This document shows, one piece after another, positions 1-64,000 of a DNA stretch of 64,000 nucleotides. The stretch comes from Microtetraspora malaysiensis. Its GTDB lineage: Bacteria; Actinomycetota; Actinomycetes; Streptosporangiales; Streptosporangiaceae. The position numbers and the translations under genes are program-made. Where the stretch lies: NCBI RefSeq assembly GCF_001528665.1, contig NZ_BBYJ01000027.1, forward strand, positions 1-64,000, read 5' to 3'. The notes below the pieces were generated by a model that was not told the DNA's origin, did no database searches, and saw only the letters and a list, made by a program, of their open reading frames with translations. The first letter of the stretch is position 1. Every line of letters starts with the position of its first letter.

Positions 1-28
1 TGGGTGGCTGGTTGTGTGTTTCATAGGG

Positions 29-145
29 TTACGGCGGTTATAGCGGTTGGGAAACACCCGGTTACATTCCGAACCCGGTAGTTAAGCCTTCCAGCGCCGA
101 TGGTACTGCACTCGGGAGGGTGTGGGAGAGTAGGACGCCGCCGGA
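29..145 (+). rRNA. rrf: 5S ribosomal RNA
   Basis: The sequence carries the conserved 5S elements: a 5' end beginning TTACGGCGG that pairs with the 3' end CCGCCGG to form helix I, the loop segment CATTCCGAACCCGG, and the GATGGTACTGC block. Length is about 117 nt, as usual for actinobacteria. It is the last gene of an rRNA operon read rightwards; the 23S and 16S genes would lie left of the window. Two terminators follow. Confidence 0.95.
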
Positions 146-160
146 CAATTTTTGTGAGGA

Positions 161-195
161 AGGGCTGCCCCCTTGGGGGTGGCCCTTTCTTCGTT
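161..195 (+). terminator. rRNA operon terminator 1
   Basis: The hairpin has AGGGC pairing with GCCCT and CCCCC pairing with GGGGG, around a TG/TG internal mismatch and a TT loop (161-186). It is followed by the T-rich stretch TTCTTCGTTTT. It begins about 15 nt after the 5S rRNA. Confidence 0.75.
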
Positions 196-269
196 TTCGG
201 GGTTGTTTCCTCGTGGTTGGTTGGTTGGGGTTGTGGTCGCCGCTCGGCTGGCGGTTGTGGGTGTTTTGA

Positions 270-293
270 GGGGTCCGGTGGGGCCCCTTTTTT
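270..293 (+). terminator. rRNA operon terminator 2
   Basis: GGGGTCC pairs with GGGCCCC (one G-T pair) around a GGTG loop, followed by six T. It is a second, textbook intrinsic terminator downstream of the 5S gene, as is common behind highly transcribed rRNA operons. I see no gene between here and position 479. Confidence 0.75.
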
Positions 294-479
294 GTTTTGG
301 GGCTGTTCCTTCCGGGGTGGTGCTGCCCTTAGCCGGAGCGCAATGGTCGAGCGGCTACGGCAGTGGCTTTGTGGCGGGGGTATGCATCCTGGGAAGGAAC
401 CGTCTGGTGAGGACGTCGTGGTGCTGAATGGCTGAGACGGGGTACCAGGCGCAGGCAGAGAATGACGGAGGGAACGCTC

Positions 480-890
480 ATGGCTGATCCGCCGACGACC
501 GGGATGATGCACCACGTCGAGCTGTGGGTGCCGGATCTGCGCCGAGCTCTGGTCGGTTGGCAATGGCTGCTGGAAGTCATGGGCTACACGCTGTTCCAGG
601 AATGGCCTGAAGGCCGTAGCTGGCGGCTGGGATCCGCCTACATAGTCCTGGAGCAGTCTCCTGCCCTCACTGACGGGCGTCATGATCGCTGGCGGCCTGG
701 CCTGAACCACCTGGCCTTCCACGTCGAGAGCCAGATCCTGCTTGACGCTCTGGTCGAGCAGGCACCCGCGCACGGCTGGACGCTGTTGTTCCCTGAACGT
801 CACCCCTACGCAGGCGGCGGTCAGCACTACGCCGCGTACTTGGAGGACGCGGACGGGTTCGAGGTGGAGCTCGTCGCCGGCGATTTCTGA
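480..890 (+). CDS. VOC (glyoxalase/bleomycin-resistance-like) family protein
   Basis: A 136-residue single-domain vicinal oxygen chelate protein. The N-terminal strand HHVELWVPDL, the mid-domain LNHLAFHV and the C-terminal DGFEVELVA are the usual metal-ligand strands, with candidate ligands in the HHVEL and NHLAF strands and the Glu of the last strand. VOC proteins act as metal-dependent lyases, dioxygenases or drug-binding proteins, and the substrate cannot be read from sequence. I chose the ATG at 480 because GGAGGG lies about 8 nt upstream; an in-frame ATG at 462 lacks a ribosome site. It stands alone between the rRNA terminators and a convergent aminotransferase gene. Confidence 0.85.
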   Translation: MADPPTTGMMHHVELWVPDLRRALVGWQWLLEVMGYTLFQEWPEGRSWRLGSAYIVLEQSPALTDGRHDRWRPGLNHLAFHVESQILLDALVEQAPAHGWTLLFPERHPYAGGGQHYAAYLEDADGFEVELVAGDF

Positions 891-937
891 GGCCCCGTTG
901 TCACCCGGTGGAGACCGACACGAAGCGGGTTGGTGCC

Positions 938-1741
938 TCACGGTGCGGTGCGTGGCTCGGCGTGCCAGGCCTGGTGCAGCACTTCTTGGAACGACGGCGC
1001 TTCAGGCATGGGCACGGTGCCGATCCGGTGTACCGGCACCCCCGGCGTCCATGAGTTCATCACCACGGCCCCGGCCAGCCGCGGCAGGTCAGCGGGCGTT
1101 ACCTCCTGGACACGCTGGGGTATGCCAAGGAGATCCAGCTGGCGGCGAACGATGGCCATCGTGGTCCCGATCAGCATCTCGGCCTCCGGCCACACCACCG
1201 CCGTGCCGTCCCAGAAGGCCAGATTCCAGATTGTCCCCTCGCTGAGCCGGCCCCGGCGGTCGACGAAGGCGGCGTCATCGAAGCTCTGCCCGACGGCCTG
1301 CCGAAGGAGGTAGGTCTTGGCCACCTCTCCGACGTGCTTCACCGCTGGGAGTACCCGTTCGTGCTCGACCACCGCCAGCGCGAGCGGGCCCTGTGGACCG
1401 TCTGCCGCCGGTCCGGTGCGTACCAGCAGTTCGGGCTCCAGAGCAGCGTCGGCTGCGGTGAACTCGCCCGCCGACGAGTACACGGTGGCCGTCAGCGAGA
1501 GGTCGACGGGTCCTGCCTCCAGGGCCTTCCGTAGGAGGGCCCGCACTCGGTCGTGGGGCAACGCGCGCCCGAACAGCTCCACAGAGGCTGAGCGCAGCCG
1601 GTCCAGGTGGAGGTCCAGTCCCCGGACCCGGCTCCCGCGTACCTGCATGGCGGTGAAGTGGGCGTAGCCCGCGAAGGCGAGCGGCGCCAACTCCGCAGCG
1701 CTCGCGGCCTGGCCGTTTCGTTGTACGACAAAAGACGGCAT
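938..1741 (-). CDS. class IV PLP-dependent aminotransferase-like protein
   Basis: A 267-residue fold-type IV PLP enzyme (branched-chain aminotransferase / aminodeoxychorismate lyase superfamily). Residues 131-150 (around LPAVKHVGEVAKTY) hold the probable Schiff-base lysine, Lys135, and residues 166-175 carry the superfamily motif LSEGTIWNLA that binds cofactor phosphate. The N-terminal half has the arginine-rich HLDRLR element. The length is normal. It is divergent from the MerR-type regulator at 1850, with about 110 bp between the start codons, so that regulator may control it. Substrate is unknown; members include BCAT, D-amino acid aminotransferases and PabC. Confidence 0.85.
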   Translation of the reverse strand: MPSFVVQRNGQAASAAELAPLAFAGYAHFTAMQVRGSRVRGLDLHLDRLRSASVELFGRALPHDRVRALLRKALEAGPVDLSLTATVYSSAGEFTAADAALEPELLVRTGPAADGPQGPLALAVVEHERVLPAVKHVGEVAKTYLLRQAVGQSFDDAAFVDRRGRLSEGTIWNLAFWDGTAVVWPEAEMLIGTTMAIVRRQLDLLGIPQRVQEVTPADLPRLAGAVVMNSWTPGVPVHRIGTVPMPEAPSFQEVLHQAWHAEPRTAP

Positions 1742-1849
1742 ACCTCGCTCCAGTGGTACAGATTGCTTATGCGGACGGAATGCCCGCTCACGAGGTGACG
1801 TTAGGGCGTGACATCGGTGGCAGGGTCAACCGCAGGTGGAGTGAGCCGC

Positions 1850-2194
1850 ATGCTGATCGGGGAGTTGTCCCGGCGTACCGGGGTCAGTCGGCGGCTGCTG
1901 CGCTATTACGAGGCGCAGGGCCTGCTTGATACCGAGCGCGGTTCGAACGGCTACCGCTACTACGACGAGGAGTCAGTCGTCACTGTGCGGCAGGTGCGTG
2001 GGCTGCTGAACGCGGGTCTGTCGACCGAGGTGATCCGTTCGGTACTGCCATGTGCGCGGGGCGAGCGCCCGGACTTCGAATGGTGCGCGGAACTGTGGGA
2101 CATCCTGAACGGGGAGCTCGCGGTCATGGACGAGCGCATCGACGGCCTCCAACGTAGCCGCGGCAGGCTGGCCGACTACCTGACGCGCTCCTGA
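1850..2194 (+). CDS. MerR family transcriptional regulator
   Basis: A winged-helix DNA-binding regulator of 114 residues from the ATG at 1850. The N-terminus IGELSRRTGVSRRLLRYYE is the MerR helix-turn-helix, followed by the GLL wing turn and YRYYDEE, then a dimerisation helix region. It lacks the cysteine pattern of metal-sensing MerR proteins and a long effector domain, so the ligand is unknown. GGTGGAG about 8 nt upstream supports the ATG at 1850; an in-frame GTG at 1808 would add 14 residues. It is transcribed divergently from the aminotransferase gene, its likely target, but I saw no clear dyad in the gap. Confidence 0.88.
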   Translation: MLIGELSRRTGVSRRLLRYYEAQGLLDTERGSNGYRYYDEESVVTVRQVRGLLNAGLSTEVIRSVLPCARGERPDFEWCAELWDILNGELAVMDERIDGLQRSRGRLADYLTRS

Positions 2195-2235
2195 TCATCA
2201 GGACAGCGGAGCCGGCCGTGGGTGCGCCCCTGTGG

Positions 2236-2622
2236 CTACCCGGGCGTCGACTGCGTCCGTGCGGCGTGTTCTTGGGCGTCGGAAAGCTCGTCACCGTGCT
2301 CGAGAATCCAGCGCCCGAGCGCCCGCATGGGGCCGTCAACCAGGCTCTCGCCCAGGTCGGTCAGGCCGTAGTCGACGCGAGGCGGGGCCGCGGAGTAGGC
2401 CCGTCGGTCGACCAGGCCGTTGGCGAGCAGGCGGTGCAACGTCTCGGTCAGCACCTTGTCGCTGATGCCGCCGATCGCGGAGCGCAGCTCGCGGCGTCGA
2501 TGCGGACGCGAACGTAAGGCCGCGAGTACGACGGGATCCCATGTGTGGGCGAAGAGGTCGATGGCCGCGCGCAGGCGGCAATCGGCGACCAGTTCGTCGC
2601 AGTGCGCCTCGTGATCACTCAT
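2236..2622 (-). CDS. HxlR family winged-helix transcriptional regulator
   Basis: A 128-residue regulator. CRLRAAIDLFAHTWDPVVL matches the HxlR N-terminal pattern with a Cys near residue 15, followed by RRRELRSAIGGISDKVLTE (recognition region), LVDRRAYSAAPPRVDYGLT (wing) and a C-terminal helix GRWILEHGDEL. The Cys can be redox-sensitive in some family members. The ATG at 2622 has AAGG about 6 nt upstream on the minus strand. The gene is divergent from the oxidoreductase at 2723, sharing a 100-bp control region, the typical arrangement of HxlR repressors and their target oxidoreductases. Confidence 0.9.
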   Translation of the reverse strand: MSDHEAHCDELVADCRLRAAIDLFAHTWDPVVLAALRSRPHRRRELRSAIGGISDKVLTETLHRLLANGLVDRRAYSAAPPRVDYGLTDLGESLVDGPMRALGRWILEHGDELSDAQEHAARTQSTPG

Positions 2623-2722
2623 CCTGCCTTCTATTGTCGTGCGTTCGTCATGCACTGATCGGTGCGTAACGGGCTTACTACCGTGGCCCCAACGATCTCT
2701 GCTTGGGAGAGGAGAGAGACCG
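2623..2722. promoter_or_regulatory. shared control region of the HxlR gene and the F420-type oxidoreductase
   Basis: This is a 100-bp divergent intergenic segment. It contains the small dyad GCAC-TGATCG-GTGC (2652-2665), flanked on the right by GTAA-CGGGC-TTAC. Either could be an HxlR operator. The assignment is positional inference; there is no clear -10/-35 pair. Confidence 0.35.
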
Positions 2723-3397
2723 ATGCGAATCGGGATCTTGGGGACCGGAACACTGGCGGAGGCGCTGGGTGAGGGCTGGGCCCGCGCAGGACATGAGCTG
2801 GTGATCGGTGGGCGGTCGCACGCCAAGGCGCGGACGCTCGCTGATCGGCTCGGCCGGGACGTACGCGCTGTCGCGCCGCGTGAGGCGGTCACCGGACGGG
2901 ATGCGGTGCTGCTCGCGGTGTCATGGGACGGCGTCGATGAGATGCTGCGAAGCGCGGGCGCGTCCGAGGGCTTGTTGGCGGGGACCCCGTTGATCGATCC
3001 CACGAATGCCGTCGAGCACGGTGTCGGTGTGTCGCTGCCTGGTCGTGGTGAGGCGATGGCTGAGCGAATCGCCGCACTCGCTCCGGGAGCACATGTCGTC
3101 AAAGCCTTCCACCTGTTTCCGGCTGAGCAGTGGACCGGGGCGCCCGGCAAGGACGAGCGTCCGGTGACGGTGGCGATGTGCGGCGACGATCCGGCGGCGT
3201 TGCAGGTGGTCAGCACGCTGGTGCGTGATGTGGGCGGGGTGCCGGCCGTTTTGGGCTCGCTGGATCGTGTCCGTCAGCTTGAGGAGGTCGCGGGCTTCGT
3301 CATCGGGCTGGCCTTCGCGGGCGTTGATCCCGCCTCCGCCGTTCCGCGTGTCCCGTCACCGGCAACGCCACCACCTGCCACGGAATCTCTTGGGTAA
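2723..3397 (+). CDS. NADPH-dependent F420 reductase-like oxidoreductase
   Basis: A 224-residue Rossmann-fold protein of the coenzyme F420-dependent NADP oxidoreductase family. The N-terminus MRIGILGTGTLAEALGEGW holds the GxGxxA dinucleotide motif, followed by VIGGRS (NADP phosphate-binding region), DPTNAVEHG and VVKAFH. These enzymes move hydride between NADP(H) and F420, or act as NADP-dependent reductases; the actual partner is not visible. The start at 2723 has a strong GGAGAGGAGAG site. It faces the HxlR gene, and its 3' end lies antisense to the read-through end of the PhzF gene. A hairpin at 3420 is its probable terminator. Confidence 0.85.
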   Translation: MRIGILGTGTLAEALGEGWARAGHELVIGGRSHAKARTLADRLGRDVRAVAPREAVTGRDAVLLAVSWDGVDEMLRSAGASEGLLAGTPLIDPTNAVEHGVGVSLPGRGEAMAERIAALAPGAHVVKAFHLFPAEQWTGAPGKDERPVTVAMCGDDPAALQVVSTLVRDVGGVPAVLGSLDRVRQLEEVAGFVIGLAFAGVDPASAVPRVPSPATPPPATESLG

Positions 3398-4173
3398 GTC
3401 CGTGTCCCAGCTCGTAGTCCCGCCATGGGCTCAACGCCCATGGCGGCTCCGGTCGTGCGCATCGTGCCGGTGCGCGGCGAGAGCTGCTTGGCGAGGAGGC
3501 TCTCCTGTCCCAGCTTCGCCGACCAGTAGGGCGCCAGGACGCAGTGGGCCGAACCCGTCACCGGGTCCTCCGGGACGCCCACCCGAGGGGCGAAGAATCG
3601 GGAGACGTAATCAGCCTCGTCGGCGGGGCCGGCGGGAGCGGTGACGATGACGGCTCGGACGTCGAATGCGGACAGCGCGTCGATGTCAGGGGTCAGATCG
3701 CGTACCACTTGTGATGACTCGACCTCGGCGAGGAGATCGGTACGGCCCATTCCGGTCCACCGTACGGGCACTCCGAGGGCCTCGGTCAAACCGTTCGGCT
3801 GGGTGATTTCCGACGGGGAATGCGCCGGGAAATCCATCGCTATGGAGCCGCCTTCCGACTGACTGGCGGCGAGAATTCCACTCAGCGTCGTAAATTCGAT
3901 CGTGTTTTCGGCGAGGCCGGTCGAATAGAGCACATGCGCCGCGGCGAGGGTGGCGTGCCCGCAGAGCGCGACCTCCACCGTCGGCGTGAACCAGCGCAGC
4001 GAGTAGCGTCCGTCAGCGTCCGGGCCGAGCACGAACGCGGTTTCCGAGTGGCGCATTTCGGCGGCGACGGACTGCATCCAGGAATCAGTCGCCGAGGCTT
4101 CCAGCAAACAGACGCCCGCCGGGTTACCCTTGAAGGGTTGGTCAGTGAACGAATCGACGGTGAAGACGCGCAT
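3274..4173 (-). CDS. PhzF family isomerase with a non-native C-terminus (possible pseudogene)
   Basis: Residues 1 to about 239 are a typical PhzF/diaminopimelate-epimerase-fold protein: MRVFTVDSFTDQPFKGNPAG at the start, the catalytic-Glu segment RHSETAFV, the CGHATLA motif and PEDPVTGSAHC in the second domain. The family then normally ends with one or two strands of about 30 residues. Here that segment is missing. From about residue 240 the frame runs through the hairpin at 3420-3446 and 124 bp into the antisense of the oxidoreductase gene, giving a Gly/Ala/Arg/Thr tail of about 60 residues. I infer a 3' deletion or frameshift near 3450-3460. The overall length (299) looks normal by accident. 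The remaining fold lacks a C-terminal strand and may be inactive. Confidence 0.7.
   Translation of the reverse strand: MRVFTVDSFTDQPFKGNPAGVCLLEASATDSWMQSVAAEMRHSETAFVLGPDADGRYSLRWFTPTVEVALCGHATLAAAHVLYSTGLAENTIEFTTLSGILAASQSEGGSIAMDFPAHSPSEITQPNGLTEALGVPVRWTGMGRTDLLAEVESSQVVRDLTPDIDALSAFDVRAVIVTAPAGPADEADYVSRFFAPRVGVPEDPVTGSAHCVLAPYWSAKLGQESLLAKQLSPRTGTMRTTGAAMGVEPMAGLRAGTRTYPRDSVAGGGVAGDGTRGTAEAGSTPAKASPMTKPATSSS
3420..3446. terminator. perfect hairpin between (now overlapping) convergent genes
   Basis: An 11-bp perfect stem, CCGCCATGGGC against GCCCATGGCGG, with a TCAAC loop. It lies 23 bp after the oxidoreductase stop and would be a normal bidirectional terminator for a convergent pair. 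It is now inside the PhzF reading frame, which supports the view that the PhzF stop codon was lost. Confidence 0.6.
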
Positions 4174-4340
4174 AGGGGCGATGCTATCGACGCCTCGAAT
4201 GCGGCCTGGCGCGGGGGCGTACGCCAGACAAAAAGAAATGCAAGTCGGGCGTGTCGCCCGGCTGGGGCCGAAATGGTTGGTTACCGTCCTTTCTATCGGG
4301 GTAGCCCAGTGCGGCCGGATCTCGGGGAGGGGATGTACCT

Positions 4341-4721
4341 ATGGGGGCAGTGCGCAAGGTGGCGAGCTACCTTGGCCTGGGTGGCGTTGAGCAGTACGAC
4401 GAGCCCTATGGCGACGAAGAATACGAGGATGACTGGATGCCGGCCTCGGAGCGGGCGGCCAGGCGCTGGCAGCCTACGGAACAGCCCGCGCGGATCGTGA
4501 TGGTGCGTCCGCAGAAGTACGACGACGCCTTGACGGTGGGACGGCATTTCCGCGAGGGCCACACGGTGGTCATGGACGTGGTCGGTATGTCGACGGCCGA
4601 GGCGACGCGGATGGTGGATTTCGCGGCCGGCCTCGCGTACGGCTGCGAGGGCCGGATCGAGCGCATCGCGGAGAAGGTCTTCCTGTTGACCCCCGCCAAC
4701 GTCGAAGTCTCCATGATCTGA
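4341..4721 (+). CDS. SepF-like cell division protein
   Basis: A 126-residue SepF family protein. An N-terminal amphipathic segment (MGAVRKVASYLGLGG) for membrane binding is followed by an acidic linker (residues 17-32) and the SepF core from about residue 50: RIVMVRPQKYDDA, VVMDVVGMSTAEATRMVDF and AYGCEGRIERIAEKVFLLTP. SepF anchors FtsZ to the membrane in actinobacteria that lack FtsA. This copy is not in a division (dcw) cluster, so it may be a secondary SepF-like protein such as the SflA/SflB type of Streptomyces. GGGGAGGGG precedes the ATG by about 9 nt. Confidence 0.85.
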   Translation: MGAVRKVASYLGLGGVEQYDEPYGDEEYEDDWMPASERAARRWQPTEQPARIVMVRPQKYDDALTVGRHFREGHTVVMDVVGMSTAEATRMVDFAAGLAYGCEGRIERIAEKVFLLTPANVEVSMI

Positions 4722-4851
4722 CGCCGAGCCGGGAACCCGGGCCGTACATTCGCCCGTCCCGGCTCGGCCGTACGGCTGGTGCGCAACCAGAAGCCCAGAG
4801 ATCAAGCGCCCGCCGACGCACGACCCACAGAGACCCGAAACCCCGACGAGA

Positions 4852-6165
4852 TCAGGCGGCCCGGGGGCCGCGGCGGAGCAGGCGGGTCAGCTCCGTGAAA
4901 TCCTCGGTGGCGGCGTCGGCACGCTTCATCGACTCTCGCGCGTGCTCGTGCAGTGCCCACACCGCGCCTTCGGCGGTCTCATGAAGCTCGGCGAGCCGGG
5001 CCTGGACGTGGTCGAGATCGGCCTGCTCCTGGGCCCTGCGCCGCCACAGTAGGAATCCACCCCACAGCGCGATGGCGACCCCGGCGAGCGGGGCCGCCAG
5101 CGAGATCGCGAAGCCGACGCCGAGCAGGACGACGCCGACGGCGATCAGCACGTACCCCAGCCAGTTGCCGCGCCGTTCCGGCACTGACTCGGTGACGATG
5201 CCGTGCTCGGCCGCGTGCATGGAGTCGCGATCGGGCCCCTCGGGACGGAGGATCACCGAGTGCCCCAGCACGGGGACGGTCATCGTGTCGGGCGGCGGCT
5301 CCTGGGCGGCGCGCAGCAGCGTCTCCGCCGCCTCCTTCACCGCGGGAGCGGCGACGTGGAGGGCGAGCGCGGCCAGGTGGGGCTCGGCGCCGGGCTGGAC
5401 GTCCTGGAGCAGATGGCCGCGAAGCGAGCTGAGCGGCCCCTCGTGGCCGTCCTGCCCGATCAATGCGCGGAGCACGGCGAGCGGCTCGGCGTCCGGCCAC
5501 ACGGAGCCGGACACGATCTTGGAGGCGGTGGCGGGCTGCCGGGAGGCGGTGATCTCGGCGCAGCGCTCGCGCAGCCGGTTCAACCGGCCGGCGGCCCTGA
5601 CCGGGCCGCAGATCTCGGGGAGCTCGGCCAGTTGGGGAAAGCCGGTGAGCGCCTGCGGCACGACCGGCGCCGGCTCATCGGGGACGAGGGCCTCCAGCCA
5701 GCGCTCGTCACCGGCCGGTACGGCCACCGCGTCGAGCTTGCGGAGCACGAAGATCTTGCCGACCGGCCCGTACGCGCCGCGCGCCGCGGCGAGCCACACC
5801 GCGCGCTGGCCGGAGGTCACCGGGTGGTCGTCGCTGAGGTCGCCGAAGGCGGTGCCGAGCCAGGAGGCGTGGATGCGGTCGCCGTGACCGGCGACGGCGA
5901 GGGCGAGGCAGAGGAACAGCGCGGTGCGTCCCTCGTCGAGACCGGCGGCGCGGGAAAGCGGCTCCATGGCGTCCTCGCCGGCGAGCGTGAGGATGAGGGC
6001 CTGGACGGCGGGGGCGAGCCAGTAGCCGGGCATGTCGGCGATGTCGGGCGGCAGGCTGGGCGTGCTCCCGTCGGCGGCGAGGTGGACCAGGAGCGCCTCA
6101 GCGTACCGATGCAGCTCGGTGGTGTCGGCGAGACCCGCGACGTCGGGGTTCTTGCTCAGGTCCAT
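4852..6165 (-). CDS. membrane-anchored protein of unknown function
   Basis: A protein of 437 residues. Most of it (residues 1 to about 340) is a soluble Ala/Leu-rich helical region without a motif I recognise. Two adjacent hydrophobic segments around residues 350-390 (YVLIAVGVVLLGVGFAI and LAGVAIALWGGFLLW) form a membrane hairpin, followed by a charged, probably coiled-coil tail (QEQADLDHVQARLAELHE) ending RRGPRAA. I chose the ATG at 6165, since the sequence upstream of it shows no protein character and GGGAG lies about 14 nt before. It is the last gene of a leftward block behind argS, with a 210-bp gap that may hold its own promoter. Confidence 0.65.
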   Translation of the reverse strand: MDLSKNPDVAGLADTTELHRYAEALLVHLAADGSTPSLPPDIADMPGYWLAPAVQALILTLAGEDAMEPLSRAAGLDEGRTALFLCLALAVAGHGDRIHASWLGTAFGDLSDDHPVTSGQRAVWLAAARGAYGPVGKIFVLRKLDAVAVPAGDERWLEALVPDEPAPVVPQALTGFPQLAELPEICGPVRAAGRLNRLRERCAEITASRQPATASKIVSGSVWPDAEPLAVLRALIGQDGHEGPLSSLRGHLLQDVQPGAEPHLAALALHVAAPAVKEAAETLLRAAQEPPPDTMTVPVLGHSVILRPEGPDRDSMHAAEHGIVTESVPERRGNWLGYVLIAVGVVLLGVGFAISLAAPLAGVAIALWGGFLLWRRRAQEQADLDHVQARLAELHETAEGAVWALHEHARESMKRADAATEDFTELTRLLRRGPRAA

Positions 6166-6375
6166 GCTCAACGCAGAACGCTCCCCGAGAAGGTGACGAA
6201 GTGCCGCCGACTGACGACCGCTCCTGGCGATGGCCACAGGTTGCGGGATCGGAGGACACTCCCTTGACCGGGTCAAGACTAGACCGTCGTGGCGGCATAT
6301 CTGGACGAGACGCGCCGAACGGCGACGCGGACTTGCGCCCCGCCCGGGGCTGGTCGCTCCGGGCGGGGAGGAGCG

Positions 6376-8097
6376 TCACATCCGCTCGGGGACCTCGATG
6401 CCGAGCAGGTGGAGGCCCTGGAGCAGAACGCGCAGGGTCAGGGCGGAAAGGGCCAGACGCGACTGCCGTACGGTCTCGTCCTCGGCCTTGAGCACCGGGC
6501 AGCTCTCGTAGAACGACGTGAACGCCTGGGCCACGTCGAAGAGGTGGTTGCACAGCCGGTGCGGCTCGGACAGCTCGGCGACGGTCTCGACGACCGAGCC
6601 GAAGCCGAGGAGCTGCAGCGCGAGGGCGCGTTCCGCGGGCTCGCCGAGGACGATCGGCCCGTTCACCGTGGCCGGGTCGATCGAGCCGTTGCGGAAGATC
6701 GAGCGGATCCGGGCGGTGGCGTACTGCAGGTACGGCCCCGTGTTGCCGGTCAGGGCGAGCATCCGGTCGAAGTCGAAGACGTACTCGCTGTCGTGGCTGA
6801 CCGACAGGTCGGCGTACTTGACCGCGCCCATGCCGACCTGCTGCGCGATCGAGCGGCGGGTGGCGGCGTCGTAGCCGCGGTCGGCGATGACGGCCTCGGC
6901 CCGGACGACGGCCTCTTCAAGCAGCTCGGTCAGCTTGACCGACTCGCCGCTGCGGGTCTTGAACATCTTGCCGTCGCTGCCCAGCACGCTGCCGATCTGG
7001 ATGTGCTCGGCGCTGGTGTCGTCGGTCAGCCAGCCGGCCATGCGCGCCGAGGCGAACACCATCTGGAAGTGCAGCGACTGTGTCGCGCCCACGACGTAGA
7101 GGATGCGGTCGGCCTTCAGGTCCCGTACGCGGTACCGGATGGCGGCCAGGTCGGTGGTGGCGTAGCCGTACCCGCCGTCGCTCTTGCGGATGATCAGCGG
7201 GAGCGGCTGGTCGTCGCGCCCGGTGAAGCCGGGCGGGAAGACGCACAGCGCGCCCTCGCTCATGACTGCGACGCCCGCGTGCTCCAGCTCGTCGCAGGCG
7301 TCGGTCAGCATCGGGTTGTACATGCTCTCGCCGGCGATGTCGTCGTCGGTGAGGGTGACGCCGAGCTGCCGGTAGACGCGGTTGAAGTAGCGCTGGGTGT
7401 ATTCGATGAACTCGCGCCAGAGCCGGAGGGTGTCGGGGTCGCCGCCCTGCAGCATCGGCACCCGGCGGCGGGCGCGCTCCTCGAAGTCGGGGTCGCTGTC
7501 GAACTTGCGGCGGGCCTCCTGGTAGAAGGCGTTGCCGTCACCGGCGGCGAGCCGCTCCAGGGACTCCTCCTCGCCGATGTCGAGCAGGTGCTCGATCAGC
7601 ATGCCGAACGGCGTGCCCCAGTCGCCGAGGTGGTTCTGCCGGATGACCCGGTCGCCGAGGTGCTCGTGGGTGCGCGCCAGCGTGTCGCCGACGATCGTGG
7701 TGCGCAGGTGACCGACGTGCATCTCCTTGGCCGCGTTGGGCGCGGAGTAGTCGATGACGACGGTCTTGGGAGCGGGCTGCGGCACGCCGCTCCGCTCGTC
7801 AGCGAGGAGGTGGTCGGCCTGTGCGGCGATCCAGCCGTCGTTGAGGGTCAGGTTGAGGAATCCGGGGCCGCTGATCTCGACGCGGATGTCGGTGGTGTCG
7901 AGCGCGTCCACCAGGGCCTGGGCGACCTCCCGCGGCGCACGTCGCAGCCGCTTGGCCAGGCTGAGTGCGACGTTCGCCTGGTAGTCGGCGAACTGGGAGG
8001 GCCTGATCAGCGGGTCTTCGCCTGAGTACTCCTGGCCGAAGGCGGTGCCCAGCGCCTGCTGGACCCGCGCGGCGAGTACGTGCTGCGGGTCGGTCAT
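6376..8097 (-). CDS. argS: arginyl-tRNA synthetase
   Basis: A class I aminoacyl-tRNA synthetase of 573 residues that charges tRNA-Arg. The N-terminal tRNA D-loop-binding domain is residues 1-100. The HIGH motif appears as HVGH at residues 127-130 in SAPNAAKEMHVGHLRTT. No lysine-rich KMSKS is obvious; the segment GKMFKTRSGESVKL is the ArgS equivalent. The C-terminal anticodon-binding DALR domain ends HLLGIEVPERM, a typical ArgS terminus. It is an essential cytosolic enzyme. Only 51 bp separate it from plsX upstream, so the two are probably co-transcribed. Confidence 0.97.
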   Translation of the reverse strand: MTDPQHVLAARVQQALGTAFGQEYSGEDPLIRPSQFADYQANVALSLAKRLRRAPREVAQALVDALDTTDIRVEISGPGFLNLTLNDGWIAAQADHLLADERSGVPQPAPKTVVIDYSAPNAAKEMHVGHLRTTIVGDTLARTHEHLGDRVIRQNHLGDWGTPFGMLIEHLLDIGEEESLERLAAGDGNAFYQEARRKFDSDPDFEERARRRVPMLQGGDPDTLRLWREFIEYTQRYFNRVYRQLGVTLTDDDIAGESMYNPMLTDACDELEHAGVAVMSEGALCVFPPGFTGRDDQPLPLIIRKSDGGYGYATTDLAAIRYRVRDLKADRILYVVGATQSLHFQMVFASARMAGWLTDDTSAEHIQIGSVLGSDGKMFKTRSGESVKLTELLEEAVVRAEAVIADRGYDAATRRSIAQQVGMGAVKYADLSVSHDSEYVFDFDRMLALTGNTGPYLQYATARIRSIFRNGSIDPATVNGPIVLGEPAERALALQLLGFGSVVETVAELSEPHRLCNHLFDVAQAFTSFYESCPVLKAEDETVRQSRLALSALTLRVLLQGLHLLGIEVPERM

Positions 8098-8148
8098 GCG
8101 CCAAGTTTATCGATGGTGGTCCACCGGTTTTCCAGGTCGCGAGGCCGT

Positions 8149-9204
8149 TCACCAGAGCCGATGGGATCTCGGGATCGAGGCGATCCGCTCTCCGATGCGG
8201 GTGACGATCTCTCCGGCGGCGAGCCGGGCGGCCAGCTCGCAGGCGGCGGCGATGCCCGCGGCCCTGGACGAGCCGTGCGCGATGACGACGGTTCCGTTCA
8301 GGCCGAGCAGTACGGCACCGCCGGTGGCCTCGGGGTCGAGCCGGCGGTAGAGGCGGCGCAGCCGCGGACGTTGAAGCACGCCGCCGAGCCGGGCCACGGC
8401 GCTCTCGTCGATCGTCTCCCGGAGCTGGCCGAAGGCGTATTTGATGCTGCCTTCGAGGGTTTTCAACGCGACGTTGCCGGTGAAGCCGTCGGTGACCACG
8501 ATGTCGGCGCGGCCGATGAGGAGGTCGTGACCCTCCACGTTTCCGACGAAGTCGATGCCGGGCGTGGCGGAGAGCAGTTCGTGGGCCCGCTTGACGAGCT
8601 TGTTGCCCTTTCCGGCCTCCGAGCCGATCGTGAGTAGCCCGACGCGGGGGTGGGGGAGGTCGAGGGCGACCTGCGCGAAGGCCACGCCGAGGTGCGCGAA
8701 CTGGACCAGCATCTCCGGCTTGGCGTCGGCGTTGGCGCCCGCGTCGAGGAGCACGGTGGGCGTCGGCTGGGTGGGCAGGGTGACCGCGATGGCCGGGCGT
8801 CCGACGCCCTGCTGCCCGCGCAGCCGCAGCTTGCCGGTGGCGACCACCCCGGCGGTCGAGCCGGCCGACACGAGGGCCGACGCGTCGCCGCGTTTCAGCA
8901 GGTGACAGGCGACCGCGATGCTGGAGCGGGGGCGGCGCAGGCTGGCGAGCGCGCCCTCGTCCATGGAGAGGGTCTCCTCCGCGCGCACGATCGGGATCTC
9001 GGAGGTCGCGTCGTGCGCGGCCAGCGCCTCGTAGAGCAGCCGCGGCTGGCCGACGAGGACCACCGAGACGCCGCGTTCCCTGACCGCCTGGACGGCTCCG
9101 GCCACGATCTCACCGGGGGCGTTGTCGCCGCCCATGGCGTCGAGGGCCACCGGAAGCCTGCCGACTGGAGCCGGGTCTGGCGCAACGCGGTCCAATCGGT
9201 TCAC
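8149..9204 (-). CDS. plsX: phosphate acyltransferase PlsX
   Basis: A 351-residue acyl-ACP:phosphate acyltransferase that makes acyl-phosphate for the first acylation of glycerol 3-phosphate. Diagnostic segments are VALDAMGGDNAPGEIVAGA near residue 20, SAGSTAG, LLDAGAN, LLTIGSEAGKGN and VTDGFTGNVALK. About 17 extra residues precede the conserved core; the start is a GTG at 9204, and starts closer to the core are possible. In many bacteria plsX sits with rpmF and fabD. Here it lies between a DUF1707 gene and argS, so this may be one of two plsX copies. Confidence 0.93.
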   Translation of the reverse strand: MNRLDRVAPDPAPVGRLPVALDAMGGDNAPGEIVAGAVQAVRERGVSVVLVGQPRLLYEALAAHDATSEIPIVRAEETLSMDEGALASLRRPRSSIAVACHLLKRGDASALVSAGSTAGVVATGKLRLRGQQGVGRPAIAVTLPTQPTPTVLLDAGANADAKPEMLVQFAHLGVAFAQVALDLPHPRVGLLTIGSEAGKGNKLVKRAHELLSATPGIDFVGNVEGHDLLIGRADIVVTDGFTGNVALKTLEGSIKYAFGQLRETIDESAVARLGGVLQRPRLRRLYRRLDPEATGGAVLLGLNGTVVIAHGSSRAAGIAAACELAARLAAGEIVTRIGERIASIPRSHRLW

Positions 9205-9269
9205 CTCACGAGTCTGCCACCTGCGCGGATCGTTGGCGCGAGCGTAGACCTTACGTGGGGGTGGGACGG

Positions 9270-9863
9270 TCAGCTGTGCCAGGGGGAGTGCACGTCGGTG
9301 ACCACCCGGGACAGGATGATCTTTCCGAATCTGGCCTTCCCCGTCACCCGGATGAGCGGCCCGTCTCCCTCGTGGCCGCCCGAGACGTGGCGCTTGGAGA
9401 ACAGCGCGCTGCCCTCGTCCACGATCCGCGCGTTCTCGGGGACGCGGACGATGAGCTTGCCGCAGAACGAGTCGAGCTCGAGGGTGATCTCGCGGCCGGG
9501 AAGCACGGCGTCACGCAGGTCCACGATCAGGGCGCCGAAGGTCGAGCGAAGCCGGGTGTGCCGCCCGGCGACCCAGCGGCCGCCCCGGATGACCTTGCTG
9601 AAGACCGCGGCCACTTCCTGGTGTTCGGTGGCCGGTGCCGGTGCCCGGGAGGCCTCGGTGAGGTCGGGGATGTCGCGGGTCAGGGGGACGAGGTCGCCGA
9701 TCGTTACGGCGCGATAGGCCGCGTCGAGCCGGTCCGCGTGCTCTGTGGAGGTGAGACGACCGGTCGCCAGCGCCTCCCCGAGGGCGGCCGCGACCCTGTC
9801 CCGGTCGGCGTCCGAGGCCCGCTGACCTGCGTCTCTGTCGCCATGTGGGGTTAAGGAAGTCAC
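9270..9863 (-). CDS. DUF1707 (SHOCT-like) domain protein
   Basis: A 197-residue protein. The N-terminal DUF1707 domain has the signature RASDADRDRVAAALGEALA followed by GRLTSTEHADRLDAAYRAVT. A C-terminal domain from about residue 100 has repeated beta-strand patterns (STFGALIVDLRDAVLPG, CGKLIVRVP) resembling the LiaF/cell-wall-active antibiotic response fold. There is no transmembrane segment. A possible role in envelope sensing is family-level inference. A GTG at 9863 with AAGGGG about 12 nt upstream is preferred over a GTG at 9926, because homology begins just after it. Confidence 0.8.
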   Translation of the reverse strand: MTSLTPHGDRDAGQRASDADRDRVAAALGEALATGRLTSTEHADRLDAAYRAVTIGDLVPLTRDIPDLTEASRAPAPATEHQEVAAVFSKVIRGGRWVAGRHTRLRSTFGALIVDLRDAVLPGREITLELDSFCGKLIVRVPENARIVDEGSALFSKRHVSGGHEGDGPLIRVTGKARFGKIILSRVVTDVHSPWHS

Positions 9864-10052
9864 ATCCGCACGATACCCCTTTTCGCGATATGTCGCGAGA
9901 TCTCGCCGGATGTGGCAGAACCTCACAAGGAAGTTTCCCGGGTGTGGAGCCTGCGGTGAGGCGGTCCCCTGGGGTTATATGAGAACCTCAGACGCGCGAC
10001 GGGGGTAGTTGGTTTACACAGTTCCCAAAACCTACCTAGAAAGGAAGGCCGA

Positions 10053-11372
10053 GTGATCTTTAGCGAAGGCAGACGCGGCTTCCGGGCCTACACCACCAAA
10101 CATCTCGACGAGCTTCTCGGCCGCGGCGGCCTCGACGAGCAGGCCCGATTGCGGGTGCGCGCCGTGGCGACGGTCCTGCCGTTCCGCACGAACGCCTATG
10201 TCGTCGACGAGCTGATCGACTGGTCGTCCATCCCCGACGACCCGATCTACCGGCTCGTCTTCCCGCAGGAGGACATGCTGCCCGAGGCGGACGTCTCGCG
10301 GTTGGCGGCCCTGCTGCGCGACGGCGCGCCGGCGGCGCGGGTCCAGGAGGCGGCCCGCGAGGTCCGGATGCGGCTCAACCCGCACCCGGCCGGACAGCTC
10401 GAACTCAATGTGCCCCGGGTGGACGGCGAGTCCGTCCAGGGGCTGCAGCACAAATACCCCGAGACTGTCCTGTTCTTCCCCAAGCAGGGACAGACTTGCC
10501 ACGCGTACTGCACCTATTGCTTCCGCTGGGCGCAGTTCATCGGTGAGCCCGACCTCAAGATGGCCTCCGACGACATCGGCAACCTCGTCGAGTACGTCAA
10601 GGCCCACCCCGAGGTGACGAGCGTCCTCTTCACCGGCGGCGATCCGATGATCATGAGCGAGGCGGTGCTCCGCCGGTACATCGAACCGCTGCTCGGGCTG
10701 GAGCAGCTCGAGTCCATCCGCATCGGCACCAAGTCCCTGGCGTACTGGCCGGACCGGTTCGTCGGCGACCCGGACGCGGACGCCACTCTCAAGCTCTTCG
10801 CCGAGGTGGTCGCCTCGGGCAAGAGCCTCGCCTTCATGGCGCACTTCTCCCACCCCCGCGAGCTCGAACCCGACGTCGTGCAGAAGGCCGTCGAGCGGAT
10901 CCTGGAGAGCGGGGCGACCATCCGCACCCAGGCGCCCCTCATCCGCTCCATCAATGATCGGCCCGATGTCTGGGCTCACATGTGGCGGCGGCAGACCACC
11001 ATGGGCATGATCCCCTACTACATGTTCGTCGAGCGGGACACCGGCCCCCAGGACTACTTCGCGGTCCCCCTCGCCGACGCCCACCGTGTCTTCCGCGACG
11101 CGTACGCCCAGGTCTCCGGGCTGTGCCGTACGGTCCGGGGGCCGTCCATGTCGGCCACCCCCGGCAAGGTCTGCGTCGACGGCGTCACCGAGGTCGCCGG
11201 TCAGCGCGTCTTCGTCCTCCATTTCATCCAGGCGCGCGATCCCGAACTGGTCGGGCGTCCGTTCTTCGCCCACTACGACCCGGACGCGGTCTGGCTCAGC
11301 GACCTGAGACCGGCCTTCGCGGACCGTTTCCCCTTCGAGACCCCCGGCGCCCCCGGCCCGCTCAGCGCCTGA
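10053..11372 (+). CDS. KamA family radical SAM protein (lysine 2,3-aminomutase type)
   Basis: A 439-residue radical SAM, PLP-type aminomutase homologue. The iron-sulfur site is C149-X3-C153-X2-C156 (CHAYCTYCFRW), followed by VLFTGGDPM (GGDP, the SAM-binding region) and a candidate PLP lysine in SATPGKVCVDG near residue 383. Lysine 2,3-aminomutase has PGGGGK at that position, so this protein differs there. The substrate may be lysine, glutamate or another amino acid, or a protein residue as in EpmB. The GTG at 10053 has AAGGAAGG about 6 nt upstream. It is followed by two hairpins and has no partner gene (no EpmA, no lysine degradation genes). Confidence 0.88.
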   Translation: MIFSEGRRGFRAYTTKHLDELLGRGGLDEQARLRVRAVATVLPFRTNAYVVDELIDWSSIPDDPIYRLVFPQEDMLPEADVSRLAALLRDGAPAARVQEAAREVRMRLNPHPAGQLELNVPRVDGESVQGLQHKYPETVLFFPKQGQTCHAYCTYCFRWAQFIGEPDLKMASDDIGNLVEYVKAHPEVTSVLFTGGDPMIMSEAVLRRYIEPLLGLEQLESIRIGTKSLAYWPDRFVGDPDADATLKLFAEVVASGKSLAFMAHFSHPRELEPDVVQKAVERILESGATIRTQAPLIRSINDRPDVWAHMWRRQTTMGMIPYYMFVERDTGPQDYFAVPLADAHRVFRDAYAQVSGLCRTVRGPSMSATPGKVCVDGVTEVAGQRVFVLHFIQARDPELVGRPFFAHYDPDAVWLSDLRPAFADRFPFETPGAPGPLSA

Positions 11373-11391
11373 TTCCGTCCGGATTCGGCAT

Positions 11392-11417
11392 CGAGGGCGC
11401 TCCGTCGCGGGCCCTCG
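11392..11417 (+). terminator. hairpin just after the KamA-type gene
   Basis: CGAGGGC pairs with GCCCTCG around a 12-nt loop, 20 bp after the stop codon. There is no T-run. It is a plausible weak terminator or RNA 3'-end stabiliser. Confidence 0.4.
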
Positions 11418-11457
11418 TAACGGCCTGAATCATCAAGCGCGAGGAAAATCTGTTCGC

Positions 11458-11500
11458 CCGGCCTGGGAGACGCGTTTACCGTGCCTTTCTCCCAGGCCGG
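11458..11500. other. 13-bp perfect inverted repeat
   Basis: CCGGCCTGGGAGA pairs perfectly with TCTCCCAGGCCGG across a 17-nt loop. No T-tract follows. It sits in the 375-bp gap (11373-11747) between the KamA-type gene and the secreted repeat protein. The rest of the gap (11501-11747) should contain the promoter of the latter, but I see no convincing -10/-35 pair and no reading frame. Confidence 0.55.
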
Positions 11501-11747
11501 GGATCGCTTCCTTTGATATCCCGATGAAACGGGATTCCTGGTGATGACTGGAAGGTGATCGCTAGTCCTCTGATTTCCGGAAATTCCGGTCATTTGCCCT
11601 GGTAGAGCCCTGGACCTGCATGACGGACCGATCGCCGAGAAGGGTGATAGAAATTCCGTCCGTAGCTGAGTCCTGACCGGCGACGTACGCCGGCACACGA
11701 GGGATAAATTCCCGCTCTCGTGAAATGGGCTATGAACCGGGGGAATT

Positions 11748-12704
11748 ATGAATCGAATCATTAAGGCTGCCGCGGTCCTCATCACCGCCGGCATCGCGGG
11801 CATGTCCGCCCTGCCGGCCCAGGCCTCGGCCGCTGACACCGGCGACGCACAGCTCGCGGCCGTCACGAGGGTGCTCGCCGACGTCCGCGCCGACGTGGTC
11901 GCCGGCGCGACCGGCTCCCTCCAGGGCCAGCTCGCCGCCGTGGCGAACATCGCGGCCCACGCGGACGCGACCGTCAACGCGACGGTGGCGGCCCAACTCG
12001 CCGCGACGGCCAACGTGGCGCTCGGCGCGGTCGCCAACGTGAACGCGAACGTACAGGCCCAGCTCAACGCCGCCGCCAACCTGACGGCGGGCGTCTCCGC
12101 CGCGCTCGCCGCCAACGTGAACGCGAACGTGCAGGCCCAGCTCACGGCCGCCGCGAACATCTCCGCCGGCGTCGCCGCCACCCTCACCGCGAACGTCAAC
12201 GCCGCCGCCCATGTCGCGGTGAACGCGCACGCATTCGTCGCGGCCCAGCTCGCCGTCGCCGCCAGCGCCGCCGCCAACGTGGCCGCCACCCTCTCCACCG
12301 CCGCCACCGTGCCCCTATCCGCCGGTGTGGCCGTCGTCGCGGGCGTCAGGATCCCCGTCGTCGTCCTCGTGGGCGACGTGCGGGCCTTCGTCGCCGCCCA
12401 CGCCGCGCTCGCCGCCAACGTGAACGCGGCCATCAACGTCGGCCTCGTGGCGAACCTCAGCGCCCTCCTCAACGTGAACGTCTCCGTCAACGCCCTCGCC
12501 GGGGTCAGGGTGCTGGTCCCCGGCACGGCCACCACCCTCAACACAGTGAAGTCGACCTCGTCGACCGCCATCACCCGCGCCAACGGCTGGACCAGGACGG
12601 TGACCACGACCGTCGTGCCGTGGAACGCGGTGACCGTGGTCAAGAGCACCGAGACCACCACCCGCACCTCCCGCACGCCGACCTACATCCGGTCCGGCAG
12701 CTGA
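11748..12704 (+). CDS. secreted Ala/Asn-rich repeat protein, unknown function
   Basis: A protein of 318 residues with a Sec signal peptide (MNRIIKAAAVLITAGIAGMS, cleavage probably after ALPAQASAA). The mature part up to about residue 250 is low-complexity, dominated by Ala, Val, Asn and Gln. Residues 97-148 are two 26-residue repeats that start NVNANVQAQL; a decayed third begins at residue 149. Within each repeat polar N/Q and hydrophobic V/A/L alternate, as in an amphipathic beta-strand with an Asn/Gln ladder. The C-terminus (from about residue 255) is Thr-rich and basic. There is no cell-wall anchor, lipobox or transmembrane end. GGGGG lies 6 nt before the ATG and a very strong terminator follows, so it is a single, probably abundant transcript. 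It could be a surface fibre or matrix protein; I recognise no family. Confidence 0.75.
   Translation: MNRIIKAAAVLITAGIAGMSALPAQASAADTGDAQLAAVTRVLADVRADVVAGATGSLQGQLAAVANIAAHADATVNATVAAQLAATANVALGAVANVNANVQAQLNAAANLTAGVSAALAANVNANVQAQLTAAANISAGVAATLTANVNAAAHVAVNAHAFVAAQLAVAASAAANVAATLSTAATVPLSAGVAVVAGVRIPVVVLVGDVRAFVAAHAALAANVNAAINVGLVANLSALLNVNVSVNALAGVRVLVPGTATTLNTVKSTSSTAITRANGWTRTVTTTVVPWNAVTVVKSTETTTRTSRTPTYIRSGS
12036..12191 (+). repeat. two 78-bp in-frame tandem repeats
   Basis: Units 12036-12113 and 12114-12191 encode 26 residues each (NVNANVQAQL...AGV..L.A). They differ at several residues and at silent sites, so the duplication is not recent. Shorter related blocks occur on both sides. 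Confidence 0.7.
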
Positions 12705-12740
12705 GCGATGAGGGAGTGCTGACAAGGCACTGAGAGCACG

Positions 12741-12787
12741 AGAGAGCCGGTCGGCGCCATCCAGGCGCCGACCGGCTCTCTCTTTGC
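12741..12787 (+). terminator. strong intrinsic terminator
   Basis: An 18-bp perfect stem (12741-12758 with 12764-12781) around a 5-nt ATCCA loop, followed by CTTTG. It ends the transcript of the secreted repeat protein, and its symmetry could also stop leftward transcription of the 53-residue gene. Confidence 0.85.
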
Positions 12788-12865
12788 CGCCCGCCTCGGC
12801 GGCGCCGTCCCCGGCCGTGATGGAAGAGCGGGGACGGCTACCGCGACGACGGGCGCGGGATCAGA

Positions 12866-13027
12866 TCAGTTGTACGAGCCGCGCAGGCAGGTGCGCCGCC
12901 CTATCTCCGCCTGCAGCCGGGCCATCTGCCAGTGCAGGTCGATGAGCTGCTCGGCGATCAGATTGAACGGAAGCTCCGAGGGGTCTTCGTCGGCCAAGTG
13001 GTCGATCGCCGTCGCGAGGTCACCCAT
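12866..13027 (-). CDS. 53-residue small protein, possibly SOS-controlled
   Basis: A short acidic-to-basic protein that starts MGDLATAIDHLADEDPSELP, continues with a helical segment (IAEQLIDLHWQMARLQAEIG) and ends CLRGSYN. The ATG at 13027 has an excellent GGAGGG site 4-5 nt upstream, which with the protein-like composition supports a real gene. I know no function. The helical middle with regularly spaced Leu/Ile suggests a small dimer or a partner-binding helix. The promoter overlaps a LexA-like operator (13048-13063), so induction by DNA damage is plausible. It lies 65 bp downstream of the PEBP gene and could also be read through from it. Confidence 0.65.
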   Translation of the reverse strand: MGDLATAIDHLADEDPSELPFNLIAEQLIDLHWQMARLQAEIGRRTCLRGSYN

Positions 13028-13047
13028 CCCGCCCTCCGATGTCCTGG

Positions 13048-13069
13048 TCGAATCTACGTTCGAATCATA
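13048..13069 (-). promoter_or_regulatory. candidate LexA (SOS) box overlapping a -10 element
   Basis: TCGAAT-CTAC-GTTCGA (13048-13063) matches the actinobacterial LexA consensus TCGAAC-N4-GTTCGA at 11 of 12 specified positions. On the minus strand it directly follows a -10-like TATGAT (13069-13064), so a bound repressor would cover the start of transcription. The box ends 21 bp before the start codon of the 53-residue gene. Confidence 0.55.
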
Positions 13070-13091
13070 GTGGAACGCCGGGCCGGCCGCA

Positions 13092-13628
13092 TCAGGTTTC
13101 GTACGTCGGCGCGATGTAGCCGCGGGCGAGCGTGTTCGCCGTGATGTTGAAGCCCACCACCGCGGGCGGCGTGTCCTCGTCCACCCCGAGCTTCTCGACC
13201 TTCAGCGCGTGTACGGCGAAGAGGTAGCGGTGCGGCCATCCGGGCGGTGGGGCGGCGCCGCCGTACGTCCGCTGGCTGTAGTCGTTGCGCCCCTGCGCGG
13301 CACCCTCGGGGAGGCCCGCGAAGGCGGGGGCCGTCCCCGCGCCGGTCGGCAACTCGGTGACGTCCGCCGGGATGTCGTAGACCAGCCAGTGCCAGAACCC
13401 GCTGCCGGTGGGCGCGTCCGGGTCGAAGCAGGTCACCGCGTAGCTCTTCGTGCCCTCGGGCGCCCCCGACCAGCGCAGGTGCGGCGAGAGGTTCTGCCCG
13501 CCCATGCCCCAGTCGTTGAACACGTGGGCGTCGGACAGGCGCGCGCCGTCCCGCACGTCGTCGCTCTCGACGGTCAGGCTGGGCACCTGCGGCAGGTGAT
13601 CATAGGGAATCGGCGGCTGCGTCGGCAC
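13092..13628 (-). CDS. YbhB/YbcL family PEBP (Raf kinase inhibitor-like) protein
   Basis: A 178-residue phosphatidylethanolamine-binding-protein fold. Characteristic pieces are [19 protein letters not shown] (start of the ligand pocket), [20 protein letters not shown] (the DPD and HW pocket motif) and the later [16 protein letters not shown]. Bacterial members are cytosolic or periplasmic small-ligand binders of uncertain role. The length fits the family and no signal peptide is present. The start is an ATG at 13628. It is transcribed leftwards ahead of the 53-residue gene. Confidence 0.93.
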
Positions 13629-13718
13629 GATCCGTCCTCCGATGGTGAGACGTCATGGTCGTCTCCCATCCTGGTACGGCCGCCGCCCCGGCCGCCACTG
13701 ACCGCGCTCAGCGGCCGA

Positions 13719-14585
13719 TCAGGCCTTGTTGTACGCGGCGAGGACCTCGGTTGGGTCGCCATCCATCTTGATCTTGCCCTTGTGCAGCCAGATCACGCGG
13801 CTGCAGGTGTCCTCGATGACGTCGAGGTTGTGGGCCACGAGGAAGACCGTGCCGGCGGACTCGCGCATCTGCTTGATGCGCTTCTGGCTGCGCTTCTTGA
13901 ACTCGCGGTCGCCGGTGGCCAGGGCCTCGTCGATGAGGAGGACGTCGTGGGTCTTGGCCGAGGAGATGGCGAAGCGGAGCCGCGCCCCCATGCCCGAGGA
14001 GTAGGTGGACATCGGGAACTGCACGAACTCGCCGATGCCGGAGAAGTCGACGATCTCGTCGTACTTCTCACGCAGCTCGTCCGGGGACATGCCCATGGCG
14101 TAGCAGCCGAGAACGATGTTGCGCTCGCCGGTGAGCTCCTTCATCAGGGCCGCGTTGACGCCCAGCAGGGACGGCTGGCCGTCGGTGTAGACCGCGCCCT
14201 TGTGCGGCGGGAGGAGGCCGGCGATCGCCCGCAGCAGGGTCGACTTGCCGGAGCCGTTGCGGCCGACGATGCCGATCGCCTCGCCGTGCCGGGCCACGAA
14301 GGAGACGCCCTTGACGGCGTGGACCTCCTTCATCTGGGGACGGCCCTGGCGCCGGACGATGCGCATGAGCGCGTTGGCGGCGTTGCCCTTCTGGGAGTCG
14401 CTGGCGGCGCCGTAGACCTTGTAGACGATGTGGAGGTTGTCCACGATCACCGTGGGGGTCCCGAGCTCCTGGGCGGGCTTGGGCGCCGGTGGCTCCGAGG
14501 GCTTGGGCGCGGGTTTCTTCGAGGGCTTGGGCGCCGGGGATTCTTCCTGGGCCACGTGGGACGACTCCTTGGTCAGCTCAGCCAC
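13719..14585 (-). CDS. polysaccharide-export ABC transporter ATPase (Wzt/TagH type)
   Basis: A 288-residue nucleotide-binding subunit. Residues 10-40 are a Pro/Lys linker with repeated APKPS-like units, unusual for the family. The ABC domain has Walker A GRNGSGKST (108-116), a signature region YSSGMGARLRF (degenerate LSGGQ, normal for Wzt/TagH proteins) and Walker B VLLIDEALA. It energises export of a surface polysaccharide or teichoic-acid-like polymer together with the permease upstream, which it overlaps by 8 bp. No C-terminal carbohydrate-binding domain is present, so export probably does not depend on a terminal cap. Glycosyltransferase genes are not in the window. Confidence 0.92.
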   Translation of the reverse strand: MAELTKESSHVAQEESPAPKPSKKPAPKPSEPPAPKPAQELGTPTVIVDNLHIVYKVYGAASDSQKGNAANALMRIVRRQGRPQMKEVHAVKGVSFVARHGEAIGIVGRNGSGKSTLLRAIAGLLPPHKGAVYTDGQPSLLGVNAALMKELTGERNIVLGCYAMGMSPDELREKYDEIVDFSGIGEFVQFPMSTYSSGMGARLRFAISSAKTHDVLLIDEALATGDREFKKRSQKRIKQMRESAGTVFLVAHNLDVIEDTCSRVIWLHKGKIKMDGDPTEVLAAYNKA

Positions 14586-15483
14586 GTCCGTACCTCTCCT
14601 CGGCCCGCCAGAAGTACCAGAAGCCGACGATCAGTGCGAACACCGCCCAGAATACGCACGTTATCCAGGCCCAGCGCTCGGGGAACCTCTGGTAGATCAG
14701 CAGATCGCGCATGAACTCGATGTAGCCCGCGGCCGGGTTGAACTCCAGGGCCCAGCGGAGCACCTGCGGCAGGTTCGCGGTGCGCTCCGTGATGCTGTAG
14801 AAGACGCCGGAGGCGTACAGCCAGGTGCGGGTGATGAACGGGAGGAGCTGGTTCATGTCGCGGACGAACGCGCCGACGCGGGCCATGAGCAGGCTCACGC
14901 CCATGTTGAAGACCAGTTGCAGGGCCAGCGTGACCGGGATCAGCAGCCAGAGCCAGGTGATCGGCATCCCCATGAGGAGGATGAGCAGGAAGAGCACGCC
15001 CATCGACCAGGCGAGCTGTTGCAGCTCCTGCACCGCATAGGCCAGGGGAAGCGAGGCGCGGGGGAAGTGCAGCGCCCTGATCAGCGACAGGTTCGACGAG
15101 ATGGACTTCGCGCCGCCGGTCACCGTCCGCTGGGTGAAGGTGAAGACCATGACCCCGGTGATGAGGAACGCGGGGTAGTTTTCGATGTGCTTGCTCTGCC
15201 CGAGGATGACGCCGAACATCAGCCAGTAGACGGCGGCGTTGAGCAGCGGGGTGAGCACCTGCCAGAGCTGGCCGAGCGCCGACTCGGAGTACTTCGACAC
15301 GTTCCTGGACGTGGCATACGTCAGGATGAAGTGCCTTCGCGTCCACAATTGGCGCAGGTACGCGGGCAGGGTGGGGCGCGCGATGGCGCGTCGCAACCCG
15401 TGGCGCTTGGCGAGCGCGGCCAGCGACTCCGGCGCCCCGCCGCCCGCCTGGGCGTCCGCGACCGCGGAATCCGGCTGGCTCAT
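14578..15483 (-). CDS. polysaccharide-export ABC transporter permease (Wzm/TagG type)
   Basis: A 301-residue ABC-2 type permease with about six hydrophobic segments, beginning after a cytosolic N-terminus of about 70 residues. A family-typical interfacial segment is LRQLWTRRHFILTYA, followed by hydrophobic stretches such as LLNAAVYWLMFGVIL, FLITGVMVFTFT and WAWITCVFWAVFALIVG. It forms the membrane channel for the ATPase at 13719, with translational coupling through an 8-bp overlap. Its start (ATG at 15483) faces the 470-bp control region of the peptide transporter operon. Confidence 0.92.
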   Translation of the reverse strand: MSQPDSAVADAQAGGGAPESLAALAKRHGLRRAIARPTLPAYLRQLWTRRHFILTYATSRNVSKYSESALGQLWQVLTPLLNAAVYWLMFGVILGQSKHIENYPAFLITGVMVFTFTQRTVTGGAKSISSNLSLIRALHFPRASLPLAYAVQELQQLAWSMGVLFLLILLMGMPITWLWLLIPVTLALQLVFNMGVSLLMARVGAFVRDMNQLLPFITRTWLYASGVFYSITERTANLPQVLRWALEFNPAAGYIEFMRDLLIYQRFPERWAWITCVFWAVFALIVGFWYFWRAEERYGRG

Positions 15484-15956
15484 GGGATGGACTCTATTGG
15501 ATGGTGATGAGTAAGAGACCGGTGATGGTCATCCGTTGGTCTCTCATGGATGTCGGCCACGACCGTCGCGGGGTGCGGGGCCGCGGCTTGGTCAAAGGTA
15601 GCCCAGCGAGTCATGGTATGGGCGCAACGGCACGACGTCCGGTGCCATGAGGCGTCCGATGCCCCACCAATCGCGTCCTATGTGTACCTTATAGGGTGAT
15701 TTAGGCTTCATAGCGGCATTTGGCCAGGCCTTGTTGGTATGCGTATGACGCCCCGCCGACGCACGTGTGACCGAACTGCAATGCGCCAGAGACTCCTCTG
15801 GTGCGCGGAGTGAGGGATGCTCGCGAACGACTGGCAGGGTGTCAGCAGGTTTGGCCATGTGTGCAATCGAGGGAACCTCGCCACCATCAGAGGGACCCCC
15901 GCGGGTGACGGGGCAGGCCCGCCAACGCCCATCCTTAGAGGGAGGATCAATCCACT
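15484..15956. other. divergent intergenic region, no gene seen
   Basis: This is 473 bp between the leftward polysaccharide exporter and the rightward peptide importer. It must hold both promoters. AGAGGGAGG at 15938-15946 is the ribosome site of the substrate-binding protein. A leftward open frame at 15592-15858 has no ribosome site, no family resemblance and unusual codon use, and I do not call it. Confidence 0.5.
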
Positions 15957-17651
15957 ATGCGCGTAGCTAAGGGCGCACAGATCGTCGCCGGCACTGCGCT
16001 GCTTGCGCTGGGTGTCGCCGCGTGCGGCGGTGGCGGCAGCAGCACTGGCGGCAGCGGTGGCGGAAGCAACCCGCGCGCGGCCGACGGCACCGTCTTCATC
16101 CGCGGGTGTGAGCCCCAGACCGGCTTCGTCCCGGGCAACATCAACGAGGTGTGCGGCGGTACGATCAACCAGTTCGTCTTCGACCAGTTGATCAAGTACA
16201 ACAGCGACACCGCCGCCCCTGAGCTGAGCCAGGCCGAGTCGATCGAGAGCCCGGACAACAAGGTCTGGACGATCAAGCTCAAGCCGGGCCTGAAGTGGAG
16301 TGACGGCTCGCCGGTCACCGCCAAGAACTACGTGGACGCGTGGAACTACACGGCGTACAGCCCGAACGCGCAGAACGGCGGCTGGTGGTTCGGTGGCGTC
16401 GAGGGCTACTCGGACGTGGCGACCGAGGACCCGGACGGCCCGGACGGGCCGAAGGAGGCCCCGAAGCCCAAGAGCGACAAGATGTCCGGCCTTGAGGTCA
16501 TCGACGACCTGACCTTCAAGGTGACGCTGACCGCTCCCGAGGCGGTGTTCCGCACCAAGCTGGGCTACACCACCTTCTCCGCGCTCCCTGACGCGTTCTT
16601 CAAGGACCCGAAGGCGTTCGTCAGCAACCCGGTCACGAACGGCGCCTTCAAGTTCGTGAAGTGGGACCACAACTCGCAGATCGTGGTTGAGGCCAACCCG
16701 GACTATGTGGGCACCGAGAAGCCCAAGGTCAAGAAGATCGTCTACAAGATGTACAAGGACGACGACGCGGCCTACGCGGACCTGGTCTCCAACAACCTCG
16801 ACTTCACCGAGCTCATCCCGCCGTCGGCCCTCGCCGGCGACAAGTGGAAGAGCGACCTCGGCGACCGCGCCATCGAGGGCCAGCAGGGCGTCATCCAGAC
16901 GGTCACCTTCCCGCTGTACGACAAGGAGTTCGGCGGCAACGCGGACTTCCGCAAGGCCGTCTCCATGGCGATCGACCGGAAGACGATCACCGAGAAGATC
17001 TTCAACAAGGGCCGCACCCCGCTGGACGGCTGGATCTCCCCGCTGGTCGACGGCTACAAGACGCCGGGCGCCTGTGGCGAGTTCTGCGCCTACGACCCGG
17101 CCAAGGCCAAGGAGTACCTCGACAAGGCCAAGGCCGCGGGCTACACCCCGCCCAAGGAATACCCGATCTGGTACAACGGCGACTCCGCGCACAAGGAGTG
17201 GGTGGACGCCACGGCCAACAGCATCAACCAGGCCTTCGGCCCGGACGCCGGCGTGACCTTCGTCGGCAAGGCGGTCCCGACCTTCGCCGAGTTCCGTGAC
17301 ATCATCACGACGCACAAGATGAAGGGCCTGTTCCGCACCGGCTGGCAGATGGACTACCCGCACATCGAGAACTTCCTGAACCCGCTGTTCAAGACGGGCG
17401 CGGGCTCGAACGACGGACTGTTCAGCGACAAGGAGCTCGACGCCAAGCTGCACGAGGCCGACACCGCGACCGACCCGGCCGACTCCATCGCCAAGTACCA
17501 GGAGGCCGAGGCCATGCTGACCAAGGAGATGAACGCCATCCCGCTGTGGTCCTTCGGTCTGCAGGCCGGCACCTCCAAGTGGGTGACCGGGGTTAAGGTC
17601 ACGCCGTTCGGCGTCCTCGACCCTCTCTCCATCGCGATCAAGGAAGCGTAG
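15957..17651 (+). CDS. dppA: family 5 peptide-binding lipoprotein of an ABC importer
   Basis: A substrate-binding protein of 564 residues. The signal peptide ends in the lipobox LGVAAC, so Cys23 is lipidated and the protein is tethered outside the membrane; a Gly/Ser linker follows. Family features include AESIESPDNKVWTIKLKPGL and KWSDGSPVTAKNYVDAW, the SBP_bac_5 N-terminal signature. It captures peptides or similar ligands for the permease pair downstream; the gene symbol is generic. A 192-bp gap with two hairpins separates it from the permease, which would allow the binding protein to be made in excess. Confidence 0.93.
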   Translation: MRVAKGAQIVAGTALLALGVAACGGGGSSTGGSGGGSNPRAADGTVFIRGCEPQTGFVPGNINEVCGGTINQFVFDQLIKYNSDTAAPELSQAESIESPDNKVWTIKLKPGLKWSDGSPVTAKNYVDAWNYTAYSPNAQNGGWWFGGVEGYSDVATEDPDGPDGPKEAPKPKSDKMSGLEVIDDLTFKVTLTAPEAVFRTKLGYTTFSALPDAFFKDPKAFVSNPVTNGAFKFVKWDHNSQIVVEANPDYVGTEKPKVKKIVYKMYKDDDAAYADLVSNNLDFTELIPPSALAGDKWKSDLGDRAIEGQQGVIQTVTFPLYDKEFGGNADFRKAVSMAIDRKTITEKIFNKGRTPLDGWISPLVDGYKTPGACGEFCAYDPAKAKEYLDKAKAAGYTPPKEYPIWYNGDSAHKEWVDATANSINQAFGPDAGVTFVGKAVPTFAEFRDIITTHKMKGLFRTGWQMDYPHIENFLNPLFKTGAGSNDGLFSDKELDAKLHEADTATDPADSIAKYQEAEAMLTKEMNAIPLWSFGLQAGTSKWVTGVKVTPFGVLDPLSIAIKEA

Positions 17652-17670
17652 GCTCGCCTCGCATGCGCCA

Positions 17671-17701
17671 CGAGGCCGGTTCCTGACCGGGGCCGGCCTC
17701 G
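17671..17701 (+). terminator. hairpin after the binding-protein gene (attenuator-like)
   Basis: CGAGGCCGG pairs perfectly with CCGGCCTCG around a 13-nt loop, 19 bp after the stop codon. There is no strong T-run, so it is more likely a partial terminator or mRNA 3'-end protector that lowers expression of the permease genes. Confidence 0.55.
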
Positions 17702-17714
17702 CTGGCTGTTTGTA

Positions 17715-17740
17715 ATGATCACGCAACGTCACGTGATCAT
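17715..17740. promoter_or_regulatory. inverted repeat ahead of the permease genes
   Basis: ATGATCACG and CGTGATCAT form 9-bp perfect arms separated by 8 bp. It may be an operator for an internal promoter or a second RNA hairpin. The adjoining sequence up to 17843 shows no clear promoter. Confidence 0.45.
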
Positions 17741-17843
17741 CACCGTCCAGCCTTCCTTCGGTCACCCGCACTCATCTACCTGCGGCATTGTGGACCGGTA
17801 GGGGATTGCGTGCACGACCTTTAGCGTCAGAGTGGAGGTGCGC

Positions 17844-18770
17844 ATGGGCCGATATGCGATCCGGCGCCTGCTGCAACTCATACCCGTGCTCCTTGGCACG
17901 ACCTTTCTCATCAATTACATGGTTTGGCAGCTTCCCGGCGACCCGTTCGCCGCGCGCTGCGGTCAGCGTCCCTGCCCGGACGCCTACATCAACGCCATGC
18001 GTGCGGAGTTCGGCCTCGACCAGCCGATCATCGTGCAGTACTGGCACTTCCTGAAGAACCTGCTGACCGGTGACCTGGGCGTCAACTTCAACAACGTCTC
18101 CGTCGCGTCGCAGCTCGCCGAGTCGTGGCCGATCACGGTCCGCCTCGGCCTGATGGCGGTCGCGATCGAGGCCGTCATCGGCATCGTGGCCGGCGTGCTT
18201 TCCGGCCTCAAGCGCGGTGGCTTCCTCGACAACGTGATCACGATCTCGACGCTGATCCTGCTGTCGCTGCCGGTCTTCGTCACCGGCTTCCTCCTGCAGT
18301 GGCTGCTCGGTGTGCAGCTCGACCTGATCAAGCCGACGGTCAGCGACGGTGCGCCATTCGTCGAGCTGATCGTGCCGGCGTTCGTGCTGGCCAGCCTCAA
18401 CCTGGCCTTCACCGCCCGATTGACCAGAACGAGCATCATCGAGAACCGCAGGTCCGACTACGTGCGGACCGCGATCGCCAAAGGTCTGTCCAACCGCCGG
18501 GTCGTGGGAGTGCACCTCCTGCGCAACTCGTTGATCCCGGCGCTGACCTTCATCGGAACCGAGGTCGGCTCCCTGATGTCCGGAGCGATCATCACCGAGG
18601 GCATCTACAACATCAACGGCATCGGCGGCCTGCTGTGGCGCGCGGTCAACGACCACGACTTCACCATCGTGGTGCCGATCGCGTCCCTGCTGGTGCTGGT
18701 CTACCTGCTCGCCAACCTGCTCGTCGACCTCCTCTACGGCGTGCTCGACCCGAGGATCCGTTATGAGTGA
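17844..18770 (+). CDS. dppB: peptide ABC transporter permease, DppB type
   Basis: A 308-residue integral membrane subunit. The N-terminus MGRYAIRRLLQLIPVLLGTT is the hallmark first transmembrane helix of the DppB/OppB group. Further helices follow, with the cytoplasmic EAA-type loop (RSDYVRTAIAKGLSNRRVVG) that docks on the ATPases, and the C-terminus LLYGVLDPRIRYE is family-typical. The ATG at 17844 has GGAGG 5 nt upstream; a GTG at 17832 would overlap that site. It overlaps the next gene by 8 bp. Confidence 0.95.
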   Translation: MGRYAIRRLLQLIPVLLGTTFLINYMVWQLPGDPFAARCGQRPCPDAYINAMRAEFGLDQPIIVQYWHFLKNLLTGDLGVNFNNVSVASQLAESWPITVRLGLMAVAIEAVIGIVAGVLSGLKRGGFLDNVITISTLILLSLPVFVTGFLLQWLLGVQLDLIKPTVSDGAPFVELIVPAFVLASLNLAFTARLTRTSIIENRRSDYVRTAIAKGLSNRRVVGVHLLRNSLIPALTFIGTEVGSLMSGAIITEGIYNINGIGGLLWRAVNDHDFTIVVPIASLLVLVYLLANLLVDLLYGVLDPRIRYE

Positions 18771-19677
18771 ACCGACCGCCGCGCCCGCCGCGCCCGCCTC
18801 GGCCGGAAAGCCTCGCAGCCTCTGGCAGGACACCTGGGACATCCTGAAGCACCGGAAGATCTTCTGGATCTCCTTCGCGCTGCTCATCATGTTCCTGGTG
18901 ATGGCCGCCTTCCCGTCGCTGTTCACCAGCAAGAGCCCCGAGTACGCCACGCTGGCCAAGAGCATGGAGCCGCCGAGCTCCGACGCCTGGTTCGGGTACG
19001 ACCTCCAGGGCCGGGACGTGTTCGCGCGCACCATCTACGGCGCCCGCACGTCGATCATCGTGGGCGTGCTCGCCACTGTGGGCACCGTCCTCCTCGGCGG
19101 CGTGGTCGGCGTGATCGCGGCCTACCGGGGCCGGTGGCTCGACTCGCTGCTGTCCCGCATCGGTGAGATCTTCCTCGGCGTGCCGTACGTGCTGGGGGCG
19201 ATCATCATCCTCGGCTCGGTCGCGCCGGTGCAGTCCAACCCGGGCAAGACCATGATCATGACGGTTGTGATCGTCGTGCTGGCGGTGCTCGGCTGGCCGG
19301 TGCTGGCCCGCATCGCGCGATCCGCGGTCATCCAGGCGAAACACCAGGATTACGTGCAGGCGGCGCGGGCCCTGGGCGCCGGGCCGTTCCGGATCGTCTT
19401 CAAGCACCTGCTGCCCAACTCGCTGGCCCCGATCCTGGTGTACGCCACGATCACGGTCGGCAGCTACATCGGTGCCGAGGCGACGCTGTCGCTGCTGGGC
19501 ATCGGTCTGCGCACGCCGGTCATCTCCTGGGGCATCGCGATCGCCGACCACACCCGGTACATCCGGACCGGCGCGCACGCGATGCTCTTCCCGGCCGCGT
19601 TCCTGTCCCTCTGTGTGCTCACGTTCGTCATGCTGGGCGAAGCCGTGCGCGACGCACTCGACCCCAAGCTTCGCTAG
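18763..19677 (+). CDS. dppC: peptide ABC transporter permease, DppC type
   Basis: A 304-residue partner permease. It has a long cytosolic N-terminus, then FWISFALLIMFLVMAAFPSL as helix 1, a family-typical outer segment DAWFGYDLQGRDVFARTIYG, and the EAA loop QDYVQAARALGAGPFRIVFK. It ends EAVRDALDPKLR, normal for DppC/OppC. It forms the channel with the upstream permease. Translation is coupled by an ATGAGTGA overlap. Confidence 0.95.
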   Translation: MSEPTAAPAAPASAGKPRSLWQDTWDILKHRKIFWISFALLIMFLVMAAFPSLFTSKSPEYATLAKSMEPPSSDAWFGYDLQGRDVFARTIYGARTSIIVGVLATVGTVLLGGVVGVIAAYRGRWLDSLLSRIGEIFLGVPYVLGAIIILGSVAPVQSNPGKTMIMTVVIVVLAVLGWPVLARIARSAVIQAKHQDYVQAARALGAGPFRIVFKHLLPNSLAPILVYATITVGSYIGAEATLSLLGIGLRTPVISWGIAIADHTRYIRTGAHAMLFPAAFLSLCVLTFVMLGEAVRDALDPKLR

Positions 19678-19689
19678 GAGGCACGTACC

Positions 19690-20724
19690 GTGACCGAAGT
19701 GCTTCCCGAGAGCAAGAGCAGCAACGGCACCTACGGCGGGGCGCTGCTCGAGGTGGACAACCTCCACGTCGAGTTCCACACCCGGGCCGGTGTCGCCAAG
19801 GCGGTGAACGGTGTCACCTACAGCGTGAACGCGGGGGAGACGCTGGCCGTGCTGGGCGAGTCCGGCTCCGGCAAGAGCGTCACCGCCCAGACCATCATGG
19901 GCATTCTGGACATGCCGCCCGGCAAGATCGCCAATGGGGAGATCCGCTTCCGCGGGACGGACCTGCTGAAGCTTCCCGAGGAGGAGCGGCGGAAGGTCAG
20001 GGGCGAGGGCATCGCCATGATCTTCCAGGACGCCCTGTCCGCGCTCAACCCGGTTTTCCCGGTCGGCTGGCAGATCGCCGAGATGTTCCGCATCCACCGC
20101 GGCATGTCCCGGGCCGACGCCAAGAAGAAGGCGATCGAGCTCATGGACCGGGTCCGCATCCCGGCCGCGAAGGAGCGGGTGAGCGACTATCCGCACCAGT
20201 TCTCCGGCGGTATGCGCCAGCGCATCATGATCGCGATGTCGATCGCGCTCGACCCCGAGGTGCTGATCGCGGACGAGCCGACCACCGCCCTGGACGTGAC
20301 GGTGCAGGCGCAGATCATGGAACTGCTCGCCGAGCTCCAGCGCGAGAGCAACATGGGGCTGATCCTGATCACCCACGACCTCGGCGTCGTCGCCGATGTC
20401 GCGGACAAGATCGCCGTCATGTACGGCGGGCGGATCGTGGAGAACGCCGAGGTCCACGATCTGTACCGCAACCCGGCACACCCGTACGCGAAGGGCCTGC
20501 TGGAGTCGATCCCCCGGGTCGACCTCAAGGGCCAGGAGCTGTACGCGATCAAGGGGATGCCGCCGAACCTGCTCGACATGCCCACGGGCTGCGCGTTCCA
20601 CCCCCGCTGCCCGTACCGGCAGGAGAAGTGCGTGACCGACGTTCCCCCGCTGCACACGATCAGCGGCACGCGCGGCAGCGCCTGCCACTTCTGGAGGGAG
20701 GTCCTCGATGGCGACGCCCAGTGA
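19690..20724 (+). CDS. dppD: peptide ABC transporter ATP-binding protein, DppD type
   Basis: A 344-residue ATPase with Walker [10 protein letters not shown], signature FSGGMRQR and Walker [13 protein letters not shown]. The C-terminal oligopeptide/dipeptide transporter extension is present, with Cys-containing [15 protein letters not shown], which in this group can bind an Fe-S cluster. GTG start at 19690 with AGGAGG 8 nt upstream, 12 bp after dppC. It overlaps dppF by 17 bp. Confidence 0.95.
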
Positions 20725-21727
20725 GGTCGTGCTCGAAGTCCGTGACCTGGTCAAGCATTTCCCGCTGACCCAGGGCATCCTCTACAAGCGGCAGGTCGGC
20801 GCGATCAAGGCGGTCGACGGCGTCTCCTTCGAGCTGCGCCGCGGTGAGACGCTCGGCGTCGTGGGCGAGTCGGGGTGCGGCAAGTCCACCCTGGCCAAGC
20901 TCCTGATGGCGCTCGAACGCCCCACCTCGGGCAAGGTCCTGGTGAACGGCAAGGACATCACCACGGCCAAGGGCGCCGAGCTCAAGCACATGCGGCGCAA
21001 CATCCAGATGGTGATGCAGGACCCGTACACCTCGCTGAACCCGAGGATGACGGTCGGCGACATCATCGGCGAGCCGTTCGAGATCCACTCGGAGGTCGTG
21101 CCGAAGGGTGACCGGCGCAAGCGGGTGCAGGAGCTGCTGGAGGTCGTGGGTCTCAACCCCGACCACATCAACCGCTACCCGCACCAGTTCTCCGGCGGCC
21201 AGCGCCAGCGCATCGGCATCGCCCGGGGGCTCGCCCTCCAGCCGGAGATCATCATCTGTGACGAGCCGGTCTCCGCGCTCGACGTGTCGATCCAGGCCCA
21301 GGTGATGAACCTGCTGGACGGGCTCCAGAAGGAGTTCAACCTCGCGTACATCTTCATCGCCCACGACCTGTCGGTGGTGCGCCACATCTCCGACCGCGTC
21401 GCGGTGATGTACCTGGGCAAGATGGTCGAGGTCGGCACGGACAACCAGATTTACGACCGGCCGAGCCACCCGTACACGCAGGCGCTGCTGTCGGCCGTGC
21501 CCGTGCCCGACCCGGAGGGGCGCGAGCAGCGGGAGCGGATCATCCTGCAGGGTGACCCGCCCTCGCCGGCCAACCCGCCGTCGGGCTGCCGGTTCCGTAC
21601 GCGCTGCTGGAAGGCGCAGGACATCTGCGCCGAGCAGGAGCCGCTGCTGGAGATCCGCGCGCAGTCGGGCGACCACCCGACTGCCTGCCACTTCGCCGAG
21701 GCGTCGGACGTCGTCCACGTGAGCTGA
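20708..21727 (+). CDS. dppF: peptide ABC transporter ATP-binding protein, DppF type
   Basis: A 339-residue second ATPase. Walker A is GESGCGKST, the signature is [17 protein letters not shown] and Walker B is [12 protein letters not shown]. The C-terminal extension again has spaced cysteines ([15 protein letters not shown] and TACHFA). It completes the five-gene importer (binding lipoprotein, two permeases, two ATPases) and is the last gene. The subtilase gene converges only 17 bp downstream. Confidence 0.95.
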
Positions 21728-21744
21728 CGCCGCCGCTCCACGGG

Positions 21745-22833
21745 TCACAGACGCCCGGCCGCCTCGATGGCGCGCCGGGCGTTTGCCATTCCCGTCCCGT
21801 ACGCGTCGTCGCGGCCGCCGGGCGGCCGGAGGGAGGCGCCCTGCTGGAGCGCCCGGCGCACGTCCCGGGCGGGCAGGTCGGGGTAGCGGGAGCGGATCAG
21901 CGCGGCGACGCCGGCGACGAGGGCCGCGGCGGCGCTGGTCCCGTCCGCCGTCACGTAGGAGTGGTCGCCACGGGCGCTGACGATCTCCGTGCCCGGCGCC
22001 ACCAGGGAGAGGTAGCGCTGCCGGTTGGAGAAGGGCGCGGGGCGCAGCGCCTGGTCCACCGCGCCGACCGCGATGACGCCGGGATAGGCGGCGGGGAAGT
22101 TCCTGCGGTTGGCCCCCGCGCCGTCGTTGCCGGAGGACGCGATCAGCACGACCTGGCGGGACAGCGCGTACCGCACGGCACGCTCCTCGGCCGGCGAGCC
22201 CCGATAGGCGCCGCTGCCGCCGCCGAGCGACATGCTGATCACCTGCGCGCCGTGGTCCACGGCGTATCGGATGCCCCGGGCGACGGCGTCGCGGCAGGTC
22301 GTGCGCGCCGTGTCGGTCCACCGCGGGTCGTCGTCGTCCAGGGTGACCTTGATCGAGAGGATGCGCGCCTCGGGGGCGACGCCGAGCACGCCGTAGGAGC
22401 GGCTCGGGCCGTGCCCGCGCCCGGCGATCAGTGCGGCCATCGCGGTGCCGTGCTTGCCGGACGCGGCCCGCGACGCGCTGCCGTCCGCCTTGCCATCCGC
22501 CTTGCCGCCCGTGCTGGCGCTCGGCCCGGCGCCGGTTCCCGCGTCGCAGGACGGTCCGGCCCCGGGCGCGGACGCCGTGCCGGTGAAGTCGGGGCCTTGG
22601 ACGACAGCTCCGGAGAGGTCGGGGTGCCGGTCGTCGACGCCGGTGTCCAGTACGGCGATCGTGACTCCGGCGCCGCGCGTGGTCTGCCACGCCGTACGGA
22701 CCTCCATCGCCTGGAGCGGCCACTGACGGGACCGGATCGTCGCGCCGAGGTTCTCCGAGGGGCCGGCCGCGCCGGTGAGCAGGAAGGCGGCCAGCAGGAT
22801 CGGCACGACGCAGAGGAGCAGCGCCGACCTCAT
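21745..22833 (-). CDS. S8 family (subtilisin-like) secreted serine protease
   Basis: A 362-residue subtilase. An N-terminal hydrophobic segment (residues 3-22) is a signal peptide or anchor. The catalytic triad is Asp63 (VLDTGVD), His128 (GKHGTAMAA) and Ser300 (DGTSAAAA), with the oxyanion Asn236 in SSGNDGAG. A Gly/Ala/Lys/Asp-rich insert at about residues 90-125 splits the Asp and His blocks. The protein resembles mycosins of type VII secretion but lacks their C-terminal transmembrane helix, and no type VII genes are nearby. There is no separate I9 propeptide. Substrate is unknown. Confidence 0.92.
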   Translation of the reverse strand: MRSALLLCVVPILLAAFLLTGAAGPSENLGATIRSRQWPLQAMEVRTAWQTTRGAGVTIAVLDTGVDDRHPDLSGAVVQGPDFTGTASAPGAGPSCDAGTGAGPSASTGGKADGKADGSASRAASGKHGTAMAALIAGRGHGPSRSYGVLGVAPEARILSIKVTLDDDDPRWTDTARTTCRDAVARGIRYAVDHGAQVISMSLGGGSGAYRGSPAEERAVRYALSRQVVLIASSGNDGAGANRRNFPAAYPGVIAVGAVDQALRPAPFSNRQRYLSLVAPGTEIVSARGDHSYVTADGTSAAAALVAGVAALIRSRYPDLPARDVRRALQQGASLRPPGGRDDAYGTGMANARRAIEAAGRL

Positions 22834-22942
22834 GGCCGTGTCGGTCCTCCTCCCCGGGACGGTGGATCAAGGAGGCCGATTCTCGCACGATCCGCCCGCC
22901 GGGGCCGTGACTTCCGTGAACGAACGGTCGCTTTCGGTTATG

Positions 22943-23776
22943 TCAGGATGGTGCCTTATGCGGCTGCGGCGACAGCCGTACGTGCGCGCCCGGGGGCAGT
23001 CCGAGCCGCTCGGAGGCGTCCCCGGAGTTGACGGCGAGCGCGACGAGCCCCGCCGAGTCGGTGAACGCGACCAGGTCGCCCGGCGGGACCGTCGCGAACG
23101 TCTCGCGGTAGGGCACGACGAGCTGGCGCCTGCCCAGCCAGACGCCGAGCGTGTCACCCGGACGCACGTTCAGGGCGGCGAGGTCCGCCCCGGTGATGGA
23201 GAGCTGCACGTTGCCGTGGCGGTCCACCGACAGCACCTCGCCCTCGACCACGCCGTCCCGCATGCGGGAGGTGGGCGCGGGCAGCGAGACCAGCCCGAGG
23301 ACGTCGATCCGCGGGCCGACGTCGGACGGCCGGCGCCCGACGCACAGATGCGCCGCCACGGGCGCGAAGATGTCCCTCCCCGGGAAGGTCGGCGAGACCG
23401 GCGTGAGGAACAGCTCCTCGTTGGCGAGTTCGTAGGCCGCCTCCGCGCCGCCCGCCGCGTGGACCGCCCAGGACAGCACGCCGTTGTCGGGGCCGAGGAA
23501 CACCCGCCCGCCCGCCTCGATCGCGATGAGCCGGCGGTTGCCGCCCATGGCCGGGTCGACGGCCGCGACGTGGACGCCCGCGGGCAGATAGGGCAGGGTC
23601 TGCGCCAGGATCGCCGCTCCGCGCCGCACGTCGCCCTCGTGCACGAGATGCGCGACGTCGATGATCCGAGCCTGCGGGGCTATACCGATGATCACTCCGT
23701 GGCACGCGGCGACGAAACCGTCTTCCAGCCCGTAGTCGGTGAGGAGCGTGATAACTGAGGTCACACCAGGTGACAT
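22943..23776 (-). CDS. SAM hydroxide adenosyltransferase family protein (DUF62)
   Basis: A 277-residue member of the DUF62 / S-adenosyl-L-methionine hydrolase family, related to fluorinase and chlorinase. N-terminal domain motifs are TLLTDYGLEDGFVAACHG (adenosine binding), VDPAMGG and FLGPDNGVLSW. The C-terminal barrel follows (RDGVVEGEVLSVDRHGN). Most members use water to split SAM into adenosine and methionine; the halogenases carry an extra loop that I do not see. The ATG at 23776 sits right before homology and has no obvious ribosome site, so a leaderless mRNA is possible. Divergent from the DUF3263 gene. Confidence 0.9.
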   Translation of the reverse strand: MSPGVTSVITLLTDYGLEDGFVAACHGVIIGIAPQARIIDVAHLVHEGDVRRGAAILAQTLPYLPAGVHVAAVDPAMGGNRRLIAIEAGGRVFLGPDNGVLSWAVHAAGGAEAAYELANEELFLTPVSPTFPGRDIFAPVAAHLCVGRRPSDVGPRIDVLGLVSLPAPTSRMRDGVVEGEVLSVDRHGNVQLSITGADLAALNVRPGDTLGVWLGRRQLVVPYRETFATVPPGDLVAFTDSAGLVALAVNSGDASERLGLPPGAHVRLSPQPHKAPS

Positions 23777-23858
23777 TACGTCCGGCTCTCGGCTCTGAAC
23801 ACCCCGCCATACCGCGACTACCATGAGGGCGGGCCACAAGCCCGCTGAGGAGGAGAGC

Positions 23859-24161
23859 ATGGATACTGCGCCGGTAGGCGGCGAAGGTCCCGCTCCCGAG
23901 AACGCCCCCCGACCTCAGGCACTCTCGGATCGCGATCGTCAGGTGCTCGCGTTCGAGCGCCAGTGGTGGCGCTACGCGGGAGCCAAGGAACAGGCCATCC
24001 GGGAGACCTTCGACATCTCCGCGACCCGTTACTACCAGATCCTGGGCGAACTGATCGACCGGGTCGAGGCGATGGAGCACGACCCGATGCTGGTCAAGCG
24101 CCTGCGGCGGATGCGGGCCGCGCGTCGGCGCGATCGCTCCGCCCGTCGCCTGGGCCCTTGA
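23859..24161 (+). CDS. DUF3263 domain protein
   Basis: A 100-residue protein. An N-terminal acidic/Pro region of about 30 residues is followed by the DUF3263 domain: LSDRDRQVLAFERQWWRYAG, KEQAIRETFDISATRYYQIL and a basic tail RRMRAARRRDRS. The pattern looks like a helix-turn-helix DNA-binding domain, and the family is confined to actinobacteria. AGGAGGAGAG lies directly before the ATG at 23859. It ends 25 bp before otsB, so they may form an operon, a pairing also seen in other actinobacteria. Confidence 0.85.
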   Translation: MDTAPVGGEGPAPENAPRPQALSDRDRQVLAFERQWWRYAGAKEQAIRETFDISATRYYQILGELIDRVEAMEHDPMLVKRLRRMRAARRRDRSARRLGP

Positions 24162-24186
24162 GGGTTTTGGGGGTATGTAGCCCGTC

Positions 24187-25020
24187 ATGTCAGATGAGAC
24201 GACGCCCGTCGAGGCGCTGATCAGGACCGAGACCGGGCGCGCCGGGCTGGCCGCCGTGCTGGAGGACCCCTCCGGCGCGGTGATCGGCCTCGACTTCGAC
24301 GGCACGCTGTCGCCCATCGTGCCCGACCCCGCGTCCGCCCGGATCCACCCCGACGCCCCCGCCGTGCTCGTACGGCTCGGCGAGCTGGTGCGCTCGGTCG
24401 TCATCGTGACCGGCCGCCCGGCCCTCCAGGCGCTCGCCCTCGGTGAGGCGTCCGACGGCCCGTCCCTCGCCGACGTGCCGGGGCTGGTCGTCCTCGGCCA
24501 CTACGGCATGGAGCGATGGGAGCGCGGCGAGGTCACCGCGCCGCCCCCGCCGCCCGGCCTCGACCGCGTACGGGCCGAGCTGCCCGCCGTCACACGAGGC
24601 TTCGACGGCGTCCTGATCGAGGACAAGGGCCGGGCGGTGGCCGTGCACACCCGGACGGCGGCCGACCCCGAGGGAGCGCTGCTCGCGCTCAATGAGCCGG
24701 TGGCGAAGCTGGCCGCGGCCTCCGGGCTGATCGTCGAGCCGGGGCGGCTGGTCCTGGAGCTGCGGCCGCCCGGCATGGACAAGGGGCGGGCCCTGCGCGG
24801 GTTCCTCGCCGAGCGTGCTGCGCGCTCCGTCATGTTCTTCGGGGACGACCTCGGCGACATCGCGGCGTTCGACGCGGTGGCGACCTGCGGCCTGCCGGGG
24901 GTGCGGGTGTGCAGCGGCTCGGCCGAGGTCACCCGGCTGGTCGAGCACGCCGACGCCGTCGTGGACGGCCCCGAGGGCGTCGTACGGTTCCTCAGCGCGC
25001 TCGCGTCCAGCGTCGGCTAA
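24187..25020 (+). CDS. otsB: trehalose-6-phosphate phosphatase
   Basis: A 277-residue HAD-superfamily phosphatase completing trehalose synthesis. Motif I is GLDFDGTLSP (nucleophile Asp36, acid Asp38), motif II VIVTGRP, a cap region with GHYGMERW, and motif IV FFGDDLGDIAAFD. It acts on the trehalose 6-phosphate made by OtsA, encoded at 26912 on the other strand. The two genes are separated by a secreted protein and an MFS transporter, an interrupted arrangement. Confidence 0.94.
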   Translation: MSDETTPVEALIRTETGRAGLAAVLEDPSGAVIGLDFDGTLSPIVPDPASARIHPDAPAVLVRLGELVRSVVIVTGRPALQALALGEASDGPSLADVPGLVVLGHYGMERWERGEVTAPPPPPGLDRVRAELPAVTRGFDGVLIEDKGRAVAVHTRTAADPEGALLALNEPVAKLAAASGLIVEPGRLVLELRPPGMDKGRALRGFLAERAARSVMFFGDDLGDIAAFDAVATCGLPGVRVCSGSAEVTRLVEHADAVVDGPEGVVRFLSALASSVG

Positions 25021-25096
25021 CCTCCGGATCGGGGCGGGCCACCCGACACATCGGCTGAGATCAATCTGCAAGCGTCGATCCTTATGCTTGCCGACC

Positions 25097-25693
25097 ATGG
25101 GGAAAAAAGCGCTTTCAATGGTTTTGGCCGGTCTCGCCGGCGCCGCCGTACTGGCCGCTCCTTCGGCGGCGTCGGCCACGGTCTCAGGTACCAAGGATCT
25201 GCACGTGCGCAATGGCCTGACGCTGCGAATCCCGAGTTCGTGGAAGGTGTACACGGTCGACAAGGACTGGACCCGCGTGGTGACCGGCTCGTGCCCGACG
25301 GCGGGCACGAACAGGTTCGGCTTCCGCGACTCGGAATGCCACAGCTTCTGGGTGCTGGGACCGAAGGCGATCGAGATCGGTCGCGAGTACTTCGACGCGT
25401 ACACGCCGGAGAGCCCGTTCTATCCAGGCAGCGACGTGGGGCCCTGCGTGTACGACAAGAAGCTGTGGCTCGGCCGGATGAGGCCCGCGGGCAAGGGGTT
25501 GGCCCCGATCGGCCGCGGCCACCAGGCGTACTACCGCGCCTGGTCCGCCACGTGCGTCACGCCGAACACGTCCAAGGTCAAGGGGCGTTTCACCCAGCGC
25601 GAGTGGTACCTGCCCACGTCGAAGATCCTTTTCGTCGACCAGTGGAACACGCCGGGCCTGTCCGCGATCCTCAAGCAGGCGACCTGGAGCTGA
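25097..25693 (+). CDS. secreted protein of unknown function
   Basis: A 198-residue protein with a signal peptide (MGKKALSMVLAGLAGAAVL, cleavage after ASA or SATV). The mature part includes LRIPSSWKVYTVDKDWTRVV and four cysteines (GSCPT, DSECH, VGPCVYD, ATCVTP) that may form two disulfides. I recognise no domain; the IPSSW-type opening occurs in several secreted actinobacterial proteins. There is no ribosome site before the ATG at 25097, but TATGCT sits 8 nt upstream, as expected of a leaderless transcript. The 3' end overlaps the convergent MFS gene by 23 bp. Confidence 0.75.
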   Translation: MGKKALSMVLAGLAGAAVLAAPSAASATVSGTKDLHVRNGLTLRIPSSWKVYTVDKDWTRVVTGSCPTAGTNRFGFRDSECHSFWVLGPKAIEIGREYFDAYTPESPFYPGSDVGPCVYDKKLWLGRMRPAGKGLAPIGRGHQAYYRAWSATCVTPNTSKVKGRFTQREWYLPTSKILFVDQWNTPGLSAILKQATWS

Positions 25694-26846
25694 GGATCCC
25701 GCCGCAGGCCAGCAGGATCAGCGCGGGGACGAGCAGGAACGCCGTGTGCGTGCCGAACCCGTCGCCCAGGGCGCCGAGGACGAACGGCCCGCCTCCGGAG
25801 CCCAGGCTGCCCCAGATCGACGCGGCCCCGGACGCCGCGTCGGGGCGGCCCCCCGACGCGGCGATGACCCGCGACAGCGCCAGTGGGAAGTGGACCGAGA
25901 TGCCGAGACCGCTGAGCGCCAGCCCGGCGTAGGCCATCGGGACCGCCGTGGCCGTCCAGAAGATCGTCCACCCGGCCAGGGTCACCGCGAGCGCGCCGAG
26001 CAGTACCGCCGAAGCCGGGTGGCGCAGCGCGAGCCGGGCGCCGCCGAACCGCCCGGCGGCGACCCCGGCGAGCATCGCGGTCAGCCCCGTGGTCGCCTGG
26101 GCCGCCGTGAGACCGGTCCGCTGGGCGAGGAGCTCGGCGGCCCACAGGTTGAACGTGAACTCCAGGGCCACACAGCACAGCAGGACCGCGCCGGCCACGT
26201 GGAAGCGCCGGCCGTACGGTCGGCGCGGCGCCCCGGCGGACGGGGCCCGCGCCGGCCCCGGCGCGGGGGCGGGGGCGGGCACCCAGACCCGGCCCATGGC
26301 CAGCGCGAGGGCCGTGGTCGCGACGACCGGGATGTAGAGGGCCGCGCGCCACCCCAGCGCGGAGTCGGCCGCCAGGCTGAACACGTACGAGACGGCGATG
26401 CCGAAGGTGACCCCGACGGCGTTGGCCTCGCTGATCGCGGCGGGCCCGGCGGCGCCGTGGTGGTCGCTGAGGACCGCCATCGCGGCGTACAGGGACACCG
26501 AGGCCGATGCGCCGGCCAGCAGGTAGCCCAGCAGCGTCACGGGCAGGGCGTGGCCGAGCGCCACGGTGACCATGCCGATGTTCATGCCCGCGAGACCCGA
26601 CCACGTGGCGGCCCGCCGTCCGAACCGCGACGTCAGCGCGGGCAGGGCCAGCCCGGCGGCGATCCCGCCGACGGCCATGGCGGTGCCGTGCAGCCCGGCG
26701 GCGGCCTGGGAGACGCCGAGTTCTGCCCTGATCAGGGGAAGCGCGGCCGCGAGCCCGTAGAGGTACGTGGCGAAGGTGGCGAGCTGGAGGTAGATCAGCC
26801 AGGTGGGCCGATCCCTGGTGAGCCTGGCTGCCGCGACGGTCGTCAT
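25671..26846 (-). CDS. MFS transporter
   Basis: A 391-residue, 12-helix major facilitator. Segments such as LIYLQLATFATYLYGLAAALP (helix 1) and the motif A-like loop LTSRFGRRAATWSG between helices 2 and 3 are visible. A Pro/Ala/Gly-rich cytosolic loop (APAPAPGPARAP) splits the two halves. The substrate is unknown; it looks like the CynX/NimT or general drug-efflux group. I chose the ATG at 26846 over a GTG at 26891. Located between otsB and otsA, so a role in sugar or osmolyte export is conceivable but unproven. Confidence 0.88.
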   Translation of the reverse strand: MTTVAAARLTRDRPTWLIYLQLATFATYLYGLAAALPLIRAELGVSQAAAGLHGTAMAVGGIAAGLALPALTSRFGRRAATWSGLAGMNIGMVTVALGHALPVTLLGYLLAGASASVSLYAAMAVLSDHHGAAGPAAISEANAVGVTFGIAVSYVFSLAADSALGWRAALYIPVVATTALALAMGRVWVPAPAPAPGPARAPSAGAPRRPYGRRFHVAGAVLLCCVALEFTFNLWAAELLAQRTGLTAAQATTGLTAMLAGVAAGRFGGARLALRHPASAVLLGALAVTLAGWTIFWTATAVPMAYAGLALSGLGISVHFPLALSRVIAASGGRPDAASGAASIWGSLGSGGGPFVLGALGDGFGTHTAFLLVPALILLACGGILSSRSPA

Positions 26847-26911
26847 GCCCTGATCCCCGCTTTCCTGGGAAACGCCGGCAGACCGTATCACCCGCGATCA
26901 GCGGCCGACAA

Positions 26912-28339
26912 TCACGACAAAGCGCTGAGTTGCTCCGCCAGCCACAGCCGGGGCGGGAGCGCGGTGGCCGCCGCGCGGAGCCGGGCGCACCGCTCCCTGC
27001 GCTCGTCGTCGGGCATGATGAGCGCCTCGTGCAGCGCGGCCGCGGTGCCCGAGATGTCGAAGGGGTTGACCAGCAGCGCGTCGGCGCCGAGCTCGGCGGC
27101 GGCCCCCGCCTCCCGGGAGAGCACCAGCGCGCAGTGCGGCGACAGGATCGGGCCCTCCTTGGCGACCAGGTTCATGCCGTCGCGGATCGGGTTGACCAGC
27201 AGCACGTCGGCCAGCCGGTACGCGGCGAGCGAGCGGGGGTAGTCGTCGTGCACGTTGAGGATGAGCGGGTCCCATTCGTCGGTGGCGTAGGCGTCCTCGA
27301 TCTCCTTGGCGCACCGCTGCACGGCCGCCGTGTACTCGCGGTATTCCGGCAGGTCGTGACGCGAGGGGTAGGCGAAGGCCAGGTGGACCACCTTGCCGTG
27401 CCACTCGGGATGCTCCGCCAGGAACTCGCGGTAGGCCATCAGGCCGCGGACGATGTTCTTGGACAGCTCGGTGCGGTCGATGCGGACGATGAGCCGCCGA
27501 TCGCCCACCTGCTCCCTGAGCGCGGTCAGGCGCGACTCCACGTCCGGCTCGGCGGCCCTGGCCCGCAGGGCCGCGCCGTCCACGCCGAGGGCGTGCACCG
27601 CGATGCGCGTCGTCCGGCCCTCGTACGTGACCGTACGGGCGGCCCGGTCCACCCGCGCGCCCAGGACGGCGGCGCAGCAGTCCATGAACGCGTCCGCCCA
27701 GCGCGCGGTGAGGAACCCGGCGTGGTCGGCCCCGAGGACGCCGCGCAGCACCTCGGCGGCGACGTCGTCGGGCAGCAGCGAGAAGTACTCGGGCGGGGCC
27801 CAGGGCGTGTGTGAGAAGTGGGAGATGCGCAGGTCCGGCCGCTCGATCCGGAGCATGGCCGGAGCCAGCGTGAGGTGGTAGTCCTGGATCATCACCTTGG
27901 CGCCGTGCGCGGCCTCCTCGGCCAGGGCGCGGGCGAACGCCCCGTTGTACTCCTGGTAGGAGGCCCACTCCCGGCGGAAGCGCCGGTCGAAGACCGGGCT
28001 GGTCGGGGTGTTGTAGAGCAGGTGGTTGACGAACCACAGGGTCGAGTTCGCGATCGCGTTGTAGGCGCGCTGGAAGGTCGCCGGGGGGATGTCGAGCATC
28101 CGCAGCCGCCCGGTGTCGTATCCCGCCCGGTCGAGCCGCCCGCCCGGCGCGAGCCGGGCGGCGCTGCGGTCGCCGTCGGAGAGCGCGGCGCAGACCCAGA
28201 GCATGTCCGAGCCCTTGAACGCCTCGGACAGTCCGGACACGAGGCCGCCGCCGCCGCGGCGCATGGTCAGCGCGCCGTCGTCCGACAAGGTGAACGCGAC
28301 GGGCCCCCGATTGGAGGCGATCAGCACGTTGCTGCTCAT
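26912..28339 (-). CDS. otsA: trehalose-6-phosphate synthase
   Basis: A 475-residue GT20 glycosyltransferase that joins a nucleotide-diphosphate glucose to glucose 6-phosphate. Motifs include IASNRGPVAF at the N-terminus, RRGGGGLVSGL (phosphate loop), MIQDYHLTLAPAML, SHFSHTPWAPPEYF and the C-terminal NPIRDGMNLVAKE. It works with OtsB to make trehalose, an osmoprotectant and spore sugar. ATG at 28339, about 90 bp from the divergent sigma factor gene. Confidence 0.95.
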   Translation of the reverse strand: MSSNVLIASNRGPVAFTLSDDGALTMRRGGGGLVSGLSEAFKGSDMLWVCAALSDGDRSAARLAPGGRLDRAGYDTGRLRMLDIPPATFQRAYNAIANSTLWFVNHLLYNTPTSPVFDRRFRREWASYQEYNGAFARALAEEAAHGAKVMIQDYHLTLAPAMLRIERPDLRISHFSHTPWAPPEYFSLLPDDVAAEVLRGVLGADHAGFLTARWADAFMDCCAAVLGARVDRAARTVTYEGRTTRIAVHALGVDGAALRARAAEPDVESRLTALREQVGDRRLIVRIDRTELSKNIVRGLMAYREFLAEHPEWHGKVVHLAFAYPSRHDLPEYREYTAAVQRCAKEIEDAYATDEWDPLILNVHDDYPRSLAAYRLADVLLVNPIRDGMNLVAKEGPILSPHCALVLSREAGAAAELGADALLVNPFDISGTAAALHEALIMPDDERRERCARLRAAATALPPRLWLAEQLSALS

Positions 28340-28428
28340 TACACCGGACCCTACCGGGCGGGACCAGAGAAAATCCTGATCGTCGCCAATAGGATGTCAA
28401 GGAACCGCGGGCTCCCCCGCGAGGCGGG

Positions 28429-28992
28429 ATGAGAACAGAGATGGCACTGGACGAGACGACCGAGAACCTGGCCCGATCGGCCGCCCAGGGTGATCACCGG
28501 GCTCTCGGCGAGCTGCTGCGCCGGATCGAGCCGGACGTGCTGCGGCACTGCGAACGGCTGCTGCCGTACCGGCAGGACGCGGAGGAGGCCGCGCAGGACA
28601 CCCTGCTCGCGGTGGCGCGCAACATCGGCAGGTTCGAGGGCCGGGCGAAGTTCAGCACCTGGCTGCACATCGTGACCGCCAACTGCGCCCGCACCACCTA
28701 CCGCTCGCTGAAGCGGCGGTCGTCGGAGCAGGCGGAGGAGCTGCCGGAGCAGCGTCCCGACCCGCGCCGGGTCAGCGTGATCGCGGGCTCGCGGCTCGAC
28801 CTGCTGGACGCGATGGAGGCGCTGGAGGCGGAGAAGCCCGACCTCGCCCAGGCGCTGGTCCTGCGCGACATCTGCCAGCTCGACTACGCCGAGGTGGCCG
28901 AGCAGCTCCGCATCCCGCTCGGCACCGCGAAGTCCCGCATCCATCAGGCGCGCAAGTACGTGCAGACGGCCCTGGGCGAGGCGTACGGCTGA
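28429..28992 (+). CDS. ECF-type RNA polymerase sigma factor
   Basis: A 187-residue sigma-70 family protein with regions 2 and 4. Region 2 includes LLPYRQDAEEAAQDTLLAVA and RFEGRAKFSTWLHIVTANCA. Region 4 includes LRDICQLDYAEVAEQL and IPLGTAKSRIHQARK (helix-turn-helix). There is no adjacent anti-sigma gene, so its control is unclear. A small hairpin, CGCGGG-CTCC-CCCGCG at 28406-28421, lies right against the start and could limit translation. An in-frame ATG at 28441 is an alternative start. Divergent from otsA. Confidence 0.9.
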   Translation: MRTEMALDETTENLARSAAQGDHRALGELLRRIEPDVLRHCERLLPYRQDAEEAAQDTLLAVARNIGRFEGRAKFSTWLHIVTANCARTTYRSLKRRSSEQAEELPEQRPDPRRVSVIAGSRLDLLDAMEALEAEKPDLAQALVLRDICQLDYAEVAEQLRIPLGTAKSRIHQARKYVQTALGEAYG

Positions 28993-29140
28993 TCGTCTTG
29001 CCTGATAGTGCGGTTGGTCTCAAATGGTGAGACGCCGGATCGGACGCCGGGGACGACAAGGTACAGTGCTAGGAAACGTCCCCGGATGATCAAGCGGGGC
29101 GCCGCCCGCGGATCCCCGCCGGGTCACAACTGAATATTGC

Positions 29141-29275
29141 TCATCCAGAGGGGTGGAGGGACCGGCCCTGCGAAGCCCCGGCAACCTTCCCGGTGCCCGT
29201 ACTCGTGACCACGAGGCCGGCCGGGACAGGTGCCAATTCCGGCTCGTGGCCAGGGTGGTCACGAGCGAAGATGAG
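29141..29275 (+). promoter_or_regulatory. SAM-I (S-box) riboswitch
   Basis: The consensus core is clear: CAGAGGGGTGGAGGGAC (kink-turn and P2 side), GGCCCTGCGAAGCCCCGGCAACC, then GGTGCCAATTCC, ending GCGAAGATGAG. Helix P1 forms between CTCATC (29141-29146) and GATGAG (29270-29275). The ribosome site of the next gene (AAAGG at 29278-29282) starts three bases after P1, so SAM binding probably controls translation. No terminator hairpin with a T-run lies between P1 and the start codon. The riboswitch normally turns off methionine and sulfur genes when SAM is high. The 150 bp upstream (28993-29140) should hold the promoter; no gene is seen there. Confidence 0.93.
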
Positions 29276-29291
29276 GGAAAGGCCTCGCTTC

Positions 29292-30554
29292 ATGGCGCTC
29301 GCAAGCACTGCAGACACCACTCTCGACTTCGGTCCCGCCTCCGCCCTTTCCTGTCGTGAATGCGGCACCCGCTACGAACTCGGCCCGATCTTCGCCTGTG
29401 CCGAGTGTTTCGGGCCACTTGAGGTGGCCTACGACTTCGGCTCGGTGACCCGCGAGGAGATCGCGGCCGGCCCGGCCAACATCTGGCGATACCGCAAGCT
29501 TCTCCCCGTCCCCGCGAACGTCGAGACCCGGCCGAACCTCCAGCCCGGCTGGACCAAGCTGGTCAAGGCCGACACCCTCGCCGGAGAGCTGGGCCTCCGC
29601 TCGCTGTACGTCAAGGACGACTCGGGCAACCCCACCCACTCCTTCAAGGACCGGGTGGTGGCGATCGCCCTGGAGGCCGCGCGCAACTTCGGCTTCCACA
29701 CCCTGTCCTGCTCCTCCACCGGCAACCTCGCCGGAGCGGTCGGCGCCGCGGCGGCCCGCGCCGGGCTCGACTCGTGCGTGTTCATCCCCTCCGACCTCGA
29801 AGCGGCCAAGATCACCATGGCCTCCGTGTACGGCGGCCGCCTGGTCGCCATCGACGGCACCTACGACGAGGTCAACCGGTTCTGCTCGGAGCTGATCGGC
29901 GACGAGCTCGGCGAGAAGTGGGGCTTCGTCAACGTCAACCTCCGGCCGTACTACGCCGAGGGGTCCAAGACGCTGGCGTACGAGATCGCCGAGCAGCTCG
30001 GCTGGCGGATCCCCGACCAGATCGTGGTCCCGGTGGCCTCCGGCTCCCAGCTCACCAAGATCGACAAGGGCTTCCGTGAGCTGATCAGGCTGGGACTGGT
30101 CGAGGACAAGCCCTATCGCGTCTTCGGCGCCCAGGCCGAGGGCTGCTCGCCGGTCTCCGGCGCGTACAAGGCCGGACACGACGTGGTCCAGCCGGTCAAG
30201 CCGGACACCATCGCCAAGTCGCTGGCGATCGGCAACCCGGCCGACGGGCCGTACGTGCTGGACATCGCGCGGCGCACCGGCGGCGCGGTCGAGGACGTGA
30301 CCGACGGCCAGGTGGTCGAGGCGATCCGGCTGCTGGCCCGCACCGAGGGCATCTTCGCCGAGACGGCCGGCGGTGTGACCGTCGGCGTGCTGCGCAAGCT
30401 CACCGAGAACGGCCTGCTCGACCCCGAGGCCGAGACCGTCGTGCTCAACACCGGCGACGGGCTGAAGACGCTCGACGCCGTCGCGGCCGAGGCCCGGCCC
30501 GCCGCGGTCATCCGCCCCTCCCTCGCGGCATTCCGTACGGCTTTCGCCAACTGA
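29292..30554 (+). CDS. threonine-synthase-like PLP enzyme under SAM control (possible O-phosphohomoserine-dependent homocysteine synthase)
   Basis: A 420-residue fold-type II PLP enzyme of the threonine synthase family. An N-terminal zinc-ribbon-like part has C21-X2-C24 and C36-X2-C39; the PLP lysine is Lys119 in NPTHSFKDR, with CSSTGNLAGA as the phosphate loop. By homology it would convert O-phosphohomoserine to threonine. Two facts suggest otherwise: a SAM-I riboswitch precedes it, and a CysO-like sulfur carrier follows 38 bp later. M. tuberculosis CysM uses O-phosphoserine and CysO thiocarboxylate to make cysteine; by analogy this enzyme may use O-phosphohomoserine and thiocarboxylate (or sulfide) to make homocysteine. 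I recall a Streptomyces pair called MetM/MetO described in these terms but could not check it here. The ATG at 29292 has AAAGG 9 nt upstream. Confidence 0.85.
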   Translation: MALASTADTTLDFGPASALSCRECGTRYELGPIFACAECFGPLEVAYDFGSVTREEIAAGPANIWRYRKLLPVPANVETRPNLQPGWTKLVKADTLAGELGLRSLYVKDDSGNPTHSFKDRVVAIALEAARNFGFHTLSCSSTGNLAGAVGAAAARAGLDSCVFIPSDLEAAKITMASVYGGRLVAIDGTYDEVNRFCSELIGDELGEKWGFVNVNLRPYYAEGSKTLAYEIAEQLGWRIPDQIVVPVASGSQLTKIDKGFRELIRLGLVEDKPYRVFGAQAEGCSPVSGAYKAGHDVVQPVKPDTIAKSLAIGNPADGPYVLDIARRTGGAVEDVTDGQVVEAIRLLARTEGIFAETAGGVTVGVLRKLTENGLLDPEAETVVLNTGDGLKTLDAVAAEARPAAVIRPSLAAFRTAFAN

Positions 30555-30592
30555 CCGCGTTTTACCGACGAAGCAACGAAAGCGAGCGAAAA

Positions 30593-30868
30593 ATGAGCGT
30601 ATCTGTGCGGATTCCGACGATTCTTCGCACGTACACGGGTGGAGCCGCAGAGGTGTCCGGCGAAGGTGGAACCCTTCGCGAGGTGCTGCAGAAGCTCGAC
30701 GCCGACTATCCCGGCATCGGCGCCCGCATCCTCGACGAAGCGGGTAAGATTCGGCGTTTTGTCAACGTTTATGTCGGCGAAGAGGATGTCCGTTTCGTCG
30801 AGGGGCTGGACACGGCGACCCCCGACGGCATCCAGATCTCGGTCATCCCCGCGGTCGCCGGCGGCTGA
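30593..30868 (+). CDS. MoaD/ThiS-like sulfur carrier protein (CysO type)
   Basis: A 91-residue ubiquitin-fold protein ending in the diagnostic Gly-Gly (VIPAVAGG). Segments SVRIPTILRTYTGG, LREVLQKLDADYPGI and RRFVNVYVGEEDVRF closely resemble M. tuberculosis CysO. The C-terminal glycine is expected to be adenylated and turned into a thiocarboxylate that donates sulfur. The activating enzyme (MoeB/ThiF type) and a JAMM protease are not in the window. It follows the threonine-synthase-like gene by 38 bp and shares its SAM riboswitch. Confidence 0.9.
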   Translation: MSVSVRIPTILRTYTGGAAEVSGEGGTLREVLQKLDADYPGIGARILDEAGKIRRFVNVYVGEEDVRFVEGLDTATPDGIQISVIPAVAGG

Positions 30869-30885
30869 CCGCCCGCGCCCTCGCG

Positions 30886-30919
30886 ACACCCACGTGCCAG
30901 GCGCGGCACGTGGGTGTTT
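30886..30919 (+). terminator. terminator of the riboswitch operon
   Basis: CACCCACGTGCC pairs perfectly with GGCACGTGGGTG (extended by an A-T pair) around a 6-nt loop, followed by TTT. It starts 18 bp after the sulfur-carrier stop and closes a two-gene operon. Confidence 0.85.
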
Positions 30920-31228
30920 GCATGTTGACGTGCGGTTCTGGCTAATGGTGCTTAATGTGGACCTTATGGCGATTAGTGCAATTCTCAACTAACCAATGGT
31001 TAACCGAATATTGTCCTGATCCCGCTTTGGGGGAACGCCAAGAACGAGTTTGGGGATTGACTCTGTTGCCCTACGGCTTGACACGGGTATGGTCGAGGAC
31101 GATCGACGTAACCGGGGGCCTCTTCGGTGAAGGCGGTCAGCACTGGTCTCGGTGTCTTCATTGAGATCAGGTGTTATGGATCGCGCGGGAATGAGCGTGA
31201 TCTCCAGCCCAGCAAGAGGAGTCGGAAA
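30920..31228 (+). other. cold-shock gene leader and promoter region
   Basis: This is 309 bp without a gene, noticeably A/T-richer than its surroundings near 30940-31010. TTGCCC (31066-31071) and TATGGT (31088-31093), 16 bp apart, are a possible promoter. That would leave a 5' leader of about 130 nt, in keeping with the long structured leaders of cold-shock genes. A small dyad TAACC-AAT-GGTTA lies near 30990-31003. Confidence 0.4.
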
Positions 31229-31432
31229 GTGGCGCAGGGCACCGTCAAGTGGTTCAACGCGGACAAGGGCTACGGCTTCATCGCGGTAGACGGTGGTAAG
31301 GACGTGTTCGTCCATTACTCGGCAATCGTGATGGACGGGTACAAGGCCCTGGAGCAGGGGCAACGGGTGGAGTTCGACATCACGCAGGGTCAGAAGGGTC
31401 CGCAGGCCGAGGCCGTGCGCACCGTCCTTTGA
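31229..31432 (+). CDS. cold-shock protein, CspA family
   Basis: A 67-residue single cold-shock domain protein that binds single-stranded RNA and DNA. RNP1-like KGYGFIAV and RNP2-like VFVHYSAI are both present after the [12 protein letters not shown] opening. The length is standard. The GTG at 31229 is chosen because AGAGGAG is 6-8 nt upstream and the family starts here; the open frame extends upstream without meaning. Position between the sulfur-carrier gene and groEL resembles the order I recall from Streptomyces. Confidence 0.93.
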
Positions 31433-31476
31433 TTCGAGGCGGCATCTGGCGGTGCTTCGGCGGAGCACCGGCGTGG

Positions 31477-31505
31477 GGCCCGGTTCGCGTGGGGCGAGCC
31501 GGGCC
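31477..31505 (+). terminator. hairpin after the cold-shock gene
   Basis: GGCCCGGTTCGC pairs with GCGAGCCGGGCC (one G-T pair) around a 5-nt loop, 45 bp after the stop codon. A smaller hairpin, GGTGCT/AGCACC, lies just before it at 31451-31469. Neither has a T-run. The rest of the gap to groEL (31506-31865) holds the CIRCE operators and no gene. Confidence 0.5.
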
Positions 31506-31693
31506 TTCGCGTGCCTCGGCAGCGCGTCCTGCGCGGGGCCTTCGGGCCTCCCGGTGTGATCCTTAAGCCGGCCCTCGCGGTCGTCATGCGACGGTCGCGT
31601 GGCTCCGCGTGGTGGGACCGTCCGTACAGGCGGGGTAGATCCATGATGCGCGACGTGCGAAAAAGCGATGCGGCCAGCTCAGGCCCGTTGCAG

Positions 31694-33491
<1,798 letters not shown>

Positions 33492-33502
33492 GCCTGCTCG
33501 TC

Positions 33503-33546
33503 CACAGAGAAGGGCGGTTCCCGCAGGGGAGCCGCCCTTCTCTGTG
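33503..33546. terminator. strong terminator shared by groEL and the convergent gene
   Basis: A 15-bp perfect stem (33503-33517 with 33532-33546), extended inside by TTCCC/GGGGA, starts 11 bp after the groEL stop and ends 7 bp before the stop of the leftward gene. It probably works in both directions. Confidence 0.85.
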
Positions 33547-33553
33547 TCATGGG

Positions 33554-34393
33554 CTATGTGCCGCTGCTCCCGGAGCCGACCTTCTCGGTGAGCTTGCCGC
33601 CCTTCACGTCGACCACGAGGCACTTGACCGAGGGGTCCCGCTTCCAGGAGGAGGCGTCGGGCGGATAGAGGGAGAAGCTGGCGAGCCGGTCGAGCTTCGG
33701 GCTGTCCGCCAGGATGCGTGCCAGCCGTTCCTCGCATCCGGACGTCGCCTTGTCGCCCGCCGCGTCCGTGCCCGGCCACGCGTCGACGGACAGGACGAAC
33801 TGCGTGATCACCTCGGCGTCGTGCGGTTCGGAACACGGCGTGGCGGTGACGGTGTACGAGACCTTGCCGTCGGCGATGCCGTTGAGGCAGTCACCCTCCC
33901 GCAGTTCGGCGACGTCCATGATGCCGCGGCCGGTGATCTCGCCGGAGTCGTCCCGCTTCACCGACGTCATCAGGCCGAGGGCCATGATGAGCGCGACGAG
34001 CAGCACCCACACGCCGGAGACCGCGAGTCCCGCGACGGCGAAAGCGCGGCCCTGCTCGCCCCGCTTCTTGATCTGCACCAGGGCGATGACGCCGAGGATG
34101 ACGGCGATCGGCACGCCACCGAGGATCCCGAAGACGAGCGACGCCACGGCCAGGCCGTTGGTTTTCGCCGAGGGAGCGCCGCCCGGCGGATAGCCGCCCG
34201 GTGGGTACGCCCCGGGGCCGTAGGGGGCGCCGGCGTAGGGCGGAGGGCCATACGGGCCGGATCCGTATCCCTGGCCCGGTGCGCCCGGAGGGAGACCGGT
34301 GCCGGGCGCCGAAGGGTAGGGGGGACCCGAGCCGGGCGTCGGAGGATAAGGGGGACCCGAGGCTGGGGGAGGACCCGGGGGAGATTCGTTCAC
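33554..34393 (-). CDS. DUF4190 / septum-formation domain membrane protein
   Basis: A 279-residue protein. Residues 1-75 are a Pro/Gly/Tyr-rich cytosolic tail (repeats of the PPYPPTPGSG kind). Two membrane helices with a short polar loop follow (about residues 80-140: LAVASLVFGILGGVPIAVI and FAVAGLAVSGVWVLLV), the DUF4190 unit. The external C-terminal domain (VAELREGDCLNGI, TATPCSEPHDAEV, CEERLARIL) has the spaced cysteines of the septum-formation family. The start is an ATG at 34393 with a weak ribosome site. Function is unknown; a role at the envelope is inferred from topology. Confidence 0.82.
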   Translation of the reverse strand: MNESPPGPPPASGPPYPPTPGSGPPYPSAPGTGLPPGAPGQGYGSGPYGPPPYAGAPYGPGAYPPGGYPPGGAPSAKTNGLAVASLVFGILGGVPIAVILGVIALVQIKKRGEQGRAFAVAGLAVSGVWVLLVALIMALGLMTSVKRDDSGEITGRGIMDVAELREGDCLNGIADGKVSYTVTATPCSEPHDAEVITQFVLSVDAWPGTDAAGDKATSGCEERLARILADSPKLDRLASFSLYPPDASSWKRDPSVKCLVVDVKGGKLTEKVGSGSSGT

Positions 34394-34910
34394 GTGACCC
34401 CATGGTGGCCTGCCGTCCTTATCCGCGGCAAGCGGTAAATGTCAGGCATGCGGTCAGGAGGCCTGGTCCACGGCGCCCCTCTCGGGTTCAGAACCGGGTC
34501 GGTACGGCGGCCGCGCAGACGTCCCACCGCCGCGCCAGCAACCTCCGGCACCCGGTCGTTCAGGCGCACCCAATCGGCGACTTCAGGCGAAAGATAGCCG
34601 AGCACCCGCAGCACGGTCGCGTGATCTGCGGTGAGATGCCGCCCGTGGATGGGTTCATAGTGCGCGGAGTCAGGTTGCTGCTGGAAGATCGTCTTCGCAT
34701 GCTCTGAGATAGGGCCTGAATCGTTCGGCCGAGAACGCGTTCTGAATTCCGATCGTCACTTTCCGTATCCCTGCCGTATGCGTCTTGCTACTATCTGTCT
34801 CGGAAGCCCCGGGATGCGCCTCTGCTGAGCAAGCGCCCCTGGGCAAGCTCTTTCTTGGGGGATCCCGTCGCCCGGGTTCCGTTCTGTGATTTCGTCGCTA
34901 CATAAAGTTA
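34394..34910. other. 517-bp gap; gene remnant and unexplained sequence
   Basis: On the minus strand an open frame ending at 34390 reads protein-like in its 5' part (TVLRVLGYLSPEVADW at about 34620-34570) but has no start codon with a ribosome site and degrades into Arg/Pro-rich sequence. It may be the tail of a decayed gene. A perfect palindrome AGAACGCGTTCT lies at 34732-34743. TACTAT at 34789-34794 could be a rightward -10 element with no gene after it before the terminator at 34911. Confidence 0.35.
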
Positions 34911-34943
34911 GCCCCCCGAACGTGCGTTCGGGGGGGCCTTTCG
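34911..34943. terminator. terminator after the HelD-type gene
   Basis: GCCCCCCGAACG pairs with CGTTCGGGGGGGC across a TG loop. It lies 23 bp past the stop codon of the leftward helicase gene. On the plus strand it is followed by CTTTCGGG, so it may work both ways. Confidence 0.75.
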
Positions 34944-34959
34944 GGCATCCGTATGGGGG

Positions 34960-36981
34960 CTATCCGGCCAGTTCGGCGGGGAGGTCCTTCTCGTGGACGA
35001 CGGTCAGCGACGTGACGGCGCGGGTGAGGACCACGTACAGCCGGGCCAGGCCGCGCTCCTCGGCCGCGACGATGTCGGCGGGCTCGACGACGACGACGTG
35101 GTCGTACTCCAGACCCTTCGCGAGGGTCGCCGGGATGACGAGCAGGCGGTGGTCGCCGGTCGAGTCGGGGCCGAGGACGGCGTGCTCGACGCCCGCCTCG
35201 GACAGGGCCGTCGACGTCGTGGGAACGGCGGAGTCGGCCACGATCACGCCGATGGAGCCCGGCTGCGCGAGGGCCCGTTCGGCCGCCTGCACGATCTCGG
35301 CGCGCAGGTCGGAGGCCCGCCGTACGGAGAGAGAGCCGGCGCCGGGGCGTAGCGAGCGCGGGACGGCGAGGTCGGGCGCGACCGAGGGGAGCAGGCGCGC
35401 GGCGTAGTCGAGCACCTCGCGCGGCACGCGGAAGCCCAGCGTCAGCTCGGTGACCTCGCCCGAGGGCTGGCCCAGGTGGTCGAGCACGTCCTGCCATGAG
35501 CGGGCGGACCAGGGGGTGGTGCCCTGGGCGATGTCGCCCAGGATGGTCGCCGCGCCGTTGCGACAGCGCCGCCCGAGGGCGCGCAGCTGCATCGCGGACA
35601 GATCCTGGGCCTCGTCGACCACGACGTGGCCGTGCGAGGGGGTGCGCTCGATGAGGTCGGCCAGCTCGTCGAGGAGGGCGGCGTCCGCCGCCGACCAGCG
35701 CGCCGACTTGTACGACCGGTACGGCTTGGGCCAGACCAGCGTCGCCTGCTCCTCCGGCGACAGGTCGGATTTGGCGGCGCGGGCGAGGAACTCGGGGTCG
35801 GACAGCAGCCGGAACAGGACCTGCTCGGGCACGAGTTTCGGCCACACCGCGTCCAGGACCTGCTTCACGGGGCGGGAGCGGGCCACGGCGTCCTGGACCC
35901 GGTCGTCGGGTGACTCGCCCCGGCGTTCCATCTGCACGAGTACGGCGTTGGCCAGCCGCTGGGCGAGGGCGGCGCGGCCGGGGCCGTACCGGGTGGTGCC
36001 GCGCAGCGAGGCGACGATCTCGCGCACCTCGTAGTCGGCCACGCGGTAGCGGTTGACGCCCTTGGTGTAGAGCACGCCCTCCTCGGGCTTGGCGACGTGC
36101 AGCCAGAGGGCGCGCTTCAGCACGCCGGACATCCGGGCGTCGCCCTTGATCGCCGCCACGACCGGGTCCTCGGGATGGTCGTGGTCGCCGAGGACGCCCG
36201 TCACGGTGGACTGGTCGACCTTCACCTCGCCCAGGGCGGGCAGCACGGAGGAGATGTAGGAGAGGAACGCGCGGTTCGGCCCGACGATCATCACGCCGGA
36301 CCTGGTCAGCCGCTCGCGGTGGGTGAAGAGCAGGTAGGCCGCGCGGTGCAGGCCGACGGCGGTCTTCCCGGTGCCCGGCGCTCCCTGGACGCAGACGGTC
36401 ACGCCCAGGTCGGAGCGGACGATCTCGTCCTGGTCCGGCTGGATGGTGGCGACGATGTCGCGCATGGGGCCGGTGCGGGGGCGCTCGATCTCCTCGGTGA
36501 GCAGTCTGCTCTGCCCCAGCTCGCGCCCGTCGAGGGTTTCGTCCTCGTACGCGGTGAGCGAGCCGCCCTGGTAGCCGAAGCGGCGGCGCAGCGCGACGCC
36601 CATCGAGTCGGCCGGGCTGGCCTGGTAGAACGCGCGGGAGACCGGAGCGCGCCAGTCGATCACGAGGGCCCGGCTGTCGTCGTCGTGGACGTGCCGGCGG
36701 CCGACGTAGATGGTGTCGGGGAGGTCGTCGGCCGCCGAACGGTTGAGCCGTCCGAAGAAGAGCGGGGTGTCGGGGTGGTCGGCGAGGGCGGCGACCCGCT
36801 GGTCGAGCAGCGCCTGGAGGATCTGCTGCGAGACCCAGTCGCCGGCCGCGTCGGAGGAGAGCGACGCCGCGTGGTCCCGCATCTTCCGCAGCGCGGCACG
36901 GGAGAGGGCCAGATGGGCGCGCTCGGCGGCGAGTACGTCATCCGGCGCGGATATGTCAGGGGCGAGCTGGTGTCCGGGCAT
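34960..36981 (-). CDS. HelD/HelR-type UvrD-like ATPase acting on RNA polymerase
   Basis: A 673-residue superfamily 1 motor. The N-terminal arm (residues 1-100, helical, LALSRAALRKMRDHA) precedes VIDWRAPVSRAFYQ, typical of HelD proteins. Walker A is QGAPGTGKTAVG (about 199-210) and Walker B is VVVDEAQDLSAMQLRALGRR. HelD frees RNA polymerase from stalled complexes; the actinobacterial HelR branch also removes rifamycins from the enzyme and gives resistance. Which branch this is depends on the N-terminal arm and loop, which I cannot score by eye. ATG at 36981 with GAGGAG 8 nt upstream. Single gene with its own terminator. Confidence 0.9.
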   Translation of the reverse strand: MPGHQLAPDISAPDDVLAAERAHLALSRAALRKMRDHAASLSSDAAGDWVSQQILQALLDQRVAALADHPDTPLFFGRLNRSAADDLPDTIYVGRRHVHDDDSRALVIDWRAPVSRAFYQASPADSMGVALRRRFGYQGGSLTAYEDETLDGRELGQSRLLTEEIERPRTGPMRDIVATIQPDQDEIVRSDLGVTVCVQGAPGTGKTAVGLHRAAYLLFTHRERLTRSGVMIVGPNRAFLSYISSVLPALGEVKVDQSTVTGVLGDHDHPEDPVVAAIKGDARMSGVLKRALWLHVAKPEEGVLYTKGVNRYRVADYEVREIVASLRGTTRYGPGRAALAQRLANAVLVQMERRGESPDDRVQDAVARSRPVKQVLDAVWPKLVPEQVLFRLLSDPEFLARAAKSDLSPEEQATLVWPKPYRSYKSARWSAADAALLDELADLIERTPSHGHVVVDEAQDLSAMQLRALGRRCRNGAATILGDIAQGTTPWSARSWQDVLDHLGQPSGEVTELTLGFRVPREVLDYAARLLPSVAPDLAVPRSLRPGAGSLSVRRASDLRAEIVQAAERALAQPGSIGVIVADSAVPTTSTALSEAGVEHAVLGPDSTGDHRLLVIPATLAKGLEYDHVVVVEPADIVAAEERGLARLYVVLTRAVTSLTVVHEKDLPAELAG

Positions 36982-37418
36982 GCGAAACTCCTCGCGGGTC
37001 GGTGGTGGTTCGCCGGATGGTGACGGCGGGTAGCGAAACGCAGAAGTCTACCGGCGCCGGAATGGGCCCCCAACCGGTTTTCCCGGCCTCGGACCAGCCG
37101 TGTCGGCGCTCTCGAACGCCATTCGCGATGATCTCCTGGTAATCACCTCGATACGGTGCGAAATCGAATAAACCGGCACGGCATCAATGCCGAAAAATCC
37201 CCGCAAATCGCGTGTCTTGAGCCAATGACGGGGTATGCCGCGACCGGTTGTGATGGGCACCGGTCGGCGTTGTGAGGGGGTGATGCGGTTGTCCCGAGCC
37301 CGCGGTCTTTCCTGGACCTAGGCCGTTACACAGCGCGACCGGACCGGGCCGACCCGGACCGGATCGTGAACGCAGGGGACGGCCGGGCCGTCCCACGCCG
37401 AGGAACTCCCGGCAAGGG
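36982..37418. other. 437-bp gap upstream of the HelD-type gene and after xpb
   Basis: No gene is seen. At the right end GGGACGGC-CGG-GCCGTCCC (37376-37394) is a probable terminator for the leftward xpb gene. The middle contains CGGCAT-CA-ATGCCG (37179-37192), a perfect dyad followed by AAAAA, a candidate operator or hairpin in front of the helicase gene. I looked for the rifamycin-associated element but cannot recall its consensus well enough to score it. Confidence 0.45.
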
Positions 37419-39083
37419 TCACCTCGCCGGGTCCTCCTCCCCCTCGGCCAGCACCTCGTCAGCGTCGATGATCTGGTACGAGTACCCCTGCTCGGCGAGG
37501 AAGCGCTGCCGGTGGGCGGCGAAGTCCTGGTCGACGGTGTCGCGGCTGACCACGGAGTAGAACCGGGCGCCGCCGCCGTCGGCCTTCGGCCGGAGCACGC
37601 GGCCGAGTCGCTGCGCCTCCTCCTGCCGCGACCCGAAGGTGCCGGACACCTGGATCGCGATGGACGCCTCGGGCAGGTCGATCGAGAAGTTCGCGACCTT
37701 CGAGACGACCAGCACCTGGATCTCCTTGTCGCGGAACGCCTGGAACAGGCGTTCCCGCTCGCGTACCCGCGTCTCTCCCTTGATCACCGGCGCGTCCAGG
37801 TGCTCGCCCAGCTCGTCGAGCTGGTCGATGTACTGCCCGATGACGAGGACCTGCTCGCCCGCGTGCCGCCGTACGAGGGCCTCGGCGACGCGGTTCTTGG
37901 ACGGGGTCGTGGCGCAGAAGCGGTAGCGCTCCTCGGCCTCCGACATCGCGTAGGCCAGCCGCTCCTCGTCGCCGAGCGTGACCCGGACCTCGACGCAGTC
38001 GGCCGGGGCGATCCAGCCCTGGTTCTCCATCTCCTTCCAGGGCGCGTCGTACCGCTTCGGGCCGATCAGCGAGAACACGTCGCCCTCGCGGCCGTCCTCG
38101 CGGACCAGCGTGGCGGTGAGCCCGATCCGGCGGCGGGCCTGCAGGTCGGCGGTCATCCGGAAGATCGGCGCGGGCAGCAGGTGGACCTCGTCGTAGACCA
38201 CGAGCCCCCAGTCGCGGGCGTCGAACAGCTCCAGGTGCCGGTAGACGCCCTGACGCTTGGTCGTCATGACCTGGTACGTCGCGATGGTGACCGGCCGGAT
38301 CTCCTTCTTGGTGCCGGTGTACTCGCCGATCTCGTCGGCGGTCAGCGACGTCCGCTTGATCAGCTCCTGCTTCCACTGGTGGGCGGAGACCGTGTTGGTG
38401 ACCAGGATGAGCGTGGTCGCCTGGGCGTGCGCCATCGCCGCCGCGCCGACGATCGTCTTGCCCGCGCCGCAGGGCAGCACGACGACGCCGGAGCCGCCGT
38501 GCCAGAAGGCGTCCGCCGCCTCCTGCTGGTACGGCCGGAGCGTCCAGCCGTCCTCGGCGAGCGCGATGGCGTGGTGCTCGCCGTCGACGTAGCCGGCCAG
38601 GTCGTCGGCGGGCCAGCCCAGCTTGAGCAGTATCTGCTTGATGTTGCCGCGCTCGGAGGGGTGCACCATGACGGTCTCGGCGTCGATCCGCTCGCTCACC
38701 AGGGGCTGCACCTTCTTGGCGCGCAGTACCTCTTCGAGCACCGCCCGGTCGGTGCTGGTCAGCACGAGCCCGTGGGTGGGGTGCTTCTCCAGCCGCAGCC
38801 GCCCGTAGCGGGCCATCGTCTCGACCACGTCCACGAGGAGCGCGTGCGGGACCGGATAGCGGCTGAACCCGATCAGCGTGTCCACGACCTGCTCGGCGTC
38901 GTGCCCGGCCGCGCGCGCGTTCCACAGCGCGAGCGGGGTCACCCGGTAGGTGTGGACGTGCTCGGGGGCGCGCTCCAACTCGGCGAAGGGCGCGATCGCC
39001 TTGCGGCACTCGGCCGCCCGCTCGTGGTCGACTTCGAGCAGCAGCGTCTTGTCCGACTGAACGATCAGCGGTCCGTCATTCAA
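37419..39083 (-). CDS. DNA repair helicase XPB
   Basis: A 554-residue superfamily 2 helicase like actinobacterial XPB (ERCC3). The N-terminal damage-recognition part opens LNDGPLIVQSDKTLLLEV. Walker A is LPCGAGKT, motif II is the DEVH box YDEVHLLP, and later motifs include GLTATLVREDGREGD and QRLGRVLRP. It is a 3'-5' unwinding enzyme of DNA repair. I chose a TTG start at 39083, because AGGGAG lies about 8 nt upstream and homologues begin at this residue. The partner-like gene at 40084 is read in the same direction. Confidence 0.94.
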   Translation of the reverse strand: MNDGPLIVQSDKTLLLEVDHERAAECRKAIAPFAELERAPEHVHTYRVTPLALWNARAAGHDAEQVVDTLIGFSRYPVPHALLVDVVETMARYGRLRLEKHPTHGLVLTSTDRAVLEEVLRAKKVQPLVSERIDAETVMVHPSERGNIKQILLKLGWPADDLAGYVDGEHHAIALAEDGWTLRPYQQEAADAFWHGGSGVVVLPCGAGKTIVGAAAMAHAQATTLILVTNTVSAHQWKQELIKRTSLTADEIGEYTGTKKEIRPVTIATYQVMTTKRQGVYRHLELFDARDWGLVVYDEVHLLPAPIFRMTADLQARRRIGLTATLVREDGREGDVFSLIGPKRYDAPWKEMENQGWIAPADCVEVRVTLGDEERLAYAMSEAEERYRFCATTPSKNRVAEALVRRHAGEQVLVIGQYIDQLDELGEHLDAPVIKGETRVRERERLFQAFRDKEIQVLVVSKVANFSIDLPEASIAIQVSGTFGSRQEEAQRLGRVLRPKADGGGARFYSVVSRDTVDQDFAAHRQRFLAEQGYSYQIIDADEVLAEGEEDPAR

Positions 39084-39395
39084 TGCCTGCTCCCTTGTAC
39101 GGCTACCGCCTATCAAACAAGGGATCGAGCGGAATCACTCCCAGGTTGACTCAATCGGCCGTGGGTCAAGGTGTGTCCCCGCACCCGGGTGGGCGTCCCC
39201 GGCGCAGCAGTGCGGCCCCGGAAGCCGGCCGTCCGGGTGTGCGGGGCCGGGAGCACCTGCTGCGGATCCGGGAACTCGACGTCGTGGAACGCCGCCCACA
39301 TCGGCCTTCGGGGTCGTGTGCCCTCCGTGAGCGGCGCGTCTGCTGCGCGGTGAAAGGAGTTGTCCTTGGAAGCCGGACCAGGGAGTGCCTGTGAC
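39084..39395. other. 312-bp intergenic gap, nothing recognised
   Basis: The segment lies between xpb and the Tyr/Gln-rich membrane protein gene, both leftward. Short open frames exist but have no ribosome sites or protein character. It presumably contains the xpb promoter. Confidence 0.4.
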
Positions 39396-39884
39396 CTAGT
39401 CGAGGTAGCCGTTCACGCCGGCCCAGATGAGCACGCCGAACCCGATGACGAGCAGGACGACGTTGATGCCGATGGAGATCCACGTCCACTTCAGCATGCG
39501 CCGGGACGTGTCCGGCTCGGTGTCGATCTTGCTGAGCGCGACGCCGGACAGGATGGCGCCCGCGATGCCGCCAAGTGAGACGTAGCAGCTCAGCGCCAGC
39601 ACGATGCTGATGACGAGGGCCACGATCGCGTGGGTGCGCGGGCCCTCCTGCCGGGGCGGGTACCCGTACGGCTGCTGGCCGTAAGGGGGCCCGTAGGGCC
39701 CGGGGTGGCCCTGGTACCCGTACGGCTGCTGCCCGTACCCCGGATCCCCGTACGGCTGCTGGCCGTAGGGCCCCTGGCCGTACTGGGAGCCGTACTGCTG
39801 GCCGTACTGGGGATCGGTCCCGTACGGATTCTGCGGGCTCTGCCACTCGTTGGGGTTCTGGCCCGGCTGGTCTGGGGTCGTCAC
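39396..39884 (-). CDS. small membrane protein with Tyr/Gln/Gly-rich cytosolic tail
   Basis: A 162-residue protein. Residues 8-80 are a low-complexity tail of PYGQQPYG-like repeats rich in Tyr, Gln, Gly and Pro. Two membrane helices follow (IVALVISIVLALSCYVSLGG and ISIGINVVLLVIGFGVLIW), with the loop SGVALSKIDTEPDTSRRMLK, the topology of DUF4190 proteins. Sequence at 33554 shows the same plan with a Pro-rich tail and an added domain. GTG start at 39884 with AAAGGA 10 nt upstream. The tail could be a self-associating, prion-like segment (inference). Confidence 0.78.
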   Translation of the reverse strand: MTTPDQPGQNPNEWQSPQNPYGTDPQYGQQYGSQYGQGPYGQQPYGDPGYGQQPYGYQGHPGPYGPPYGQQPYGYPPRQEGPRTHAIVALVISIVLALSCYVSLGGIAGAILSGVALSKIDTEPDTSRRMLKWTWISIGINVVLLVIGFGVLIWAGVNGYLD

Positions 39885-40083
39885 CGTGGGTCGATCCTTT
39901 GTCGCGTTTCGCCGCAGATTGTCGGACTCCAGAAATATCACGGTATGGCGCTCCCCGTTCCGATGCTGAGGACGGCGTCGAAACGGGGAGCGCGGTGACC
40001 GCCCGGGGCCGGTCGCCAATCCGGACCCCATCGGTCAGCCGGATCATCGCCAAATCGGGCATCCGACGGCAACGGATTTAACG

Positions 40084-42513
40084 TCAGTTCACGTCCGCGA
40101 TGCCGGTGATGCGGTGCAGCGCGAAGCGGTGGACCGCCGCCCTGGTCTCGTCGTACGCGGTCAGATAGCCGCCCTCCATCCGGGCCGGCTCCAGGATGCG
40201 GCTGGTGGCGTGCCCCTGCGAGTCGAGATAGCCGATCCACACCCGCGTCCCCTGGCGGATCGCCTCCTGGAGGGCGGTGATCGTCGCGGTCGACGGTGAG
40301 CGCGGGACCTGCCCGCGAGGCGCGTCCGCCGGCCCGCGGCGGGCGAGGTGGGCGTCGTCTCCGGCCCTGATCGCGCGTACGGCGGCGGCCACGATGTCGG
40401 GGTCGGGCGCGGTCGCGGCCCCGCCCCGGGCGAGCGGCTGGCCCTCGGTGCGCCGGGCGTCCGCCCGCGCCACCAGCATGTCTCCCTCCAGGGACTCGGC
40501 CACGGGCGCGTAGCCCATCGCCCGCAGCGTGTCCACCAGGGTCGCTCGCGACGTCTTGGACGCGAGCACGGTCGGCGCGAGCCTGCGCAGGCGTAGCACC
40601 GTCGCGCGCCGGTCGGCCACCACCTCGTCCAGGACCGCCGGGTCGTCGCAGCGGATGTACGCCGAGGCCGTGCCGACCCGGATCCGGCCGTGCCTGCGTG
40701 CCACGTCGGTGATCAGATAGCGCAGCGGCTGCGGCACCGGCGTGGTCGAATGCCGCTCAAGCGTCGCGAGCAGTTCGTCGGCCGACTGGCCCGCGTCGAG
40801 CGACCGGCGGATCGACCCCTCGCTGAATCGGTAGACGGTCGCGCCGCCCTTGGACTCGACGTCCGCCGCCAGTGCGAGCCAGCGGCCGAGGTCGCTGACG
40901 AGCGGCCCGGGGGCCACCGCGGTCAGGTCGGCCTGCAGCAGCACCCGGTCCACCGGCGTGGGCAGCAGCGGCGCGAGCAGCTCCGCCGGGCCGGCTCCGG
41001 CGCCGCCCTCCCCGGCCCCGTACGGAGGGAAGGCGCGCAGCAGCGCGCGGCCGTGGCCGGACAGGACGCCGAGCCCGGTGACGCCGATGTGCTCGGCCTC
41101 GCGCAGCGCGAACTCGGCCAGCCGGTCGCGCTGCGCGACCCGGCGGCGCGGCTGCTCCCAGGCGAGGCGGCCGATCACCGACGCCGCTGTGGGCGCGATG
41201 CCCGGGCCGGCCGCGGCGAGCACCGACAGCGTGCGCAGGCGCACCTCGGAGGCGGCCGACCGGCGCAGGTCCGGATGCAGCGCGTTGATCGGCCGGTCGC
41301 GCTCGTCCCGCTCGCCGATGAGGCCGGGGGCGCGGTCCATGCCCGCCCAGGCGGACACGAGCACGGCCCATCTGTCCTCGGTCGCTTTGATCCGCCACGC
41401 GTCGTACGCGGAGGTGGGCAGCCACTCGCCGTCGACCGATCCGCCGGAGGCGACGAGCCCGGCCGCGTGCGCGACCTCCACCACGAGTCCGGCCGTCCAT
41501 TCGGGCAGGTCAAGGAGCTGTGCCGTCCGTTTCAGATCCCGTACGGCGAGGCCGCCCGCGCGCAGGACGCCCGGTGGATCGTGACTCCAGAGCTCGCACA
41601 GCTCCTCGACGGTGCGGACGAAGGTGAACGCCTGACCGGCGGCGGTCCGGTCGGCCAGCGCCTGGTCGCGGGCGACGCCGTCGATCTCGGGCGGCCCGGG
41701 GGACAGGTCCCGGTGGAGGCGACCCTCGCGCAGGACCAGCGCCACCTCGCGCGGCAGGGCGACGGTCTCTTCGCCGGTCGCCCCCAGGAGGCCGCGGGCG
41801 AGCAGCTCCTCGATCGGCGACCGCGCGGTGGCCGTGCGGATCTCGCGCCTGGCCCCCGCGACCCGGCCGCTCGGCGGGCCCCAGGCCAGCTCGTCCAGCG
41901 CCGCCCGCGCCTGCGGGGACACCTCGGCGACCAGCCGCTCGACGATGCCGGGCTCGGCGAGCAGCGCCGCCAGCCGTCGTACCGGAGGATCGTCCGCTTC
42001 TCCCGGGGCGATGTCGGCGAGCAGGGCGGTGAGGGCTTCGGGCGGGTGGTGCCGGAACACCTCGGTGGCGGGCGGCCCGAGACCCGCCGGCGGGTCGAGG
42101 GCTTCGGTGACCCCCGGCGCGGGCAGCAGCGCCTCGTCCGGGCCGAAGATCAGGCAGGTCGTACGCAGCCGGTCCACCGCGTCCCGGAGCGCGGCGTCCA
42201 GCGCCTGGGCCCGCCGCCGCTCCTCGGCGCGGCTCCTGTGCGGGAGCGCGCGGGTGAGGAGCGCGCGCAGGTCCCGGTACGCCGCGGGGCCGGGCTGGAG
42301 GGTCAGCGTCTCGACCACGGAGAGCGAGAACCGGTCGAGCCGGTCGAGCGCGCGGCCGATCGCGGAGGGGGTGCCGGCGCGTGCCGCCAGCCCCTCGATG
42401 TGCGGCGGGACCGGCATGACGAGCTCCGGACGGGCCGCCACCAGGGCGCGGAGCTGCTCGTCCGCGCGGCCGCGCAGCCACGCGGTGAAATCACCGCTCA
42501 TCCCGTCGCTCAT
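40084..42513 (-). CDS. helicase-associated domain protein (XPB partner-like)
   Basis: A protein of about 809 residues. The N-terminal part (RALDRLDRFSLSVVETLTL) and middle (LLPTPVDRVLLQADLTAVAPG, ATVYRFSEGSIRRSLDAGQS) match the helicase conserved C-terminal / XPB-associated family of actinobacteria; a C-terminal segment (ALQEAIRQGTRVWIGYLDSQG) resembles a WYL-type regulatory domain. It has no Walker motifs, so it is not itself a helicase. In mycobacteria the homologous gene sits beside xpb (Rv0862c next to Rv0861c, from memory), and only one small gene intervenes here. Three ATG codons (42522, 42513, 42501) compete as start. Confidence 0.85.
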   Translation of the reverse strand: MSDGMSGDFTAWLRGRADEQLRALVAARPELVMPVPPHIEGLAARAGTPSAIGRALDRLDRFSLSVVETLTLQPGPAAYRDLRALLTRALPHRSRAEERRRAQALDAALRDAVDRLRTTCLIFGPDEALLPAPGVTEALDPPAGLGPPATEVFRHHPPEALTALLADIAPGEADDPPVRRLAALLAEPGIVERLVAEVSPQARAALDELAWGPPSGRVAGARREIRTATARSPIEELLARGLLGATGEETVALPREVALVLREGRLHRDLSPGPPEIDGVARDQALADRTAAGQAFTFVRTVEELCELWSHDPPGVLRAGGLAVRDLKRTAQLLDLPEWTAGLVVEVAHAAGLVASGGSVDGEWLPTSAYDAWRIKATEDRWAVLVSAWAGMDRAPGLIGERDERDRPINALHPDLRRSAASEVRLRTLSVLAAAGPGIAPTAASVIGRLAWEQPRRRVAQRDRLAEFALREAEHIGVTGLGVLSGHGRALLRAFPPYGAGEGGAGAGPAELLAPLLPTPVDRVLLQADLTAVAPGPLVSDLGRWLALAADVESKGGATVYRFSEGSIRRSLDAGQSADELLATLERHSTTPVPQPLRYLITDVARRHGRIRVGTASAYIRCDDPAVLDEVVADRRATVLRLRRLAPTVLASKTSRATLVDTLRAMGYAPVAESLEGDMLVARADARRTEGQPLARGGAATAPDPDIVAAAVRAIRAGDDAHLARRGPADAPRGQVPRSPSTATITALQEAIRQGTRVWIGYLDSQGHATSRILEPARMEGGYLTAYDETRAAVHRFALHRITGIADVN

Positions 42514-42779
42514 CCTTCTCATCGTAGGAGTACGGATACGAGGGTTTCTCCGGTGAAGGCGGCCGCTCCGAGGGCGGGCCGGCCCGGCGGGGATCGCGGC
42601 TCCCTGTCGGACTCCCCGTCGGACTCCCCGTCGGACGCCGCACCGGTGCCGGGCCCGTGCCGCCCTCCCCGGGCTCCGGGCGGCCGGATCCAGGGCCGCC
42701 GCGTCCCCGGCGGGTCCGCCCGTACGGTGCCGCTATATGCCGATGCGGTGCCGTGTCGGGCTTTGGCATCCTTTATCAG

Positions 42780-43394
42780 GTGAACTCGGTGGGATTTGAC
42801 CTTGACCTGACTCTGGCGGACACGCGCGCGGCGATCGCGGCCGTGTACGAGGCGATGCTGCCGAGCCTCGCCTACCCCATCGACGTGGACGTGGTGGTCT
42901 CCCGGCTCGGGCCGCCGCTGGAGGTGGAGCTGGCCCACTGGATGCCGGAGGAGGAGGTGCCCGCCGCGGTGGCGCTGTACCGGAAGCTGTATCCGCGGAT
43001 CGCGCTGCCCGCCACGGAGCACATGCCCGGGGCGCGCGAGGCGCTCGCGGCGATCCGCCGGGTGGGCGGCCGGATCATCGTGGTCACCGGCAAGAACGTG
43101 CGCGACGCCCGGCGCACCGTGGACCTGCTGGGCTTCGACGTGGACAAGGTCGTCGGGTCCGTTTTCGGCGCGGACAAGGGACGGGCTCTCGCGAGTTTCG
43201 GTGCCGGAGCATATGTTGGAGATCACGTAGCCGACATCGAAGCGGCGCGTGCCGGTGGCGCCACGAGTGTCGCGGTGGCAACCGGGGCGTTCACGGCGGA
43301 TCAACTAGTCGATCATGGAGCTGACGTGGTGCTGGAGGACCTCACCCACTTCGCCGGATGGTTCGACTCCTGGACCGCCGCTTCCCCGTTGTAA
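42780..43394 (+). CDS. HAD family hydrolase (phosphatase)
   Basis: A 204-residue HAD phosphatase. Motif I is GFDLDLTLADT (Asp nucleophile and acid two residues on), motif II IIVVTGKN, Lys in GADKGRALA and motif IV YVGDHVADIEAARAG. The cap is alpha-helical (YEAMLPSLAYPIDVDV), so it is a Gph/phosphoglycolate-phosphatase-like subclass I protein. The start is GTG 42780 or the in-frame GTG 42789, which has AGGTGA 6 nt upstream; the open frame further left is not coding. It precedes the cold-shock gene by 89 bp. Confidence 0.87.
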   Translation: MNSVGFDLDLTLADTRAAIAAVYEAMLPSLAYPIDVDVVVSRLGPPLEVELAHWMPEEEVPAAVALYRKLYPRIALPATEHMPGAREALAAIRRVGGRIIVVTGKNVRDARRTVDLLGFDVDKVVGSVFGADKGRALASFGAGAYVGDHVADIEAARAGGATSVAVATGAFTADQLVDHGADVVLEDLTHFAGWFDSWTAASPL

Positions 43395-43483
43395 AACACG
43401 GCCGTCAAGGCGATCCACAAGCGCCCTTCGCGGGCATAACCTACATCCATTCCTTTCACGACAGTCTGAACGAGGTCACCCCT

Positions 43484-43882
43484 GTGCCGAGTGGCAAGGT
43501 CAAGTGGTACGACGCCGACAAGGGATTCGGCTTCCTCACCCGCGACGACGGCGGTGAGGTTTTCGTGCATTCATCGGCGCTGCCCAAGGGCGTGGACGTC
43601 CTCAAACCCGGGCAGAAGGTCGAGTTCGGAGTGGCCGAGGGCCGTCGCGGCCAGCAGGCCCTGTCGGTCCGGGTTCTCGAGCAGCCGCCGACCCTCGCCA
43701 GGGCTGTGCGGGCCAAGGGCAAGCGCAAGAAGCCGGACGAGATGGTCGTCATCGTCGAGGACCTGATCAAGTTGCTCGACGACATCTCGACGTCCTACCA
43801 GAAGGGGAAGCACCCCGACACCGCGCACGCGAAGAAGGTCGCGAGCGTGCTGCGCGCCGTCGCGGACGACATCGAAGGCTGA
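43484..43882 (+). CDS. cold-shock domain protein with C-terminal extension
   Basis: A 132-residue protein. Residues 1-67 are a cold-shock domain (SGKVKWYDADKGFGFL, VFVHSSALP). A basic linker KGKRKKP and a helical tail of about 50 residues (VEDLIKLLDDISTSYQKGKH) follow. This architecture corresponds to the mycobacterial CspB group (about 135 residues). GTG at 43484 with GAGGT 8-9 nt upstream; family homology begins there. It is distinct from the plain 67-residue Csp at 31229. Confidence 0.9.
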   Translation: MPSGKVKWYDADKGFGFLTRDDGGEVFVHSSALPKGVDVLKPGQKVEFGVAEGRRGQQALSVRVLEQPPTLARAVRAKGKRKKPDEMVVIVEDLIKLLDDISTSYQKGKHPDTAHAKKVASVLRAVADDIEG

Positions 43883-43948
43883 CCCTCCGCACGCCCCGCC
43901 GGGACGGCCGCCCTCAGCACGTACTCAAGCACGGGCTCAAGCACGGGC

Positions 43949-45679
43949 TCAGTACGGATTCGTCAGGGGCTTGGTGTCGTCCCGCCGGGGCCGCAGCGGC
44001 TCGCGCGGGATGACGGGGGTGACGTCGGGGTCCTGGTGCGGCGTCCACACCGGACCCTGCGGCGTCTCGCCGTCCTGCGGGATCGTCGCGCCGTCGCCCT
44101 GACCGTCGCCCTGACCGTCGTCCTCACTGTTGCCCTCACGACCGGCCGTCGCCGCCTCGCCGTCCGGCTCCGCCGGCGGCGTCCCGCCGGGCTCGGGGAC
44201 CTGCCGCGCGACGGCGGCGAGCCGGCTGCGCCGCCGTACGAGGAGCCAGACGAACGTGGCGGCGAGCGCGGCGGAGACCACGGCGAGCCCGGCCGGGCCG
44301 TGCGCGGACAGCGACATCACCAGGCCGACCAGGCCGCCGAACACCCAGGCGATCTGGAGCAGCGCCTCGGTGATGCCGAACGTGGAGGATCGCACCTCCT
44401 CGGCGACCTCGCGCTGCACGATCGCGTCCAGCGCGAGCTTGCCGAGGCCCTGGGCGAAGGCCGCGACCAGCGCCACGAGCACCGCCGTCCACAGGGTGAA
44501 GAAGACCGCGGTGACGACCGTGGCGACGGTGGCCAGGGCGAGCGTGCCGAGCACGATGACCCGGGGAGAGCGCGACCGGGTCCACGAGGCGACCACCGCC
44601 CCGAGGAGGCCGCCTCCGCCGGCCGCGACCGCGAGCAGGCCGAGAGTGATGTGCGGCGCCAGGCCGGGGATCTTGCCGTCCTGCACGAGGAAGAGCAGGA
44701 AGAAGACGAGGAACCCGCCCTGCACGCGGATCGCGGTGTTCGCCCACATGGACTCGCCCACCACCGGTCCGAATTGGATCAGCTCGCGCCGGAGCAGCCG
44801 TGGCCGGGCCCTCCCCTGAGGGCCGCCCTGACCGTGTTCGCCCGGCCCCCGGTCCGCGCCTGCCGGGCCGTCCGGCGCGTACGGGCCGTCGGGGGAGCCA
44901 GGGGCATCGGGGGCCTCAGGGGCGAGGTCGGCCTCGAGATCCGGGGAGTCGACGTGCCGCGGCAGCCGTACCGCGGCGACGCCGGCGGCGAGGAAGAGCG
45001 CCGTGGTGGCGCGCAGGACCCAGTCGGCCCCCAGCCAGGCGGTCAGCCCGGTGGAGATCCCGGCCGCCGCACCGGCGGCGACCAGCGCGAACAGCGCCAC
45101 CCGGGCGTTGGCCGCGACCAGGGTGATGTCGGCGGGCAGCACGCTCGGCATGATCGCCGCCCGGGACACGTTGTACGCCTTCGACAGAACCAGCACGGCG
45201 AGGGCGGCCGGAAAGAGCGTGAGCGCGTCGGACGGCCGGATCGCCGCCGCCATGCCCCAGCACAGAAGTCCCCGCGCGAAGAGTGTTCCCGCCATGACGT
45301 AGCGGCGGCCGGAGCGGTACCGGTCGAGCACCGGCCCCACGAAGGGCGCGACCACCGTGAACGGGATCATCGTGACCAGCAGGTAGAGCGCGACCTGGCC
45401 GCGCGCCTGGCCGACCGGCAGCTTGAAGAACAGCGCCCCCGCCAGCGCCACGGTGACGAGCGCGTCGCCCGCCGAGTGCGTGGAGGTCAGCTCGATCAGG
45501 CGGCCGAGCCCGGTACGGCCGGCCCCCTGGGCGTGGGTGAGCCTGCGCGTCGCCCGCCCCAGGCTCCGGGATCCCTGCCCGATTTTCCGTCCCGCGTGCG
45601 CGACCGACCGCGCCCCCCGCTGGGAGGCGTCGGCGGTGGCACGCGTCGCGCGACGCAGTCGGTTCCCGGCATTCCCCAC
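43949..45679 (-). CDS. MFS transporter with long termini
   Basis: A 576-residue major facilitator. The first 70 residues are basic and Ala-rich (RRATRATADASQRGARS). Helices then start with LVTVALAGALFFKLPVGQA. A Pro/Gly/Asp-rich central loop (PDAPGSPDGPYAPDGPAG) and an acidic, Gln/Gly/Asp-rich cytosolic C-terminus of about 100 residues complete it. The GTG at 45679 has AAGGGAG 10 nt upstream. Mycobacteria have a similar gene close to cspB and a DUF3027 gene. Substrate is unknown. Confidence 0.85.
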   Translation of the reverse strand: MGNAGNRLRRATRATADASQRGARSVAHAGRKIGQGSRSLGRATRRLTHAQGAGRTGLGRLIELTSTHSAGDALVTVALAGALFFKLPVGQARGQVALYLLVTMIPFTVVAPFVGPVLDRYRSGRRYVMAGTLFARGLLCWGMAAAIRPSDALTLFPAALAVLVLSKAYNVSRAAIMPSVLPADITLVAANARVALFALVAAGAAAGISTGLTAWLGADWVLRATTALFLAAGVAAVRLPRHVDSPDLEADLAPEAPDAPGSPDGPYAPDGPAGADRGPGEHGQGGPQGRARPRLLRRELIQFGPVVGESMWANTAIRVQGGFLVFFLLFLVQDGKIPGLAPHITLGLLAVAAGGGGLLGAVVASWTRSRSPRVIVLGTLALATVATVVTAVFFTLWTAVLVALVAAFAQGLGKLALDAIVQREVAEEVRSSTFGITEALLQIAWVFGGLVGLVMSLSAHGPAGLAVVSAALAATFVWLLVRRRSRLAAVARQVPEPGGTPPAEPDGEAATAGREGNSEDDGQGDGQGDGATIPQDGETPQGPVWTPHQDPDVTPVIPREPLRPRRDDTKPLTNPY

Positions 45680-45768
45680 GAAGAACGACTCCCTTCCCAG
45701 CCTGGGGAATTCCAGTCTTACCCACTGATCAGGGTGTCGTCCGCTCGCGGCGTGGGTGAAAATGGAGT

Positions 45769-46635
45769 GTGAGTCGCACCCGAACCCGAAGCGCCGCAGC
45801 GGACCAGGCATGCGTTGCGGCCGTCGACCTGGCCCGAGGGGCCGCCGATGAAATCGCCCGTCCGCAGGAGGTGGGCGCGCATCTCGGCTTCGACAATGAG
45901 GGCGACCGCATCGTCACGCACTACTTCGAGTGTCTTGATCGAGCGTACAAGGGGTGGCGCTGGGCCGTGACCGTCGTGCGCGCGTCGCGGGCGCGAGTCG
46001 TGACGGTGAGCGAGACCGTGCTGATGCCCGGAAAGGGCGCGCTGCTCGCCCCGAACTGGATCCCGTGGAGCCGGCGGCTACGTCCCGGCGACCTCGGCGT
46101 GGGCGACCTGCTCCCGGCCGAGGCCGACGACGACCGGCTGGCGCCGGGATTCACCGCCACCGATGACGACTCCGACCGTCAGATGATCTTCGAGTACGGC
46201 CTGGGCCGGGCCAGGGTGCTCTCGGCCTTCGGCCGCGACCTCGCGGTGCGCCGCTGGCACACCGGTGACTCGGGCCCGCACAGCCCCATCGCGCACGTGG
46301 CGCCGGCCCAGTGCTCCACCTGCGGGTTCTACTGGCCGCTCGCGGGCGCGTTGCGCCTCGGGTTCGGCGTCTGCGCGAACGAGTACGCCCCGGACGACGG
46401 GCGCGTGGTCGCCGCGGACCACGGCTGCGGGGCCCACTCCGAGGCCACCAAGGTGCCCTCGATGATCGGCGACCAGCCGCCGCCGATCCTCGACGACCTC
46501 GGATACGACCTGCTGCCCGCCGAGGCGGAGGAAGAGGAGGCCTGGGCCGGGGCCCAGGGCGTGCGGCCGGGTGGCCCCGCCGAGTCCGAGGGCTCCGTGG
46601 ACGAGACCGAGTCCGAGCCCCTCGGCCACTCCTGA
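45769..46635 (+). CDS. DUF3027 domain protein
   Basis: A 288-residue actinobacterial protein. It opens with ACVAAVDLARGAADEIA and contains YFECLDRAYKGWRWAVTVVR and VLMPGKGALLAPNWIPW, the conserved core. A CSTCGFYWPLAG segment with a later Cys pair suggests a metal site (CxxC ... CANEY ... GCGAH). The C-terminus is acidic and variable. The GTG start at 45769 has GGAG only one base upstream, so a leaderless message is possible. Divergent from the MFS gene (90 bp) and 182 bp before the sacsin-type ATPase. Function is unknown. Confidence 0.88.
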   Translation: MSRTRTRSAAADQACVAAVDLARGAADEIARPQEVGAHLGFDNEGDRIVTHYFECLDRAYKGWRWAVTVVRASRARVVTVSETVLMPGKGALLAPNWIPWSRRLRPGDLGVGDLLPAEADDDRLAPGFTATDDDSDRQMIFEYGLGRARVLSAFGRDLAVRRWHTGDSGPHSPIAHVAPAQCSTCGFYWPLAGALRLGFGVCANEYAPDDGRVVAADHGCGAHSEATKVPSMIGDQPPPILDDLGYDLLPAEAEEEEAWAGAQGVRPGGPAESEGSVDETESEPLGHS

Positions 46636-46817
46636 CCCGGGCCGCTCGGGCCTTCTCCGTTCGCCTCGCGCTGTTCGAGGCCGGGCCACGACGTGGCGTG
46701 GTTCGCTGCTGCTCGCCCGCGTTTTCCGCGTGATCGCGACGGTACGTGGAAGTGGGCGCCAGTTGGCTAAGGTACGTCCGGACGTGGCGGCGAGATCTGG
46801 ACCTGGGGGCTCACGAG

Positions 46818-49800
46818 ATGAACGACTCCTTCGGCACCGCGCGGATGCGCGACACCGTTCTCGCGGCGTGGACGGCCTCTCCCGCCCGGTTCCGCGAGGA
46901 CGCCAACGCGGAGGAGGATTTCGCGCTCGGCGGCTACCGCGACCGGCTGGTCGTCGAGCTGGCGCAGAACGCGGCGGACGCCGCGCTGCGTGCCGGAGCG
47001 CCCGGCCACCTGCGGCTGACCCTGCGCGACGGCGTCCTCTTCGCCGCCAACACGGGAGCCCCGCTGGACGCCGAGGGCGTGGAGGGGCTGTCCACGCTGC
47101 GGGTGTCCGGCAAGAAGGACGAGACCGGCGCCGTGGGCCGGTTCGGCGTCGGGTTCGCCGCCGTAGTGTCGGTCTGCGACGCGCCGTCGATCGTCTCGCG
47201 GGAGACCGGCGGCGTCCGCTGGTCCCGTGACGAGACGGCCGCCCTGGTCGCCGCGCGGCCCGAGCTGGCCGCCGAGCTGGCCGGGCGCGAGGGCCACGTC
47301 CCGCTGCTCCGGCTGCCCTTCCCCGCCGAGCCGGCCGACGTGCCGGACGGTTTCGACACGCTGGTACGGCTCCCGCTCCGGGACAAGACGGCAGAGCGGG
47401 CCGTACGGCGCATGCTGCGTGAGGCGGGCCCGGCGCTGCCACTGGCCATGCAGGCGCTCGCCGTGATCGAGATCGAGCTGGACGGCGAGACCCGGGTGAT
47501 CTCCGCCGACGGGTGGCACTCCGTCACCGCCTCCGGCTCCTTCGACGCGGCGCAGGTGGCCGAGCTGTTCGCCGACCGGCCGACCGAGGAGCGGTCCCGG
47601 CCGTACTGGCAGGTCGGCTGGGCGGTGCCGGTGGCGGCGTCCGGCGAGCCGCGCCCGCTGCCGGAGGACGTGCCGCCCGTCGTCCACGCGCCGACGCCGA
47701 GCGACGAGCCGCTCGACCTGCCCGCGCTGCTGATCGCCACGCTGCCGATGGCCACCGACCGGCGGCACGTCGCCTCCGGCCCCCTCACGGACTTCCTGGT
47801 CGAGCGGGCGGCCGACGCGTACGTCGAGCTGATGGCGTCGCTGCCGCGCACGTCGCGGCTGCTCGACCTGGTGCCGGGGCTCATCGGCAAGGGCGAGCTG
47901 GACGCCCGGATCCGCCGCGCCATCCTGCGGCGCCTGCCGGACGTGCCCCTGCTGCCGGCCGTCTCCGCGCCGGACGAGGAGCCGCGGGACGGCCGGACGG
48001 ACGCGGCCGCCCCCGTGCCCCGGACGGAGCTGCCGGACGGGCGTTCCGGGTGGCTGGTGGCCGGACGCGAGGCCAGGGTCGTGGCCGGTCCGGCGGAGTT
48101 CCTGGACGCGATCGCCGAGATGGTCCCCGGGCTGCTGCCCGCCGGCTGGCCGGCCCGCCACCCCGCTCTGGCGGCCCTCGACGTACGGCGGGTGGAGCTG
48201 GCCGATGTGATCGACATGCTCTCCGGTGACGCCGTGAAGGACCGGGAACCCGCGTGGTGGCGGTCGCTGTACGAGGTGCTGCCCGCGGACGACCCGGAGG
48301 CGATCGGCGCGGTCCCCGTGCCGCTCGCGGACGGCCGGCTGGTGCGCGGGCCGCGCGGCACGCTGGTCCTGACCGACGGCTCGGCCGCCGGGGCGGGCCC
48401 GCTCGACCCGGCCGTCCTGGCGCCGCTCGGCCTGCGCGTCGTGCATCCGGACGCGGCGCACCCGCTGCTGCTGCGGCTGGGGGCGGCCGAGGCGACGCCG
48501 CGTACCGTCCTGGAGGACCCGCTCACTCACGCCGCGGTGACCGAGTCGGCGGACAGCGCCGATCCTGAGCCGGTGGCGCAGGCCGTGCTGGCGCTGGTCG
48601 AGGCGGCCGGACTGGCGGCGGGGGAGGCCCCGTGGCTGGCCGGCCTGGCGCTGCGCGGCGCGGACGGCGAGCTGTACCCCGCGGGCGACCTGCTGCTGGC
48701 CGACGGCGCGCTGGCCACGCTGATCGACCAGGACGTGCCGTTCGGCGTCGCCGCGCCCGACCTGGTCGAGCGGTACGGCTCGCACGTCCTCGCGGCCACC
48801 GGCGTTCTGGACGGGTTCGCCGTGGTCAACGACGCCGATGTGCTGCTCGACCCCGAGGAGTGCGACCACGATCTCGACCGCGAGGACGAGTGGCTGGAGA
48901 CGGTCCTCGACCTGCTGCCCGAGCTCGACGTGCCGCCCGTGGCCCGCGAGTTCACCGCCGTCCGCGACCTCGAGTACGTCGCGGAGTGGCCGTCGGCGCT
49001 CGCCCTCCTGTCCCGGCCGCCGCTGCGCACCGCCCTGCAGCCGCTGCGCGTGCTGGTGTCGGGTGAGGTCGTCGAGGTGCCGTCGTACACCTCATGGTGG
49101 CTGAGCACCCACCCGGTGCTGGACGGCAGGCGGCCGACGTCCCTGCGGCTGCCCGGCGGTGACCCGCTGCTGTTCGGCCTGTACGGCGACGCGCCCGCCG
49201 GGGTGGACGAGGTCGCGCTGACCATGATCGGCGTCCGTTCGTCCCTGGCCGAGCTGCTGGCGTCGCACGGAGGCCCGGACGAGCTGCTCGACCTGATGGC
49301 CGACCCGTCGATCGAGGTGGACCGCGCGCAGCTGCGCGCCCTGTGGATCGCCCTCGCGGCCGTCGACCCGTCCCGGGTGCGCCCGCCGTCGGCGGTGCGT
49401 GCCGTGCTGGAGGGGGAGATCGTGGTCGCGGACGTCGAGGACGGCCGCGTCATCGACGGCACGGGCGACAGCGGGACCGAGAACGCCGGGGAGCCGGTGG
49501 TGGTCGAGGCACCCGACCTGCTCGCCCTGGTGGCGGACCGGCCGCTGGTGCTCGCGCCGTTCGACCTGGCCGAGGCGCTGTCGGAGCTGCTCGACCTGCC
49601 GCTGGCGGGCGAGCTGGTGAGCGGCGCGGTCACGTCGTCCGGTGAGGAGCGCCCGGTGCCCCCGGAGGTGCGCTCGCTGCTGCCGACGGCCCCGTCGACG
49701 TACGTCGAGCACGGCGAGCTGCTGGTGGACGGCAGGCCGGTGCCGTGGCGCTTCTACGAGGGGAAGGTCCACGCGTCCGGTGTCGAGGGGCTGGCCCGCG

Positions 49801-49910
49801 GGCTGGCGTGGGCGTCCGGGCAGTGGGGCGATCGGCTCGCGGTCGCCGCGCTCCTGCGCGACCCGGGGCGGGTCCCGCTGCTGCTCGCCGAGGCGGACCT
49901 GGACTCCTGA
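46818..49910 (+). CDS. sacsin-type GHKL ATPase, large actinobacterial protein
   Basis: A 1030-residue protein. Residues 1-180 are a sacsin N-terminal/Hsp90-like ATP-binding domain: FREDANAEEDFALGGYRDR, the N-box VELAQNAADAA, the G1-like FAANTGAPLDAEGVEGL and the G2-like GRFGVGFAAVVSV. The remaining 850 residues form Leu/Val/Asp-rich repeats of about 100-250 residues (VPVPLADGRLVRGPRG and LRGADGELYPAGDLLLA are related) without a known catalytic domain. It could be a chaperone or a large scaffold. ATG at 46818, chosen at the start of homology. It follows DUF3027 in the same direction. Confidence 0.85.
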   Translation: MNDSFGTARMRDTVLAAWTASPARFREDANAEEDFALGGYRDRLVVELAQNAADAALRAGAPGHLRLTLRDGVLFAANTGAPLDAEGVEGLSTLRVSGKKDETGAVGRFGVGFAAVVSVCDAPSIVSRETGGVRWSRDETAALVAARPELAAELAGREGHVPLLRLPFPAEPADVPDGFDTLVRLPLRDKTAERAVRRMLREAGPALPLAMQALAVIEIELDGETRVISADGWHSVTASGSFDAAQVAELFADRPTEERSRPYWQVGWAVPVAASGEPRPLPEDVPPVVHAPTPSDEPLDLPALLIATLPMATDRRHVASGPLTDFLVERAADAYVELMASLPRTSRLLDLVPGLIGKGELDARIRRAILRRLPDVPLLPAVSAPDEEPRDGRTDAAAPVPRTELPDGRSGWLVAGREARVVAGPAEFLDAIAEMVPGLLPAGWPARHPALAALDVRRVELADVIDMLSGDAVKDREPAWWRSLYEVLPADDPEAIGAVPVPLADGRLVRGPRGTLVLTDGSAAGAGPLDPAVLAPLGLRVVHPDAAHPLLLRLGAAEATPRTVLEDPLTHAAVTESADSADPEPVAQAVLALVEAAGLAAGEAPWLAGLALRGADGELYPAGDLLLADGALATLIDQDVPFGVAAPDLVERYGSHVLAATGVLDGFAVVNDADVLLDPEECDHDLDREDEWLETVLDLLPELDVPPVAREFTAVRDLEYVAEWPSALALLSRPPLRTALQPLRVLVSGEVVEVPSYTSWWLSTHPVLDGRRPTSLRLPGGDPLLFGLYGDAPAGVDEVALTMIGVRSSLAELLASHGGPDELLDLMADPSIEVDRAQLRALWIALAAVDPSRVRPPSAVRAVLEGEIVVADVEDGRVIDGTGDSGTENAGEPVVVEAPDLLALVADRPLVLAPFDLAEALSELLDLPLAGELVSGAVTSSGEERPVPPEVRSLLPTAPSTYVEHGELLVDGRPVPWRFYEGKVHASGVEGLARGLAWASGQWGDRLAVAALLRDPGRVPLLLAEADLDS

Positions 49911-49971
49911 GGACCGGGATTCGTGCGGGGCTGATCTCCGAGCCCCGGGGACTCCGGAGCGCCCGGACCGC

Positions 49972-50196
49972 TCAGGGGCGGCCGCGGCGGTCGCGGCGGT
50001 CGCGGCGGCGGATGTAGGCGAGGCCGAAGAGGCCGAGGCCGAACCCCGCCGCGCAGGTCCACAGCCACCGGGTCTCCTCCGGCCGCACGATGAGCAGCAC
50101 GACCAGCGCGACCAGCCACAGCGCCGTACCGATGAGGATGGTCGCGGTGTCGTTCGTCCTGATCGGCTGGAGGTCCGGCCGGGGCTGCTGGCTCAC
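49972..50196 (-). CDS. DUF2530 small membrane protein
   Basis: A 74-residue protein with two helices (TILIGTALWLVALVVLLIV and LWTCAAGFGLGLFGLAYI) separated by RPEETRW and a basic C-terminus RRRDRRDRRG. The pattern matches the actinobacterial DUF2530 family. A GTG start at 50196 is preferred over a TTG at 50205. Convergent with the sacsin-type gene (61 bp apart). Confidence 0.85.
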   Translation of the reverse strand: MSQQPRPDLQPIRTNDTATILIGTALWLVALVVLLIVRPEETRWLWTCAAGFGLGLFGLAYIRRRDRRDRRGRP

Positions 50197-50373
50197 GGGA
50201 CCCAAGCTTAAAGCCCCCGCAAATCGCGGGAACAGCGGAGCGGGTCCGGATGCCGACGCCGGCCGGCCGGTCCCGATGGCCCCGTGGGGCGTCGGCGGGC
50301 TCCCGGTAATTCCGTTGCGCGAGAATCGCGGCTCTCGGTAAGCCTGTCCCAGCCGACCATGAGGAGATCACCC

Positions 50374-50901
50374 ATGCTGACCGGAGAGCGCGTACACCTG
50401 AGGGCCCTGGAGCCGGCGGACAGCGAGCCGATGTGGCGCTGGTATCACGACCCCGAGGTCGGGCGATGGATGGACACCGCGCCTCCGATCTCGCTCGCGC
50501 AGAACATGAAGCGGGGCGAGGAGCGGCCGCGTAACACCTTCGAGCGGATGCTCCTGGCCGTCGAGACCCTGGACGAGCGGAAGTTCATCGGGTACGCCGC
50601 TCTCGGCGACACCAACTTCGTGAGCGGCGAGATCACCCTGGAGAGCTTCGCCCTCGGGGATCGCGACCACTGGGGAGCCGGGTACGCGACCGACGCCCTG
50701 CGGGTGATCTGCCGGTACGCCTTCGAGGAGATCGGGCTGAACCGGGTGATGCTCTGGGTGGTCGCGGAGAACGCCGCGGCGGTGCGCCTGTACGAGAGGG
50801 TCGGCTTCGTTGTGGAGGGCAGGCGGCGGGAGGCGTTCCGCCGCGGCGGCAGGCGCTACGACTACCTCATGATGGGGCTCCTCGCGCACGAGCTGCGGTA
50901 G
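50374..50901 (+). CDS. GNAT family N-acetyltransferase
   Basis: A 175-residue acetyltransferase of the RimJ/RimL-like group. It opens LTGERVHLRALEPADSEPMW, has the acetyl-CoA region DHWGAGYATDALRVICRYAF and ends with NAAAVRLYERVGFVVEG. Substrate is unknown: amine, antibiotic or protein N-terminus. GAGGAG 8 nt before the ATG at 50374 fixes the start. Confidence 0.92.
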   Translation: MLTGERVHLRALEPADSEPMWRWYHDPEVGRWMDTAPPISLAQNMKRGEERPRNTFERMLLAVETLDERKFIGYAALGDTNFVSGEITLESFALGDRDHWGAGYATDALRVICRYAFEEIGLNRVMLWVVAENAAAVRLYERVGFVVEGRRREAFRRGGRRYDYLMMGLLAHELR

Positions 50902-51081
50902 CGGCAGGCCTCGCGGCTCCATCAAGGGGGCTGCCGCGAAAGGGAGATCGTTGGCCGCTGTACAGTTCCGAGAATGGGGCATCTCGCCCTAGGCCGTAAA
51001 ATATGCACAAATCGGTCACGGAACCGTCACACTGATCACCAGACTCTTTTCGCAGGTGACACCGCCTGCCACTCTTCGCGC

Positions 51082-52566
51082 GTGAGTAACCCCATGAATC
51101 CTCGAGCCACCGGCTTTCTTGATCGTTTCTTCTTCATATCCGAGCGTGGCTCGACCATCGGCCAGGAGGTGCGCGGCGGTTTCGCCACCTTCTTCACGAT
51201 GGCGTACATCGTCGTGCTCAACCCCATCATCATCGGCACGGTCGCCGACAAGACCGAGCAGGTGCTCGGGGGCGGCACCGTCCCGAACCTGCCGATGATC
51301 GCGGCGGCGACCGCCTTCGCGGCCGGCATCCTGACGATCGCGATGGGCATCTTCGGCCGGGTGCCGCTGGCCATGGCGACCGGGCTCGGCCTGAACGCGT
51401 TCGTGGCCTTCGGCATCGCCACCCACATGACCTGGGCGGACGCGATGGGTCTCGTGGTCCTCGAGGGAATCGTGATCGCGATCCTGGTGCTCACCGGATT
51501 CCGGGTGGCCGTCTTCAACGCCATCCCGGCGCAGTTGAAAACGGCGATCAGCGTCGGAATCGGCTTGTTCATCGCGCTGATCGGGTTCGTCGACGCGGGC
51601 TTCGTGCGGCGCATCCCCGACGCCGCGAGCACCACCGTCCCCGTGAAGCTGGGCGCGCTCGGCAACGGGTCGCTCACCGGTTGGCCCACGCTGGTCTTCG
51701 TCGTCGGCCTGATCGTGACCGCGTTCCTCATCGCCCGCAAGTTCAAGGGCGCCATCCTCTTGGGCATCGTCGGCACCACGATCCTGGCGGTCGTCGTCGA
51801 GGCGATCGGCAACATCGGTCCGCAGATGGCGCCGGGACAGCCGGTCAACCCGGACGGCTGGGCGCTGATCGTGCCCAAGCTGCCGTCGACCCTTCTGGAG
51901 CTGCCGGACCTGTCGCTGCTCGGCCAGTTCAATCTCTTCGGGAGCTTCTCGAAGATCGGCGGCGTCGCGGCGATCCTGCTTGTCTTCACCCTGCTGCTGG
52001 CCGACTTCTTCGACACCATGGGCACCGTCGTCGGCGTCGGCCGCCAGGCGGGACTGGTCGCCCCCGACGGCACCATGGAGCGGAGCCGCTCGATCCTGCT
52101 GGTCGACTCCCTCGCCGCGGCCGCCGGCGGCGCGGCCAGCGTCTCCTCGAACACCACCTACGTCGAGTCCGCCGCGGGCGTCGGCGAGGGCGCCAGGACC
52201 GGTCTGGCCAGCGTGGTCACCGGCTTCCTGTTCCTTCTCGCGATGTTCTTCGCCCCGCTGACCCAGGTCGTGCCGTCCGAGGCCGCGACCCCGGCACTGG
52301 TCATCGTCGGCTTCCTGATGATGACGCAGATCCGGGAGATCGACTTCAGCGACTACGAGATCGCGATCCCGGCGTTCCTGACGATCGTGCTGATCCCGTT
52401 CACGTACTCGATCACGGCGGGCATCGGCGCCGGGTTCATCACGTACGTGTTCATCAAGGCGCTGAAGGGTCACGCGCGGCAGATCCACCCGCTGCTCTGG
52501 GTCGTCGCCGCGCTGTTCCTCGTGTACTTCACCGTGGAGCCGATCAAGTCCGTCCTCGGTCTCTGA
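51082..52566 (+). CDS. NCS2 family purine/xanthine-type permease
   Basis: A 494-residue transporter with about 12-14 membrane helices. The opening LDRFFFISERGSTIGQEVRG and ATFFTMAYIVVLNP mark the AzgA-like branch (adenine, guanine, hypoxanthine permeases). Later motifs are GLGLNAFVAFG, LADFFDTMGTVVGVGRQAG and SSNTTYVESAAGVGEGARTG. The start is GTG 51082 or ATG 51094; neither has a good ribosome site. The 180 bp upstream show no purine riboswitch. Confidence 0.93.
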   Translation: MSNPMNPRATGFLDRFFFISERGSTIGQEVRGGFATFFTMAYIVVLNPIIIGTVADKTEQVLGGGTVPNLPMIAAATAFAAGILTIAMGIFGRVPLAMATGLGLNAFVAFGIATHMTWADAMGLVVLEGIVIAILVLTGFRVAVFNAIPAQLKTAISVGIGLFIALIGFVDAGFVRRIPDAASTTVPVKLGALGNGSLTGWPTLVFVVGLIVTAFLIARKFKGAILLGIVGTTILAVVVEAIGNIGPQMAPGQPVNPDGWALIVPKLPSTLLELPDLSLLGQFNLFGSFSKIGGVAAILLVFTLLLADFFDTMGTVVGVGRQAGLVAPDGTMERSRSILLVDSLAAAAGGAASVSSNTTYVESAAGVGEGARTGLASVVTGFLFLLAMFFAPLTQVVPSEAATPALVIVGFLMMTQIREIDFSDYEIAIPAFLTIVLIPFTYSITAGIGAGFITYVFIKALKGHARQIHPLLWVVAALFLVYFTVEPIKSVLGL

Positions 52567-52673
52567 TCCTGCCTCACCTCGTCGTACGCTGGCGCCGTAC
52601 GCACGCGCGACCCCCGCGGGCCTTTCGCGAGGGTCGCGTTTTGCGTTTCCTTGACGAAGATCCGAACCGTGGA

Positions 52674-52721
52674 ATACCGGCAAAGCCGGTATAGTTAGCA
52701 AAGGTAATGAGTCATGCTAAC
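52674..52721 (+). promoter_or_regulatory. MarR operator/promoter with two palindromes
   Basis: ATACCGGC-AAA-GCCGGTAT (52674-52692) is a perfect 8-bp-arm dyad. GTTAGCA (52694-52700) and TGCTAAC (52715-52721) form a second, wider dyad that overlaps the start codon. A -10-like TATAGT (52690-52695) sits between them. The layout is that of an autorepressed MarR promoter. Confidence 0.65.
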
Positions 52722-53175
52722 GAACCAACCCAAGACAGAGTCGATCGCGAATCTACGAACCGACGCCGGCCTGGCGTCCGCCCTGCGCGTCTCGCTGGCG
52801 CGGCTGAACCGGCGGCTGCGCAAGCAGGCCGCCCAGCATTCCTTGACCCCCACGCAGCTCGCGACGCTGGCCGCCGTCGAACGGCACGCCGCGATGACGC
52901 CCGGCGAGCTGGCGGAGCACGAGAAGGTGCAACCGCCCTCGATGACTCGCGTCATCGCAAAACTGGAGGAGCGCGGCCTGCTTGCGCGCAGCCCGCATCC
53001 CACGGACCGGCGACAGGTCACCGTGAGCGTGACGGCGGCCGGAGCGACGCTCCTCAAGGAGGAGCGGCGGACCAAGGAGGCATGGCTGGCCCGGCAGCTG
53101 AAGGGGCTGACGGCCGAGGAGAAGGCGACGCTGAGAGCGGCGGCGCCGATCCTGGAGAAGCTCTCCAAGACCTGA
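52714..53175 (+). CDS. MarR family transcriptional regulator
   Basis: A 153-residue winged-helix repressor. The helix-turn-helix is MTPGELAEHEKVQPPSMTRV, with the wing SPHPTDRRQVTVSVT (conserved DxR). N- and C-terminal helices form the dimer. It lies directly upstream of an MFS exporter gene with no promoter in between, the classic sensor-exporter unit: an inducer frees the operator and switches on export. AAAGG is 9 nt before the ATG. Confidence 0.93.
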   Translation: MLTNQPKTESIANLRTDAGLASALRVSLARLNRRLRKQAAQHSLTPTQLATLAAVERHAAMTPGELAEHEKVQPPSMTRVIAKLEERGLLARSPHPTDRRQVTVSVTAAGATLLKEERRTKEAWLARQLKGLTAEEKATLRAAAPILEKLSKT

Positions 53176-53255
53176 CGGCGGCCGGCGAGTCGAGCCGGAG
53201 CACCGCCGTCGGCGAAGCGGACGCGGAAACGGGCCGGACGCCGCACGGCGGTGGG

Positions 53256-54572
53256 ATGTTCCGGTCCCTGCGCAACTACAACTACCGGCTGTTCGCGGGC
53301 GGGGGCATCGTCTCCAACGTCGGCACCTGGATGCAGCGGACCGCCCAGGACTTGCTGGTGCTGCAGCTGAGCGGGAACAGCGGCGTGGCGCTCGGCGTGA
53401 CGGTGGCGCTGCAGTTCCTGCCGGTGCTCCTGTTCGGGCTGTGGGGCGGGATGCTCGCCGACCGCTACCCGAAGCGCCCGGTGCTCATCGTGGCCCAGTC
53501 GCTCATGGGCGCGCTCGCCCTCACCATGGGGATCCTCACCCTCACCGGATCCGCCCAGGTCTGGCACGTCTACGTGATGGCGTTCGTCCTCGGTGTCATC
53601 GCGTGCGTCGAGGTGCCCACGCGGCAGTCGTTCGTCGTCGAGATGGTCGGCCGCGAGGACCTGACGAACGCGATCGCGCTGAACAGCTCGACGTTCAACC
53701 TCGCCCGGGTTTTCGGCCCGGCGCTGGCCGGCGTGCTCATCTCCTGGATGGGCACCGGACCGATCTTCCTGCTGAACGCCGTGTCGTTCGCGGCGGTGAT
53801 CGCCGGGCTCGCGCTGATGCGCAAGTCGGAGCTGCGCACCCCCGAGCCCGTGCCCCGGGCCAAGGGCCAGCTCCGCGAGGGGCTGCGGTACGTCGCGCGG
53901 AGTCCCGATCTGCTGCTGCCGATCCTGCTCGTGGGGTCGATGGCGATATTCACCCAGAGCTTCTCGACCAGCATCGCCCTCATGGCCACCGGAGTGTTCG
54001 GCGCGGGCGCGTCCTCGTTCGGCGTCGCGTCCAGCGCGTTCGCCATCGGCGCGCTCGGAGGGGCGCTGCTCGCCGCCAAGCGGGTCAGGCCGAGCCGGCG
54101 CTTCTTGATCATCGGCGCGATCTGCTTCGGCGTTTTCCAGGCCATCGCGGGCCTCGCGCCGGGCTACCCGGCGTTCCTGGCGTTCCTGATCCCCGCCGGG
54201 ATGGCCGTGGTGACCGTGAACACCACCGCCAACGCCACCGTCCAGATGGGCGCGTCGCCCGAGATGCGCGGACGCGTCATGGGGATCTACGTCCTGGTCT
54301 TCACCGGCGGCGCCCCCATCGGCTCGCCGCTGGTCGGCTGGCTGGCCGAGGCGGCCGGTCCGCGGGTGTCGGTGGTCGCGGCGGGCGTCCTCAGCCTGGT
54401 CGGCGTCGGCCTCGCCGTACTGGTGACCAGGATCGTGGCCGCGCGGATGCGGCCGGAGAAGGCCCTGGACGGTGCGCCGGGCGAGACGCCCGCGAAGGAG
54501 ACGGCCGCCGCGGAGCGGACGCCCGCGAGGCGCGCACACGCGCTGGCGGCTGCGCCGGGTCGCGTGGCCTGA
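53256..54572 (+). CDS. MFS transporter (drug efflux type) in operon with MarR
   Basis: A 438-residue, 12-helix exporter from the ATG at 53256 (FRSLRNYNYRLFAGGGIVSN is the usual start of this enterobactin-exporter/MdtH-like group). Motif A-like GGMLADRYPKRPVL is present. The C-terminal 45 residues are Ala/Glu-rich and disordered. The frame is open without break from inside marR, and the 28 codons before the ATG look coding; a CTG at 53172 overlapping the marR stop (CTGA) is a conceivable earlier start. GGTGGG precedes the ATG. Confidence 0.88.
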   Translation: MFRSLRNYNYRLFAGGGIVSNVGTWMQRTAQDLLVLQLSGNSGVALGVTVALQFLPVLLFGLWGGMLADRYPKRPVLIVAQSLMGALALTMGILTLTGSAQVWHVYVMAFVLGVIACVEVPTRQSFVVEMVGREDLTNAIALNSSTFNLARVFGPALAGVLISWMGTGPIFLLNAVSFAAVIAGLALMRKSELRTPEPVPRAKGQLREGLRYVARSPDLLLPILLVGSMAIFTQSFSTSIALMATGVFGAGASSFGVASSAFAIGALGGALLAAKRVRPSRRFLIIGAICFGVFQAIAGLAPGYPAFLAFLIPAGMAVVTVNTTANATVQMGASPEMRGRVMGIYVLVFTGGAPIGSPLVGWLAEAAGPRVSVVAAGVLSLVGVGLAVLVTRIVAARMRPEKALDGAPGETPAKETAAAERTPARRAHALAAAPGRVA

Positions 54573-54660
54573 GCCGGGAGCCACCGGGGGCCGGCGGCGG
54601 GCGCTTCGCCCGCCGGGCCCTCCGGAGCCCTCGCGCGCGAGGGTGCGCGAGAATCGATGG

Positions 54661-55326
54661 GTGAGCAGGTTGTTCGTGGCGCTGTCACCGCCTGCCGGAG
54701 TGCTGGCCGAGATCGCCGCCGAGGTGGGCCCGAGGCGGGGGGAATGGCCGGGCCTGCGCTGGGTGGACGACGCCCTGTGGCACGTCACGCTCGCGTTCCT
54801 CGGTGAGGTGCCCGACGCCGTGCTGCCCGAGCTGGACGTACGACTGGCCCGCGCGGCCGCGCGCCATCAGCCCATGAGGGTGTGGTTCGGCTCGGCCGGC
54901 GCGTTCCCCTCGCTCAGCAGGGCGCGGACCTTCTGGGTGGGGCTCAACACCGTCCCTTCGGATCACGGAGAGACGGAGGTTTCCCCGAGCGCCGAGAGGC
55001 ACGACAGCTCGCCGGGCGCGGAAACGCGGGAAGGCCCGCGCGGGCACTCGGGGGCGTTCGCCGAGCCGATGGTGCGGCTGGCGGCGTCGCTCGCCGCCGG
55101 GGCCCGGCGTGCCGGGGCGGCGGAGGTGGACCGGAAGCCGTTCCACCCCCACCTGACCCTGGCGCGGTCACGGCACGGCGACGACCTGCGGCCGCTGGTG
55201 TCCGCGATGAGCGCGTTCCGGGGGCGCGAATGGGACGCGGACGTCGTCCATCTGGTGTGCAGCCATCTGGGATCCCATGTTCGCTATGAGCAGGTCGCGG
55301 TCTACCCACTCGGCGGACGCGATTAG
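54661..55326 (+). CDS. thpR: RNA 2',3'-cyclic phosphodiesterase (LigT/ThpR)
   Basis: A 221-residue 2H phosphoesterase. The two catalytic HxT motifs are HVTLAFLGE and HPHLTLARS. A low-complexity insert of about 45 residues (roughly residues 98-140, SDHGETEVSPSAERHDSS) between them is longer than in most homologues. The enzyme opens 2',3'-cyclic phosphates to 2'-phosphates and is linked to tRNA metabolism. GTG start at 54661, since homology (SRLFVALSPPAGV) begins there. Confidence 0.9.
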   Translation: MSRLFVALSPPAGVLAEIAAEVGPRRGEWPGLRWVDDALWHVTLAFLGEVPDAVLPELDVRLARAAARHQPMRVWFGSAGAFPSLSRARTFWVGLNTVPSDHGETEVSPSAERHDSSPGAETREGPRGHSGAFAEPMVRLAASLAAGARRAGAAEVDRKPFHPHLTLARSRHGDDLRPLVSAMSAFRGREWDADVVHLVCSHLGSHVRYEQVAVYPLGGRD

Positions 55327-55336
55327 GCTCCAATGC

Positions 55337-55420
55337 GTGGATCGTCCTCGTCGCTGGTTGCTGCCCACGGTGCTCGCGCTGCTCGTGCTCATCGTGGTGG
55401 TCGGAGCGTTGCTCCGCTAG
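55337..55420 (+). CDS. 27-residue single-helix membrane peptide (candidate)
   Basis: GTG at 55337 opens a frame for a basic N-terminus (DRPRRW) followed by about 18 hydrophobic residues (LLPTVLALLVLIVVVGALL) and Arg, the form of a small membrane protein. The ribosome site is weak (AGG 9 nt upstream). It starts 10 bp after the phosphodiesterase stop, and its TAG abuts the stop of the convergent aldo/keto reductase. Too short to judge by codon use; conservation would decide. Confidence 0.4.
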   Translation: MDRPRRWLLPTVLALLVLIVVVGALLR

Positions 55421-56389
55421 CTACCAGGCGTACTCCTCCGGAGACGTCTTGAAGCCGGGGAAGATCTCGTCGATGCGGGTGAGCGCCTTCTCGTCGAGCT
55501 TGATCTCCAGGGCCTTGACCGTCCCGTCGAGCTGCTCCAGGGTGCGCGGTCCGATGATCGGGGCGGTGACGGCCTTCTGGTGGAGCAGCCAGGCCAGGCC
55601 GACGTTCGCCGGGTCCTCGCCGAGCTCGTCGCAGAACGCCTCGTAACGCTCGATCTTGTCGCGGTGCTTCTCCAACTCCCGGACGATCGTCTCGGAGGCG
55701 GAGCGCCCCTTGTCGATCTTGCGGAGGATGCCTCCGAGCAGGCCGCCCGCGAGCGGGCTCCACGGGATCAGGCCGAGCCCGTAGTCCTCACACGCCGGGA
55801 TGACCTCCAGCTCGGCGGCCCGGACGATCAGGTTGTAGTGGGACTGCTCGGAGACCAGGCCCAGCGAGTTCCGGCGGCGGGCCGACTCCTGCGCCTTGGC
55901 GATGTGCCACCCGGCGAAGTTGGACGACCCGACGTACAGGATCTTGCCCTGCTGCTTCAGGATGTCCATGGCCTCCCAGAACTCCTCGAACGGGGTGTTC
56001 CGGTCGACGTGGTGGGCCTGGTAGAGATCGATGTAGTCGGTCTGCATGCGCTTCAGCGACGCGTCGCAGGCGCGGCGGATGTTGAGCGCCGACAGGCGGC
56101 CCTCGTTGGGCCAGTCGCCCATGTCGCCGTAGAGCTTGGTGGCGATGACGGTGCGCTCGCGGCGGCCGCCGCCCTTGGCGAACCAGCGTCCGATGATGTT
56201 CTCGGTGATGCCCTCGCCCTTCTTCCACCCGTACACGTTGGCGGTGTCGAAGAAGTTGATCCCCAACTCGTGGGCGCGGTCCATGATGGCGAAGGAGTCG
56301 TCCTCCGAGGTCACGGGGCCGAAGTTCATCGTGCCGAGACAGAGCCTGCTGACTTGGAGACCTGTGCGGCCGAGCTGTCCGTAATCCAT
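55421..56389 (-). CDS. aldo/keto reductase
   Basis: A 322-residue TIM-barrel NADPH oxidoreductase. Catalytic residues are the Asp and Tyr of FFDTANVYGW, the Lys of VIATKLYGD and the His of LYQAHHVD. The C-terminal NADP part contains GLIPWSPLAGGLL and ITAPIIG-like TAPIIGPRTLEQL. It belongs to the YajO/potassium-channel-beta-like group. GGTGGAGGG immediately before the ATG at 56389 fixes the start; open frame beyond it is not coding. Confidence 0.94.
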   Translation of the reverse strand: MDYGQLGRTGLQVSRLCLGTMNFGPVTSEDDSFAIMDRAHELGINFFDTANVYGWKKGEGITENIIGRWFAKGGGRRERTVIATKLYGDMGDWPNEGRLSALNIRRACDASLKRMQTDYIDLYQAHHVDRNTPFEEFWEAMDILKQQGKILYVGSSNFAGWHIAKAQESARRRNSLGLVSEQSHYNLIVRAAELEVIPACEDYGLGLIPWSPLAGGLLGGILRKIDKGRSASETIVRELEKHRDKIERYEAFCDELGEDPANVGLAWLLHQKAVTAPIIGPRTLEQLDGTVKALEIKLDEKALTRIDEIFPGFKTSPEEYAW

Positions 56390-56552
56390 GCCCTCCACCC
56401 TAAGAACCTGGAGTGGACTCCAGTCGAGTACGTCCGGCTCGACTCGCTCGGCTCGCGGCGGAACCATGAGGACGTCCAACGAATGATCGACATAGCCTCT
56501 CGGCGGCCGCGCCGACGGCGTCGGCGCGGGTTCGGTCGGGAATGATTGGCGC

Positions 56553-57740
56553 ATGCGGAGCGGGACGGGCAGATCGCCGATGCGGAGGACAAAGCGCGCG
56601 GACGGCACGGCCGGCGGGCGGTTGATCCGGCAGGTGGCGCCGGTGCTCGCCCTCCTCCCGGTGCTCGCGCTGTCCGTCGGAGCGCCGCCCGCCGCCGCCC
56701 GCTCCGTCTCTCCTACGGCGGCGGCTCCTCCGGCTGCGGCGAGAGCGGCGGCCGGCCGTCCGGCGGCGGAGGGGGACGAGGGGCGGCTGCTGTTCACCTT
56801 CAAGGACCCGCGCATCGACGAGTCCAGCGGGCTCGCCGTCTCGCCCACCCATGACGGCATCGTCTACACCCACAACGACAGCGGCGACAGCGCGCGGTTC
56901 TTCGCCGTCGGGATGGACGGGAAGACCCGGGCCACGTTCCGGCTGGCCGGCGTGACGGCGCGGGACTGGGAGGCCATGGCCGCCTCCGTGGACCCGGCGA
57001 CCGGCAAGGGAATCCTCTGGTTCGCCGACATCGGCGACAACTTCGACGGCGCCTGGCCGGACGTCTCCGTCTACAAGGTGGCCGAGCCCGCGACCATGCG
57101 GTCGGCGACGCTCCAGGCCACCCGTTACCGCTTCCGCTACGAGGGCGGCGCCAGGAACGCCGAAGGGATGATGATCCATCCCAAGACGGGCCGGCTGTAC
57201 ATCGTGAGCAAGGAGTTCTCCGGCTCCGTCTTCATCGCGCCCAAGGTACTGCGTACCGACCGGGTGAACCTGCTCAAGCGGGTCGGACCGGCGCCGATCA
57301 TGGCGACCGACGCCGCGTACGCGCCGGACGGGTCGAGCTTCGTCATCCGTACGTATTTCTCCGCCTCGCTCTATCGCGCGCCGGGCGATCTCATCGCCCG
57401 CCTCACGATGCCGCCGCTCAAGCAGGCCGAGTCCATCGCGTACACGCGGGACGGCACGGCGCTGCTGACCGGCTCGGAGGGGGTGAAGAGTCCGGTCTAC
57501 CGCGTGCCGCTCCCGGCGGGCGCGGTCGCGTCGTCCGCGTCGGCGACCCCCGCCGAGGCGGTGGACGCCCCCGCCGGTACGGCCGGGGCCGGTGACAAGG
57601 GATCGGTCACCGCGTCGGGAGGCGGGCCGGATAAGGACGAGGGCGGCGGGATCCCGTTCTCGATGGTGGCGCTCTGGGTGGGGACGGCGGTCGGGGCGAT
57701 CGGCATCATCGCCGTGATCGCCTACCGCACCGCCCGCTGA
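56553..57740 (+). CDS. membrane-anchored secreted propeller-like protein
   Basis: A 395-residue protein with an N-terminal signal/anchor (QVAPVLALLPVLALSVGAPP) and an Ala/Pro-rich stalk. A globular part from about residue 75 has strand-turn repeats such as FKDPRIDESSGLAVSPTHDG, MMIHPKTGRLYIVSKEFSG and AAYAPDGSSFVIRTYFSAS, suggesting a beta-propeller. A Gly/Asp-rich linker and a C-terminal helix (MVALWVGTAVGAIGIIAVIAY) with TAR outside complete it. Function is unknown. Starts at 56553 or 56580 are both possible; divergent from the aldo/keto reductase. Confidence 0.75.
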   Translation: MRSGTGRSPMRRTKRADGTAGGRLIRQVAPVLALLPVLALSVGAPPAAARSVSPTAAAPPAAARAAAGRPAAEGDEGRLLFTFKDPRIDESSGLAVSPTHDGIVYTHNDSGDSARFFAVGMDGKTRATFRLAGVTARDWEAMAASVDPATGKGILWFADIGDNFDGAWPDVSVYKVAEPATMRSATLQATRYRFRYEGGARNAEGMMIHPKTGRLYIVSKEFSGSVFIAPKVLRTDRVNLLKRVGPAPIMATDAAYAPDGSSFVIRTYFSASLYRAPGDLIARLTMPPLKQAESIAYTRDGTALLTGSEGVKSPVYRVPLPAGAVASSASATPAEAVDAPAGTAGAGDKGSVTASGGGPDKDEGGGIPFSMVALWVGTAVGAIGIIAVIAYRTAR

Positions 57741-58016
57741 TCGCTGTGCTTATGGCGCTCGCTTCGCTCGCGCGGGCTCGGGGCGCCTTCAGTCGATGTC
57801 TTCCCTCGTCACTCGGGGCCTCGTTCCTCAGCCCGCTCGTTCCTCAGTCCAGACACCGCCGCGCCCCTCGCTGTGCTTATGGCGCTCGCTTCGCTCGCGC
57901 GGGCTCGGGGCGCCTTCAGTCGATGTCTTCCCTCGTCACTCGGGGCCTCGTTCCTCAGCCCGCTCGTTCCTCAGTCCAGACACCGCCGCGCCCCTCGCTG
58001 TGCTTATGGCGCTCGC
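57741..58016. repeat. 127-bp tandem repeat, two full copies plus a 22-bp start of a third
   Basis: Units 57741-57867 and 57868-57994 are identical as far as I can read, and the first 22 bases recur at 57995-58016. The unit starts directly after the stop of the upstream gene. Each contains the self-complementary-looking core GCGCTCGCTTCGCTCGCGC and CTCGTTCCTCAG repeats. Since 127 is not a multiple of 3, the open frames through it differ in each copy and are not genes. Confidence 0.9.
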
Positions 58017-58029
58017 CTTGCTCGGCAGC

Positions 58030-58425
58030 TCACATTTTGGCGACGAACGGCTCGCCGCGCAGCGCGTGCTCGACCAGCTCGACCGACCGGGCCAGCCGTA
58101 CCAGGCGGGCGCCCTCGCGGCGGTAGGTGTCGAGCACGGCCTCGACGGCGTGTGGCGGCAGGTGGCCCTTCAGGTCGACGGCGGCGCCGCGATAGCCGGT
58201 CCTGGCCGCCTCGATCTCCGCCTGGACATGGTGGCGGGCCATCCGGGCGAGCGCCAGCGGGTGCCGCCTGAGCACGCCGTACGCGCGGTAGTCGGGCGGG
58301 ACGGCGTCGAGCAGCCACGCCGCCGCCGACTCCTCCCAGTCGGGCGTGTCCGGCGGGCGCACCTCCGACGGCCATCCGGTGGGCAGATACACGCCGACCA
58401 GCATACCGAACATGAGTTCGATCAC
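58030..58425 (-). CDS. conserved actinobacterial protein of unknown function
   Basis: A 131-residue soluble protein. Trp-rich segments (YLPTGWPSEVRPP, DWEESAAAWLLD) are followed by a helical region (LALARMARHHVQAEIEAA) and GHLPPHAVEAVLDTYRREG. Composition is protein-like throughout. I recognise no domain. ATG at 58425; its 3' end reaches to 14 bp from the 127-bp repeats. Divergent from lhgO. Confidence 0.7.
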   Translation of the reverse strand: MIELMFGMLVGVYLPTGWPSEVRPPDTPDWEESAAAWLLDAVPPDYRAYGVLRRHPLALARMARHHVQAEIEAARTGYRGAAVDLKGHLPPHAVEAVLDTYRREGARLVRLARSVELVEHALRGEPFVAKM

Positions 58426-58499
58426 GAGGACTGTCCCTCGGGGTGTCGCCTGCGCTAACTTGCGATGATGCGCGTTCTGGGGGCGAAAGCCGGACGATC

Positions 58500-59681
58500 A
58501 TGAAGATCGGGGTGATCGGCGCAGGCATCCTCGGGCTGGCGGTCGCGCGTGAGCTCGCCTCCTCCGGCGCCGAGGTGACCGTGCTCGACAAGGAGAGCCG
58601 GGTCGCGGCGCACCAGACCGGGCACAACAGCGGGGTCGTCCACGCCGGCATCTACTACGCCCCGGGATCGCTCAAGGCACGGCTGTGCCGGGACGGCGTC
58701 GCCATGCTGCGCGAATACTGCGCCGAGCACCGCCTGCCGTACGACGAGGTGGGCAAGCTGGTCGTCGCCTCGACCCGGGCCGAGCTGCCCGCGCTGCGCC
58801 GGATCGCCGAGCGGGCGCGGGAGAACGGCGTTCCGGGCATCGTCGAGCTGGACGCGCTCGGGCTGCGCGAGGTGGAGCCGTTCGCGGTGGGCGCGGGGGC
58901 GGTGCACTCGCCCACCACCGCGATCACCGATTTCGCCGCCGTCGCCCGCCGTCTCGCCGAGGACGTGGTCGCCATGGGCGGCGCCGTACGGCTGTCGCAT
59001 CCGGTCAGGGCGCTGTCCGAGATCGCGAGCGGCGTGGTGGTGGTCGCGGGGCGCTCCCGGTTGAGGTTCGACGCGGTGGTGTCGTGCGCGGGGCTGGGCA
59101 CGGACCGGGTCGCCGCGCTCGCCGGGGCTCCGGGAGACGTGCGGATCGTGCCGTTCCGGGGCGAGTACCGGCGGTTGCGGGGCGCGGCGCGCGGCCTGGT
59201 GCGCGGGCTGATCTATCCGGTGCCCGATCCCCGCTATCCGTTCCTCGGCGTCCACCTGACCAGGCGGATCGACGGCGAGGTCCTGGTCGGCCCCAACGCG
59301 GTCATGGCCCTCGCGTTCGAGGGCTACCGGTGGCGGGACCTGTCGCCGGGTGATCTGCGCGAGATCCTCGGCTGGCCGGGAACCTGGCGGCTGGCCGGGC
59401 GGAACTGGCGCACCGGTCTGCGCGAGGTGTACGGCTCGGTGGCCCCGGACGCGTTCCTGAGCGCCGCGCGGCGGTACGTCCCCATGTTGGGGCCCGCGGA
59501 TTTGGAACCCGCGGAGGGAGGCGTACGGGCCCAGGCGGTCGGCCGGGACGGGCGGCTGATCGACGACTTCGCGATCGACGTCCACGGCAGGATCGTGCTG
59601 GTCAGGAACGCGCCGTCGCCCGCCGCCACGGCGAGCCTCGCCATCGCCCGGCATGTCGTCTTAACGGTGCCTTTAGGATGA
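58500..59681 (+). CDS. lhgO: L-2-hydroxyglutarate oxidase
   Basis: A 393-residue FAD-dependent DAO-family oxidase that returns L-2-hydroxyglutarate to 2-oxoglutarate. The N-terminal dinucleotide fold is MKIGVIGAGILGLAVAREL. QTGHNSGVVHAGIYYAPGSL is the family signature, and later VGPNAVMALAFEGYRW and RAQAVGRDGRLIDDF. Length is normal. ATG at 58500; the frame upstream is noncoding. Confidence 0.93.
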   Translation: MKIGVIGAGILGLAVARELASSGAEVTVLDKESRVAAHQTGHNSGVVHAGIYYAPGSLKARLCRDGVAMLREYCAEHRLPYDEVGKLVVASTRAELPALRRIAERARENGVPGIVELDALGLREVEPFAVGAGAVHSPTTAITDFAAVARRLAEDVVAMGGAVRLSHPVRALSEIASGVVVVAGRSRLRFDAVVSCAGLGTDRVAALAGAPGDVRIVPFRGEYRRLRGAARGLVRGLIYPVPDPRYPFLGVHLTRRIDGEVLVGPNAVMALAFEGYRWRDLSPGDLREILGWPGTWRLAGRNWRTGLREVYGSVAPDAFLSAARRYVPMLGPADLEPAEGGVRAQAVGRDGRLIDDFAIDVHGRIVLVRNAPSPAATASLAIARHVVLTVPLG

Positions 59682-59733
59682 TGCACCTACAGTGCTTGAT
59701 GCCCTGAACGTCATCTTCACGTTGCCTTAAGGA
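59664..59733 (+). promoter_or_regulatory. direct repeats upstream of the response regulator
   Basis: ACGGTGCCTTTAGGA (59664-59678) and ACGTTGCCTTAAGGA (59719-59733) match at 13 of 15 positions and are 55 bp apart. The second ends 17 bp before the start codon; the first lies in the end of lhgO. They may be binding sites for the response regulator itself. Confidence 0.45.
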
Positions 59734-59750
59734 AATTCGGTCAACATGTC

Positions 59751-60464
59751 ATGGTGAGCGAATTCCCAGAAGCCCGGTTGCTGATCGTTGAAGACGAGCC
59801 CAACATCCTGGAACTGCTGGCGGCCAGCCTGCGGTTCGCGGGATTCGAGGTCACTACCGCCTCCAACGGAGGCGAGGCGGTCGCGGCAGCCCAGCGCCAC
59901 CGGCCCGACCTGATCGTCCTCGACGTGATGTTGCCCGACATGGACGGGTTCGACATCGTCCGCCGCCTGCGAGGCGGCGGGACGCACACGCCTGTCGTCT
60001 TCCTGACCGCTCGGGACGCGACCGAGGACAAGATCCGCGGGCTCACGCTCGGCGGCGACGACTACGTGACCAAGCCGTTCAGCCTCGAAGAGGTCATCGC
60101 CCGCATCCGGGCCGTGCTGCGCCGTACGGCGGGCGACCCGATGGCGCCTCCGCCCCGGCTCACCTTCGCGGACATCGAGCTGGACGAGGAGTCCCACGAG
60201 GTGTGGCGCGGCGGCAGCGCGATCCCGCTGTCCCCGACGGAGTTCAAGCTGCTGCGCTACTTCATGGCGAACGCGGGCCGGGTGCTGTCCAAGGCGCAGA
60301 TCCTCGACCACGTGTGGGACTACGACTTCCGCGGTGACGCCGGCATCGTCGAGTCGTACGTGTCGGTGCTCCGCCGCAAGGTGGACAACACTCACCCCAG
60401 GCTCATCCACACCCTCAGGGGCGTCGGATACGTGATGCGAACCCCGCCGTCCGGCACCGTGTGA
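59751..60464 (+). CDS. OmpR-family response regulator
   Basis: A 237-residue regulator. Receiver domain: acidic pocket VEDEPN, phospho-acceptor Asp58 in LIVLDVMLPDMDG, and Lys108 in YVTKPF. DNA-binding domain: SPTEFKLLRYFMANAG, ILDHVWDYDF and VSVLRRKVD, a winged helix of the OmpR/PhoB type. Its sensor kinase overlaps its stop codon by 4 bp. Close to the TcrA/MprA-like group of actinobacteria. ATG 59751 or GTG 59754. Confidence 0.95.
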   Translation: MVSEFPEARLLIVEDEPNILELLAASLRFAGFEVTTASNGGEAVAAAQRHRPDLIVLDVMLPDMDGFDIVRRLRGGGTHTPVVFLTARDATEDKIRGLTLGGDDYVTKPFSLEEVIARIRAVLRRTAGDPMAPPPRLTFADIELDEESHEVWRGGSAIPLSPTEFKLLRYFMANAGRVLSKAQILDHVWDYDFRGDAGIVESYVSVLRRKVDNTHPRLIHTLRGVGYVMRTPPSGTV

Positions 60465-61975
60465 CCGTGGCGGGGAGGTGGTCGGACCGTACGCCGCTGC
60501 GGATCAAGCTGATCGCCGCGATGTTGGCGCTGGTCGCCGCGGCCCTCGCCGGCATCGGAGTCGGCAGTGTCTCGATCCTCAGCGGCTACCTCGTGGACCG
60601 GGTGGACGCGCAGCTCGACATGGTCGTGCACGACGTCGCCAGGCAGATGAAGCGCAAACCGGTGGAGCTCGTGCGGCTGCGCACGCCCCCGGACGGCTGG
60701 ATCGCCGTCTACGACCACGAGGGCGTCCTGATCGCCACCCAGGCCGGGATGTCCGTCGAGGACATGCCCGGGCCGCGTTCGCCCGTCCGGGACCTGGACG
60801 TGCCGCAGACCGTCCCCGCCCGGTCGGGGAACGGCACATGGCGGGTGCGCGTCGTGAAGGAGCCCGAATCCGGCAGCGCGCTCGTCGCGATCGACCTGGC
60901 GTCCGTCCAGCAGATCACCACCCGGCTCGCGCTCATCGTGCTGCTCGGCAGCCTTCTCGTCATGGCCGTGCTCGCCGTGGTCGGCATAGTGACCGTACGG
61001 CGCAGCCTGCGTCCGCTGACCGAGATCGAACGGACGGCCGAGGCCATCGCGGGCGGCGACCTCAGCAGCCGCGTCCCCGACCGTCATCCGCGCACCGAGG
61101 TGGGACGGCTGTCCCGTTCGCTCAACGGGATGCTGTCCCAGATCGAGGCGGCCTTCCAGGCCAAGGCGTCGTCGGAGGCCGCCGCGCGCGAGTCGGAGGA
61201 GCGGATGCGCCGGTTCGTCGCGGACGCCTCGCACGAGTTGCGCACGCCGCTCACCTCCATCCGCGGGTTCGCCGAGTTCCACCGGAGGGTGCCGGGCAAC
61301 GACGCCGACCGCCTGATGCGGCGGATCGAGGACGAGGCCGCCCGGATGGGCCTGCTCGTGGACGACCTGCTGCTGCTCGCCCGCCTGGACCAGCAGCGTC
61401 CGCTTCAGGAGCACCCGGTGGACCTGCTCGCCATCGCCGCCGACGCCGTCTACGACGCGCGGATCCTGGCGCCGGGCCGGGACGTCTCCCTCCTGGTCGA
61501 ATCCGACATCGCCCTGATCGTCGAAGGCGACGAGGTACGGCTGCGCCAGGTCGTCGGCAACCTGATGACCAACGCCATGACCCACACGCCCCCGGGCACG
61601 CCGGTGACCGTACGCGTCGGGGCGGCCGGTGAGCGGGCCGTCGTTGAGATCGCGGACAAGGGCCCCGGCATGACGGCCGAGCAGGCGGAACGTGTCTTCG
61701 AGCGCTTCTACCGGGCCGACCTGTCCCGGGCGCGCAAGGACGACGCGGCCATGCGGGCGGCCGGGGGCAGCGGCCTCGGGCTGTCCATCGTCTCGGCGAT
61801 CGTCCGCGCGCACGGCGGCGGCGTGACCGTGGAGACGGCGCCCGGCGCGGGTGCGGCCTTCCGCGTCGTGCTCCCGCTCACCCCCGAGGTCCTCACCCCC
61901 GGAGACGCCCGGGAGGAGGAACCGGACCCGGCCGAGGAGACCTCGCCCGCGTCTCAGGCGACCCGCACCGAGTAG
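60461..61975 (+). CDS. sensor histidine kinase
   Basis: A 504-residue two-transmembrane kinase. Helix 1 is LIAAMLALVAAALAGIGVG (18-36), the extracellular sensor is about residues 45-150, and helix 2 is LALIVLLGSLLVMAVLAVVG (156-175). The HAMP domain is about 176-235. The phospho-accepting His258 is in ADASHELRTPL, and the ATP domain has NLMTNAMTHT and DKGPGMTAEQ with GGSGLGLSIV. GTG start overlaps the regulator stop (GTGTGA). The signal is unknown. The pair points towards a convergent efflux adaptor gene, a possible target. Confidence 0.95.
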   Translation: MTVAGRWSDRTPLRIKLIAAMLALVAAALAGIGVGSVSILSGYLVDRVDAQLDMVVHDVARQMKRKPVELVRLRTPPDGWIAVYDHEGVLIATQAGMSVEDMPGPRSPVRDLDVPQTVPARSGNGTWRVRVVKEPESGSALVAIDLASVQQITTRLALIVLLGSLLVMAVLAVVGIVTVRRSLRPLTEIERTAEAIAGGDLSSRVPDRHPRTEVGRLSRSLNGMLSQIEAAFQAKASSEAAARESEERMRRFVADASHELRTPLTSIRGFAEFHRRVPGNDADRLMRRIEDEAARMGLLVDDLLLLARLDQQRPLQEHPVDLLAIAADAVYDARILAPGRDVSLLVESDIALIVEGDEVRLRQVVGNLMTNAMTHTPPGTPVTVRVGAAGERAVVEIADKGPGMTAEQAERVFERFYRADLSRARKDDAAMRAAGGSGLGLSIVSAIVRAHGGGVTVETAPGAGAAFRVVLPLTPEVLTPGDAREEEPDPAEETSPASQATRTE

Positions 61976-62040
61976 TCCCCTCCGCGCGGAGTTGCTCGCC
62001 TCCGGCCTCGCGTCCGGCGACTCGCCCAGGGGAGTCCCAG

Positions 62041-64000
62041 TCAGGATCGAGCCGGCGTGGGGGACAGGCCGGGGAAGCTTCCGTCGGGGAAGGTGCCCGC
62101 GCCCGCCGTGCCGTCCGGCACGACCACCTCGTCGCCCTCGCCGAGACCCTCGACGATCTGGACGTACTGGTCTCCTTCGACACCGGTACGCACCTGGCGG
62201 CGGACGTCCTCGCCGCCGACCCGTACGGTCACCGTCGCCGTCCCGCCCGGTCCCGTCTCCACCGCACGTGCGGGGACGTAGACCGCGTTCTCGGCCGCGC
62301 CGGTCGTCACCGAAACGTACGCCGTCTGGCCGGCGAGCAGGTTCTTCGGCCCGCTGGACAGAGCGACGCGTACGCCGTACCGGACGAGCTGGTTGGCCGT
62401 CGTCGCGGTGATGTCGATGTGGGTGATGGTCCCGGCGAACTCCTGCCCGGGGTGGGTGTCCATGGTCACCGTGGCTCGCTGGCCGACCTTGAGCTTGCCG
62501 ACGTCGGACTCGGTGAACAGCGCGTTCACCTGGAGCTCGTCGAGGTTGCCGAGGGTGATGAACGCGGCGCCCGCGTTCGCCGTGTCTCCGGCCTTGCCGC
62601 CGACGCTCATGACCGTTCCCCTGGACGGCGCCTTGATGGTCACTCCGGCCAGCGCCTCCTTGGCGCCCGACAGCTCGCGCTTGGCCGTGGCGACGTCGGC
62701 CTCGGCCTGCTCCACTGACACAGTCGCGCCGCCGGAGGGACCGCCTCCGTTGCGACCCTCGCCGACGGTGCCACCCGCGCCACCCGAGGACGCGCCTCCG
62801 GAGCCGCCCTTGGCCGAGCCCCGGCCGTTCGATGTGTCGCCGCCGGAGCCGTTCGAACCGGTGGCACGGCCCGCGGTGGGCTTCCCGGTGTCGGAGGTGG
62901 GCTTCCCCGTGCCGGTCCCGCAGCCCGCGGCCGAGCCCGCCGTCGCGGACGGCTTCGCGGACGCGTTCCCGTCGCCGCTGGCCGCCGCGGAGCCGCCGCC
63001 CAGGATGCCGCCCGACGTGTCGCCGGCCGGGTTCCCGCCGACGGTGAGCATCTTGACGATGGTCTCGATGATGCCCTGGGTGATCGTCACCGTTTCCCTG
63101 ACGGTCACCCGCTCGGTGACGACGACCGTCTGGGTGACGGTGACCGTGGGGACGGGCTCGGGCGCCTGGGTCGGCTCAGGCGCAGGCGCCTGGGACGGTT
63201 CGGGGGTGGGCTCGACTCCCGAGGCCGTCGGCTCCGGGTGCGTCCCCCGTGCGGGCCGCCGTGCTTCGGATCGCCCGGACGTGCCGGTCTTGGCCGATTC
63301 GGCCTCGGATGTCGCCGCCCTGGCCGATCCGTCCCCGCTTCGGGACGCGGACGACCCGCCTCCCCCGGCGGAGCGCCGTACGGCGTCGCGTACGGGCTCG
63401 GACGTGGAGGTGATCGTGGTCGTGGCGATCGGCGACGGCTTCGACGTCGTCGTGGAGATGGGCGTCGGACGCGAGGTGGTCGTCGAGATCGGCACCGGCG
63501 CCGTCGTCACCACTGGAACGGGGGTCACCACGATCGGGTCGGCCGCCGAGGCCGAGGGGGCGGCCGCGGAGGGCCGGGGTGAGGCCGACGCGCTCTTCCC
63601 GGGCGGGCAGGAGGCCGCGGCCGAGGGCGTGGGGCCGGTGGAGGGGGTGGTGGACCGCTGGGGCGACGTCCGGTTCGGCGTGGAGGTGGTGGAGTCCGTG
63701 GAGGAGCTCTCCGCCTTCTCCGCGTTGTCGAGCGCCTCGTACGCGGCCGACAGCGCGGCGCGGGCCGCGAGGTAGCTCTCCTTGGCCTCGGTCGCGTCCA
63801 CCCGGGCGAGGGCCTGTCCCGTCCGTACCTTCTGGCCGGGCTTCACGTACACCTTCCGCACCACGCCGGATGCGCCGAAGGACAGGTCGCGGCTGTGCGC
63901 GTCCACGGTGTTGCCGCTCGCGGAGACGACGGAGGTGACGTCGCCGCGTCTGGCGGCCACCAACTCGATCCTCGCGGTGGGGGCGGCATCGTCGCCGCCG
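62041..64000 (-). CDS. efflux periplasmic adaptor (HlyD/RND-MFP type), 5' end outside the window
   Basis: More than 650 residues; the frame remains open to the right edge (reading AAPTARIELVAARRGDV there), so the N-terminal anchor is missing. Biotinyl-lipoyl half: KVYVKPGQKVRTGQALARVD. The alpha-hairpin starts SYLAARAALSAAYEALDNAE and ends ADVATAKRELSGAKEAL, but about 300 residues of Ser/Thr/Pro/Gly-rich sequence are inserted between the two helices. The beta-barrel and C-terminal parts (GTVMSVGGKAGDTANAG, VNALFTESDVGKLKVGQ, TAYVSVTTGAAENAVYVP) are normal. It should link an ABC (MacB-like) or RND pump; those genes would be to the right. Confidence 0.9.
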   Translation of the reverse strand, partial: GGDDAAPTARIELVAARRGDVTSVVSASGNTVDAHSRDLSFGASGVVRKVYVKPGQKVRTGQALARVDATEAKESYLAARAALSAAYEALDNAEKAESSSTDSTTSTPNRTSPQRSTTPSTGPTPSAAASCPPGKSASASPRPSAAAPSASAADPIVVTPVPVVTTAPVPISTTTSRPTPISTTTSKPSPIATTTITSTSEPVRDAVRRSAGGGGSSASRSGDGSARAATSEAESAKTGTSGRSEARRPARGTHPEPTASGVEPTPEPSQAPAPEPTQAPEPVPTVTVTQTVVVTERVTVRETVTITQGIIETIVKMLTVGGNPAGDTSGGILGGGSAAASGDGNASAKPSATAGSAAGCGTGTGKPTSDTGKPTAGRATGSNGSGGDTSNGRGSAKGGSGGASSGGAGGTVGEGRNGGGPSGGATVSVEQAEADVATAKRELSGAKEALAGVTIKAPSRGTVMSVGGKAGDTANAGAAFITLGNLDELQVNALFTESDVGKLKVGQRATVTMDTHPGQEFAGTITHIDITATTANQLVRYGVRVALSSGPKNLLAGQTAYVSVTTGAAENAVYVPARAVETGPGGTATVTVRVGGEDVRRQVRTGVEGDQYVQIVEGLGEGDEVVVPDGTAGAGTFPDGSFPGLSPTPARS

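Follow-up and report, generated by a model that had tools for sequence, protein, structure and literature searches.

The gene at positions 11,748–12,704 of the window (the whole 64,000-nucleotide stretch of the Microtetraspora malaysiensis genome that was analysed) encodes a 318-residue protein, here called the ladder protein, in which polar and hydrophobic residues alternate over about 160 positions. With a probability of roughly 0.5, it is a Sec-secreted, amphipathic, beta-structured and self-assembling surface protein, whose role would be chaplin-like although it is not a chaplin. Within this reading, which combines sequence with analogy, export is suggested by the signal peptide, beta assembly by the binary pattern, and the surface role by the likeness to chaplins.

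The gene and its product

The features of the gene and of the encoded protein are as follows.

11748–12704, forward strand: ladder protein gene, 318 aa, ATG start, product predicted to be secreted
11748–11825, forward strand: putative Sec signal peptide, residues 1–26, MNRIIKAAAVLITAGIAGMSALPAQA with AxA site
11832–12311, forward strand: parity ladder, residues 29–188, polar residues on one parity and Val/Leu/Ile mostly on the other
12036–12269, forward strand: three 26-residue repeats, from residues 97, 123 and 149, the first two near identical and the third diverged
12411–12521, forward strand: hydrophobic block after the ladder, residues 222–258, ANVNAAINVGLVANLSALLN...VLVP, conserved in alignments
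12531–12701, forward strand: Thr/Ser-rich C-terminal part, residues 262–318, its length varying among species
12740–12782, forward strand: perfect 19-bp hairpin with a loop of 5, 3' of the stop, probable terminator

The open reading frame has a GC3 of 0.96. Nine of the ten pairs among the five Microtetraspora genes have a dN/dS of 0.13–0.41 over residues 33–184, and the closest pair has 0.81; because of the low values in nine pairs, the sense frame is a real, constrained gene, despite the long antisense ORFs. Antisense frames of the locus and of its relatives also score high in parity (4.2–6.25), so parity is not strand-specific, and the assignment of the coding strand therefore rests on the start, the signal peptide, the leader and dN/dS. 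The signal peptide was read from the sequence by eye and agrees with the preliminary description, in which the product had been called secreted and Ala/Asn-rich; by composition count the mature part (residues 29–318, 290 aa) contains Ala 81, Val 49, Thr 33, Asn 26 and Leu 23, and is better termed Ala/Val/Thr/Asn-rich.

The upstream gene ends 375 nt before the ladder gene and the downstream genes lie on the opposite strand; a single-gene transcript is plausible. The terminator, previously called strong, is partly borne out, since a perfect hairpin does follow the stop, but only TTT comes directly after it, and a terminator scanner that applies a T-tract rule made no call there. Hairpins of at least 13 bp occur within 150 nt of the stop in 8 of the 16 loci checked. 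In other genera the hydrophobic block terminates in Pro-Cys, mostly LVPC; the relatives in groups g23, g69, g72 and g86 carry Cys-x3-Cys close to the start of the mature protein and a single Cys in Val/Ile-Pro-Cys, positions missing from the Microtetraspora proteins, and these cysteines might form disulphide cross-links.

A polar/hydrophobic ladder kept through substitution

When residues are tallied by even:odd position, residues 29–188 of the M. malaysiensis protein give 34:1 for NQDEKRH, 16:2 for Ser/Thr and 6:33 for VILMFYW. The polar counts are 34:0, 33:0, 34:0 and 34:0 in four other Microtetraspora, and range from 31:6 (the weakest) to 29:1 in 17 relatives from other genera; the ladder is kept, at 5:1 or better, in all 21 tabulated relatives, including those with an overall identity as low as 28%. 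A Fourier-type hydrophobicity test, using 18-residue windows against 1000 shuffles, gave z = 16.8 at 180 degrees (period 2) for the M. malaysiensis ladder and −1.2 at 100 degrees; in 15 relatives the 180-degree z was 7.5–14.8, and across all 16 proteins the 100-degree z lay between −1.7 and 1.8. In the M. malaysiensis protein the same test also found period 2 in residues 195–260 (z = 5.5) and none in residues 262–318. A putative secretion signal and a binary pattern that would favour beta structure, two traits of functional amyloids as a kind, are both present in one protein.

With a best 100-residue parity score of 6.43, the ladder gene tops the 203 stop-to-stop ORFs of the window, the runners-up (5.5 and 4.6) being antisense of the ladder locus and the best unrelated ORF scoring 3.5. 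All 17 E. coli K-12 control proteins fall below this score, LpxD coming top with 3.15; the curli proteins CsgA and CsgB score 0.94 and 2.10. The alternation reported in the preliminary description is therefore real, and much longer and stronger than stated there. Its description as Asn/Gln alternation needs amending: polarity is conserved but the Asn/Gln identity is not, since Asp, Arg, Glu, Lys and His appear in relatives. Polar residues that differ from those of M. malaysiensis in eight relatives fall on the two parities as 6:0, 17:0 (L002), 12:0, 13:1, 16:0 (L018), 14:1, 22:0 (L028) and 19:3 (L067), and substituted hydrophobic residues hold parity less strictly, from 4:1 down to 16:7.

Helix or beta structure

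AlphaFold2, given a five-row alignment of close sequences led by M. malaysiensis, predicted a helix at residues 33–184, with a mean pLDDT of 55.9 and a pTM of 0.26 (pLDDT 83–89 for residues 71–120); with L006 as lead and five close sequences, the helix covered residues 30–188, with a mean of 50.0, a block reaching pLDDT 82 and a pTM of 0.25. Structure prediction had been proposed in the preliminary description, and this long helix, which comes from a five-row alignment, is half of the outcome named there as speaking against it. A long single alpha-helix or a helical bundle, forming a secreted rod or a lipid-binding, apolipoprotein-like protein, is on this modelling an unlikely but serious alternative. 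In its favour are also weak matches to the helical family Apolipoprotein (PF01442) in 2 of 18 members, whose best E value, 1.3e-4, is the best weak Pfam match of any member, and the Ala content of residues 33–184 (58 of 152, 38%); mean helix propensity in the ladder is 1.12 against 1.05 for strand, by Chou–Fasman values. Against it, the Apolipoprotein score of the M. malaysiensis protein is 13.5 bits where the cut-off is 90, and its ladder has no 100-degree periodicity, either with ordinary shuffles or with parity-preserving ones in which even and odd positions are permuted separately (z = 0.4); among the seven proteins given the latter test, only L028 reached z = 2.2. A helix, moreover, offers no reason to hold polar residues on one parity over 160 residues and through substitutions. 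For this reason, and because the alignment is shallow, parity is weighed above the AlphaFold2 helix, while the conflict between beta and helix stands. An Ala-rich amphipathic helix had been the first expectation, from the Apolipoprotein match and AlphaFold2, and was overturned by the period spectrum and the parity tables.

The earlier suggestion of a beta, amyloid-like protein consequently fares unevenly: the parity of about 160 residues kept in 21 relatives, the polar substitutions that respect it and the lack of a helical period speak for it, whereas the AlphaFold2 helix and the lack of parity in CsgA, a known functional amyloid, speak against it.

Repeat origin and length changes

The hydrophobic face alternates small and large residues, its mean autocorrelation over groups peaking at lag 4 (0.24), with lags 22, 8, 44 and 26 next, and the DNA of the ladder shows 12-bp periods; these two periodicities therefore suggest that the ladder is built on a four-residue unit, polar-Val/Leu-polar-Ala, and that it had a repeat origin and was later diversified under a parity constraint. 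The three 26-residue copies noted previously are present as listed above, and look like a later local event, because the sequence ANVNANVQAQL of the first copy is found only in M. malaysiensis and M. fusca, the other three Microtetraspora carrying VDVKAATEAQL or VDVRATTEAQL at this position. Eight of the nine diverged relatives differ from M. malaysiensis by ladder gaps of 4, 16, 36 or 40 residues; those of L067 are 3, 7, 4, 4, 10 and 22 (two odd). Among the 118 gap runs in the pairwise comparisons of 11 representatives, 98 are of even length and 20 of odd length, a proportion to be read with the possibility that the aligner favours even gaps. Length change in multiples of four residues (12 bp) is thus a tendency, clearest against M. 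malaysiensis.

These periods and four-residue length changes would equally fit a low-complexity extended spacer or stalk that grew by expansion of a 12-bp unit and carries the C-terminal block outward, its parity being a by-product of repeat origin. Dipeptide-repeat stalks exist in cell-wall proteins. The tail is Thr-rich and variable, and an unrelated secreted protein of another family (G513) ends, at a contig end, in a long (DADV)n tetrapeptide run. This explanation is nevertheless improbable, because neutral repeat decay would erase a parity that here survives substitution (16:0, 17:0 and 22:0 in the relatives cited above), and because in nine of ten pairs dN/dS shows purifying selection on the ladder.

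A soluble, non-assembling even-period beta-helix of the left-handed hexapeptide or bactofilin type, acting as a scaffold, binding or antifreeze-like protein, is very improbable: LpxD, whose fold is a left-handed beta-helix, has the top parity of the controls, and seven of the 18 members have a weak match to Bactofilin (PF04519, a beta-helix; best E 0.018), but the M. malaysiensis protein scores 12.3 bits against a cut-off of 27.9, a lag of 18 residues is not among the leading lags of the hydrophobic face, and PDB chains match the 18-row profile at E 0.76 at best.

Comparison with known systems and proposed function

Searches with the M. malaysiensis protein and 17 relatives gave no Pfam match over a curated cut-off; with the M. 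malaysiensis protein and L018, NCBIfam gave none over a curated cut-off (for the former, no family up to E 1) and PHROGs returned nothing. As far as these searches and that of the PDB reach, the earlier remark that no known family has this pattern holds. Among the literature matches listed, a set whose scope leaves out most subscription journals, neither the ladder family nor its leader is described.

The closest functional comparison is with the chaplins (PF03777), which coat the aerial hyphae of Streptomyces and are described in passages of PMC4255298 as secreted amphipathic coat proteins. Like them, the ladder protein appears to be secreted and amphipathic and comes from a mycelial actinomycete, and a coat role with beta assembly is suggested for it. 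It differs in its length of 318 aa and its two-residue alternation, chaplin domains are encoded elsewhere in the same genome, and the ChpA-C domain is not among the Pfam matches up to E 0.5 of the ladder protein and 17 relatives. Obvious rodlins occur only in streptomycetes, according to a passage of PMC4255298. The rodlins RdlA and RdlB resemble the role proposed here in being secreted and forming a hyphal surface layer; the ladder protein has no NCBIfam match that would link it to them, a comparison limited by the possibility that NCBIfam holds no rodlin model.

Other known proteins share single traits. Curli CsgA is built of repeats some 22 residues long that carry Asn/Gln ladders; it is repetitive like the ladder protein and secreted, as the latter appears to be, but its parity of 0.94 against 6.43 shows that the pattern is not that of curli. 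Bactofilin and hexapeptide beta-helices show inside/outside alternation and a weak Pfam likeness (7 of 18 members), from which the ladder protein differs in scoring below the cut-off, in its signal peptide and in its lack of a prominent 18-residue lag. In silk, a long chain of period 2 presents two faces that differ chemically, and in this the ladder resembles silk-like and designed binary-patterned beta-sheet polymers; unlike these, it is natural, diverged, largely aperiodic and bacterial, and it has a putative Sec signal peptide. Design work on such polymers is cited in PMC2680634, where a passage also says that long alternating polar/nonpolar stretches are selected against, since they drive amyloid formation. 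A family with a signal peptide in which several genera keep such an alternation for about 160 residues would offer a test case from nature, a purpose-made binary-patterned beta polymer. It also tests structure predictors, because AlphaFold2 calls the ladder a helix.

According to the preferred reading of a self-assembling beta-structured surface protein, the chain would be exported by the Sec route and, outside the cell, would take up beta structure (a cross-beta sheet, a film or an even-period beta-helix), one of its faces being hydrophobic and the other hydrophilic. It would then self-assemble on the surface of hyphae or spores as an amphipathic beta layer, rendering that surface water-repellent or cohesive, a chaplin-like job done by an unrelated sequence; length changes mostly in multiples of four residues (12 bp) would keep the two faces in register. 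Chaplin domains were found in all 12 genomes tested, so these organisms would not need another coat protein, which counts against a coat role, and the ladder protein would be an additional coat component.

Relatives and distribution

The named relatives M. fusca, M. niveoalba, M. glauca and Microtetraspora sp. NBRC 16547 encode proteins 79–87% identical to that of M. malaysiensis. The homologue search in Streptosporangiaceae that had been proposed earlier, carried out with a six-row profile, matched 49 of 341 family genomes at E ≤ 0.01 and found relatives in 27 of them at E ≤ 5.3e-12, the signal peptide alone accounting for most of the remaining 22; an additional ladder gene, L067 (genome G243), which the profile did not detect, was located by its position. 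In a class-wide profile search of 394 genomes, full-length matches were confined to Streptosporangiaceae, with two weak matches outside. One of these, L159 (G513:C28), was rejected as a relative, being the different secreted protein with the (DADV)n run and matching at E 3.1e-6 probably by composition; the other, in G544, is marginal (E 7.6e-4, with one internal stop).

A conserved leader upstream of the gene

The DNA from GTGATAGAAAT (11644) to the ATG, about 105 nt, is conserved across many genera, and comprises the following elements.

11644–11658, forward strand: near-invariant leader motif GTGATAGAAATNCNG at the start of the leader, either a promoter element (possibly an extended −10) or part of the 5'UTR
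11644–11747, forward strand: conserved leader or 5'UTR (RNA model R1, a covariance model from alignment A3)
11677–11693, forward strand: leader hairpin 1 (CCGGCG..CGCCGG), 97.1% of cells paired, two of six pairs with both-side changes
11708–11731, forward strand: leader hairpin 2, upstream of the ribosome-binding region, 97.4% of cells paired, one of five pairs with both-side changes

The motif occurs in 29 representative loci, 72 to 298 nt upstream of the ATG (104 in M. malaysiensis). GTGATAGAAATNC without mismatch occurs once in the M. malaysiensis genome (8.82 Mb). With up to one mismatch there are six genome places against four for a reversed control, and a regulon defined by the motif was rejected. 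No conserved −35 element lies upstream of the motif, and a sigma-70-type promoter search at the ladder gene found none.

Alignment A3 holds 23 of the 37 distinct leaders. Both-side changes occupy 10 cells in these 23 leaders against a shuffled mean of 2.9, by a control that ignores relatedness, and sliding of the pairing partners destroys the pairing. Neither the count of doubly changed pairs (3; 44 of 500 shuffles) nor that of further pair types (8; 486 of 500) stands out; of eight single leaders, only three fold clearly more stably than their shuffles (z below −2), and hairpin 2 is imperfect in M. malaysiensis. The support for an RNA structure in the leader is accordingly moderate. The leader has no Rfam match over the gathering score. 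R1 has 45 matches among the 338 family genomes: 41 of these genomes are hit, G240 five times and each of the others once. A search of 296 genomes with R1 gave no match outside Streptosporangiaceae. Synonymous divergence is 0–0.095 in codons 1–27 and 0.06–0.285 in residues 33–184; because of the low values in codons 1–27, a DNA- or RNA-level constraint seems to extend into the coding region.

The leader before other secreted proteins

In G240 one R1 copy precedes the ladder gene, three precede other ORFs, and a contig end truncates the fifth.

L142:1831–3495: Gly-rich PGRS-like protein, 554 aa, with the leader and a like signal peptide
L144:2407–2844 and L143:895–1188: two small proteins, 145 aa and 97 aa, with the leader and a like signal peptide

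The leader and signal-peptide DNA of the four complete copies is 70–80% identical and the next 250 bases are 40–56% identical; duplication of the leader in this genome is clear. The motif with a signal-peptide ORF was also present in 14 of 36 further regions beside a PEBP gene and in all four regions chosen for an N-terminal match. By blastp (E < 1e-3) the mature parts of 43 leader- or motif-bearing proteins fall into ten clusters, of which the 22 ladder proteins form one, and in alignment the signal peptide is similar across all ten although the mature proteins are unrelated. The full leader R1 precedes the ladder cluster and five others; the remaining four, including group g4, which is presumably Nonomuraea-like, have no more in common than the motif and a similar signal peptide, and R1 does not extend to them. 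In genus g35 one and the same position next to the PEBP gene, with the same leader, holds a ladder protein in G243 and an unrelated 148-aa protein in G034. The 20 non-ladder proteins scored have no parity (0.5–2.7). In genus g5 (L074:920-, L076:951-), the motif lies about 300 nt before His/Glu/Gln/Ala-rich repeat proteins of 705–812 aa that have a signal peptide.

From these sequences, the leader and signal peptide look like a re-usable export cassette that serves a variety of exoproteins in other genera. In genera with a single copy, exchange of the cassette and extreme divergence of the mature part are both compatible with the data. A broader proposal, put forward tentatively and somewhat doubtful as a whole, is that the naturally evolved period-2 beta-sheet chain of about 160 residues, built on a four-residue unit, represents a new class of exoprotein polymer, exported by a cassette of leader (a structured 5'UTR) and signal peptide that Streptosporangiaceae re-use to swap surface proteins at the same chromosomal place; venom peptides likewise retain a signal while their product varies. 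Such a cassette with swapped products would show one route of surface diversification in filamentous actinomycetes.

Genomic neighbourhood

Upstream of the ladder gene in Microtetraspora lies a KamA-family radical SAM gene (10053–11372 in M. malaysiensis), whose product falls below the cut-offs of all six NCBIfam models matched, lysine, glutamate and arginine aminomutase models among them. Proteusin-type RiPPs (polytheonamide-like) have alternating D-residues, and dedicated maturation enzymes would be expected beside their precursor; the ladder gene has this one divergent radical SAM neighbour in Microtetraspora. The putative Sec signal peptide argues against the likeness, and the KamA-family gene does not adjoin the ladder gene in every genus. 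It is present in the flank of 17 of 35 loci (L001–L035, a set in which some places are counted twice) and absent from the 1500-bp flanks of L016–L032 (g69, g72 and g86), which keep the ladder. Because of this absence no functional tie is seen, and such a link was rejected, the KamA-family gene also adjoining unrelated proteins in the same slot.

Downstream, on the opposite strand, follow a 53-aa ORF, a YbhB/PEBP-family gene and an ABC exporter-like pair, which resembles polysaccharide or teichoic-acid ABC exporters and scores below equivalog cut-offs. The YbhB/PEBP-type gene is in the flank of 33 of the 35 loci (all but L033 and L034).

12866–13027, reverse strand: 53-aa ORF (MGDLATAIDHLAD...), between the ladder and PEBP genes, start picked by eye

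Among the matches listed, this ORF is 70–98% identical in the loci of other species.

The chaplin domains of the 12 genomes are mostly tandem arrays in single frames of about 600–755 aa. In M. malaysiensis, seven chaplin matches lie in one 618-aa frame (G000:C24:79166–80347), on another contig than the ladder gene. Across this genome and the 11 relatives, such multi-chaplin arrays reach up to eight tandem ChpA-C matches.
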